Below, piece by piece: positions 1 through 33,978 of a stretch of DNA of 33,978 bases. The stretch lies in NCBI GenBank assembly GCA_017399305.1, contig JAFQDK010000002.1, forward strand, positions 1 to 33,978, written 5' to 3'. Position 1 is the stretch's first letter. Each line of letters begins with the position of its first letter. The notes below the pieces were generated by a model. It worked only from the letters and a program-made list of their open reading frames with translations, ran no database searches and had not been told where the DNA came from. The DNA comes from Clostridia bacterium (GTDB lineage Bacteria; Bacillota; Clostridia; Oscillospirales; CAG-272). The translations under genes were made by a program, and so were the position numbers.

Positions 1-67
1 GCCTAAAAATCTGTAAAAAAGACGGGTTCCCCGGCTTTTTTACTCCTTAAAGGGGCGGTCGCGGTGA
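1..67. repeat. Terminal direct repeat, left copy
   Basis: These 67 bases are identical to the last 67 bases of the window (33912-33978). The copy contains a terminator-like hairpin at 15-41 (A-run, GACGGG, short loop, CCCGGC, T-run) and the start of a GC-rich palindrome. The identity is seen directly. It may be an assembly overlap of a circular path or two copies of a dispersed repeat at which assembly stopped. The second is favoured because the enclosed genes are chromosomal housekeeping genes. Confidence 0.9.
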
Positions 68-121
68 GCGACATGCGAATGTACGCCCCTCTACACTTTA
101 AAATGCTTGCATTTTAAAGTG
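51..121. repeat. GC-rich palindrome followed by a perfect AT-rich inverted repeat
   Basis: Positions 51-57 (AGGGGCG) pair with 84-90 (CGCCCCT) around a GC-rich centre. Immediately after, 94-106 and 109-121 form a perfect 13-bp inverted repeat (CACTTTAAAATGC and its complement) with a 2-nt loop. The region lies between the window edge and the terminator of the cyclophilin gene, and I see no coding sequence in it. It looks like the tail of the dispersed repeat that forms the window ends. Confidence 0.65.
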
Positions 122-145
122 ATTATATAATCATTAATTTAGAAA

Positions 146-182
146 GCAAAAAAGAGGTTGTTAAATTACAACCTCTTTTTGC
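146..182 (-). terminator. Rho-independent terminator after cyclophilin gene
   Basis: An almost perfect hairpin has arms GCAAAAAAGAGGTTGT and ACAACCTCTTTTTGC, with A/T runs on both sides. On the minus strand it lies just past the stop codon of the cyclophilin gene at 188. The flanking runs would let it act in either direction. Confidence 0.85.
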
Positions 183-187
183 TTTTA

Positions 188-661
188 TTAGTCAATCCAA
201 GTAACCTTCTTCATTACCATGTCAATTCTGGGACGATCGTTGTAATCGGTTGCTACCTCGGCAATCTCGTCTACAACTTCCATACCCTCGACTACCTTGC
301 CGAAAGCAGCATACTGGCCGTCAAGGAAAAGCGCATCGGCATGCACGATGAAGAACTGAGAAGATGCGGAATCCGGATGCTGTGAACGCGCCATGGAAAT
401 TACACCGCGAACATGGCTGATAGGATTCAGATGACCGTTCATTGCGAACTCGCCGATGATATTCTCACCACTGCCGCCGCAACCTGTGCCTGTCGGGTCG
501 CCACCTTGAATCATAAAGCCGTTAATAACACGGTGGAAAATAAGTCCGTCATAAAAGCCCTCTTTAACAAGCTTTTCAAAATTTGCCGCTGTTTGGGGCG
601 CTGCAACATTATCAAGTTCAACTTTGATAATTCCGCCGTTTTCCATTTCAATCTGTACCAT
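188..661 (-). CDS. ppiB: Peptidyl-prolyl cis-trans isomerase, cyclophilin type
   Basis: A 157-residue single-domain cyclophilin that catalyses proline cis-trans isomerisation during protein folding. There is no signal peptide, so it is expected in the cytoplasm. Seen motifs are FHRVI (42-46) with the catalytic Arg44, GFMIQGGD (48-55), SQFFI and FGKV, in the family order and at the family's usual bacterial length. The ATG has an AGGAAG ribosome binding site about eight bases upstream. It is the last gene of a minus-strand group (upp, RluA-type synthase, ppiB) and ends just before a strong terminator. The 17-bp gap to the upstream gene suggests co-transcription. Family assignment is secure; the client proteins are unknown. 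Confidence 0.95.
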   Translation of the reverse strand: MVQIEMENGGIIKVELDNVAAPQTAANFEKLVKEGFYDGLIFHRVINGFMIQGGDPTGTGCGGSGENIIGEFAMNGHLNPISHVRGVISMARSQHPDSASSQFFIVHADALFLDGQYAAFGKVVEGMEVVDEIAEVATDYNDRPRIDMVMKKVTWID

Positions 662-678
662 TTTATTTACTTCCTTTC

Positions 679-1650
679 TTATTTAAAATCCTCTGTGAAC
701 CAAACTGCAGATTTAGGAATTGAAAATTCTTTGCCGCAAAGATATCCCAGCGCGCCGCTTTTATCTGCAAAATCAAAACGAAGTTTATATGAATAAAGCG
801 CCTGGAATTTATACCCCTTTACTCTGTCTTCACGGTTTACACCGTATTTACCATCACCAAGCAATGGATGCCCGATATATGAAAACTGCGCACGAATCTG
901 GTGTGTTCTTCCGGTAAGAAGTTCGACCTCAAGGAGCGAGTTGCCGTCTTTTTCGGCAATAACTTTATACTTAGTGCCTATGCTCTTTGCATCACGAGGT
1001 TTATTTGAGGCTTCATATATCTTAACAGTATTGGTTTTGCTGTCTTTTTTTAACCACGCATGGAGAGTATCACTCTTTTTACGCAAGATACCATGAACAG
1101 CACAAAGATAAAACTTTGAAGTCTGCCCATCACGAATCTTTTCATTCATAACACGAAGCGCCTCGGCATTCTTTGCAAGTATAACAATGCCGCCGGTATT
1201 TCTGTCTATACGGTTGCAAAGCGCAGGAGCAAATGACTGCTCTTTATCCGGTTCATATTCGCCTTTTTGAAAAAGATATGCCTTTGCATGAAACAAAAGT
1301 GTATTATTCTGCCCCTCTTTATCATCATGTACCAAAACGCCGGGACGTTTTGAAAGCAGCATGATATTATTATCCTCATAGACAATATCAAGATTTGTAC
1401 GCACTCTTGACAGTGCCTCGGCAGTGCCGCTCTTTTCGCCACCCTCAAAAAACTCCTCAGCTATAAAAAGCTGAAGCGTATCTCCCTCGGAAAGCATCTG
1501 ATTATTCTCGGCGCGCTTGCGGTTGACCTTTATCTTTTTTTGCCGTATCAACCTGTACATAAGCGACGGTGGCATACCGTAAAGCGTTTTGGTAAGAAAC
1601 TTATCAAGGCGCTGCCCTGCATCATTTTTACCTACAATGAGTTCGCGCAT
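679..1650 (-). CDS. RluA-family 23S rRNA/tRNA pseudouridine synthase
   Basis: A 323-residue protein that converts uridine to pseudouridine in structured RNA. An S4-like RNA-binding domain occupies roughly residues 1-65, followed by the catalytic domain with NRIDRNTGG (catalytic Asp149) and, later, GRTHQIRAQF and HPLLGDGKYG, all hallmarks of the RluA/RluC/RluD group. The target site cannot be told from the sequence, so no gene symbol is given. The ATG at 1650 has a GGAGG five bases upstream. That ribosome binding site directly follows a terminator hairpin which separates it from upp, so expression probably depends on read-through or on a promoter not recognised here. ppiB follows after 17 bp. 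Confidence 0.92.
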   Translation of the reverse strand: MRELIVGKNDAGQRLDKFLTKTLYGMPPSLMYRLIRQKKIKVNRKRAENNQMLSEGDTLQLFIAEEFFEGGEKSGTAEALSRVRTNLDIVYEDNNIMLLSKRPGVLVHDDKEGQNNTLLFHAKAYLFQKGEYEPDKEQSFAPALCNRIDRNTGGIVILAKNAEALRVMNEKIRDGQTSKFYLCAVHGILRKKSDTLHAWLKKDSKTNTVKIYEASNKPRDAKSIGTKYKVIAEKDGNSLLEVELLTGRTHQIRAQFSYIGHPLLGDGKYGVNREDRVKGYKFQALYSYKLRFDFADKSGALGYLCGKEFSIPKSAVWFTEDFK

Positions 1651-1660
1651 TAGTCCTCCG

Positions 1661-1689
1661 AAAAAGATGGGGTTTTAAAAACCCCATCT
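1661..1689 (-). terminator. Terminator between upp and the RluA-type synthase gene
   Basis: AGATGGGGTTT (1665-1675) pairs perfectly with AAACCCCATCT (1679-1689). On the minus strand the stem is followed by a run of five T and then, without a gap, the GGAGG ribosome binding site of the next gene. It would end most upp transcripts. Confidence 0.8.
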
Positions 1690-1695
1690 ATCATT

Positions 1696-2325
1696 TTATT
1701 TTGTGCCGAAAATACGGTCGCCCGCATCACCAAGGCCGGGAAGAATGTATTTGTGATCGTTAAGCTGACGGTCAAGTGCCGCAACATAAATATCAACATC
1801 TGGATGTGCCTCCTGCAAAGCTGCCACACCTTCGGGCGCTGCAACAAGACACATGAACTTGATATTTACTACTCCTCTGTCCTTGAGAAGTTTGATAGCG
1901 TCAATCGCACTACCACCGGTTGCAAGCATGGGGTCAACAACGATAACTATACGGCTTTCAATATTCTCAGGCATCTTGCAGTAATACTCAACAGGAAGAT
2001 GTGTTTCAGGATCGCGGTAAAGACCGATGTGTCCTACCTTTGCAACAGGAACAAGCTTGAGAAGCCCATCAACCATACCAAGACCAGCACGGAGAATCGG
2101 TACTATCGCAAGTTTTTCACCTGCAATACGCTTGCCTTGCATAGTTTCAAGAGGTGTTTCAATAGTGTACTCTTCAGTGGGAAGATCTCTTGTAACCTCA
2201 TAGCCCATAAGCATGGCAATTTCATTGAGAAGCTCACGGAAATCTTTAGATCCGGTCTCAACCTGACGCATGATAGAAAGCTTATGTGTAATCAGGGGGT
2301 GATCAAATACATGAAGTTTGCTCAT
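1696..2325 (-). CDS. upp: Uracil phosphoribosyltransferase
   Basis: A 209-residue pyrimidine-salvage enzyme that makes UMP and pyrophosphate from uracil and PRPP in the cytoplasm. The PRPP-binding loop [12 protein letters not shown] (129-140) and the N-terminal [15 protein letters not shown] segment are diagnostic. [13 protein letters not shown] and the C-terminal [14 protein letters not shown] complete the usual Upp pattern, and the length is that of the family. The ATG is preceded by AGGAGA. It is the first gene after a minus-strand sigma-A-like promoter at 2361-2390, and a terminator follows the stop codon by a few bases, so it may be largely monocistronic. Confidence 0.97.
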
Positions 2326-2360
2326 TTTTTGTTCTCCTGTATATTTATTTTCTATTTAAT

Positions 2361-2390
2361 AGTATACCATGGATAATACACATACCGCAA
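2361..2390 (-). promoter_or_regulatory. Promoter of upp (minus strand)
   Basis: Read on the minus strand: -35 TTGCGG (2385-2390), an 18-bp spacer and -10 TATACT (2361-2366), followed by a short leader and the ribosome binding site. It is divergent from the mtaB promoter 19 bp away. This is pattern evidence only. Confidence 0.6.
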
Positions 2391-2408
2391 GTTATTTTTC
2401 AATTTTTA

Positions 2409-2437
2409 TTTACAGTTTTCGCAAACTGTAGTATAAT
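2409..2437 (+). promoter_or_regulatory. Promoter of mtaB
   Basis: -35 TTTACA (2409-2414), 17-bp spacer, -10 TATAAT (2432-2437). An inverted repeat ACAGTTT-N4-AAACTGT (2412-2429) fills most of the spacer and may be an operator or chance. The mtaB start lies 27 bp downstream. Confidence 0.8.
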
Positions 2438-2464
2438 ACATATTCAGAAAGCGAGGTGCGGAAA

Positions 2465-3760
2465 ATGGCATACAAGATAAGTGCATACACTCTCGGCTGC
2501 AAGGTGAGCCAATATGAGAGCGAAGCTATACTTGAAGAATCAGAACGACGCGGCTTTGTAATAGCCAACGAAAACGAATCTGCCGACGTTTATATTGTCA
2601 ACACCTGCACCGTCACTGCAGAAGGCGACAGAAAGTGCCGCCAGCTTATCCGCCGGATTGCAAAGAAGTCACCCGATGCAAAAATTCTCGTTTGCGGTTG
2701 CTATTCTCAGGTAGCGCCAAGTGATATAGAAAAGATAGATTGTGTTGATTATATCAGCGGCACACTTGATAAATTAAAGATAATCGACCGCGCGCTTGAC
2801 TTGCTAAAAGGAAATGACATTCCGAGAGTGGAAGTCTCTTCGCTTGAGGATGCAAGCTTTGAGAAAATGCAGATAAAGCGCGCTCCGCGCACACGTGCAT
2901 ATGTAAAAATCGAAGACGGTTGCGAAAACCGATGTGCGTACTGCAAAATACCCGAAGCGCGCGGAAATGTTCGATCTAAATCCATCGCTGATACGATAGA
3001 GGAAGTTCAAATGCTTGCCGCAAGCGGTGTAAAAGAAGTTGTTCTCACCGGAATTGAAACAGCTTCTTTCGGTGCCGATACTGGCGAAAGCCTTGCAGAT
3101 CTTCTCAGCGAAGTTGAAAAAATCGACGGGATCGAGCGTATAAGACTTGGGTCACTCGAACCTACACTAATGCGCCCTGCTTTTATCGAAAAGGTTGCAA
3201 AACTGAAAAAACTGACGCCGCACTTTCATCTGTCAATGCAAAGCGGATGCTCAAAGACACTTGCGGCTATGCGCAGAAAATATAATGCCGATATGGCGAT
3301 AAACAATATCAAAGCTGTCCGTGCGGCAATCGAAGGCGTACAGTTTACAACCGACTTTATTGTAGGTTTCCCCGGAGAATCGGACGAAGATTTTCAAACT
3401 ACAATTGATTTTGTAAAAGAGGCTCGTTTTCTTGACACGCATATATTCAAGTATTCAAAGCGTGCCGGCACTGTTGCGGCAACTATGAAAGAGCAGATTC
3501 CTGAGGAGATAAAGCATGAGCGCTCACAAAAGCTCATCACTTTATGCAAGAATATAACAAATGATATCTTAAATGAAGAAATCTCTCTTCGCCCATGCCA
3601 AAAGGTTTTGTTTGAACAAAAAATTGACGGCATGTGGTGTGGACATACCGCTTCATTTATTGAAGTTCGTGTAGCTTGCAAAAATGATCTTCACGGTGTT
3701 TTTGCTGATGTACGGCTAACATCTACCAATGGTGAACACATGATAGGAGAACTTATATGA
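2465..3760 (+). CDS. mtaB: tRNA (t6A37)-methylthiotransferase MtaB
   Basis: A 431-residue radical-SAM methylthiotransferase that inserts a methylthio group into threonylcarbamoyl-adenosine 37 of ANN-decoding tRNAs. The N-terminal cluster-binding cysteines are Cys12 (in YTLGCKVSQYES, the MtaB signature), Cys48 (in NTCTVT) and the GCY cysteine near 79. The radical-SAM motif CENRCAYC is at 153-160, and the C-terminal ~60 residues resemble a TRAM RNA-binding domain. I chose the ATG at 2465 because an AGGTG ribosome binding site lies six bases before it; the GTG at 2456 would lie inside that site. The stop codon overlaps the next gene (ATGA). MtaB is preferred over MiaB or RimO because of YTLGCK and the MRRKYN segment. 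Confidence 0.93.
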   Translation: MAYKISAYTLGCKVSQYESEAILEESERRGFVIANENESADVYIVNTCTVTAEGDRKCRQLIRRIAKKSPDAKILVCGCYSQVAPSDIEKIDCVDYISGTLDKLKIIDRALDLLKGNDIPRVEVSSLEDASFEKMQIKRAPRTRAYVKIEDGCENRCAYCKIPEARGNVRSKSIADTIEEVQMLAASGVKEVVLTGIETASFGADTGESLADLLSEVEKIDGIERIRLGSLEPTLMRPAFIEKVAKLKKLTPHFHLSMQSGCSKTLAAMRRKYNADMAINNIKAVRAAIEGVQFTTDFIVGFPGESDEDFQTTIDFVKEARFLDTHIFKYSKRAGTVAATMKEQIPEEIKHERSQKLITLCKNITNDILNEEISLRPCQKVLFEQKIDGMWCGHTASFIEVRVACKNDLHGVFADVRLTSTNGEHMIGELI

Positions 3761-4431
3761 AGGATTTGCAAAGAAATGACGTTCCCGCAACCAACCAAGT
3801 AAAAAAGAGCGTTTTTATTCATGAAAACACCGGAATAAGAATTCTGTTTGCAGGAAATTCAATAACAAAGCACTCCCCTCGCCCTGCAATGGGATGGGAA
3901 AACGACTGCGGCATGGCAGCATCAGACATCAACCATGACTATGTACATCTGCTTCTCGAAAGAATCAAGCAATACGATAAGAACGTGGCATGGGCAATTG
4001 CTCAGGTAGGCGGATACGAAGCCAATCTGCTTAACGGCGCCAAACCGGCTGACAACCACAGCGAAGCGGCAGACTTCGATGCCGACATAATTATTATGTT
4101 CTACGGTGCAAATACACCTAAAGAGTATGACCAAATGACAGATCCGCCACGCACTTTTGCATCCGCGTATGAAGAAATGCGTTGTTTTCTTGACAAAAAC
4201 GCTACAGCAAAGTTTTTACACGGTCAAGGTTTTTATGTAAGACCTAAACTTGATGAAGAAAAAAAGAAGATCTGCGACAAATATGGCGACGCTTGGGTCT
4301 CTCTCGGCGATATCGGGACAAGAGAAGATACACACGGCAGATTCAATCATCCAAGCGACCTTGGCATGCAAATTATTGCTGATGCTTTTTGGGAAAAGAT
4401 GGAACCAATTATAAAAGAAATACTTTTTTAA
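3757..4431 (+). CDS. SGNH/GDSL-family hydrolase
   Basis: A 224-residue esterase or lipase-like protein of the SGNH superfamily. Block I is FAGNSIT (31-37) with Ser35 as the expected nucleophile, block III is YGANT with Asn118, and the C-terminal NHPSDLG supplies His197. No signal peptide or membrane segment is seen, so it should act in the cytoplasm; the substrate is unknown. It overlaps the mtaB stop codon by four bases (ATGA), so the two are translationally coupled. There is no obvious functional link with tRNA thiolation. No clear terminator follows before the rpmB promoter. Superfamily call is good; substrate specificity cannot be inferred. Confidence 0.85.
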   Translation: MKDLQRNDVPATNQVKKSVFIHENTGIRILFAGNSITKHSPRPAMGWENDCGMAASDINHDYVHLLLERIKQYDKNVAWAIAQVGGYEANLLNGAKPADNHSEAADFDADIIIMFYGANTPKEYDQMTDPPRTFASAYEEMRCFLDKNATAKFLHGQGFYVRPKLDEEKKKICDKYGDAWVSLGDIGTREDTHGRFNHPSDLGMQIIADAFWEKMEPIIKEILF

Positions 4432-4449
4432 AAAAATTGTAAATTCCTC

Positions 4450-4478
4450 TTGCTTTTTTTAAATCGCTATGCTATAAT
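4450..4478 (+). promoter_or_regulatory. Promoter of rpmB
   Basis: -35 TTGCTT (4450-4455), 17-bp spacer, -10 TATAAT (4473-4478). It gives an AT-rich leader of about 65 nt before the L28 start. No T-box or known ribosomal leader fold was recognised in it. Confidence 0.8.
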
Positions 4479-4548
4479 ATCGGGTGTCCGCGTAGAGATA
4501 ATAATATTAATAATATAAATTACCGCTTATTTGGGAGGTGCAATTCAC

Positions 4549-4737
4549 ATGGCAAAGTGCAGCGTATGCAACAAGGGTGTGACCTTCGGTCACAATGTTT
4601 CTCACTCAAACCGCAAGACCAACAGAACCTGGAAGCCCAACATCAGAAAGGTGAAGGCTGTTGTTAACGGAACACCTAAGACTGTTTATGTATGTTCTCG
4701 TTGTCTCCGCAGTGGCAAGGTTGAGCGCGCTATCTAA
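4549..4737 (+). CDS. rpmB: Large ribosomal subunit protein bL28
   Basis: A 62-residue ribosomal protein of the 50S subunit, of normal length. The N-terminal MAKCSVCNKGVTFGHNVSHS and the second cysteine pair in VCSRCLRSGKV give the zinc-binding (C+) form of L28. The in-frame ATG at 4549 is used because GGGAGGTG lies eight bases upstream; the earlier in-frame codon would add residues absent from the family. It stands alone between its own strong promoter and a strong terminator. Confidence 0.97.
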   Translation: MAKCSVCNKGVTFGHNVSHSNRKTNRTWKPNIRKVKAVVNGTPKTVYVCSRCLRSGKVERAI

Positions 4738-4757
4738 GAAACATATTTGCAAAAAAG

Positions 4758-4786
4758 AGGCAGACAAAAGTCTGCCTTATTTTTTT
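4758..4786 (+). terminator. Terminator after rpmB
   Basis: AGGCAGAC (4758-4765), AAAA loop, GTCTGCCT (4770-4777), then a T-rich run to 4786. The ribosome binding site of the next gene starts only a few bases later, so that gene relies on read-through or on an unseen promoter. Confidence 0.9.
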
Positions 4787-4802
4787 ACCCAAGGAGAGCA
4801 TC

Positions 4803-5576
4803 ATGAAAAACAAGCTTAATATAAAAGCATGGGCATGGCTTATCGCAGGAATTATACTTGTTTGTTATTACTTTATAGAATCTTTGTTTGTTGGATTTAC
4901 ATTTTCACTGCTCTGGTTATGGTGTGCCGGAGGACTTGTATGTATACTCTTTTCTCTACTCACATTTAAACACGGAAAGCTACCTATACCAAAATGGATG
5001 TTTGTCACTGCTTGCATAATCTTATCAATTATTTTTGTCATTTTCTGCGTGCTTGAAGGATTTGTCATTTCTCAAATGGATGCCGTAGGCAAACAAGGTC
5101 TTGACTATATCATTGTGCTTGGTGCCAAAGTAAACCGTAACGGTGTTCCTTCAAAGCCGCTTTACTGGAGAATTGATGCTGCAGAAGAATACTTAATCGA
5201 CAATCCCGATACGATAGCGGTTCTGTCAGGCGGCAAAGGCAACGATGAACCAATCTCTGAAGCGCAGTGCATGTATAATGAACTGGTACAGCGCGGTATA
5301 AGCAGAGACAGACTTATTATTGAAGAAAATTCTACAAGTACAAACGAAAACATACGTTTTACGCTTGATATAATAGGCGACGATGCCGAGTTTGGCATAG
5401 TGACAAACAACTTTCACGTATTTCGCGCTGTAAGAATTGCCGAAAAGGTTACAGGAAGAGCTATAAGCGGTGTTGCATCACACTATAAAGATGCGCTTAT
5501 CGTTCATTACATGGCGCGCGAAGCTATCGGAATTCTAAAGGACACTATCCAGAATAATATGGATATTTTTTATTGA
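4803..5576 (+). CDS. DUF218/YdcF-family membrane protein
   Basis: A 257-residue protein with three predicted membrane helices (about 9-30, 32-54, 66-88) followed by a DUF218 domain (about 100-235). The domain shows YIIVLGAKV, VLSGGKGNDEPISEA, RLIIEENSTSTNEN and IVTNNFHVFRA, the usual order of the YdcF/SanA/ElyC group. Members of this group affect cell-envelope integrity, but their reaction is not established. AAGGAG lies seven bases before the ATG. There is no recognisable promoter between the rpmB terminator and the gene, so low read-through expression is possible. Family call is firm; the function is unknown. Confidence 0.85.
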   Translation: MKNKLNIKAWAWLIAGIILVCYYFIESLFVGFTFSLLWLWCAGGLVCILFSLLTFKHGKLPIPKWMFVTACIILSIIFVIFCVLEGFVISQMDAVGKQGLDYIIVLGAKVNRNGVPSKPLYWRIDAAEEYLIDNPDTIAVLSGGKGNDEPISEAQCMYNELVQRGISRDRLIIEENSTSTNENIRFTLDIIGDDAEFGIVTNNFHVFRAVRIAEKVTGRAISGVASHYKDALIVHYMAREAIGILKDTIQNNMDIFY

Positions 5577-5625
5577 TTTTTCAATATAACAGTTTGATAA
5601 ATAAAAAATTGGAGAAGTATTTACT

Positions 5626-6339
5626 ATGGCTATGTGGAATCCATGGCGCGGTTGTAAAAAATTCAGTGAAGGATGTCTGCATTGCTATATACATAAAGGC
5701 GATGCAAAACGTGGTGTTAACACGAACGACATTGTAAAAACAAAAGATTTTTACAAGCCTATTGAGCAGTTAAAAAGTGGAAACTACAAAATGAAATCTG
5801 GGATAGTTTATCTTTGTTTTTCAACAGATTTCCTGATAGAAGAAGCAGACGTTTGGCTTAAAGTGTGCTGGGATATGATAAAAAAGCGACAGGACTGCAC
5901 TTTTCTTTTTCTCACCAAACGTATAGAAAGATTTGAAGATTGTATTCCTGACGATTGGGGCGACGGATATGATAATGTTGTTGTATGCTGCACCGTTGAA
6001 ACTCAAAAAAATGCAGATAAAAGATTGTCATTATTTAAATCACTTCCGATAAAACACAAATGTATTACTGCACAACCGTTGCTTGAAAAAATACATATTG
6101 AACCGTATCTTAATAATATCGAACTTGTAGTTGTCGGTGGAGAGTCGGATAATTGCGCGCGACCGTTTGATTATGATTGGGCACTTGACATCAGAGAACA
6201 ATGTATTCGCAAAAAAGTATCCTTTGAGTTCAGGCAATGCGGAACTCATTTTATCAAAGATGGTAAAGAATACAAATTGCAAACAAAAGACCTGTGCAGT
6301 CAAGCGAGAAAAGCAGGAATAGATTTTAATGCTCACTGA
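5626..6339 (+). CDS. DUF5131 (phage Gp37/Gp68-like) family protein
   Basis: A 237-residue protein opening with WNPWRGCKKFSEGCLHCY (4-21). The cysteines at 10, 17 and 20 match the conserved N-terminal cluster of the DUF5131 family, which resembles an iron-sulfur or radical-SAM site. FLTKRIERF, VVCCTVETQ and VVVGGESD are further family features. The family is frequent in phages and mobile islands; its reaction is not known. The ATG is preceded by GGAGA. Only a weak promoter candidate lies in the 49-bp AT-rich gap upstream. The flanking genes are chromosomal and no phage genes are near, so it is either a captured gene or a resident copy. Base composition is more AT-rich than its neighbours to the eye. 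Confidence 0.8.
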   Translation: MAMWNPWRGCKKFSEGCLHCYIHKGDAKRGVNTNDIVKTKDFYKPIEQLKSGNYKMKSGIVYLCFSTDFLIEEADVWLKVCWDMIKKRQDCTFLFLTKRIERFEDCIPDDWGDGYDNVVVCCTVETQKNADKRLSLFKSLPIKHKCITAQPLLEKIHIEPYLNNIELVVVGGESDNCARPFDYDWALDIREQCIRKKVSFEFRQCGTHFIKDGKEYKLQTKDLCSQARKAGIDFNAH

Positions 6340-6378
6340 TACCCCCCATTTGTAGAATCAAATATTGAATTTTGATCT

Positions 6379-6413
6379 AAAAAGGTATTGCATTTTTATG
6401 CAATACCTTTTTG
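6379..6413 (+). terminator. Terminator after the DUF5131 gene
   Basis: AAAAGGTATTGCAT pairs with ATGCAATACCTTTT around a short T-rich loop, ending in a T-run. The 162-bp gap between genes holds this hairpin and the next promoter and nothing else recognisable. Confidence 0.85.
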
Positions 6414-6441
6414 TATAAAACGCAAAATATACATTTTTTTG

Positions 6442-6470
6442 TTGACATTGGGAATTTTTTGTATTAAAAT
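6442..6470 (+). promoter_or_regulatory. Promoter of the vanW-like / dltA-like / dltC-like unit
   Basis: Perfect -35 TTGACA (6442-6447), 17-bp spacer, -10 TAAAAT (6465-6470), followed by a leader of roughly 25 nt and the GAGAGG ribosome binding site. No operator palindrome was recognised around it, so expression may be constitutive. Confidence 0.85.
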
Positions 6471-6500
6471 ATATTAAATTATGCATTTGAGAGGTATAAA

Positions 6501-7337
6501 ATGGCAAGAAAACTTTTTTGCGAACTTCATCCCATCTGCTATGAAATTTCATGGAAAAAGGAGATTTTAAAACGCCACATTGAAGACTTTTTCAGTAGCG
6601 AAAAAATCTCCAAAAACCACAAGGAAAAAGAACTGCCAAACATTGTTAAAGGACACAGTTCTATTCTCATCAGAAAACTTCACGGCGTCGATATTGTTCT
6701 CCAGCAAAACAAAGTAACAAACATCGAACTTGCCTGTGAAAAAATCAGCGGTATAGTAATTCGCCCAGGTGAAACATTTTCATATTGGGAAACCGTAAAA
6801 AGACCAACCGTGCGTAATGGATATAAAGACGGTCTTGTTATCCTCAAGGGCGGTATTTCATCCGGTATAGGCGGCGGACTTTGCCAGATGGCAAACATGA
6901 TCCACTGGCTTGTACTCAACAGCCCCCTTACCGTCACAGAACTTCACCATCACAGTGATGCGCTCTTCCCCGATGAGCGCCGCCGTGTTCCCTTTGGCAC
7001 CGGTACCTCTGTAAGCTACAATAATGTTGATTACCGTTTTAAAAACACTACCGATCAAGCTGTTCAGCTTATAGTATGGTGTGAAAACGGCGAACTTTGC
7101 GGTGAGCTTCGCAGTGAGAAGCCATTCCCATACAGATATAAAATCGTAGAGGAGAATCACCATTTCCGCAAAGAGGGCGAAAAGTATTACAGAATATCTC
7201 AGGTTTACCGTATCGTTATTGACCGTGAAAGCGGTGAAGAAATCCGCAAGGAGTTGATCCTTGACAATCACTCAGAAGTAATGTATGACTACAGCCTGAT
7301 TCCTCAGGAGCAAATCAGGAGTGAAACAAATGTTTGA
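6501..7337 (+). CDS. VanW-family protein
   Basis: A 278-residue VanW-family protein, the length of VanW from VanB-type vancomycin resistance clusters. The VanW domain covers about residues 83-200 and shows RPGETFSYW, GGGLCQMANM (Cys128) and ELHHHSD (His149-151), the invariant positions of the family. No signal peptide or membrane segment is seen, so the protein should be cytoplasmic. The biochemical role of VanW is not established. It is the first gene of a three-gene unit: its last eight bases overlap the ATG of the adenylation enzyme. No vanHAX, vanRS or vanY is present, so this is no evidence of vancomycin resistance. The conserved Cys and His residues could be catalytic (inference). Confidence 0.9.
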   Translation: MARKLFCELHPICYEISWKKEILKRHIEDFFSSEKISKNHKEKELPNIVKGHSSILIRKLHGVDIVLQQNKVTNIELACEKISGIVIRPGETFSYWETVKRPTVRNGYKDGLVILKGGISSGIGGGLCQMANMIHWLVLNSPLTVTELHHHSDALFPDERRRVPFGTGTSVSYNNVDYRFKNTTDQAVQLIVWCENGELCGELRSEKPFPYRYKIVEENHHFRKEGEKYYRISQVYRIVIDRESGEEIRKELILDNHSEVMYDYSLIPQEQIRSETNV

Positions 7338-8730
7338 GCTGCTGAAGCACGCTTTTGAAGAACATAAAAATCGCCCTGCATACAAAATAGGTGAGTACAA
7401 GCTTACATACGGTGAACTTTTCGACAAAGCATCACACTATGCTTCTCTTCTCAGAAAACAAGGTTCTTCCCCCGTGATTCTCTACGGTAAAAAAACGATA
7501 AACACCGTTATTGGAATTATCTCATGCATTCTCGCGAGGAGAACATATATCCCACTCGACCTTAACTCTCCGGAATCGCGCGTGAAGAAAATCACAGATA
7601 TAGCAGGCGCTACCCTTGTTGTCACCAGCGAAAACATCAACATCGACAATGTTGACTGTGTATCACTTGACGGTCTGCAATCATTTGCAGACGGTGAAGA
7701 AAAGGAACCGACATGCGGTGATATTGTTTACATAATCTTCACTTCCGGCACTACCGGTATACCCAAGGGGGTACCGATATCAAACAGCAACCTCAAAAGT
7801 TTTATCACATGGATAAGCGCGTTTTCCCCTCTTGATACTTTCAAAGAAATAAACGTAATGAATCAGGCAGAGTTCTGTTTTGACCTGAGTGTTGCCGATT
7901 TCTACTACGCTTTATGCAACGGTCACAGACTTGTTTCATATGAAGCTGACAAAGCGCCGATCGCGGACTTCGTAGAGGAAAATGCAATAAACTATATGGT
8001 CATCACGCCAACTTTTGCAAGGCTTTGTCTGCTTGATGAAAAGTTTAATGCATCCGACTGTCCTACGCTTAAATGCATTTATTTTTGCGGAGAAACTCTC
8101 GAGAAAAAGACGGCAAAACGTCTTTTCAGAAGATTCCCGGATATCTGCCTTATCAACGCATATGGTCCTACCGAAGCAACATCGGCAGTATCAGCCGTAA
8201 TCGTAACACGCGATATGCTTGATGATGAAAGGTCATTGCCTATAGGCAAGACAGGCATGCATGCTACCGAAATATGCATAGAAGACGGCGAAATCGTACT
8301 AAAAGGCAACAGCGTTTTTGGCGGTTACCTTGGTGCAGATCTTGAAAGTCACTATGTTGAAAACGGCAAGAACTGCTATAAAACTGGTGACCTTGGCGAA
8401 ATTGCTAACGGTCTGCTTTATTATCACGGACGTATGGACTCCCAGATCAAATACAAGGGATACCGTATTGAACTCGGAGATATTGAAAGCCATCTGCTTA
8501 AAATAAGCGGTGTGGTTGAAGCAGCTGTCATCACTAAAAAGTCCGGCGACACCATCAAAGGTATTTATGCATTTGTTGTTGTCAAAAAAGATCTTGACGA
8601 AGATTTCATCAAGTCTGAATTGCACAAGACATTGCCAAAATATATGATGCCTAAAAAAGTTACTGTAATTGACAAAATGCCTGTAACAAACAATAAAAAG
8701 CTTGATAGAAAAGCGTTGGAGATGCTATGA
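7330..8730 (+). CDS. DltA-like D-alanine (amino acid) adenylation enzyme
   Basis: A 466-residue ANL-superfamily enzyme that should activate an amino acid as acyl-adenylate and load it on a carrier protein. Seen core motifs: TSGTTGIPKG (138-147), NAYGPTEA (276-283), YKTGDLG (350-356), KGYRIELGDIE, and the C-terminal catalytic lysine in NNKKLDRKAL (Lys456/457). FCFDLSVADFYYAL and YFCGETL match the D-alanine-specific DltA group better than general NRPS domains. I chose ATG 7330 over GTG 7321 because AGGAG ends at 7320. It overlaps the vanW-like gene by 8 nt and the carrier gene by 4 nt. DltB and DltD are absent nearby. D-alanine as substrate is inferred, not shown. Confidence 0.88.
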   Translation: MFELLKHAFEEHKNRPAYKIGEYKLTYGELFDKASHYASLLRKQGSSPVILYGKKTINTVIGIISCILARRTYIPLDLNSPESRVKKITDIAGATLVVTSENINIDNVDCVSLDGLQSFADGEEKEPTCGDIVYIIFTSGTTGIPKGVPISNSNLKSFITWISAFSPLDTFKEINVMNQAEFCFDLSVADFYYALCNGHRLVSYEADKAPIADFVEENAINYMVITPTFARLCLLDEKFNASDCPTLKCIYFCGETLEKKTAKRLFRRFPDICLINAYGPTEATSAVSAVIVTRDMLDDERSLPIGKTGMHATEICIEDGEIVLKGNSVFGGYLGADLESHYVENGKNCYKTGDLGEIANGLLYYHGRMDSQIKYKGYRIELGDIESHLLKISGVVEAAVITKKSGDTIKGIYAFVVVKKDLDEDFIKSELHKTLPKYMMPKKVTVIDKMPVTNNKKLDRKALEML

Positions 8731-8963
8731 AAAGAATAAATGTTTCAGAACTTCTGTTTGAGATATGCGAAGACAAAGCTGTATATGATCCCGACTGCGA
8801 ACTTCTTGAAAGTGAGATTCTTGATTCTCTTGCTTTTATTGAACTGTTCTCGCGACTTGAAGACGAAGGAATTGAGCTTCAGCCTACAAGAATTGACCGC
8901 TCGCTGTTAAGCACCCCCAGAAAGATTGAAAAGCTTATCAACAAATATCTTGAAGAAAATTAA
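8727..8963 (+). CDS. DltC-like acyl/peptidyl carrier protein
   Basis: A 78-residue acidic carrier protein. ESEILDSLAFIELF (28-41) contains the attachment serine Ser34 in the DSL context, where a 4'-phosphopantetheine arm would carry the activated amino acid. The tail RIDRSLLSTPRKIEKLI resembles the end of DltC (an aspartate/arginine before TP-KI). Length equals that of DltC. It overlaps the adenylation gene by an ATGA and is followed directly by a strong terminator, closing the unit. A general peptidyl carrier protein is the alternative. The phosphopantetheinyl transferase needed for activation is not in the window. Confidence 0.85.
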   Translation: MKRINVSELLFEICEDKAVYDPDCELLESEILDSLAFIELFSRLEDEGIELQPTRIDRSLLSTPRKIEKLINKYLEEN

Positions 8964-8966
8964 ATG

Positions 8967-8993
8967 AAATCCCCGACAAGTCGGGGATTTTTT
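8967..8993 (+). terminator. Terminator closing the vanW-like / dltA-like / dltC-like unit
   Basis: AATCCCCGAC, AA loop, GTCGGGGATT, then a T-run. It starts four bases after the carrier-protein stop codon. Confidence 0.92.
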
Positions 8994-9015
8994 ATGTGAA
9001 AAAACGTATGATATA

Positions 9016-9044
9016 TTGCATTTCTTGGGTTATGATAGTATAAT
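9016..9044 (+). promoter_or_regulatory. Promoter of the yhcH-aminotransferase-trpS-tagO operon
   Basis: -35 TTGCAT (9016-9021), 17-bp spacer, -10 TATAAT (9039-9044). It is the only good promoter before a series of six tightly packed genes that runs to the terminator at 14293. The leader is about 45 nt and holds no T-box. Confidence 0.78.
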
Positions 9045-9066
9045 AAATATGTATGTAATTTTGTTT

Positions 9067-9081
9067 TGCGGCTTTGCCGCA
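9067..9081 (+). promoter_or_regulatory. Small perfect hairpin abutting the yhcH ribosome binding site
   Basis: TGCGGC-TTT-GCCGCA forms a six-pair stem with a three-base loop whose last base is the first base of the AGGAGG (9081-9086). It could stabilise the mRNA 5' end or tune initiation. Function is inferred from position only. Confidence 0.45.
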
Positions 9082-9094
9082 GGAGGACATTAAA

Positions 9095-9553
9095 ATGATC
9101 GTTGACAGAATTGAAAACCTTAAACTCTATATTCCCTACAATGCAAAGCTCGCTGTTGTATGCGACTACCTTGCAAAAACCGATATCCATGCTCTTGAAG
9201 TTGGTAAGTACGATATCGCCGACGGCGTTCGCGTTGTTGTAAACGCATTTACCCCCAAGGAGCCGGAAGTTGCAAAATGGGAAACACACAAGAAGTATAT
9301 CGACCTTCAGTACCTCATCGAAGGCGATGAAACCATGGGATATCTTCACATTGACGAAATGGAAGATGCAGAGTATAACGAAGAAAAGGATATCAGCTAT
9401 CCTGTACCAAAAGCAGATGCGGACATGACCCTCATCCCCCTCAAGACCGGTCATTTTGCATTCCTTGAGCCAAGAGATGCTCACCGCCCTTCTGCAAAGC
9501 TTCACGCAACCGCTTCTAAAAAGCTTATTTTCAAGATTCCCGTAGAAGGCTAA
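9095..9553 (+). CDS. YhcH/YjgK/YiaL-family cupin protein
   Basis: A 152-residue DUF386 protein. Family features are KYDIADGVRVVV, WETHKKYIDLQYLIEGDE, and FAFLEPRDAHRPS, whose His and Glu/Asp residues correspond to the metal-binding positions of this cupin-like fold. Relatives occur in sialic-acid and sugar-acid catabolic operons, sometimes as anomerase-like enzymes, but the reaction here is not known. ATG 9095 is chosen because AGGAGG lies eight bases upstream. It is the first gene of a long operon; the aminotransferase starts four bases after its stop. No other sugar-catabolism genes are nearby, so the usual context does not explain its role. Confidence 0.88.
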   Translation: MIVDRIENLKLYIPYNAKLAVVCDYLAKTDIHALEVGKYDIADGVRVVVNAFTPKEPEVAKWETHKKYIDLQYLIEGDETMGYLHIDEMEDAEYNEEKDISYPVPKADADMTLIPLKTGHFAFLEPRDAHRPSAKLHATASKKLIFKIPVEG

Positions 9554-9557
9554 AACA

Positions 9558-10754
9558 ATGAACTATCAGTTTTCTGACAAACTGGCGAACTTAAAGCCGT
9601 CAGCAATACGTGAGATATTCAAAAACCTCACAGACCCCTCCGTTATTTCTTTTGGTGGCGGTAATCCCTCTCCAGAGTCATTCCCTGTAAATGAATTAAA
9701 AATTCTTGCTGCCGATATATTTGACAACAACTCTACCGCCGCACTCCAATACAACATCACCGAGGGATATGCTCCTCTGCGTGACCTCTTAAAGAAGCGC
9801 GTTAAGGATAAGTTCGATATCGGTCGCGACTTTGATGAAACAATTGTGGTTTCAGGCGGCCAGCAAGGACTGGAACTCGCTTGCAAGACATTTTGCAACG
9901 AGGGCGATGTTGTGCTTTGCGAGGACCCGAGCTTTATTGGTGCGCTTAACTCCTTTCGTTCAAACGGTGCAAAAACAGTAGGCGTCGCTTGCGACAATGA
10001 CGGTATCATTCCGGAACTTCTGGAAGAAAGACTAAAGACTGTTGCCAACGTAAAGATGCTTTACATCATTCCTACATTCCAGAATCCAATGGGCATCACC
10101 ACACCGATTGAGCGCAGAAAGCGCGTATATGAGCTTTGCAAGCAATACGGCGTTATGATACTTGAGGACAACCCATACGGTGAGCTTCGTTTCAGTGGCG
10201 ATGATGTACCTACAATAAAGTCGATGGATGAAGAAGGCATTGTCATCTACTGCTCATCTCTTTCAAAAATACTTTCACCCGGTATGCGTATCGGATATAT
10301 TGTCGCGCCTTCAGAAGTTACCTCAAAGATGGTTGTAGCAAAACAGGGCGAAGACGTACACACAAACATCTTCTTCCAGATGCTGTGTTACAAATACATG
10401 ACTGAATGTGATCTTGAGGCGCACATTATGAAGATACGCGAAATCTACCGTAAAAAGAGTTCTCTCATGCTTGAGTGCCTTGAAAAGGAACTCCCAAGCG
10501 AAATAACATTTACTCGTCCTTGCGGAGGTCTCTTTATATGGTGCACATTGCCGCGCGGACTTGACAGCGCCGACTTTATCAAAGGGCTTTCAAGCCGCAA
10601 AGTTGTTGCTGTACCAGGCGCTACATTTCTTTCCAATGAAAACGGAAGCTCCTCTTCATTCCGCCTGAATTACTCCACACCTTCCGATGATGATATCAGA
10701 CGCGGTGTGAAGATTCTCGGCGAATATGCAAAAGAATATCTTGCAAACAACTGA
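9558..10754 (+). CDS. PLP-dependent class I/II aminotransferase (LysN/ARO8-like)
   Basis: A 398-residue fold-type I aminotransferase. ISFGGGNPSPESFP (30-43), SGGQQGLEL (99-107), IPTFQNPMGI (171-180), LEDNPYGELRF (Asp204, Tyr207) and SSLSKILSPGMRIGY with the PLP lysine Lys237 follow the order of the 2-aminoadipate/aromatic/branched-chain aminotransferase group. No N-terminal GntR domain is present, so it is not a MocR regulator. It sits between yhcH (4-bp gap) and trpS (14-bp gap). An aromatic substrate would fit the trpS neighbour, but that is only suggestive. Cytoplasmic; amino-acid specificity not determinable by eye. Confidence 0.88.
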   Translation: MNYQFSDKLANLKPSAIREIFKNLTDPSVISFGGGNPSPESFPVNELKILAADIFDNNSTAALQYNITEGYAPLRDLLKKRVKDKFDIGRDFDETIVVSGGQQGLELACKTFCNEGDVVLCEDPSFIGALNSFRSNGAKTVGVACDNDGIIPELLEERLKTVANVKMLYIIPTFQNPMGITTPIERRKRVYELCKQYGVMILEDNPYGELRFSGDDVPTIKSMDEEGIVIYCSSLSKILSPGMRIGYIVAPSEVTSKMVVAKQGEDVHTNIFFQMLCYKYMTECDLEAHIMKIREIYRKKSSLMLECLEKELPSEITFTRPCGGLFIWCTLPRGLDSADFIKGLSSRKVVAVPGATFLSNENGSSSSFRLNYSTPSDDDIRRGVKILGEYAKEYLANN

Positions 10755-10768
10755 AAGGTAACTAAAAA

Positions 10769-11767
10769 ATGTTAGACGATAAGAAAGTGGTTTTCTCCGG
10801 CGTACAGCCCTCAGGAAACCTGACAATTGGCAATTATCTCGGCGCTATCCGTAATTTTTCGGAATTTTCTGACCTTTACAAGTGTTTCTACTGCGTTGTA
10901 GATATGCACGCTATCACTGTTCGTCAGGTACCCGCCGAGCTTCGTCGCCGCACGTATGAGACACTTGCGCTTTATATTGCCTGCGGTCTTGACCCAAAAA
11001 AGAATACACTTTATGTGCAGTCACACGTTTCGGGACATGCAGAGCTTGGCTGGATTCTTGACTGCTACACAATGTTTGGTGAACTGTCGCGTATGACTCA
11101 GTTCAAAGATAAGAGTGCAAAGCATTCTGATAATGTAAATGCAGGTCTTTTCACATATCCAACACTCATGGCGGCGGACATTCTGCTCTATCAGACCGAC
11201 CTCGTTCCTGTAGGCGTTGACCAGAAGCAGCACCTTGAACTTGCACGTGACATCGCAGAACGTTTTAACGGTATTTACGGCGATACATTTGTTGTTCCCG
11301 ACGGATATATGGCTAAAAACGGTGCAAAAATCATGTCACTTGCAGAGCCCGCAAAGAAGATGTCAAAATCTGACGAAAACACAAACGCTGTTGTCTACAT
11401 CCTTGACCCAAAGGACGACGTTATGCGCAAATTCAAGAGAGCGGTAACAGACTCTGACACTTGCGTTAAATTTGCTGAAGGTAAAGACGGAATCAACAAC
11501 CTTATGACTATCTATTCCTGCTTTACAGGCAAAACATTTGAAGAAATCGAAAGAGAATTTGACGGTAAGGGCTACGGCGACTTTAAACTTGCCGTAGGCG
11601 AAGCATGTGCTGACGGTCTCGCACCCGTTCGTGAGGAGTTTGCACGTCTTGTGGCCGACAAAGCATATCTCGAAGAAGTAATGAAAAACGGTGCTGCTGA
11701 AGCATCCTATTATGCGCGCAAAACACTTTCCAAAGTTAAGCGCAAGGTAGGCTTCACGGCTATCTAA
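10769..11767 (+). CDS. trpS: Tryptophan-tRNA ligase
   Basis: A 332-residue class Ic aminoacyl-tRNA synthetase that charges tRNA-Trp. GVQPSGNLTIGNYLGAI (11-27) carries the HIGH-equivalent TIGN (19-22), and KKMSKSDEN has the KMSKS loop (197-201). MAADILLYQTDLVPVGVDQKQHLEL is the conserved tryptophan-site region. Length is standard. GAAAGGT precedes the ATG. It is the third gene of an operon. No T-box leader lies before it or before the operon, although clostridial trpS genes often have one. tagO follows after 12 bp. Confidence 0.97.
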   Translation: MLDDKKVVFSGVQPSGNLTIGNYLGAIRNFSEFSDLYKCFYCVVDMHAITVRQVPAELRRRTYETLALYIACGLDPKKNTLYVQSHVSGHAELGWILDCYTMFGELSRMTQFKDKSAKHSDNVNAGLFTYPTLMAADILLYQTDLVPVGVDQKQHLELARDIAERFNGIYGDTFVVPDGYMAKNGAKIMSLAEPAKKMSKSDENTNAVVYILDPKDDVMRKFKRAVTDSDTCVKFAEGKDGINNLMTIYSCFTGKTFEEIEREFDGKGYGDFKLAVGEACADGLAPVREEFARLVADKAYLEEVMKNGAAEASYYARKTLSKVKRKVGFTAI

Positions 11768-11779
11768 GGAGAAATAACC

Positions 11780-12970
11780 ATGACTGAGTTTATTTACAGC
11801 CTGTGCGCGGTTATTTGCGCGGGGCTGCTTGCCTTTGCGCTGACACCTGTCGTGCGTGTTCTGGCAATAAAGATCAAGGCTATTGATATCCCCACGGACA
11901 ATCGCAGAATGCATCACAGACCCGTACCGCGTATCGGTGGTCTTGCAATATTCCTTGCATTCTTGATTGCAACTCTCTGTTTTTGCCCAATTGACCGCGA
12001 TCTTCTGACAATACTTGTCGGAGGGGCCGCTCTGGTTTTACTTGGAATTCTTGACGATATCTATCGCCTCAATGCTTTTTTGAAGCTTGCTGTGCAAATT
12101 ATCGTGGCACTTTTTGCCGTATCACAAGGTATCACGATTAATTTCATCGGCATAGGAGGAGAATACGTACTCTTTGGAGGATGGGCTGTACCGATAACTG
12201 TTATCTGGATCGTTGGTCTTACAAACGCTGTTAACTTCATTGACGGTCTTGACGGTCTCGCATGCGGCGTATCTGCTATCAGTTCTGTTTCGCTCTTCCT
12301 TGTAATGCTGCTTTCAGGTAGCAGTTCCGCTCACTGCCTTATCACAGCTATACTCATCGGATGCTGTCTTGGATTCTTCCCTTTCAATGCAAATCCTGCA
12401 AAAATTTTCATGGGCGACACAGGAGCGCTATTCCTTGGATATACACTTTCTATTCTTTCTGTAGTAGGTGTATTCAAAGCAGACATGGTGCTTGCCTTCT
12501 TCGTTCCGCTATCTATTTTCGGTCTGCCGCTTGCTGACACTGCTTTTGCAATCTTTCGCAGACTTCTTCACGGCAAGAGCCCCTTTGCACCTGACCGCGG
12601 TCATCTGCATCACAGACTTATTGACATGGGATTCGGTCAGAAGCAAAGTGTGCGTATCCTCTATGCGCTTTGTGCTATCCTCGGAATAGCTTCAGTAATG
12701 CTTACACGCGATGTATGGATCGGCGGTGTTATTATACTGATAGTCACACTTGTGATTTTCATTTTGCTGTTCCGCATCCTCAGCAATCCAAAATGGCGCA
12801 GCCACTCCGGTGTTTACAATGAAGATGACGGAGTAGCACCGCCTGTAGAAACTTTTGACGATGTTGGCATACCTACTCCTAAATACGGCAGAAACGCCTT
12901 TGTTCAGTTTGAAGAAATGGGCGATTCGCCTTCCGCTGCCGAAAAAGAGGATAACAAGAGTGAAAAGTAA
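11780..12970 (+). CDS. tagO: Undecaprenyl-phosphate GlcNAc-1-phosphate transferase (TagO/WecA type)
   Basis: A 396-residue polytopic membrane enzyme of the MraY/WecA superfamily. It would start teichoic-acid or other wall-polymer synthesis by moving a sugar-1-phosphate from UDP-GlcNAc to undecaprenyl phosphate. HHRPVPRIGGLA (45-56), LDDIYRLN with Asp92-Asp93, NFIDGLDGLA (152-161), KIFMGDTGALFLGY and DRGHLHHRL are the catalytic and substrate loops. The DRGHLHHRL motif fits WecA/TagO rather than MraY. About ten hydrophobic helices are visible, with a soluble acidic tail. AAGGAG precedes the ATG. The end overlaps the next gene by 11 nt. The polymer it serves cannot be told from here. Confidence 0.9.
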   Translation: MTEFIYSLCAVICAGLLAFALTPVVRVLAIKIKAIDIPTDNRRMHHRPVPRIGGLAIFLAFLIATLCFCPIDRDLLTILVGGAALVLLGILDDIYRLNAFLKLAVQIIVALFAVSQGITINFIGIGGEYVLFGGWAVPITVIWIVGLTNAVNFIDGLDGLACGVSAISSVSLFLVMLLSGSSSAHCLITAILIGCCLGFFPFNANPAKIFMGDTGALFLGYTLSILSVVGVFKADMVLAFFVPLSIFGLPLADTAFAIFRRLLHGKSPFAPDRGHLHHRLIDMGFGQKQSVRILYALCAILGIASVMLTRDVWIGGVIILIVTLVIFILLFRILSNPKWRSHSGVYNEDDGVAPPVETFDDVGIPTPKYGRNAFVQFEEMGDSPSAAEKEDNKSEK

Positions 12971-13787
12971 GCAAAACAAGCCTATTGGAGAAACAACTTT
13001 CTACAGTACAAGAGGTATAATTATACTTGTAGTTGCGGTACTTATTTTTGCGGCTATCGCCTTGGTTTGTATGTATATGATAGGCGTAATAAAATTGCCG
13101 GGATTCATAAGCAATCATTTTACCGGCGAAACTATTCCCCCTTCAAATGCAGAAAATATTGCGCCGCTTGAGTCAGAAGCTGTTTATAAGGCGCTTCCGG
13201 CAGGTGAATATGCAATCGCACTTGCGGACATGCCTATCCCAAGCGAATACTATCTCAACTATAATATAACTTTAAGTTCGGAAGATAATAAAAACTCAAC
13301 AGACTATATTGCCATCAAAAAAGGCAATGACTGGTGGGTGCAGACATCTCGCGATGAAGTAATTCTGACAACAGCGATATGCAAAAACGATGTTATAACG
13401 ATAACTGACAATGCGAGCAACTCTTCTGTGACTGATACTTCAAAAATCGGTACCACTTTCAAGGAACGCTGCGGCATTATGCCACTGAGCGAACTTGTTG
13501 AAATGATACGCGCAGTTGAATGCGGCGAAAACATTGCCTATGGCGGTGGCATTACAACATATTCCCTCTCATTTACGCAAGCGCGCATAACCGGCGATAA
13601 TCTTTTCAACTTTAGTTTCACCTGTGAAAATGGTATAAGTGAAGAATACATCTTCGCCTTTGAATCTGCCGCAATACTTTCTGCAAAGAAAATTTTGAAC
13701 GGCAAAACAATCTATCAAATGGAGCTTTATGACAGCCGAAGTGATCTTAGCGAAATTGACACTGATGCGCTGTTTACCATTGAATAA
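12960..13787 (+). CDS. Single-pass membrane protein of unknown function
   Basis: A 275-residue protein if the GTG at 12960 is the start; GAGG lies nine bases before it and the reading frame overlaps the end of tagO. A short basic N-terminus precedes one strongly hydrophobic helix (about 19-43, GIIILVVAVLIFAAIALV), and the rest is predicted to be outside the cell. The soluble part is mixed alpha/beta with several Thr/Ser-rich stretches, and I recognise no domain. The topology and tagO overlap suggest an envelope role. An upstream in-frame ATG at 12855 lies wholly within tagO and is unlikely. GNAT follows after one base. Confidence 0.65.
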   Translation: MKSKQNKPIGETTFYSTRGIIILVVAVLIFAAIALVCMYMIGVIKLPGFISNHFTGETIPPSNAENIAPLESEAVYKALPAGEYAIALADMPIPSEYYLNYNITLSSEDNKNSTDYIAIKKGNDWWVQTSRDEVILTTAICKNDVITITDNASNSSVTDTSKIGTTFKERCGIMPLSELVEMIRAVECGENIAYGGGITTYSLSFTQARITGDNLFNFSFTCENGISEEYIFAFESAAILSAKKILNGKTIYQMELYDSRSDLSEIDTDALFTIE

Positions 13788-13788
13788 T

Positions 13789-14277
13789 ATGCTTACAATA
13801 AGAAAAACTACCACCAATGACCTGGACCGCGTAATGGAGATATACGACATTGCGCGAGACTTTATGGCAAAAAGCGGCAACCCTACGCAATGGGGTGACG
13901 GCTATCCTGTGCGCGCTCTGATCGAAGAGGACATTGAGCGTGGGGAAAGCTATGTGATTGTAGATGATTCCGAAATCCACGGAGTATTTATGTTCATGCA
14001 AAGAACAGAACCAACCTACGCAAAAATTGAAGGTGCATGGCTAAATGACCTCCCCTACGGCACAATTCACCGTGTTGCAACAGACGGAACTGTCAAAAGA
14101 TTATTTGACAGATGCGTTGAGTTTTGCGAAAAGATCACAACCAATCTGCGTGTTGATACACACAACGACAACTATCCCATGCAAAAAGCTATCGAGCGCA
14201 ACGGATTTACAAAATGCGGCACAATATATATGCTGCACGACGGCACTCCCAGAATTGCATATCAAAAAACAGTCTGA
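13789..14277 (+). CDS. GNAT-family N-acetyltransferase
   Basis: A 162-residue acetyl-CoA-dependent acyltransferase. MLTIRKTTTNDLDRVMEIY is a typical GNAT N-terminus, SYVIVDDSEIHGVFMF forms the central strands, and LRVDTHNDNYPMQKAIERNGF is the C-terminal motif B of ribosomal-protein or small-molecule acetyltransferases. The substrate is unknown. The ATG at 13789 lies one base after the stop of the membrane-protein gene and has no clear Shine-Dalgarno sequence, so translation is probably coupled. The last codons and stop form the 5' arm of the operon terminator. Confidence 0.85.
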   Translation: MLTIRKTTTNDLDRVMEIYDIARDFMAKSGNPTQWGDGYPVRALIEEDIERGESYVIVDDSEIHGVFMFMQRTEPTYAKIEGAWLNDLPYGTIHRVATDGTVKRLFDRCVEFCEKITTNLRVDTHNDNYPMQKAIERNGFTKCGTIYMLHDGTPRIAYQKTV

Positions 14278-14293
14278 TTTTCAGACTGTTTTT
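14265..14293 (+). terminator. Terminator of the yhcH-to-GNAT operon
   Basis: AAAAACAGTCTGA (14265-14277), TTT loop, TCAGACTGTTTTT (14281-14293). The stop codon TGA of the GNAT gene is the last part of the 5' arm. Confidence 0.9.
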
Positions 14294-14303
14294 ATTTTAC
14301 CTA

Positions 14304-14354
14304 TTGACAAGTTGTTCTACATTATGTAGAATGATTATAGACTACAACGTGTAG
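14304..14354 (+). promoter_or_regulatory. BlaI-type promoter with two operators
   Basis: -35 TTGACA (14304-14309), 17-bp spacer, -10 TAGAAT (14327-14332). A perfect inverted repeat TTCTACA-TTA-TGTAGAA (14315-14331) covers the spacer and most of the -10 box, and a second CTACA-ACG-TGTAG (14342-14354) covers the start-site region. The centres are 25 bp apart. TACA-N3-TGTA is the known core of BlaI/MecI operators, so the downstream BlaI-like protein very likely represses its own operon here. Confidence 0.9.
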
Positions 14355-14369
14355 AATAGGAGAAAAATT

Positions 14370-14729
14370 ATGAGTGAATTGCAAATGGGAGTTGTTGAGT
14401 CACGTTTTGCAGACATTGTATGGCAAAGAGAGCCGGTAAGCACCTTAGAGCTTGTAAAGCTTTGCGAGTCAGAATTCAACTGGAAAAAGACCACAACCTA
14501 CACTGTTTTAAAAAGGCTTTGTGAAAAAGGTATTTTTCAGAATAATAAGGGAACTGTCACTTCGCTCATTTCGCGTGAAGAATTTTATGCGCGGCAGAGT
14601 AAAAAATTTGTCGACGAAACCTTTGGCGGTTCTCTGCCCGCTTTTCTTGCCGCTTTTACGCACAGGAATGAACTTTCAAAAGAGGAAATTGACGAACTTA
14701 CCCGTATGATAGAAAAATACAAGGGGTGA
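14370..14729 (+). CDS. BlaI/MecI/CopY-family transcriptional repressor
   Basis: A 119-residue winged-helix repressor of the BlaI family. The N-terminal DNA-binding half (about 1-70) shows ESRFADIVWQREPVST and KKTTTYTVLKRLCEKGIF, the recognition-helix region. The C-terminal half, with FVDETFGGSLPAFLAAF and KEEIDELTRMIEKY, is the dimerisation and cleavage-sensitive part. AGGAGA precedes the ATG. The operators in its promoter match BlaI sites. It is followed within five bases by the M56 peptidase sensor, the usual partner that relieves repression. No beta-lactamase or PBP2a gene is adjacent, so the regulated targets besides itself are unknown. Confidence 0.93.
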   Translation: MSELQMGVVESRFADIVWQREPVSTLELVKLCESEFNWKKTTTYTVLKRLCEKGIFQNNKGTVTSLISREEFYARQSKKFVDETFGGSLPAFLAAFTHRNELSKEEIDELTRMIEKYKG

Positions 14730-14734
14730 GCAAG

Positions 14735-16627
14735 ATGAGTGCTGTATTTATAAAGCTGTATAATATGAGCATTACTGCAAGCTACATCGTGCTTGCGGTG
14801 ATAATACTACGCTTGGTGTTTAAAAAAGCGCCTAAGGCTCTCATGTGCCTTTTGTGGGGACTTGTGGCGATAAGGCTAATATGTCCATTCTCGATAGAGA
14901 GCGTATTAAGTCTTATACCGGACAGCCGATACGAGACTGTAGATATTGGACCTGTTTATATCGACACAAATGCGCTTATCTTTCCGCAAATATCGTATAT
15001 TAACAATTTCGGGGCAGAAATTGCCGTAGAAGAATACGATACTCTGGTAAAAAACAATGCCCCTCATTTTTATCTCGAACATATTTGGCTATGCGGTATG
15101 ATAGCTATGTTTTTATATGCAATAATCAGTTATCTTATCGTTGAAAAAAGGACTAAAGCATCAATAGAAATTGATGAAAACATTTTCATCTGTGACAATG
15201 TTTCCACACCGTTTATACTTGGTGTTTTTAATCCTCAGATTTTCATTCCGTCTTCTATGGATAAAACTACTGCGGAATACGTTATTTTGCATGAGCAGGC
15301 ACATCTGAATCGCCTTGACCACCTTTGGAAACCATTGGGCTTTGCACTGCTTGCGGTATATTGGTTCAACCCTGTGATTTGGGTAGCATATATCCTGTTT
15401 TGCCGCGACATTGAGCTTGCGTGTGACGAGAGAGTAATAAAAAATATGGATGCTGATGATAAAAAAGCATATTCCACCGCTCTGCTTAGCTGCAGCATAC
15501 CGCGCAAAATGATTTCCGCGTGCCCGCTTGCTTTCGGCGAAGTGGGGGTAAAGCAAAGAATAAAGAGAGTCCTGAACTACAAAAAGCCGGCATTTTGGCT
15601 TATTGTGGCGGCAATAGTCACCTCTGTGGCGGTGGCGGTATGCTTTTTGACCGATCCTAAAGAAAAAGGCGTTTACCCGGTTGAGCATACTTTTGCATAT
15701 ACAGGCGAAACTGCTAACCCTGCTATCTTCACATCGGCAATAAACAGCGATATGCTTGGAACTGACGAAGAACATCATCTTCCCGTACATATATTTGACA
15801 GTGTAGAAGATATAGCCACTTTCAAAGAAACATATGCTGACATGAGCTTCTCTTCAGCACCAATCGGATACAAAACATTTGATGAAGTAACAGAAAAATA
15901 TGACAAAGACTTCTTCAAGGACAGGGTGGTATTGGCAATATATGTTCCTTCGAGCAGAAGCGGTGAGTTTGAATTCACTTCGATTGGTTTTGATATGTCA
16001 AGAGAAGTTAGCATACGTGAAATGGGAGAAGCGAACGATACAGCGCATCAGGGTATTCTGTTTGATGAATATGACATCAGAATTGCTGCATATACTGACT
16101 ACATACTCGACAACGAACCACAAGTTTCTACAGAAGATGTTTCAAGTAGTGGAGAGGTATACACTCCCGAAAGCTCATACAGTATCACATCTACGCTTGC
16201 TTTTGTAGGAATCACCGAAAACTACGCCATATACTCCGATGCTATAAACACCGATAAACATGGCCTTGACGGCGAGGAACATCTGCTATTCCACAAGTTT
16301 GAGAGTGTAGACGATATCACGGCTTTTAAAGAAAAGTTCAGCGATTTTCAATTCTCACATAACCTTGACTTGCTCGAATTTAACGATATAGCGGCAAACT
16401 ATACTGATGAGTTTTTTGAGGACAACATTGTTCTTGTTGCGCATACAGTGACAGCCGGCAAAGGTAACTATGTTTTCAACACAACGCATATATCAAAGCC
16501 AAATATAACTTTCTATATTGACAAAAAAGAGGAAGATTCTGACGCACTTTACGGTTGGTTGCTATGCATAACAATCGACCGAAAAACCGCAGAGGGATGC
16601 ACATACTTTGACGCAGTGATTGAATAA
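14735..16627 (+). CDS. BlaR1/MecR1-type M56 metallopeptidase with a duplicated extracellular domain
   Basis: A 630-residue membrane protein from ATG 14735 (AAGGGG about eight bases upstream). N-terminal helices are followed by the M56 zinc protease with HEQAH (His186, Glu187, His190) and the downstream ELACDE ligand (Glu227), which in BlaR1 inactivates the repressor. A further helix (about 287-307) leads outside. The C-terminal region holds two similar units, about 320-425 and 490-595, each with an AIN-D--G---EH segment, then DSVEDI-TFKE or ESVDDI-AFKE, then DFFKDRVVL or EFFEDNIVL. The penicillin-binding SxxK/SxN/KTG sensor of true BlaR1 is not seen. The signal it senses is unknown; a beta-lactam is not supported. 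Confidence 0.87.
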   Translation: MSAVFIKLYNMSITASYIVLAVIILRLVFKKAPKALMCLLWGLVAIRLICPFSIESVLSLIPDSRYETVDIGPVYIDTNALIFPQISYINNFGAEIAVEEYDTLVKNNAPHFYLEHIWLCGMIAMFLYAIISYLIVEKRTKASIEIDENIFICDNVSTPFILGVFNPQIFIPSSMDKTTAEYVILHEQAHLNRLDHLWKPLGFALLAVYWFNPVIWVAYILFCRDIELACDERVIKNMDADDKKAYSTALLSCSIPRKMISACPLAFGEVGVKQRIKRVLNYKKPAFWLIVAAIVTSVAVAVCFLTDPKEKGVYPVEHTFAYTGETANPAIFTSAINSDMLGTDEEHHLPVHIFDSVEDIATFKETYADMSFSSAPIGYKTFDEVTEKYDKDFFKDRVVLAIYVPSSRSGEFEFTSIGFDMSREVSIREMGEANDTAHQGILFDEYDIRIAAYTDYILDNEPQVSTEDVSSSGEVYTPESSYSITSTLAFVGITENYAIYSDAINTDKHGLDGEEHLLFHKFESVDDITAFKEKFSDFQFSHNLDLLEFNDIAANYTDEFFEDNIVLVAHTVTAGKGNYVFNTTHISKPNITFYIDKKEEDSDALYGWLLCITIDRKTAEGCTYFDAVIE

Positions 16628-16637
16628 ATATAAAAAT

Positions 16638-16670
16638 GACAAAACACCGGCAAAAAGCCGGTGTTTTGTC
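16638..16670 (+). terminator. Terminator after the M56 peptidase gene
   Basis: A perfect 14-bp stem GACAAAACACCGGC / GCCGGTGTTTTGTC with an AAAAA loop. It is symmetric enough to serve also as the end of the minus-strand YgjP gene. Confidence 0.88.
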
Positions 16671-16763
16671 CCCCGAGGGAAGCCTTATACGATAAACATT
16701 CTTTTGCCTTCCCTTGGTGAAAGGTGTCACGCAGTGACGATGAGAGATAATACCATAAACATT
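16671..16763. repeat. Degenerate copy of the dispersed GC-rich repeat, flanked by near-identical 14-mers
   Basis: Read on the minus strand this has CTCATC, a small hairpin GTCAC-TGC-GTGAC, then a CTT-CCC palindrome. That is the same architecture as the repeat at the window end (CTCATC, GTCAGC-TAC-GCTGAC, then GCTTCCCCT/AGGGGAAGC). The 14-mers at 16687-16700 and 16750-16763 differ at one base (ATACsATAAACATT). They flank the core like a target duplication, though chance similarity in AT-rich DNA is possible. No coding sequence is seen. Confidence 0.6.
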
Positions 16764-17269
16764 TATTTCAGTAATTTTTGTCTTTCTTTATAATCGGGGA
16801 GATACTTTGCAACCGTTTGCCAAAAGGATTTTGAATGATCAAAGTGAGTAAGGTGACAAAGTTCATGGACTACAACATAATCCCATGCCGCCTCAGGAAA
16901 AAGCATCAGGCGCCATGAATAGTTTATACTTCCCTTTTTCGAGCACGAACCAAAACGCGTTTTTGCACTGCTTATTCCGATATGAGAATATGTCACGCCC
17001 ATAAGTGCCGCGTAATACTCAGTTTTCTCGGTGAGTATAGCGCGGGCTTTTTCTTTGAGTGATGCAATTTCACTTTCCGAGGGCTCGGGAAGCATACGCG
17101 CTTTGGCTTTTTCTTGACTCTTAGTTATCCATGAAAGGTGAGATGCAATAAAACTCTCTATCTGTGCAAGCGGCATGCTACGTGGGGCATGAACCACAAG
17201 TTTTGCCTCGCGATTCACCTCTAAAGAAAGAGTGCGGCGCGAAGAGCGCCGCAATTCATACTCTATCAT
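16763..17269 (-). CDS. YgjP-like (DUF45) zinc metallopeptidase domain protein
   Basis: A 168-residue protein of the DUF45/YgjP group, related to SprT and WLM metallopeptidases. VVVHELCHLTHFDHSKSFW gives HELCH (His135, Glu136, His139) and the third ligand His145. RFGSCSKKGSINYSWRLMLFP is the conserved segment before it, and the N-terminus has RRSSRRTLSLEV. The physiological substrate is unknown; it is expected in the cytoplasm. Its ATG overlaps the stop codon of the DUF362 gene by one base (TAATG), so the two are translationally coupled. The stop codon adjoins a dispersed-repeat fragment. Length is somewhat short for the family but the catalytic part is complete. Confidence 0.88.
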   Translation of the reverse strand: MIEYELRRSSRRTLSLEVNREAKLVVHAPRSMPLAQIESFIASHLSWITKSQEKAKARMLPEPSESEIASLKEKARAILTEKTEYYAALMGVTYSHIGISSAKTRFGSCSKKGSINYSWRLMLFPEAAWDYVVVHELCHLTHFDHSKSFWQTVAKYLPDYKERQKLLK

Positions 17270-18378
17270 TATTTAACCTCAATAAGCTCATACTGCATTG
17301 AGCCAATACCGATTTTTTCCGCATGAACAAGCTGAGTTTTCCACGCAGTGGAGGGGGCAACATCAGTGAAGTGATCGCCGTGGATATGCTCTACCTCGTC
17401 GAGAATCGAGCCTGCCATAATAGGCGCATTGAGAACCGCATCAGCACAAGCGGTATCAAGTGCGACCGGGTCGAATGATGCAAACATACCAATATCAGGA
17501 ACAATCGGAACGTCATTTTCGCCATGGCAATCACAGTTAGGGGATACATCTATAACAAGGCTGATGTGGAACTGAGGTCTTCCGTTTATAACAGCCTGTG
17601 TGTACTCTGCTATCTTTGCATTAAGTATCTCACCTTTTTCATCCATCGAAGCTTCTACAGCATCCTTAGGACAAACGCCGATGCAACGACCACAGCCTAC
17701 ACATTTATCATGGTCGATATACGCTTTTCCATTTTCAATAACGGGAGCATCATGTGCACAAACGCGTGCGCACGCGCCACAGCCAATGCAAGCATCGGGA
17801 GTTACAAAGGGCTTTCCTGCACTGTGCATCTCCATTTTACCGGCACGGCTTCCACCACCCATGCCAAGGTTCTTTAGCGCGCCGCCAAAGCCTGCACACT
17901 CATGCCCCTTAAAATGGTTCATAGAGATAATAATATCAGCATCCATAAGAGCTCTGCCTATCTTAGCCTCTTTGACATATGTGCCACCCTCAACAGGAAT
18001 TAGAACTTCATCGGTGCCTTTGATTCCGTCAGCAATGATTGTATGTACACCAGTCTGAAATGGGTTATATCCATTTGCATACGCGCTGTCAAGGTGGTCA
18101 AGTGCGTTCTTTCTGCCGCCAACATATAGCGTGTTACAATCGGTCAAGAAAGGCTTGCCTCCAAGTGTTTTTATATAATCACAAACGGTTTTAGCATAGT
18201 TTGGGCGAAGATACGCAAGATTGCCTGGTTCGCCAAAGTGGATTTTTACCGCTACGTATTTGCCGTCAAAGTCGATATTACCTATACCCGCTTTTTTAAT
18301 AAGTCTTGTAAGCTTATCAAGCAGGCTGTCGCCAACCTTTGCACGCATAGATGTATAATAAACCTTAGATTTTTCCAT
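17269..18378 (-). CDS. DUF362 domain protein with two [4Fe-4S] ferredoxin motifs
   Basis: A 369-residue cytoplasmic iron-sulfur protein. The DUF362 domain (about 35-185) shows VAVKIHFGEPGN, LTDCNTLYVGGRKNA and ISMNHFKGHECAGFGG. It is followed by two ferredoxin clusters, CIGCGACARVC (197-207) and CVGCGRCIGVCP (226-237), and then more DUF362-type sequence. Such proteins are common in anaerobes; their redox partner is undefined. I chose ATG 18378 because GGAGG lies just upstream; the earlier TTG at 18390 would sit inside that site. It heads a two-gene unit with the YgjP-like peptidase under a promoter at 18408-18436. Confidence 0.9.
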   Translation of the reverse strand: MEKSKVYYTSMRAKVGDSLLDKLTRLIKKAGIGNIDFDGKYVAVKIHFGEPGNLAYLRPNYAKTVCDYIKTLGGKPFLTDCNTLYVGGRKNALDHLDSAYANGYNPFQTGVHTIIADGIKGTDEVLIPVEGGTYVKEAKIGRALMDADIIISMNHFKGHECAGFGGALKNLGMGGGSRAGKMEMHSAGKPFVTPDACIGCGACARVCAHDAPVIENGKAYIDHDKCVGCGRCIGVCPKDAVEASMDEKGEILNAKIAEYTQAVINGRPQFHISLVIDVSPNCDCHGENDVPIVPDIGMFASFDPVALDTACADAVLNAPIMAGSILDEVEHIHGDHFTDVAPSTAWKTQLVHAEKIGIGSMQYELIEVK

Positions 18379-18407
18379 TATGTCCTCCAAGCTTAAATTC
18401 TTTATAT

Positions 18408-18436
18408 ATTGTATAATATTTTCAAGTACATTTCAA
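18408..18436 (-). promoter_or_regulatory. Promoter of the DUF362-ygjP unit (minus strand)
   Basis: On the minus strand: -35 TTGAAA (18431-18436), 17-bp spacer, -10 TACAAT (18408-18413). It lies between the terminator of the upstream gene and the ribosome binding site. Confidence 0.68.
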
Positions 18437-18439
18437 TAG

Positions 18440-18479
18440 AAAAATCAAAAAGACCTCTTTCGAGGTCTTTTTGATTTTT
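18440..18479 (-). terminator. Terminator of the copper-amine-oxidase-N gene
   Basis: A long perfect stem: AAAAATCAAAAAGACCTC and its complement around a four-base TTTC loop. The 3' side overlaps the last two bases of the stop codon of the upstream minus-strand gene. Confidence 0.9.
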
Positions 18480-20424
18480 ACCATATGTCTTTTACTTTGT
18501 TATAGAGTTCTGCCTGCTCTTTTGTACAGTCGGCATATGTGTAGTTGAAGGATTTATTTGCAAATGTTATGCAATCCGCTGAAATCATCCTGCCGTATTC
18601 ATCATATTTCAAATCCCATACACCGAAATTATATGACAGCTCATCATTGAAAAACGGCGGTCTAGTATAATATGTTCCCGAAAGCGTCCAGCAATATTTC
18701 ATATTGCCGAAATCATCATATTCGATAAGCATAATGCACCCTATTTCTTCGCCTTCATAATAATAGTCCATACGTGTTTTTCCGTCTTCGGACCTGTAAA
18801 TACTCACGCCGTAGGCAAAATCAAATTCATTTGTTTCATCATTGTGCTGAATACACTTGATCTCTGCAAGCGCCCCGTTTTCATCATATGTATACTGATC
18901 AAATTTATAATAGAATATGTCTTTGCCGAGTTCTTCAGAAGTTCCCACGGAAAGCTTGATGATTCTGCCGTCTGGCAAATACTCTGTAAGAGAATATCCA
19001 TATGACTTACTCATATTTTCAAGGTTTATGCCTTCAGCACTAAAAAGCTCGCTTTTAACGGTGCCGTCATCATAATATGTGTATGTAGCATTATCATTTT
19101 TCGGCACAGGATCTTCCGGAGTTTCCGTGCGGATAAGCGTTCCTTTACTGTCATAAGTATACTTGGCTTTTAGAGTTCCTTCGCTGTCAAAGTGGTATTC
19201 ACAATTAACAGCACCTATTGACGCGTCAAACAAGTATGCTTTTCTTACAATGCCGCCGTCATCGGTAAAGTGATATGACATCTCATTATACGGAAATTCT
19301 GCGTCCATTGGTGTCTTTGCGGCAAGATAATAGGGTGTTTCCTTGGTCAGGTATTCAGTTTTTTCCTCATAAGTACCGATAATTCTTGACCACTTTTCGC
19401 CATTTATAAGATCCCACTCACTCTCATCGCCTATAAAACGTGAACGGTCTGGCGAACCGTCGGCTATTGAATATGTTGCACCATCCAATTCAACTGTATC
19501 ATCTGCCACTGTGAGAAGAAGCGAAGCGTTCTTGACAAAGCTTTCGCCGTTAAAAGTATACTTAAAATACCAATGCTGAGCTGCGTTCTCGCGACTTGTT
19601 CCCAATATCTGCTTGTTTACTTCATCAACAGCGGGATTGCTTATCAGCTCAAAACTTTCACACAGAGTATATCTGCCGTTAGAATTTCCAAGATAACAAC
19701 GGCATGTCACAGCCCCTTGCGCACCGAAATTTCCGAGTTTGATACACAAATCATTAATACCATCGAAATTAACATCAGCAAAAAAGACCATGTCGTTCAC
19801 CGCCGGAGCATCAGTTCTGGCATCTTTATCATATCGGAAAATCTGACCGTTTGAAAGTCGCACAGTATAGTATGCTATTTCTCCGCCAAGAGTTGAATAT
19901 TCGCTTACGGTGTAGCCGATGCCTAAATATTCAGCAGAAAGCTCTGTTTCTTCAGCAACAGGCTTTGTTATTGTCGCGGTAGAGGATACACCATCCCATG
20001 TAACGGTTGCACCAAGGCTTTCAGCAACAAAGCGCACCGGGAGATATGTACGATTATTTTCGATAAATGCAGGAGAGTCAAGCGTGATGCTCTCACCGTT
20101 TACAACCGCCGCAGTGGCACCTATGGTGATGCTTATTATAACATCATCAGTGAAAAGTACAGCTGTAGAAGTATCACTGTTCCATTTTACAGTTGCACCG
20201 AGCGCCTCGGCAACAAAACGTACAGGAAGCATTGCTCGATCATTACGAATTATTGGCTTGGCATCAAGCAAGCTTGGTTCTCCGTTTACATAACCAACAT
20301 TTTGTCCGATAGTCATTACAACTTTAGTTTCAGATTCAACAACTGTAGCATCGGCACAGATGGAGAATGTGAATGTTGCTATAATAAGTAATATTACAAG
20401 AAACAAAACGCGTAAATTTTTCAT
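18478..20424 (-). CDS. Secreted protein: two copper-amine-oxidase-N domains plus YD-like repeats
   Basis: A 648-residue exported protein from ATG 20424 (GGAGGAG upstream). Signal peptide at 1-25 ending near SICADA. Two copper-amine-oxidase N-terminal domains follow (about 37-91 and 96-152), each with LPVRFVAE-LGATV-W. These are wall- or matrix-associated stalks in Firmicutes, and no oxidase is attached. Residues near 220-235 (DVNFDGINDL) look like an FG-GAP/VCBS calcium loop. The C-terminal third has several Y-YD--G-- units (for example YTYDSKGTL, YTYYDDGTV, YTYDENGAL, YDDFGNM, YDEYGRM) like short YD/RHS-type repeats. Monocistronic between its own promoter and terminator. Role unknown; probably surface binding. 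Confidence 0.82.
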   Translation of the reverse strand: MKNLRVLFLVILLIIATFTFSICADATVVESETKVVMTIGQNVGYVNGEPSLLDAKPIIRNDRAMLPVRFVAEALGATVKWNSDTSTAVLFTDDVIISITIGATAAVVNGESITLDSPAFIENNRTYLPVRFVAESLGATVTWDGVSSTATITKPVAEETELSAEYLGIGYTVSEYSTLGGEIAYYTVRLSNGQIFRYDKDARTDAPAVNDMVFFADVNFDGINDLCIKLGNFGAQGAVTCRCYLGNSNGRYTLCESFELISNPAVDEVNKQILGTSRENAAQHWYFKYTFNGESFVKNASLLLTVADDTVELDGATYSIADGSPDRSRFIGDESEWDLINGEKWSRIIGTYEEKTEYLTKETPYYLAAKTPMDAEFPYNEMSYHFTDDGGIVRKAYLFDASIGAVNCEYHFDSEGTLKAKYTYDSKGTLIRTETPEDPVPKNDNATYTYYDDGTVKSELFSAEGINLENMSKSYGYSLTEYLPDGRIIKLSVGTSEELGKDIFYYKFDQYTYDENGALAEIKCIQHNDETNEFDFAYGVSIYRSEDGKTRMDYYYEGEEIGCIMLIEYDDFGNMKYCWTLSGTYYTRPPFFNDELSYNFGVWDLKYDEYGRMISADCITFANKSFNYTYADCTKEQAELYNKVKDIW

Positions 20425-20453
20425 GCTCTCCTCCAAGTATATTAGTTGATTTT

Positions 20454-20483
20454 ATAATAGCATTATGATAGATGTTGTGTCAA
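20454..20483 (-). promoter_or_regulatory. Promoter of the copper-amine-oxidase-N gene (minus strand)
   Basis: On the minus strand: -35 TTGACA (20478-20483), 18-bp spacer, -10 TATTAT (20454-20459), then a short leader to the GGAGGAG site. Confidence 0.7.
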
Positions 20484-20536
20484 GTGCAAGTGAATTAAAT
20501 AAATGTTTATGTGAGTAATGACGACGCGCTAACATT

Positions 20537-20613
20537 GTAGGGCGGGGGTTTATCTCCCGCCGTAAACCTCCAGTAGATGTTGTACAGGCGGCGGGAGCAA
20601 GCCCCCGCCCTAC
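20537..20613. repeat. Long imperfect GC-rich inverted repeat (dispersed hairpin element)
   Basis: The left arm 20537-20562 (GTAGGGCGGGGG...TCCCGCCG) and right arm 20589-20613 (CGGCGGGAG...CCCCGCCCTAC) are reverse complements with few differences, and the loop is 26 nt. It is far more GC-rich than its surroundings and lies in the 226-bp gap between two minus-strand genes. Similar GTAGGGCGGG palindromes are dispersed in many clostridial genomes. A small ORF running through it has the residues expected from translating such a repeat and is not a gene. Confidence 0.8.
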
Positions 20614-20650
20614 GGTTTGTGATTTCCAATTTGCTATCATAAACTTTAAT

Positions 20651-21232
20651 TTATCTGAACAGTTCTAAGAAGCGGAATTTCAGCTTATAGACCGGCTTTT
20701 TATTTTTCATAAGCTCGTATTCATCTTTGTCAAGTCCGTGACTTATAAACAATTCTTCCCCGCTCTCAGCAGTGCTTGCGCCAAGGCAAAGTGGCGGAAA
20801 CAATACGCACCAGAAATTTTTCCCCTCAGCCTTGCCGAGCCGTATACAAAGTGCGGTGTAATTGCCTCGTGGCAAGCTATACTCGCCATATGTTTTAGTC
20901 GGGAAATAGCTATCCTCTATTGTGACGGTACATGTATAATCTGTTCTTGTGCTTAGATACGCATTAACCTCATTTTCTATGGCTGAAAGCATGGATTGTG
21001 CGGCAGCGAGCGCTTCATCGCGATTGGTATACGCCGACAATGCGCTGCTATAATTGGTCAGTACGATATCACGCACCTCGATTTTGATGGCTTGGTCGGT
21101 CTCACTGTCAGAATTAGCTATAACATGGAGTCTGACAACATCGTTATACACACTATCATCTGCAGCAAACGACACAAGATATAAAAGCACCGACACGACA
21201 ACTAAAAATGAAAAGATTTTAAAAAAACGCAA
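20651..21232 (-). CDS. spoIIR: Stage II sporulation protein R
   Basis: A 193-residue secreted signalling protein. Made in the forespore and exported to the intermembrane space, SpoIIR triggers SpoIIGA to process pro-sigma-E. The N-terminal hydrophobic segment (about 3-23) is a signal or anchor. RLHVIANSDSETDQ and KIEVRDIVL are the family signature, and NFWCVLFPPLCLG is the conserved central block. The start is a TTG at 21232: GGAGGT lies eight bases before it, and no ATG or GTG is placed as well. The first codons lie inside the 3' arm of the terminator that follows obgE. I could not find a convincing sigma-F promoter in the 61-bp gap. Confidence 0.93.
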   Translation of the reverse strand: MRFFKIFSFLVVVSVLLYLVSFAADDSVYNDVVRLHVIANSDSETDQAIKIEVRDIVLTNYSSALSAYTNRDEALAAAQSMLSAIENEVNAYLSTRTDYTCTVTIEDSYFPTKTYGEYSLPRGNYTALCIRLGKAEGKNFWCVLFPPLCLGASTAESGEELFISHGLDKDEYELMKNKKPVYKLKFRFLELFR

Positions 21233-21276
21233 AAGCTATGACCTCCATAAAAGTAATGTCATAGTCTTTGCGTTTT
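21224..21276 (-). terminator. Terminator after obgE that carries the spoIIR start
   Basis: On the minus strand the arm AAAACGCAAAGACTATGAC pairs with GTCATAGCTTTTGCGTTTT with one bulge, followed by T residues. The loop contains part of the GGAGGT ribosome binding site, and the 3' arm contains the TTG start codon and second codon of spoIIR. Confidence 0.75.
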
Positions 21277-21293
21277 TTCTGATTATTATTCAA

Positions 21294-22571
21294 TTATTTC
21301 ACAAAGTCAAACTCAAAGCCGTAAATATTGACGGTATGCCCATCTGTACAGCCCTTTTCCTCAAGCATTTCGATAACGCCAGCTTTTTGAAGCACGCGCG
21401 AGAAGAACGAAAGTGATTCATAATCATCAGTATTGATCTGTCCCATGAGGTTGTACAGCCACTCGCCCTCGACAAAGAATGTATCATTCTCACGGCGAAT
21501 CTCTGTTACACGCTCACCTGTAGGAATCTCAATTTCTTCTGCCACATACTCAGGCTCATATATAGTGAGCGGAGGAAGCTCCTCAAGTGCATCAGCAGTC
21601 ATGCGAACAAGCTTATCCAGATTCTCACCGCTTATAGCACTGATATAAATAAGTTTTCTGCCGCTTTCCGCAACAAACTTTTCAAACGCCGCAACATCGG
21701 TGTTTCCTGCATCTATCATATCGTGCTTATTTGCAACAATTATCTGAGGCCTGCCAGCAAGATCCTCGCTGTATTGAGCAAGCTCTGCATCAATGGTCTT
21801 GATATCCTCTATAGGATCTCTGCCCTCTATTCCAGAAACATCGACAACGTGCAAAAGAAGTCTGCAGCGGTCAACATGACGAAGAAATTCGTGTCCAAGT
21901 CCAAGTCCATCCGAAGCACCCTCGATAAGGCCGGGAATATCCGCGCAAACGAAACCCTTGCCCTCACCTGTGGAAACTACGCCAAGGCTTGGCGAAAGCG
22001 TAGTAAAATGATAGTTTGCAATCTTTGGCTTTGCCGCGCTTATACGTGAGATGAGCGAAGATTTTCCTACATTGGGAAATCCTACAAGTCCTACGTCCGC
22101 GAGCATTTTAAGCTCAAGAATTACTTCCTTTTCCTCGCCCTTGGTACCGCCTTTAGCAAAGCGCGGTATCTGGCGTGTAGGTGTTGCAAAATGACGGTTT
22201 CCCCAACCGCCTCTGCCGCCTTTACAAAGAATGTATGGCTCGCAATTTGACATATCCTTAATGATCTTGCCACTTGCGGCATCACGAACAATGGTACCGT
22301 TTGGGATGCTGATTATAACATCCTCGCCATTGGCGCCATGTCGCTTGCAAGCTTCGCCGCCACCGCCGTTTTCTGCAACAAATTTTCGCTTATAACGGAA
22401 CGCAAGCAATGTGTTTGTGCCCTCGTGAATGCTGAGCACGATATTGCCGCCACGGCCGCCATCACCACCGTCAGGACCGCCTGCAGCAACATATTTTTCA
22501 CGACGGAAAGATACCTTTCCATCGCCGCCGTCGCCGGCTCTTACATAAATTTTAACATGATCGACAAACAT
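21294..22571 (-). CDS. obgE: Obg-family GTPase (ribosome assembly, stress/sporulation)
   Basis: A 425-residue GTPase needed for 50S ribosome maturation and linked to stress and sporulation control. The glycine-rich Obg domain is at 1-158 (AGDGGDGKVSFRREKYV, GGPDGGDGGRGGN, AENGGGGEACKRHGANGED). The G domain follows with GFPNVGKSS, TTLSPSLG, ADIPGLIEGA and NKHD. A C-terminal OCT domain of about 70 residues ends the protein, as is typical of Gram-positives. It starts 20 bp after der on the minus strand, and spoIIR follows after a terminator. Full length with no anomalies. Confidence 0.97.
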   Translation of the reverse strand: MFVDHVKIYVRAGDGGDGKVSFRREKYVAAGGPDGGDGGRGGNIVLSIHEGTNTLLAFRYKRKFVAENGGGGEACKRHGANGEDVIISIPNGTIVRDAASGKIIKDMSNCEPYILCKGGRGGWGNRHFATPTRQIPRFAKGGTKGEEKEVILELKMLADVGLVGFPNVGKSSLISRISAAKPKIANYHFTTLSPSLGVVSTGEGKGFVCADIPGLIEGASDGLGLGHEFLRHVDRCRLLLHVVDVSGIEGRDPIEDIKTIDAELAQYSEDLAGRPQIIVANKHDMIDAGNTDVAAFEKFVAESGRKLIYISAISGENLDKLVRMTADALEELPPLTIYEPEYVAEEIEIPTGERVTEIRRENDTFFVEGEWLYNLMGQINTDDYESLSFFSRVLQKAGVIEMLEEKGCTDGHTVNIYGFEFDFVK

Positions 22572-22591
22572 TTTTGTCTCCTGGAATATGA

Positions 22592-23917
22592 TTATTTGTC
22601 TCCGCGTTCACGGATGATGATTTTAATTGGCGTTCCACGGAACCCAAAAGTATCGCGGATGCAGTTTTCAAGATATCTCTGATAAGAGAAATGGAAAAGC
22701 TCTATGCTGTTTGCAAATATTACAAATGTCGGAGGTGCGACGCTCGCCTGTGTCATATAATATATCTTAAGATGCTTGCCCTTATCTGACGGGGGCTGTA
22801 CTCTCGCAGTCGCATCATTAAGCATATCATTGAGCATACCTGTTGATATACGAAGTTTAGCTTGCTCATTTACATAGTTTATCGTTTCAAACAGTTTCTG
22901 CACACGCTGACCTGTAAGCGCACTTACAAACAAAATGGGCGCATATGTCATAAACGAAAGCGAGTTGTAGATTTTTTTCGTAAACTCGTTGAATGTATCA
23001 TTATCCTTTTCGATAAGATCCCACTTGTTTACAACCACGATGCAAGCTTTGCCAGCCTCGTGTGCAATGCCCGCGATATGCTCGTCCTGCTCGGTGATGC
23101 CCTCATTTGCATCAATCATTATCAAGCATACATCGGCACGTTCAACAGCAGTATGCGCGCGAAGCACGCTGTACTTTTCTATAACTTCTTCAACCTTTGA
23201 CTTGCGGCGAATACCAGCGGTATCAATAAAGGTATACTTGCCCCACTCGCACTCTACCTTTGTGTCGATAGCGTCACGGGTTGTACCGGCAATATTGGAA
23301 ACGATAAGACGCTCTTCGCCGAGTATTCTATTAATTATAGAAGATTTACCTGCATTGGGCTTGCCTATTACAGCAACCTTGATTGTATCGTCCTCTTCTT
23401 CGGTGTCGATATCATCGGGAAGTTCGGCAAACACAGCATCAAGCAAGTCACCCGAACCACTACCGTGAATTGAAGAAAGCGCGATAGGATCTTTATCAAA
23501 GCCGAGTTCATAAAACTCATAGAACTCAAACGGAACGTCGCCAACACGGTCTATCTTATTAACAGCAAGTACCACCGGTTTACCGCTCTTTTTAAGCATA
23601 ACGGCAATATCACGGTCATCGGCCACAAGCCCTGCGCGGATGTCACACATAAAAATTATGACATCTGCCGTATCAATAGCGATCTGAGCCTGAGTACGCA
23701 TCTGCTTTAATATAATATCATCAGTTTTGGGTTCGATACCGCCTGTATCAATAACAACAAACTCCTTGCCGCACCACTCGCCCTCTCCGTAAATACGGTC
23801 ACGGGTAACGCCGGGAGTGTCCTCAACGATGGCTCTACGCTCACCGATGAGTTTATTGAAAAGTGTGCTCTTTCCTACATTAGGTCTGCCCACTATTGCA
23901 ATAACGGGTTTAGCCAT
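22592..23917 (-). CDS. der: Ribosome-associated GTPase Der (EngA)
   Basis: A 441-residue GTPase with two tandem G domains, essential for 50S ribosome assembly. The first has GRPNVGKSTLF (8-18), DTPGVTRDR and NKID; the second has GKPNAGKSS, DTAGIRRKSK and NKWDL. A C-terminal KH-like domain ends with FVIFANS and RYLENCIRDTFGFRGTPIKI, the conserved Der tail. It starts three bases after the stop of the lipoprotein gene and is followed by obgE after 20 bp. In many Clostridia der lies directly downstream of the DUF512 gene; here the lipoprotein gene separates them. Confidence 0.97.
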   Translation of the reverse strand: MAKPVIAIVGRPNVGKSTLFNKLIGERRAIVEDTPGVTRDRIYGEGEWCGKEFVVIDTGGIEPKTDDIILKQMRTQAQIAIDTADVIIFMCDIRAGLVADDRDIAVMLKKSGKPVVLAVNKIDRVGDVPFEFYEFYELGFDKDPIALSSIHGSGSGDLLDAVFAELPDDIDTEEEDDTIKVAVIGKPNAGKSSIINRILGEERLIVSNIAGTTRDAIDTKVECEWGKYTFIDTAGIRRKSKVEEVIEKYSVLRAHTAVERADVCLIMIDANEGITEQDEHIAGIAHEAGKACIVVVNKWDLIEKDNDTFNEFTKKIYNSLSFMTYAPILFVSALTGQRVQKLFETINYVNEQAKLRISTGMLNDMLNDATARVQPPSDKGKHLKIYYMTQASVAPPTFVIFANSIELFHFSYQRYLENCIRDTFGFRGTPIKIIIRERGDK

Positions 23918-23920
23918 TCT

Positions 23921-24769
23921 TTAGCCCTCCGTTTCTTCTGTAATCGCAGTTGTTTCAACTGCTTCCGAATTATCAACCAAAAACTCGCTTGCATCCTCAA
24001 GCGAGATAGAATAAGTAGTATAAAATTCATTTACACCGCTCTCAAAAATATAGAGATACAGATTATCCTCATCAAACGACAGATACGGATAAATATCATA
24101 ATCTGTACGGTACTGTGAGAGATCGGATGCATACGGCTCATCCCCCTGCGCCGTAAACTTTCCTGCCGCAAATGCATCACTAAGTTTGGCAAAGTCGCTG
24201 ACGATGTCTTTTCCATGCAGGATCTTGCCGCTCTCTTTATCTATATTGACGGTATAAAATGCTATGCCACGGCTTTCCGACGCAGCACCCTTGTATGACA
24301 CCGCGTATTCACCTTTAAACACTGCCGAGATAATGCCGTCGCCTACATATACGCTTTCGGCTTCGGAATAATAATCAGCACTTCCACCGTCTATTGACAC
24401 AGACGAAATGTTTGGGATGCAACTTGAAAGCGCGATTTCAGCCTCGGCTATAATAAGTCCGTCAATATCAGTATCGCCAAGTGCCAACACATCATATTCT
24501 ACAACAACATTGTCACCGAATTTCGGGTTTTGTCTGATGATAGTGTACTCTTCGCCCTCCGGTACAACCGACGGAACTGTAACCTCGGTGGTAATCTCTG
24601 TAGTTTCAATCTCCTCTGTTGTAGTTTCTTCAGGCGCTGTAGTAGCAAACGGTACAGTAACAACTTTTTCTGTAGTTGTAACAACAGGCTCGGTAGTTTC
24701 TACAGGGGTATTTCCACAAGCACTAAGCACAACGCAAAGTGCAAGATATGTTATCAAAAGTTTTTTCAT
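23921..24769 (-). CDS. Lipoprotein with Thr/Glu-rich linker and DUF3298-like domain
   Basis: A 282-residue exported lipoprotein. The signal peptide ends in the lipobox LSAC, the lipidated cysteine being about residue 18. A linker of about 45 residues made almost only of Thr, Glu and Val (TTEKVV, EETTTEE, TEITTE) follows and would span the wall. The folded part (about 75-270) has SIDGGSADYYSEAESVYV, VFKGEYAVSY, VNIDKESGKIL and YLSFDEDNLYLYIF, resembling DUF4163/DUF3298 proteins such as the RsiV and PdaC ectodomains. The second ATG (24769) is used because AGGAG is too close to the first (24775). It lies between the DUF512 gene and der; substrate or ligand unknown. Confidence 0.8.
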   Translation of the reverse strand: MKKLLITYLALCVVLSACGNTPVETTEPVVTTTEKVVTVPFATTAPEETTTEEIETTEITTEVTVPSVVPEGEEYTIIRQNPKFGDNVVVEYDVLALGDTDIDGLIIAEAEIALSSCIPNISSVSIDGGSADYYSEAESVYVGDGIISAVFKGEYAVSYKGAASESRGIAFYTVNIDKESGKILHGKDIVSDFAKLSDAFAAGKFTAQGDEPYASDLSQYRTDYDIYPYLSFDEDNLYLYIFESGVNEFYTTYSISLEDASEFLVDNSEAVETTAITEETEG

Positions 24770-24779
24770 AACCATTCTC

Positions 24780-26102
24780 CTAAAATGGGTTTACACCAAA
24801 AATTTTAGAAACAAAATCGCATCCTTCATCAGTAGAAAAATCGACGCTTACACTTAGTTTATCCGCAAGCTCTTCTTTAGACATTCCGCAAAGGAAGAGG
24901 TCGCCCTCGCTGCGAAGCGTATTTGCAGGGAGAATCAGTGCATCACCAAGCTCCTTGCCGCAAAGCTGCTCATATATATCCTTTCCCGTGAGCAAGCCTG
25001 AAACAGTTATCTGCTCACCAAAAAAGTTATTGTTAATTTTATAAACATTTACCTTAAGTGAGTTGCAAAGTTCATTTAGTTTATCACAAAGACGCTTTAT
25101 AAATTCATATGCCGCGGCTCCGGTTGCAACCGAAACAGTTCGCTGGGTATCCCCCAGCGCCTCGATGTAATCAGGCAAAAACGCAAGCTCTGCTCCAAAC
25201 TCTTCGGCAAGAGACGCTATCATTCCAACCCCGTTTTCTATCTGAGTAAAATCCTCATAGAACTCCGCATCAGGAAGCGGAAGACCGCCCTTTATATAAA
25301 GCTCATCTGCAGGATAAAACAGGCGTGTGCCGTATTTCTTTTTGCACTCGTCGCCAAAAGAAGTAACCATTGATATAACCTCTCGGCACTCCTCTTTTGT
25401 ATATGCCTCAAGCGGATACAAGCCGTCACGGAACTTTGTAAGCCCTGCCGGAACTATAGAAACCGAATCCATTGCCGGATAAAGCGCTTCAAGGTCACGC
25501 ATGGTACGCATCAGCTCTTCCCCATCATTTACGCCCTTGCAAAGAACAATCTGTCCGCGCATGTGAGTGCCACCATTTTTGAACTTGTCAAGATATGACA
25601 GCACCTTGCCTGCGTGTTTGTTCTTCATCATCGCAATGCGTAATTCAGGATTGGTTGTATGAACAGACACGTTAATAGGCGTGATGTGCATATTTATAAT
25701 ACGGTCGACATCATTTTCATCAAGGTTGGTGAGAGTAATATAATTGCCGTGAAGAAATGAAAGACGTGAATCGTCATCTTTGAAATAAAGCGACTCGCGA
25801 AGCCCCCTCGGAAGCTGATCAATAAAGCAAAAGATGCACTTGTTTTCACAGCGCTGCTTCTTATCCATAAGAGGAGTGGCAAAGTCAAGCCCTATATCAT
25901 CATACTCGCCCTTATCAATAGAAACAGTGAACGTATCTTCGCCACGTCGCAGCTCAACATCTATGTGCGTATCGGCAAGATAGAAACGGTAATCAAGCAC
26001 GTCTGTAATAGCATTGCCATTAAGTGAAACAAGTATATCACCTGCGCGTATGCCTGCTTTTTCAGCGCGGCTATGCGCAAGCACATCTGTAATCTCAACC
26101 AC
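24780..26102 (-). CDS. DUF512 family protein: PDZ plus radical-SAM-like domain
   Basis: A 440-residue cytoplasmic protein of the clostridial DUF512 family. The N-terminal PDZ-like domain is at about 1-60 (SRAEKAGIRAGDILVSLNG). The radical-SAM-type cluster CENKCIFC follows (Cys85, Cys89, Cys92). The DUF512 region includes SIVPAGLTKFRDGLYPLE, ADELYIKGGLPLP, and a C-terminal GLLTGKDIYEQL and LPANTLRSEGDLFLCG. Its reaction is unknown. The start is GTG 26102, with AAAGGAGGG six to seven bases upstream. It is the first gene after a good promoter, and the lipoprotein, der and obgE follow closely, so all four are probably one operon. The position next to der is conserved in Clostridia (general knowledge). 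Confidence 0.92.
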   Translation of the reverse strand: MVEITDVLAHSRAEKAGIRAGDILVSLNGNAITDVLDYRFYLADTHIDVELRRGEDTFTVSIDKGEYDDIGLDFATPLMDKKQRCENKCIFCFIDQLPRGLRESLYFKDDDSRLSFLHGNYITLTNLDENDVDRIINMHITPINVSVHTTNPELRIAMMKNKHAGKVLSYLDKFKNGGTHMRGQIVLCKGVNDGEELMRTMRDLEALYPAMDSVSIVPAGLTKFRDGLYPLEAYTKEECREVISMVTSFGDECKKKYGTRLFYPADELYIKGGLPLPDAEFYEDFTQIENGVGMIASLAEEFGAELAFLPDYIEALGDTQRTVSVATGAAAYEFIKRLCDKLNELCNSLKVNVYKINNNFFGEQITVSGLLTGKDIYEQLCGKELGDALILPANTLRSEGDLFLCGMSKEELADKLSVSVDFSTDEGCDFVSKIFGVNPF

Positions 26103-26150
26103 GTCTATCCCTCCTTTATCGCATAGCTATCCAATATACTTTAGCATTAT

Positions 26151-26179
26151 ATTTTAACACAAAACTGCCCTTGTGTCAA
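26151..26179 (-). promoter_or_regulatory. Promoter of the DUF512-lipoprotein-der-obgE operon (minus strand)
   Basis: On the minus strand: -35 TTGACA (26174-26179), 17-bp spacer, -10 TAAAAT (26151-26156). It starts just downstream of the terminator of the XRE operon. Confidence 0.8.
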
Positions 26180-26190
26180 CTTGTTATATA

Positions 26191-26222
26191 AAAAACCGCA
26201 AGGAGTGAACCTTGCGGTTTTT
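26191..26222 (-). terminator. Terminator of the XRE-regulator operon
   Basis: AAAAACCGCAAGG and CCTTGCGGTTTTT pair perfectly around a short AGTGAA loop, with further T residues. It starts three bases after the stop codon of the regulator gene. Confidence 0.92.
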
Positions 26223-26224
26223 TA

Positions 26225-26431
26225 TTAAAAATAAAACAAGTCTTCAAAGTCAGCATCAAGGGCTATGCAAAGAAGCAAAGCGAGCTTGGCCGATGGGTTA
26301 AACTGGTTCTTTTCTATTGCGATAATAGTCTGTCTGGTAGTGCCTACGTTTTTCGCAAGCTCATCTTGCGAAAGTTTTTTCGCTTGGCGATACTCTTTAA
26401 GCTTATTATGTAATACAATGTCGCTATTCAT
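26225..26431 (-). CDS. XRE-family (Cro/C1-type) small transcriptional regulator
   Basis: A 68-residue single-domain helix-turn-helix protein. LKEYRQAKKLSQDELAKNVG and TTRQTIIAIEKNQFNPSAKL are the classic XRE positions, and the protein ends with DFEDLFYF, as in many small Firmicutes regulators paired with membrane proteins. ATG 26431 overlaps the stop of the upstream membrane-protein gene by one base (TAATG). The promoter of the pair carries two matching inverted repeats, so this protein is the likely autorepressor. The longer reading frame extending upstream is only the shifted frame of the membrane gene. Confidence 0.92.
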   Translation of the reverse strand: MNSDIVLHNKLKEYRQAKKLSQDELAKNVGTTRQTIIAIEKNQFNPSAKLALLLCIALDADFEDLFYF

Positions 26432-26763
26432 TATACTGCTCCTATACTGTAAAGAATATAAAACGTTATCATGACCGCAGCCGCAATACCGTGAAGCACT
26501 GCGCCAATAAGAACTCCGAGCGGACGTTTGGCAATAAAAAACTGTCCGAAATAGAAGACGCTCGCCCAAGTGTAGCACACTGCACCGAGTGCATAAAGCC
26601 CTGTGTAGTGTCCTTGAAAGCCCTCGATAATCATAAGCACCACCGCAAGCACACAAGCGACGGCGTTGCCTATCCAGCATGCCTTGGGTATCTTTGCTTT
26701 TTCCATTTCTCCCACATACACCTTTTTGCTCTTGACTTTCTCAAGAATTTCTTTGTTGTTCAT
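26431..26763 (-). CDS. Small three-helix membrane protein (DUF6442-like)
   Basis: A 110-residue protein. A charged N-terminus (KEILEKVKSKKVYVGEMEKAK) precedes three hydrophobic helices (about 29-46, 54-73, 82-107). It looks like the DUF6442-type partners of small XRE regulators, though I assign that family only tentatively. AGGAGGT lies four to five bases before the ATG. It is the first gene of a two-gene operon, translationally coupled to the regulator. Function is unknown; possible roles are sensing membrane stress or acting as a partner of the regulator. Confidence 0.75.
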   Translation of the reverse strand: MNNKEILEKVKSKKVYVGEMEKAKIPKACWIGNAVACVLAVVLMIIEGFQGHYTGLYALGAVCYTWASVFYFGQFFIAKRPLGVLIGAVLHGIAAAVMITFYILYSIGAV

Positions 26764-26776
26764 AGTTACCTCCTGA

Positions 26777-26842
26777 ATGTAAAGTTTTATTTACATCCAT
26801 AGTATAGCAGATCTTTTTTCAAATGTCAAGTTTTATTTACAT
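26777..26842 (-). promoter_or_regulatory. Autoregulated promoter of the XRE operon with two operators (minus strand)
   Basis: On the minus strand: -35 TTGACA (26824-26829), 17-bp spacer, -10 TATACT (26801-26806). Two copies of a 20-bp site, ATGTnAAGTTTTATTTACAT, lie at 26777-26796 and 26823-26842. The first is a perfect inverted repeat ATGTAAA-N6-TTTACAT and the second has one mismatch. One covers the -35 box and the other the start site and leader. They are 46 bp apart centre to centre. Confidence 0.88.
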
Positions 26843-26854
26843 ATTTCTTTAAAA

Positions 26855-26880
26855 AAATTCCGCCCTTTTGGGCGGAATTT
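26855..26880 (-). terminator. Terminator after serA
   Basis: AAATTCCGCCC, TTTT loop, GGGCGGAATTT, with A/T runs on both sides. It lies just past the serA stop codon and upstream of the XRE-operon promoter. Confidence 0.92.
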
Positions 26881-26884
26881 TTAA

Positions 26885-28042
26885 TTAGTGAATAACTCTT
26901 ACACGGATAATATCAGCGATTGCGTTGAATTTATCGGTAGTTTCTGCGGGGATTGCACTACCTGTATCAACGATAGTGTATGCATATTCGCCCTTGGAGC
27001 CATTACCCATGTTCTCGATATTGATATGCTCCTCACCGAGAACTGCGGTAATCTGTGCGAGAATGTTAGGAACGTTCTTGTGTGTGATACAAATTCTTGT
27101 ACCGCCGGACTTTGGAACGGTAACTGTCGGGAAGTTAACAGAATTTACAATATTGCCGTTTTCAAGGAAGTCAACAAGCTCGTGAGCAGCCATAACTGCA
27201 CAGTTATCTTCGCTCTCTGCGGTGGAAGCACCGAGGTGAGGAATGGAGATAACGTTGTTATAGCCGATAAGCTCTGTCGAGGGGAAGTCTACAACATACT
27301 TTGCAACCTTGCCGCTATCAATTGCAGCCTTCATATCGTCGGGATTAACAAGCTCTGCACGTGCGAGGTTGATAATCTTAACGCCGTCCCTCATAACAGA
27401 GAAAGCCTTCTCGTTGATAAAGCCCTTTGTGTCCTTGGTTGCAGGAACATGGAGAGAAATGAAGTCGCAGGACTTGAAGATCTCCTCATAGCTGTCTACG
27501 AGTTTAACGTCTCTGGAAAGGTGAAGCGCACCCATTACAGAAAGGAATGGGTCATAGCCAACAACCTTCATGCCAAGCGACTTAGCTGCATTTGCAACCA
27601 TACCGCCGATAGCGCCGAGGCCGATAACGCCGATAGTCTTGCCTGAAAGCTCGTTACCAGCAAAAGCACCCTTGCCAGCCTCAACCTCTTTAGCGATATT
27701 TTCCTTATCCTCAATGGTGAGTGCCCACTTGATACCGCCGATAACATCACGCGAAGCGAGAAGAAGCGCACAAAGTGCAAGCTCCTTAACTGCATTAGCG
27801 TTTGCGCCGGGGGTATTGAATACTACAACGCCCTCCTCTGCGCACTTTTCAACAGGAATATTGTTTACGCCCGCACCGCAACGTGCAATAGCGAGAAGTT
27901 CTTTGTTGATGGGCATATCGTGGAGTTTTGCCGAGCGCACCATGATGGCATCGGGAGCTTCAACTGCATCAGATACAGTGTAGCCTGCGCCGAAAACATC
28001 AGTGCCGACCTTGGCAATTTTATTCATAAGTTTAATATTCAT
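26885..28042 (-). CDS. serA: D-3-phosphoglycerate dehydrogenase
   Basis: A 385-residue NAD-dependent enzyme for the first step of serine synthesis. VIGLGAIGGMVANAA is the Rossmann glycine motif, AGVNNIP and NLARAELVNPDDM carry the substrate-binding and catalytic region, and IPHLGASTAESEDN holds the catalytic histidine. The C-terminal ~70 residues (ICITHKNVPNILAQITAVL onward) form an ACT domain, a likely site of feedback control by serine. It is the shorter dehydrogenase type without the intervening domain. It follows serC by 11 bp on the minus strand, so serC and serA form one operon. AAGGTAC precedes the ATG. Confidence 0.96.
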   Translation of the reverse strand: MNIKLMNKIAKVGTDVFGAGYTVSDAVEAPDAIMVRSAKLHDMPINKELLAIARCGAGVNNIPVEKCAEEGVVVFNTPGANANAVKELALCALLLASRDVIGGIKWALTIEDKENIAKEVEAGKGAFAGNELSGKTIGVIGLGAIGGMVANAAKSLGMKVVGYDPFLSVMGALHLSRDVKLVDSYEEIFKSCDFISLHVPATKDTKGFINEKAFSVMRDGVKIINLARAELVNPDDMKAAIDSGKVAKYVVDFPSTELIGYNNVISIPHLGASTAESEDNCAVMAAHELVDFLENGNIVNSVNFPTVTVPKSGGTRICITHKNVPNILAQITAVLGEEHINIENMGNGSKGEYAYTIVDTGSAIPAETTDKFNAIADIIRVRVIH

Positions 28043-28053
28043 TTTAATGTACC

Positions 28054-29145
28054 TTATTTCTTAGGATTGTTAGCCGCAAAGTCCTTCATGAACTCAACAA
28101 GCTTTTCTACGCCTTCGATAGGCATAGCATTGTAAATAGAAGCACGCATACCGCCAACGCTTCTGTGTCCCTTAAGATTCTTAAGACCTGCCTTTGCAGC
28201 CTCGGACGCAAACTTCTTATCAAGGTCAGCATCACCGGTAACAAAGGTAACGTTCATCATAGAACGGCTTTCCTTCTTAACAGGAGCAATATAGTAATCC
28301 TGACTGTCGAGATAATCATAAAGGATAGCACACTTCTTTTCATTGTACTCCTTCATTTTTTCAAGACCGCCAACCTCGTTAAGAATCCACTCATAAACAA
28401 GACCTGCCATATAAATGGAATAGCAAGGAGGAGTGTTGTACATAGAATCATTCTCTGCCATGAGCTGATAGTCAAGCATAGAAGGAGTCTCAGGACGTGC
28501 ATTGCCGATGAGATCCTCACGGATGATAACAACAGTAAGACCTGCAGGAGCCATATTCTTCTGAGCGCCAGCATAAATAACACCGAACTTAGAAACATCA
28601 ACAGGCTCGGAAATAATGCAGGAGGACATATCCGCTACAAGCGGAATATCTCCTGTATCGGGAATATAGTTAAACTTAGTACCGTAAATAGTGTTGTTAA
28701 AGCAGATGTGAACATAGTCTGCATCAGGACGGAAGCTCTCGCGAGTTGTTGCAGGAACATGATCGAAGTTATCGTCCTTAGTAGTAGCAACGCAAACAGC
28801 GTCGCCATACTTCTGCGCCTCTTTAAAAGCCTTGCCGGAGAACTGACCGGATACGATGTAGTCAGCCTTTTTATTCTTATTCATAAGGTTGAGCGGAACG
28901 GCAGCGAACTGAGTAGATGCACCGCCCTGAAGGAACAGAACCTTATAATTATCGGGAATATTCATAAGCTTGCGGAGGTTAGCCTCAGCAGCCTTGATGA
29001 TTGCATCGTAATCGGAAGATCGATGGCTCATCTCCATTACAGACATTCCGCTATCACCATAGCACACGAGTTCATCTCTAGCCTTTTCAAGTACGGGCAG
29101 GGGAAGCATAGAGGGACCTGCAGAAAAATTAAATACTCTTGACAT
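28054..29145 (-). CDS. serC: Phosphoserine aminotransferase
   Basis: A 363-residue PLP enzyme that makes phosphoserine from 3-phosphohydroxypyruvate, the second step of serine synthesis. SRVFNFSAGPSMLP, GDSGMSVMEMSHRS, LFLQGGASTQFAAVPLNL and YAGAQKNMAPAGL with the PLP-binding Lys196 are diagnostic, and KSVGG-type C-terminal sequence appears as HRSVGGMRASIYNAMPIEGV. I chose ATG 29145, for which GGTGA upstream can serve as ribosome binding site; a GTG at 29154 with AGGA upstream is an alternative giving three more residues. serA follows after 11 bp. The promoter is at 29183-29211. No serB-type phosphatase is present in the window. Confidence 0.95.
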   Translation of the reverse strand: MSRVFNFSAGPSMLPLPVLEKARDELVCYGDSGMSVMEMSHRSSDYDAIIKAAEANLRKLMNIPDNYKVLFLQGGASTQFAAVPLNLMNKNKKADYIVSGQFSGKAFKEAQKYGDAVCVATTKDDNFDHVPATTRESFRPDADYVHICFNNTIYGTKFNYIPDTGDIPLVADMSSCIISEPVDVSKFGVIYAGAQKNMAPAGLTVVIIREDLIGNARPETPSMLDYQLMAENDSMYNTPPCYSIYMAGLVYEWILNEVGGLEKMKEYNEKKCAILYDYLDSQDYYIAPVKKESRSMMNVTFVTGDADLDKKFASEAAKAGLKNLKGHRSVGGMRASIYNAMPIEGVEKLVEFMKDFAANNPKK

Positions 29146-29182
29146 TTGAGTCACCGTTTCCTTTCTAAAAAATAATATATTT

Positions 29183-29211
29183 ATTATACTCTTATAAAAC
29201 TGTACAGTCAA
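29183..29211 (-). promoter_or_regulatory. Promoter of serC-serA (minus strand)
   Basis: On the minus strand: -35 TTGACT (29206-29211), 17-bp spacer, -10 TATAAT (29183-29188). It is back to back with the DtxR-family promoter 55 bp away. Confidence 0.8.
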
Positions 29212-29266
29212 TAGACTTTCTGCAATTTGTTAAATTTTTCTCATTGCACGATGTATAAAAATTCAC

Positions 29267-29295
29267 TTGAATTTTAAACCAAAAAGTGATACAAT
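29267..29295 (+). promoter_or_regulatory. Promoter of the DtxR-family regulator
   Basis: -35 TTGAAT (29267-29272), 17-bp spacer, -10 TACAAT (29290-29295). The leader is AT-rich (TTTTAATAAGTTTAAATTAAA) with a loose symmetry that might be an operator; I could not confirm one. AAAGGAGGT precedes the gene. Confidence 0.7.
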
Positions 29296-29330
29296 AGTTT
29301 TAATAAGTTTAAATTAAAGGAGGTCTTTAT

Positions 29331-29696
29331 ATGCATCTCGCAGAATCCGGAGAAATGTATCTTGAGACCGTTCATGTTCTCTCCAAAAAAGGTGGAATTG
29401 TTCGCTCTGTCGATGTAAGTGAATACATGGGTTACTCAAAGCCAAGTGTCAGCCGCGCGATAGGACTTCTGAAAAACGGAGGATACCTTACCGTTGGTGC
29501 TGACGGCGCACTTGAACTGACTGATGCTGGACTTGAGGTTGCCAACCGTATTTATGAGCGCCACACCGTGCTCACCAAATTTTTAACCAAAATTGGGGTA
29601 GACGAGGCGACCGCTGCCGAAGATGCCTGTAAAATCGAACACGACATAAGTGATAAGTCTTTTGAAGCAATAAAAGCACATCTCGAAAATATATAA
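29331..29696 (+). CDS. DtxR/MntR-family metal-dependent regulator
   Basis: A 121-residue regulator. The N-terminal winged helix (about 1-62) shows SGEMYLETVHVLSKKGGIVRS and YSKPSVSRAIGLLKNGGYL. The dimerisation and metal-binding half follows with IYERHTVLTKFL (Glu-Arg-His), DEATAAEDACKIEH (Glu, Cys, Glu-His ligands) and ISDKSFEAIKAHL. The length fits the short MntR-like form without an SH3 domain. It should bind Fe2+ or Mn2+ and repress metal uptake genes. No transporter is adjacent, so the targets are elsewhere. The AAAGGAGGT site is strong. Confidence 0.92.
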   Translation: MHLAESGEMYLETVHVLSKKGGIVRSVDVSEYMGYSKPSVSRAIGLLKNGGYLTVGADGALELTDAGLEVANRIYERHTVLTKFLTKIGVDEATAAEDACKIEHDISDKSFEAIKAHLENI

Positions 29697-29725
29697 AAAA
29701 CGGAATCCTTTCGGATTCCGTTTTT
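29696..29725. terminator. Bidirectional terminator between the DtxR-family and DUF378 genes
   Basis: AAAAACGGAATCC, TTTC loop, GGATTCCGTTTTT. It lies between two convergent genes and has A and T runs on the proper sides for both strands. Confidence 0.9.
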
Positions 29726-29728
29726 CGT

Positions 29729-29938
29729 TTACTCTCGCGCGTCAATCTCACGGGGGCGGAATAAAAGAGAGACACACCAAATGCCGGCAAGTGCAACCGC
29801 AGTATAAATTATACGGCTGACTATTGCCGCCTGACCGCCGCAAAGCCATGCAACGAGGTCAAAGCTGAAAAGGCCTACTGCGCCCCAATTGAGTGCACCG
29901 ACAATTACGAGAATAAGTGCGATTCTGTCAATAAACAT
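29729..29938 (-). CDS. DUF378 (YuzA-like) small membrane protein
   Basis: A 69-residue protein with two membrane helices (about 7-28 and 38-60). ALILVIVGALNWGAVGLFSFDLVAWL is split here by the family-typical NWGAVGLF and GGQAAIVSRIIY segments, which identify DUF378. Function is unknown. AGGAAAG precedes the ATG. It lies 76 bp downstream of the SipL-like gene. That gap holds a small perfect hairpin (GTGCGA-N5-TCGCAC, 29963-29979) without a T-run, so the gene might be co-transcribed with the spore gene or have its own weak promoter. Confidence 0.87.
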   Translation of the reverse strand: MFIDRIALILVIVGALNWGAVGLFSFDLVAWLCGGQAAIVSRIIYTAVALAGIWCVSLLFRPREIDARE

Positions 29939-30014
29939 ATTTCTTTCCTCTTCTCAGATAGAGTGCGATGTATTCGCACAAACAGTTTAACCAAAAGATG
30001 AGGAAATTATTAAT

Positions 30015-31550
30015 TTATTTTAATTCAAGCATCAAAACACTTGAAGATTCAAGCGCCTGGGGTGAAGTATAGTCTTTTTCTTCTATTTCCAGTGAATTAA
30101 CTTTTGCAAGTGCCGTCGGCGATACATGGTACTTTTTAGCAAGCGACCAAAGGCTTTCACCGTTTGGATAAATCAGGCAAACCGGATACGCACTCTTACT
30201 AAAATTCTTAACTGTAGAATAATCCGCTTCAGAAAGTACATTTTCCTCAACTACCGCAAAAGCACGCATGCTGAGCGCGATATCCATATCACATATCAGG
30301 CTTTCACCGTCGACACGGGTTTTAGCATGGAACAACGATGCAATACACATTACTTCTGCATTCTCTACGTTTTCACAATTTAATGTTATACTGAACGGTA
30401 CCGAATAATCTGCTGATACAGCACCGTTTTCGGTAACAAAAATCGAATTAAGTAAGCATCTTCCGTTTGCCGTTATTCTATCCTTAGCTGTAATCACATC
30501 ATCTATTACCGCCTCGCCGGAAGTATCAGCAACGCTTAAAACATCCTCTGCCCCGACAACGCTCTTTGGCAAACTACCGCCCACATTAAAAACGCCGCTT
30601 CGAGATACGATATGCTTTTCCGCTCTTACATTTCGATATTCTGTCTTTCCCTCTCCAACTACAGAAAATGCATCCTTCACTGTTGAAATCCTGCACGGAG
30701 TATCTACTATTGTTTCTATCATAATACTGATTTCTACAAGCACTTCTCCGCTCTCTTCTCTTGACGCCTCGGTAGATACAACCTTTGCAGTAGCAATAGC
30801 CGATGCTCCTTTATCAATGTCCCCGTCAACGAACTCATCAAACGGTATTTTTTTAGTATACATCTTCGGTATTCCGCCCTCGTCAAGCAACACTTTTGCC
30901 ATAACATCACCGCGAACACTTACTCCGCCATCCATAACGCGAATATCACTGACCGCAGAAGTCGAGCCGCACCAAAGCAGTTTTGCATCCTCAACCGGAC
31001 TTGTTTCTATAGAGTCTGAAATACCGATATCATTGGTTCTTATAACAGCTGTTTTTTTGCAATCAAGCTCACAATAAAGTTTATGAACAGAGTCATCGTC
31101 TGTCAGTTTTTCAGGAGTGATATCCTCTGTAAAAAAAACTATCGGCTGTGCGGTAAGGCGGGTGCGTATATTTATCTTTCTGGGTCCTCCAAGACGGTGA
31201 TTTACCGATTCCACCTCTACCGCAGCTGTAAGATTCGGCGCGGTCTCAGATTTTGATAACGGAACAGAAAACTCATATTTTGACGGAAGTACTGTCGCGC
31301 TTATCTCTCCATCTTCGCCCAGATAAACAATCGTATGCAACACATTGCCTGACATCTGTGCATCCGCAACTCCGATATAATATGTAGGCGGTAATGCGCG
31401 CGCTTCTATACGCAGTACCTTCTGCACCTTCGGCATATAGTCCGGCAATACAAATTCTCCGCTGCTTTCAACCAGAATACTGCCCCTTTTTTCCTCTTTC
31501 TGCATGATACTTTTAGCCGGAAGTACAAACTCTTTTTTATCGCTGTTCAT
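30015..31550 (-). CDS. DUF3794 (SPOCS)-LysM protein, SipL-like spore coat/cortex morphogenetic protein
   Basis: A 511-residue protein with repeated SPOCS/DUF3794 domains (ESSGEFVLPDYMPKVQKVL near 28-46, later units around 150-290 and 300-440) and a C-terminal LysM domain (about 463-511, IYPNGESLWSLAKKYHVS). This is the architecture of SipL from Clostridioides difficile, which binds SpoIVA and attaches the coat in the mother cell. ATG 31550 has AAAGGAG upstream. The frame open further upstream is an unrelated frame of the SCP2 gene's lysine-rich end. A possible sigma-E promoter overlaps the terminator before it. A DUF3794 protein of another function is the alternative. Confidence 0.85.
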   Translation of the reverse strand: MNSDKKEFVLPAKSIMQKEEKRGSILVESSGEFVLPDYMPKVQKVLRIEARALPPTYYIGVADAQMSGNVLHTIVYLGEDGEISATVLPSKYEFSVPLSKSETAPNLTAAVEVESVNHRLGGPRKINIRTRLTAQPIVFFTEDITPEKLTDDDSVHKLYCELDCKKTAVIRTNDIGISDSIETSPVEDAKLLWCGSTSAVSDIRVMDGGVSVRGDVMAKVLLDEGGIPKMYTKKIPFDEFVDGDIDKGASAIATAKVVSTEASREESGEVLVEISIMIETIVDTPCRISTVKDAFSVVGEGKTEYRNVRAEKHIVSRSGVFNVGGSLPKSVVGAEDVLSVADTSGEAVIDDVITAKDRITANGRCLLNSIFVTENGAVSADYSVPFSITLNCENVENAEVMCIASLFHAKTRVDGESLICDMDIALSMRAFAVVEENVLSEADYSTVKNFSKSAYPVCLIYPNGESLWSLAKKYHVSPTALAKVNSLEIEEKDYTSPQALESSSVLMLELK

Positions 31551-31579
31551 AGTATTTCTCCTTTTGCAGTTTTTGATAA

Positions 31580-31609
31580 ATACTATGATAAAAAAAGACG
31601 GCATATGCC
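31580..31609 (-). promoter_or_regulatory. Possible sigma-E promoter of the SipL-like gene (minus strand)
   Basis: On the minus strand GGCATATG (31602-31609) resembles the sigma-E -35 box (7 of 8 positions of GKMATATT). After 14 bp, CATAGTAT (31580-31587) resembles the -10 CATACAHT (6 of 8). The spacing is within the known range. It overlaps the terminator of the upstream gene. This is a motif match made by eye. Confidence 0.4.
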
Positions 31610-31618
31610 GTCTTTTTT
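31591..31618 (-). terminator. Terminator after the SCP2 gene
   Basis: AAAAAAGACGGC, ATAT loop, GCCGTCTTTTTT. The T-side touches the TAA stop codon of the SCP2-domain gene. Confidence 0.88.
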
Positions 31619-32061
31619 TATTTCTCTTCGGTTTTCTTTGTGGTCTTTTTTGCAGCGGTCTTCTTTGCTGCAGTCTTTTTTGCAGGAGCCTTTTCGGTCT
31701 TTTCTTCAGCAGCCTTCTTGGTAGTGCGCTTTGCAGCTGGCTTCTTAAGAGTAAGCATTGCGCTGAAGTGATCAACATTGCCAAACACTTCAATAGTGCC
31801 GTTCATCATTGCACCTACAACGTCAAGCTTGCCGCCGATAGCGTCGATAAGATCCTTAGCTTTTACGTTTACCATAGCGGTATTGTCGTAATAGTCATAT
31901 GGCTCAATTGCAACTTCGCCATCAATGTAAGCAACGAAGAATGCACCTCCGCAATCCTCATCGGTGAGGTTCACCTGAACTGCAAAATCCTCTGTGAGCT
32001 TAGAAGTATCGACCTTGCCGAACTTCTTTTTGATTTGCTCAAATTTTTCGATAAAAGTCAT
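31618..32061 (-). CDS. SCP2 sterol-carrier-domain protein with histone-H1-like lysine/alanine tail
   Basis: A 147-residue protein. Residues 1-106 form an SCP2-like lipid-binding domain (DFAVQVNLTDEDCGGAFFV, MVNVKAKDLIDAIGGKLD, VGAMMNGTIEVFGNVD). Residues 107-147 are a tail made of Lys, Ala, Thr and Pro with repeated AAKK, PAKKTAAKK and TTKK units, like the tail of histone H1 or bacterial AlgP/HU tails, so nucleic-acid or polyanion binding is possible. ATG 32061 is used because GAGGT lies upstream. Monocistronic, with its own promoter and terminator. The SCP2 ligand is unknown. The tail is low-complexity and codes in an A-rich strand, so its exact length could vary between relatives. Confidence 0.85.
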   Translation of the reverse strand: MTFIEKFEQIKKKFGKVDTSKLTEDFAVQVNLTDEDCGGAFFVAYIDGEVAIEPYDYYDNTAMVNVKAKDLIDAIGGKLDVVGAMMNGTIEVFGNVDHFSAMLTLKKPAAKRTTKKAAEEKTEKAPAKKTAAKKTAAKKTTKKTEEK

Positions 32062-32093
32062 TTCTAATACCTCATTTTCAAAATTCAACTGAT

Positions 32094-32122
32094 AGTATAC
32101 ATATTTTACCTGTATATGTCAA
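32094..32122 (-). promoter_or_regulatory. Promoter of the SCP2-tail gene (minus strand)
   Basis: On the minus strand: -35 TTGACA (32117-32122), 17-bp spacer, -10 TATACT (32094-32099), the best consensus match among the minus-strand promoters here, suggesting strong expression. Confidence 0.85.
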
Positions 32123-32211
32123 CACAAATTTGTCGAATTTTTTCGTCGTTTTTCTGTATGATTGTACAAAGCAACCGTTTATTTGGCAATGTTATATTCA
32201 AGTATAAGGTA

Positions 32212-32754
32212 TTATTGACAGATACGTTCATTATATTCGGATTTTGACACGATAAGCTTTAAAGCCATTAGTTCATTTACATCTGTTTTCCCGATATATG
32301 GATTGAAACCGCCAATACGTAGCATAAGCTTTGCCACGATGCCGGCGCTTTTCCCCGGAATTTTTGAAACATCAACTTTAATTAGTTCCGGGGTGATAGC
32401 ATCACAGTCGACAGCTTCCCACGGAACAAGGCGAATCCTAAGCGTTGTCCAGAAAGCCAACAGATTAAAAATAACAAATGTATCTTCTATGCCGCGGTCA
32501 GTGAGAGTCATGGCACCGCGACCTGTGAATACACGTACCCAAACCGGCAACACGATATTGACGATGCCAACACCGACAAGCGAAACAGCTGCCAACATAA
32601 AATATCTTATCGCCGCCAGCATGGGTGTATCATCTTCCATAACAATTTCCTTGGTTGCCAAGGTGTAGACTCCCAAAGCTATCACAGCCAGAAAAAGTGT
32701 AAAAAGAACATTGAACGCAATTATTCTGTTTGATATGGGAACACGTCTGTTCAT
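32212..32754 (-). CDS. Two-helix membrane protein of unknown function (PH-like)
   Basis: A 180-residue protein with two hydrophobic helices (about 13-36 and 47-72) followed by a cytoplasmic region of about 100 residues. That region (AMTLTDRGIEDTF, RIRLVPWEAVD, KIPGKSAGIVAKLML) resembles bacterial PH-like or STM3941-type membrane proteins, a weak assignment. ATG 32754 starts one base after the stop of the aldo/keto reductase. Its only ribosome-binding-like sequence is GAAAGG 13 bases upstream inside that gene, so coupling is likely. A TTG at 32766 is a less likely start. No clear terminator follows in the 150 bp before the SCP2 promoter. Confidence 0.7.
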   Translation of the reverse strand: MNRRVPISNRIIAFNVLFTLFLAVIALGVYTLATKEIVMEDDTPMLAAIRYFMLAAVSLVGVGIVNIVLPVWVRVFTGRGAMTLTDRGIEDTFVIFNLLAFWTTLRIRLVPWEAVDCDAITPELIKVDVSKIPGKSAGIVAKLMLRIGGFNPYIGKTDVNELMALKLIVSKSEYNERICQ

Positions 32755-32755
32755 A

Positions 32756-33763
32756 TTATTTGTCAAACCTTTCAGATGCGCTTTTCAGCATATCGCGTAT
32801 AGGTAGTTCATAGGGGCAACGCTCCTCACACACGCCGCATCCGATACAATCTGATGCTTTTTTATCCATTGCATCATAGCGTGCCTTAGCCCAATCGCCG
32901 AGCCCGTATCGCGTAAGATATCCGTCCATAAGGAACACGCCAGAAATATTGATTCCAACAGTGCACGGCGCACAATAATTACATCGGCGGCAAAACTGAG
33001 TGCCGAGCGTGTTTCTTATTTCTTCAATTTTAGCATTTTCCGCATCAGTGAGAGGTGATGCATCGTTAACTGCGGCAATATTCTGCTCTATCTCTTTTGT
33101 ATCTGCCATACCCGGGATTACAACGGTAACATCGGGATTGCTTGTTATAAAGCGCATTGCAAGAGTAGCATCATCAAGTGCACCGCCTGCAAGAGGTTTC
33201 ATTGCGATAAATCCGATATTCTTCTCTGCGCACTTATGAATGAGTTCAGCACCGTGAGTTTCTACAATATTATATGGGAACATAACAGTTTCAACAAAGT
33301 CAAGAGCAAGAGCCTTTTCAAACACTTCAAGCGAATGTGCAGTTACACCTATATGCCCTATTTTACCTGCGGCTTTTGCATCAAGCAACGCTTCGATTGC
33401 TCCGCCCTCTCCTATCGCCTGCTCAAGCTGCGCCATATTAGGATTATGTATCTGATAAAGGTCTATATAATCTGTGCGAAGGTTTGCAAGACTTATCTCT
33501 ATATCCTTTGCCATTCCCTCTTTATCGCGCGACATGCTCTTGGTAGCAAGCACAAAATGCTCACGCATTCCCTCAAGCGCCTCACCGATATAGCTTTCGC
33601 TTACGGTGTAGCCACGCGCAGTATCAACAAAGTTGATGCCGGCTTCTTTCATTTGCAAAAAAAGTGCACGTGTTCCTGTTGCATCTATTTTCTGTATCGG
33701 TATACCGCCAAATCCAAGGCGGGAAATCTTAAGTCCGGTTTTTCCGAGAGTTATGTATTGCAT
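32756..33763 (-). CDS. Aldo/keto reductase with C-terminal iron-sulfur cluster motifs
   Basis: A 335-residue NAD(P)H-dependent oxidoreductase. The N-terminal barrel carries the catalytic tetrad Asp47 (in FVDTARGY), Tyr52, Lys75 (in LATKS) and His106 (in YQIHNP). The C-terminal ~70 residues carry CRRCNYCAPC and CIGCGVCEERCPYELPI, the ferredoxin-like extension found in many anaerobic aldo/keto reductases. The substrate is unknown. AAGGAG precedes the ATG, and the promoter is at 33793-33821. The membrane-protein gene follows after one base. Confidence 0.93.
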   Translation of the reverse strand: MQYITLGKTGLKISRLGFGGIPIQKIDATGTRALFLQMKEAGINFVDTARGYTVSESYIGEALEGMREHFVLATKSMSRDKEGMAKDIEISLANLRTDYIDLYQIHNPNMAQLEQAIGEGGAIEALLDAKAAGKIGHIGVTAHSLEVFEKALALDFVETVMFPYNIVETHGAELIHKCAEKNIGFIAMKPLAGGALDDATLAMRFITSNPDVTVVIPGMADTKEIEQNIAAVNDASPLTDAENAKIEEIRNTLGTQFCRRCNYCAPCTVGINISGVFLMDGYLTRYGLGDWAKARYDAMDKKASDCIGCGVCEERCPYELPIRDMLKSASERFDK

Positions 33764-33792
33764 GGCTACTCCTTAAAAAATGTTTTTGTTTA

Positions 33793-33821
33793 ATTATAAC
33801 ATACAGCATAAAAAAGTACAA
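33793..33821 (-). promoter_or_regulatory. Promoter of the aldo/keto reductase operon (minus strand)
   Basis: On the minus strand: -35 TTGTAC (33816-33821), 17-bp spacer, -10 TATAAT (33793-33798). Confidence 0.75.
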
Positions 33822-33837
33822 GTGATATAAATTATAA

Positions 33838-33978
33838 GTTTATGTGATTAACGCCGCGATGCGGCTACACCTCATCAGTCAGCTACGCTGACAGCTTCCC
33901 CTCAAGGGGAAGCCTAAAAATCTGTAAAAAAGACGGGTTCCCCGGCTTTTTTACTCCTTAAAGGGGCGGTCGCGGTGA
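33838..33978. repeat. GC-rich palindromic dispersed repeat including the right copy of the terminal direct repeat
   Basis: After an AT-rich edge (GTTTATGTGA), the region holds small palindromes in series: GCCGC-GAT-GCGGC, GTCAGC-TAC-GCTGAC (33878-33892) and GCTTCCCCT-CA-AGGGGAAGC (33894-33913). The last 67 bases (33912-33978) equal bases 1-67. No coding sequence is recognised in the 215 bp past the aldo/keto reductase start. It resembles dispersed intergenic repeats common in gut Clostridia and is related to the copy at 16.7 kb. Confidence 0.8.

Follow-up and report, generated by a model that had tools for sequence, protein, structure and literature searches.

Introduction

What does a VanW-like protein do in one closed gene unit with a DltA-like adenylation enzyme and a DltC-like carrier? 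The Dlt system (DltA, DltB, DltC and DltD) brings about the D-alanylation of teichoic acids, and it provides the best family matches of the adenylation enzyme and carrier described here, with the difference that our cassette has a VanW protein in the place of an MBOAT protein. An earlier note on this DNA had read the arrangement as a dedicated aminoacylation route. Here we examine this reading starting from the window, i.e., the whole stretch of 33,978 nucleotides analyzed (Clostridia bacterium, GCA_017399305.1, contig JAFQDK010000002.1, positions 1-33,978 of the forward strand). No description of the cassette was found in the open-licence papers searched.

Architecture of the Three-Gene Unit

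Positions 6501-8963 of the window form a closed unit of three genes (vanW-like, dltA-like and DltC-like carrier) located between two hairpins:

6378..6413, + strand: hairpin with U run; RNA fold -19.6 kcal/mol, z -7.1
6442..6470, + strand: promoter-like TTGACA-17-TAAAAT; 11 of 12 consensus bases
6501..7337, + strand: vanW-like gene, 278 aa; PF04294 at 140.6 bits
7330..8730, + strand: dltA-like adenylation enzyme, 466 aa from ATG 7330; NCBIfam DltA models at 407.2 and 382.5 bits, both below cut-off
8727..8963, + strand: DltC-like carrier, 78 aa, phosphopantetheine site Ser34; DltC models at 30.6 and 30.0 bits, below cut-off
8966..8990, + strand: terminator-like hairpin with U run at its end; -15.8 kcal/mol, z -4.6

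The hairpin at 6378-6413 is probably the terminator of the upstream gene and would set the unit apart from it. The coordinates agree with the three-gene unit described earlier, including the 4-nt overlap between dltA-like and carrier genes and the 8-nt overlap between vanW-like and dltA-like genes, the latter with ATG 7330 as start; the alternative start GTG 7321, from which DltA-like residues are numbered below, gives 469 aa and an overlap of 17 nt. The carrier serine placed at position 34 is likewise present, within an LDS motif. The promoter previously proposed at 6442-6470 does carry the 11 matching bases, but a scan of the window yields 13 sites with at least nine matches versus 9.0 ± 3.6 in shuffled sequences, so that this site is to be read merely as a consensus match. 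The terminator formerly placed at 8967-8993 corresponds to the folding hairpin at 8966-8990; the terminator scan records the 3′ hairpin on the minus strand only, with a total of 3 versus 3.6 ± 2.1 in shuffles.

Distribution and Co-Conservation of the Cassette

Among the best 80 VanW relatives from a scan of the genomes of 84,980 species, 45 show the same vanW-dltA-carrier order, 43 of them with all three genes full-length; the window and genome G008 carry the cassette in addition to these 45. The hosts are mostly Clostridia and Bacilli, together with one Treponema contig, and the neighborhoods of the cassettes vary among relatives. Within the 45 cassettes the junctions are close or overlapping, and protein distances correlate for VanW and DltA (r = 0.87), VanW and carrier (r = 0.76) and DltA and carrier (r = 0.77), with none of 2000 permutations reaching as high a value for any of the three pairs. 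The three-gene arrangement is not a chance neighborhood. It is sparse nonetheless, as it occurs in three of 59 near genomes (window counted), and 290 random genomes of the class contained no intact and two damaged cassettes. No cassette-type DltA without VanW appeared among the DltA matches at E ≤ 1e-55 in these 290 genomes.

A gene of the 4′-phosphopantetheinyl transferase family, assigned by Pfam in two loci and by similarity in the rest, is the divergent neighbor of vanW in 10 of the 80 loci, nine of which have all three cassette genes while one ends at a contig edge. An ABC-ATPase-like family is found in nine of the 80 loci, with and without the cassette and at a distance of 0.2-4.5 kb, and no exporter or tailoring gene is a recurrent direct neighbor of the cassette. 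Mur-ligase-type matches are present in all 46 cassette genomes searched, 32 of them exceeding the MurF cut-off. One locus, L072, has a vanW-dltA pair with no carrier within about 800 nt.

Note also that no DltA follows in 27 of the 80 VanW relatives with 900 nt or more of downstream sequence, so at least at the level of the locus VanW can occur apart from the loading pair. Twenty of the 27 belong to a group (HAD-linked) in which a YqeG-like HAD gene is either fused or located immediately, or almost immediately, upstream in each of the 23 named members. These soluble proteins share 55-61% identity with the window VanW, but have no adjacent DltA or carrier, and other residues beside the catalytic Cys and His. 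The remaining seven solo VanWs (L042, L047, L064, L065, L069, L070, and L097), two of which show 67-68% identity to the window VanW, are placed by the tree within the cassette VanWs.

The Adenylation Enzyme and Its Carrier

The window DltA-like protein scores 382.5 bits against TIGR01734 (cut-off 559.85) and the carrier 30.0 bits against TIGR01688 (cut-off 52.35); 36 of 41 aligned carriers match the latter model at E ≤ 0.001, and D33-S34 is invariant in all 41. The cassette DltA-like enzymes form their own group in the tree, and Lys460 and C256 are found in 43 of 43 aligned cassettes. The D-Ala pocket of DltA (Asp, Leu, Met, Cys) is described in part of PMC8972799. Asp, Leu and the D-Ala selectivity Cys are kept in 43/43 cassette enzymes and Met in 3/43; in contrast to the Dlt system, Met is replaced by Ala (39/43), Thr by Ala, and Val by Ser or Cys (41/43). 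Since Asp and Cys are kept while Met and Val are replaced, the substrate is expected to be a D-amino acid with a side chain larger or more polar than alanine. The D-configuration is read from one conserved cysteine, which in our own alignment is missing from seven of 11 DltB-linked DltAs. Loading of an amino acid onto the carrier by the DltA-like enzyme is a well-supported prediction from these sequences.

The partners of a normal dlt operon were searched for in the 46 cassette genomes, with the dlt operon of Vagococcus as a control in the same searches. No DltD match was obtained at E ≤ 0.001 (control 443 bits), no DltB exceeded its cut-off (control 526 bits), and no DltA exceeded that of TIGR01734 (control 662 bits). 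Completeness is known for three of the 46 genomes (G000, 63.7%; G008, 98%; G028, 95%), and elsewhere in the window's own assembly, 63.7% complete, nothing matches dltD and nothing exceeds the dltB cut-off. The earlier note had pointed to dltB and dltD elsewhere in such genomes as the sign of a split dlt operon; instead, relatives keep the gene order and the 46 genomes yield none of the Dlt set in these searches, which supports a conserved unit of its own rather than a split operon. However, dlt operons seem to be infrequent in the class, where at least 10 of the 290 random genomes have a DltB-linked DltA match at E ≤ 1e-55, and this makes the missing dltB and dltD less informative than they might seem.

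The VanW-Like Protein

The window VanW belongs to PF04294 (140.6 bits; Pfam cut-off 27), while it stays below the three NCBIfam vanW cut-offs (vanW-gen 195.1/365, vanW-G 154.6/600 and vanW-B 124.9/610 bits). Like the soluble VanWs of vanB and vanG clusters, of about 275 aa, with which it shares from 30% (plasmid VanW-B) to 42% (Enterococcus faecalis plasmid VanW) identity, it reads as a soluble protein, with no membrane-type hydrophobic stretch; on the 19-residue hydropathy measure used here it reaches 1.16, and none of 64 VanWs exceeds 1.6 (highest 1.39), consistent with the cytoplasmic location claimed before. It differs from them in its linkage to an adenylation enzyme and a carrier. According to part of PMC12211089, VanW-B, of unknown function, was needed under vancomycin in a 2025 TraDIS screen.

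Cys128, His151 and Asp153 are kept in 64 of 64 aligned soluble VanWs, and the catalytic Cys and His also in 12 of 12 more distant VanW matches from order relatives, seven of which, in the frame read, show a membrane-type segment at the N-terminus. As excerpted from a 2025 review, VanW domains of Clostridioides difficile are L,D-transpeptidases with a Cys-His-small residue triad, thought to act like YkuD enzymes; LdtCd4 and LdtCd5 are membrane-attached and carry PG4 domains, and some VanW proteins have no transpeptidase activity and roles that are unknown (PMC12729407). Compared through the 12 order-relative matches rather than the C. difficile proteins themselves, the cassette VanW resembles LdtCd4/LdtCd5 in catalytic domain family, GGGC motif and His, and differs in having a carrier partner and no anchor; the window VanW has Asn132 where the distant matches have Ser (11/12) or Thr (one). 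Near the active site, L112, Q129, H150, F156, R161 and G166 are shared by 46 of 46 cassette VanWs and differ in 13 HAD-linked VanWs, and Q129 and the other marker residues track the VanW clade, solo members included, rather than the cassette itself. An AF2 model of the window VanW has a pLDDT of 86.6 and a pTM of 0.84, but its active-site geometry is tentative because the His151 loop shows block-mean pLDDT values of 54-70.

Proposed Mechanism and Alternative Explanations

We propose, with a probability of roughly 45%, that the cassette is a cytoplasmic, carrier-dependent three-protein system for aminoacyl transfer, via VanW, to an acceptor of the peptidoglycan-precursor type. The DltA-like enzyme would adenylate an amino acid, probably a D-amino acid, and load it as a thioester on the Ser34-phosphopantetheine of the carrier, two steps that the sequences support. 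VanW Cys128 may then accept the aminoacyl group and pass it to an amine. Because no further gene accompanies the cassette across its whole range, the acceptor would be one of the housekeeping molecules of the cytosol; the likeliest candidate is the stem peptide of a peptidoglycan precursor carried on a nucleotide or a lipid. Conserved order, correlated distances, invariant catalytic residues, the phosphopantetheinyl transferase neighbor and Mur-ligase matches count for this proposal, as do the clade-specific VanW residues near the active site and the VanW-domain L,D-transpeptidases with their Cys-His-small residue triad. Solo VanWs, L072 without carrier, marker residues that follow the clade, the low-pLDDT His151 loop and a D-amino acid deduced from one Cys that 7/11 DltB-linked DltAs lack count against it. 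So does known VanW chemistry, in which an L,D peptide bond is cleaved and no thioester donor takes part.

An unlikely competitor is a minimal peptide or amide synthesis, where VanW would join the carrier-bound amino acid to a small free amine (amino acid or polyamine) and the product would be a small molecule unrelated to the wall. A stand-alone adenylation enzyme, a carrier and a Cys transferase could make up a minimal nonribosomal module, and the sparse cassette resembles an accessory trait; however, exporter or tailoring genes are not among its recurrent direct neighbors, and the family is otherwise tied to peptidoglycan (PMC12729407, PMC12211089). We consider it distinctly improbable that the roles are reversed; in that case a stem peptide in the cytosol would be the substrate of VanW L,D-transpeptidase activity, and the carrier-bound amino acid, as amine acceptor, would replace the last residue of the stem. 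The YkuD-like action proposed for VanW L,D-transpeptidases (PMC12729407, in part) and the Cys and His of the distant, partly membrane-type matches would fit, but such an exchange requires no ATP activation and would make the DltA-like enzyme superfluous.

A split dlt system, in which an unlinked MBOAT protein puts the loaded amino acid on teichoic acid or another surface polymer and VanW is incidental, seems very improbable. MBOAT proteins that stay under the DltB cut-off do occur in 40 of the 46 cassette genomes, but six have no MBOAT match, all lack a DltD match, and one cassette lies on a Treponema contig. Furthermore, in the four cassette genomes examined for this point the separate MBOAT operons (L190-L193) resemble the cassette in having an adenylation enzyme and, in three, a carrier gene of their own; they differ in the MBOAT protein, in an adenylation clade that is separate (SH-aLRT 100), and in that three of the four also contain a PLP decarboxylase-like gene. 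In G000, the two MBOATs have no carrier, and the gene next to them is putatively AlgJ-like. Marginally less probable still is mere co-transcription, with VanW performing its own reaction and the DltA-carrier pair serving an unrelated enzyme: the seven solo VanWs among cassette VanWs would agree with it, whereas the tight junctions, the correlated distances and the lack of VanW-less cassette-type DltAs among the matches in the 290 class genomes argue against it.

Implications for the VanW Family

VanW occurs in glycopeptide-resistance clusters, where no function has been assigned to it. The linkage of a soluble VanW with a single adenylation enzyme and a single carrier points to the likely donor substrate, so that the VanW reaction could be assayed with three purified proteins. 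Strains may be available, since three cassette records carry no MAG or uncultured label (Pseudoflavonifractor phocaeensis An569, Gemmiger sp. An194, and Pseudoflavonifractor sp. MSJ-37). A broader and more doubtful possibility is that soluble VanW represents a new class of carrier-protein-dependent aminoacyltransferases adding an activated D-amino acid to intracellular peptidoglycan precursors without tRNA, ATP-grasp ligase or MBOAT, in which case the VanW of glycopeptide resistance would be a solo relative with related chemistry on precursors. If the acceptor is a wall precursor, the cassette would constitute a new way of putting amino acids into peptidoglycan.

Structure of the cassette

The assembly that contains the window (57 contigs, 63.7% complete; the window is the whole of contig C56) carries three overlapping plus-strand genes between two hairpins. 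The coordinates and overlaps that the earlier note had assigned to them are correct, provided that the dltA-like gene starts at ATG 7330.

Features of the unit in the window
6378-6413: hairpin, upstream border
6501-7337, plus strand: VanW protein, first gene (PF04294, 140.6 bits)
7330-8730, plus strand: adenylation enzyme, second gene; best NCBIfam matches are two DltA models, both below cut-off
8727-8963, plus strand: carrier, third gene; best matches are DltC models, below cut-off
8966-8990: hairpin, downstream border

The adenylation enzyme reaches 407.2 bits (cut-off 476) and 382.5 bits (559.85) with the DltA models, and the carrier 30.6 (68) and 30.0 bits (52.35) with the DltC models of NCBIfam. 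The stretch just upstream of the unit (5626-6339) encodes a DUF5131 protein that weakly resembles radical SAM mobile pair protein A (27.9 bits, cut-off 355).

Conservation and distribution of the gene order

The 58 relatives compared, most of them from the family and order of the window's genome, include 14 with a VanW match at E <= 0.001; none of the five genus-mates, whose genomes are 53-84% complete, has one. Neighborhoods were examined for the five closest matches, the nine others being weaker: the order vanW-dltA-carrier is common to the two closest (G008, 74%; G028, 68%), and the third to fifth (48, 46 and 40%) are solo, that is, lack an adjoining dltA. When a single genome was scanned for each of 84,980 species, 565 VanW relatives were found, of which the best 80 were taken, so that the cassette counts are lower bounds. 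Among these 80 loci (L051 is G028, with an identical contig), vanW, dltA and carrier follow one another at 45, L098 included and L045 excluded; 43 are full-length, since dltA is split across two frames in L061 and vanW is cut by the contig start in L092. A gutted dltA is found in L045, vanW-dltA with no carrier seen in L072, a contig end inside dltA in L037 and L038, and a solo vanW followed by 900 nt or more of sequence in 27; in L050, L080, L088 and L104 the contig ends too early for classing. With the most upstream ORF starts, the most frequent junctions are -4 (20/45) and -8 (13/45). With the ordered trio in 45 of the best 80 relatives, the unit is conserved rather than a chance neighborhood.

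In a random draw of 290 genomes from the class, 27 had a VanW match at E <= 1e-40; none of the 27 had an intact cassette within about 1.5 kb of VanW, and two (G135, G163) had damaged ones. From the gene order in relatives and the counts in this draw, the cassette is thus rare, scattered and conserved. Damaged cassettes include L045 (1359-1816, dltA with an internal deletion), L061 with its two-frame dltA, and L135 and L136, where vanW and dltA fragments contain stops or frame breaks; the damage may reflect assembly error.

According to record titles, which can mislead for MAGs, the hosts are Oscillospiraceae, Lachnospiraceae, Peptococcaceae, Erysipelotrichaceae and other Clostridia or Bacilli, together with one "Tenericutes", one "archaeon" and one Treponema; gut or rumen samples are mentioned in many of the titles. 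The LeuRS on the Treponema contig is 80-83% identical to that of five genus-mates (70-79% for a sixth, in two pieces) vs. 54-61% over residues 2-580 for four clostridial genomes, and the 77.8-kb contig is therefore Treponema at that place. LeuRS lies at 31 kb and the cassette at 7-10 kb, and the contig may be falsely joined between the two; a cassette-type VanW occurs in this genome only among 59 of the genus.

Do the three proteins belong together?

Across 45 cassettes, pairwise protein distances correlate for VanW-DltA (r 0.87), DltA-carrier (0.77) and VanW-carrier (0.76), with none of 2000 permutations as high in any pair; these values include the hosts' shared ancestry. In a tree of 69 adenylation proteins a single label change accounts for the 43 cassette members (support 82; 42 of them sit behind a starred branch). 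They stand apart from the MBOAT-operon enzymes, from the DltB-linked DltAs and from 11 further proteins (open frames of 1,005-6,559 aa) that are probably NRPS.

A quick-method VanW tree of 112 rows places the cassette members in a grade and 28 solo VanWs in one clade (SH-aLRT 100). All 23 rows of this clade that come from the species scan show a HAD gene, either upstream of vanW or fused to it; no cassette locus among the best 80 VanW relatives has one. Six positions near the active site (L112, Q129, H150, F156, R161, G166) split 46 cassette-locus VanWs from 13 HAD-linked ones. At position 129, 51 of the 64 aligned rows have Gln and the remaining 13 Asn, and the signature therefore marks a clade including solo members, not the cassette itself.

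A YqeG-like HAD gene precedes vanW in 23 of the best 80 loci (L057, L059, L071, L074, L076, L080, L083-L089, L091, L093-L096, L099, L100, L102-L104). The two share a single frame in L087, L093 and L099 (Pfam confirms both domains for L093), and a Staphylococcus warneri plasmid has a matching HAD-VanW annotation pair. A 227-aa protein with a weak, below cut-off His_biosynth match (16.6 bits) is encoded within a few kb at 22 of the 23 loci.

At 10 of the best 80 loci a PPTase-type gene lies divergently beside vanW (Pfam ACPS, 43 and 54 bits for the two tested). Seven loci (L027, L029, L033, L044, L046, L067, L101) encode a family of 344-573 aa with Asn/Ala/Thr-rich N-terminal repeats, 0.7-0.8 kb upstream of vanW and behind the PPTase in six; the one member tested had no Pfam match. 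Elsewhere, six genomes (L196-L201) have the order alpha/beta hydrolase, MurF-like, Ddl-like, identified by reading (the hydrolase is not listed on that strand in L198); the MurF-like protein (519-549 aa) has an N-terminal hydrophobic extension, and a standard MurF over cut-off was found in none of the six.

A split dlt system?

The earlier note had pointed out that dltB and dltD elsewhere in the genome, together with normal four-gene dlt operons in relatives and vanW nearby only by chance, would make the unit a split dlt operon. We searched 46 genomes (the three-genes-in-order set minus L028 and L031, plus L072): none had DltB or DltA over cut-off or any DltD match, and parallel searches of Vagococcus elongatus, the control with a normal operon, gave 526 (DltB), 443 (DltD) and 662 bits (DltA). 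For these 46 genomes the outcome goes against a split dlt operon. The missing dltB and dltD are weak evidence alone, because dlt operons seem uncommon in the class (at least 10 of 290 random genomes at E <= 1e-55) and completeness figures cover three of the 46 genomes.

MBOATs weaker than the DltB cut-off occur in 40 of the 46 genomes, with none in six, and in the four genomes examined (L190-L193, gut MAGs) an MBOAT operon lies apart from the cassette and includes an adenylation enzyme of its own. Adenylation enzyme and MBOAT were assigned by family search, the other gene names by reading the frames. The order in L190, L191 and L192 is adenylation enzyme, PLP decarboxylase-like, carrier, MBOAT; L193 has the other three genes without the decarboxylase-like one. 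A carrier gene was called in L190, L192 and L193; at its place in L191 an antisense frame was called. An SGNH or AlgJ-like gene follows in L190-L192, and an AcpS-like gene adjoins in L190 and L192. This operon, another dlt-like system, may transfer a group other than an amino acid.

Active sites and substrate

Key residues are strictly kept: D188, C256, R371, K377 and K460 of the DltA-like enzyme (counted from GTG 7321) in 43/43 aligned cassettes (alignment A5: window, 42 cassette loci and Vagococcus DltA), D33-S34 of the carrier in 41/41 rows (A4: window and 40 loci), and K20, C128, N132, E147, H151 and D153 of VanW in 64/64 rows (A3: window and 63 of the 80 loci). A hydropathy scan of these 64 VanWs found no membrane-type segment.

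In Bacillus cereus DltA the D-alanine methyl faces Leu, Met200 and Cys268, the last excluding L-alanine (PMC8972799). The pocket Leu and Cys are retained in 43/43 cassette enzymes; Met is replaced by Ala in 39/43, a Thr by Ala in 41/43 and Val by Ser or Cys in 41/43. We read the pocket as roomier, one that would accept a D-amino acid. Only four of 11 DltB-linked DltAs (ten clostridial plus Vagococcus) have the full D-Ala residue set, and pocket codes are therefore an unsafe guide. In seven DltB-linked clostridial DltAs (L163-L168, L172) the D-alanine selectivity Cys is replaced by Ile, Val or Ala; these enzymes may activate a substrate other than D-Ala, or the alignment may be shifted by one residue there.

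According to a 2025 review (PMC12729407), VanW domains of Clostridioides difficile act as L,D-transpeptidases with a Cys-His-small residue triad, and some VanW proteins lack this activity. Cys and His are common to 12/12 more distant VanW matches of order relatives; the position of Asn132 in soluble VanWs is there Ser (11/12) or Thr (1/12). The AF2 model of VanW is good overall (pLDDT 86.6, pTM 0.84) and weak across residues 151-180, His151 included, so the proposed role of Cys128 as aminoacyl acceptor draws on family chemistry and gene linkage.

Proposed function

The open-licence literature searched on VanW gave no description of a vanW-dltA-carrier cassette. The three-gene system is real and conserved, and apparently undescribed. 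Judged from sequence, its DltA-like enzyme and carrier very likely perform amino-acid activation and carrier loading, and VanW is best read as the transferase. The full chain is more tentative (probability about 0.45): the DltA-like enzyme would activate an amino acid and load the carrier, Cys128 of VanW would receive the aminoacyl group, and VanW would pass it to a wall-precursor acceptor.
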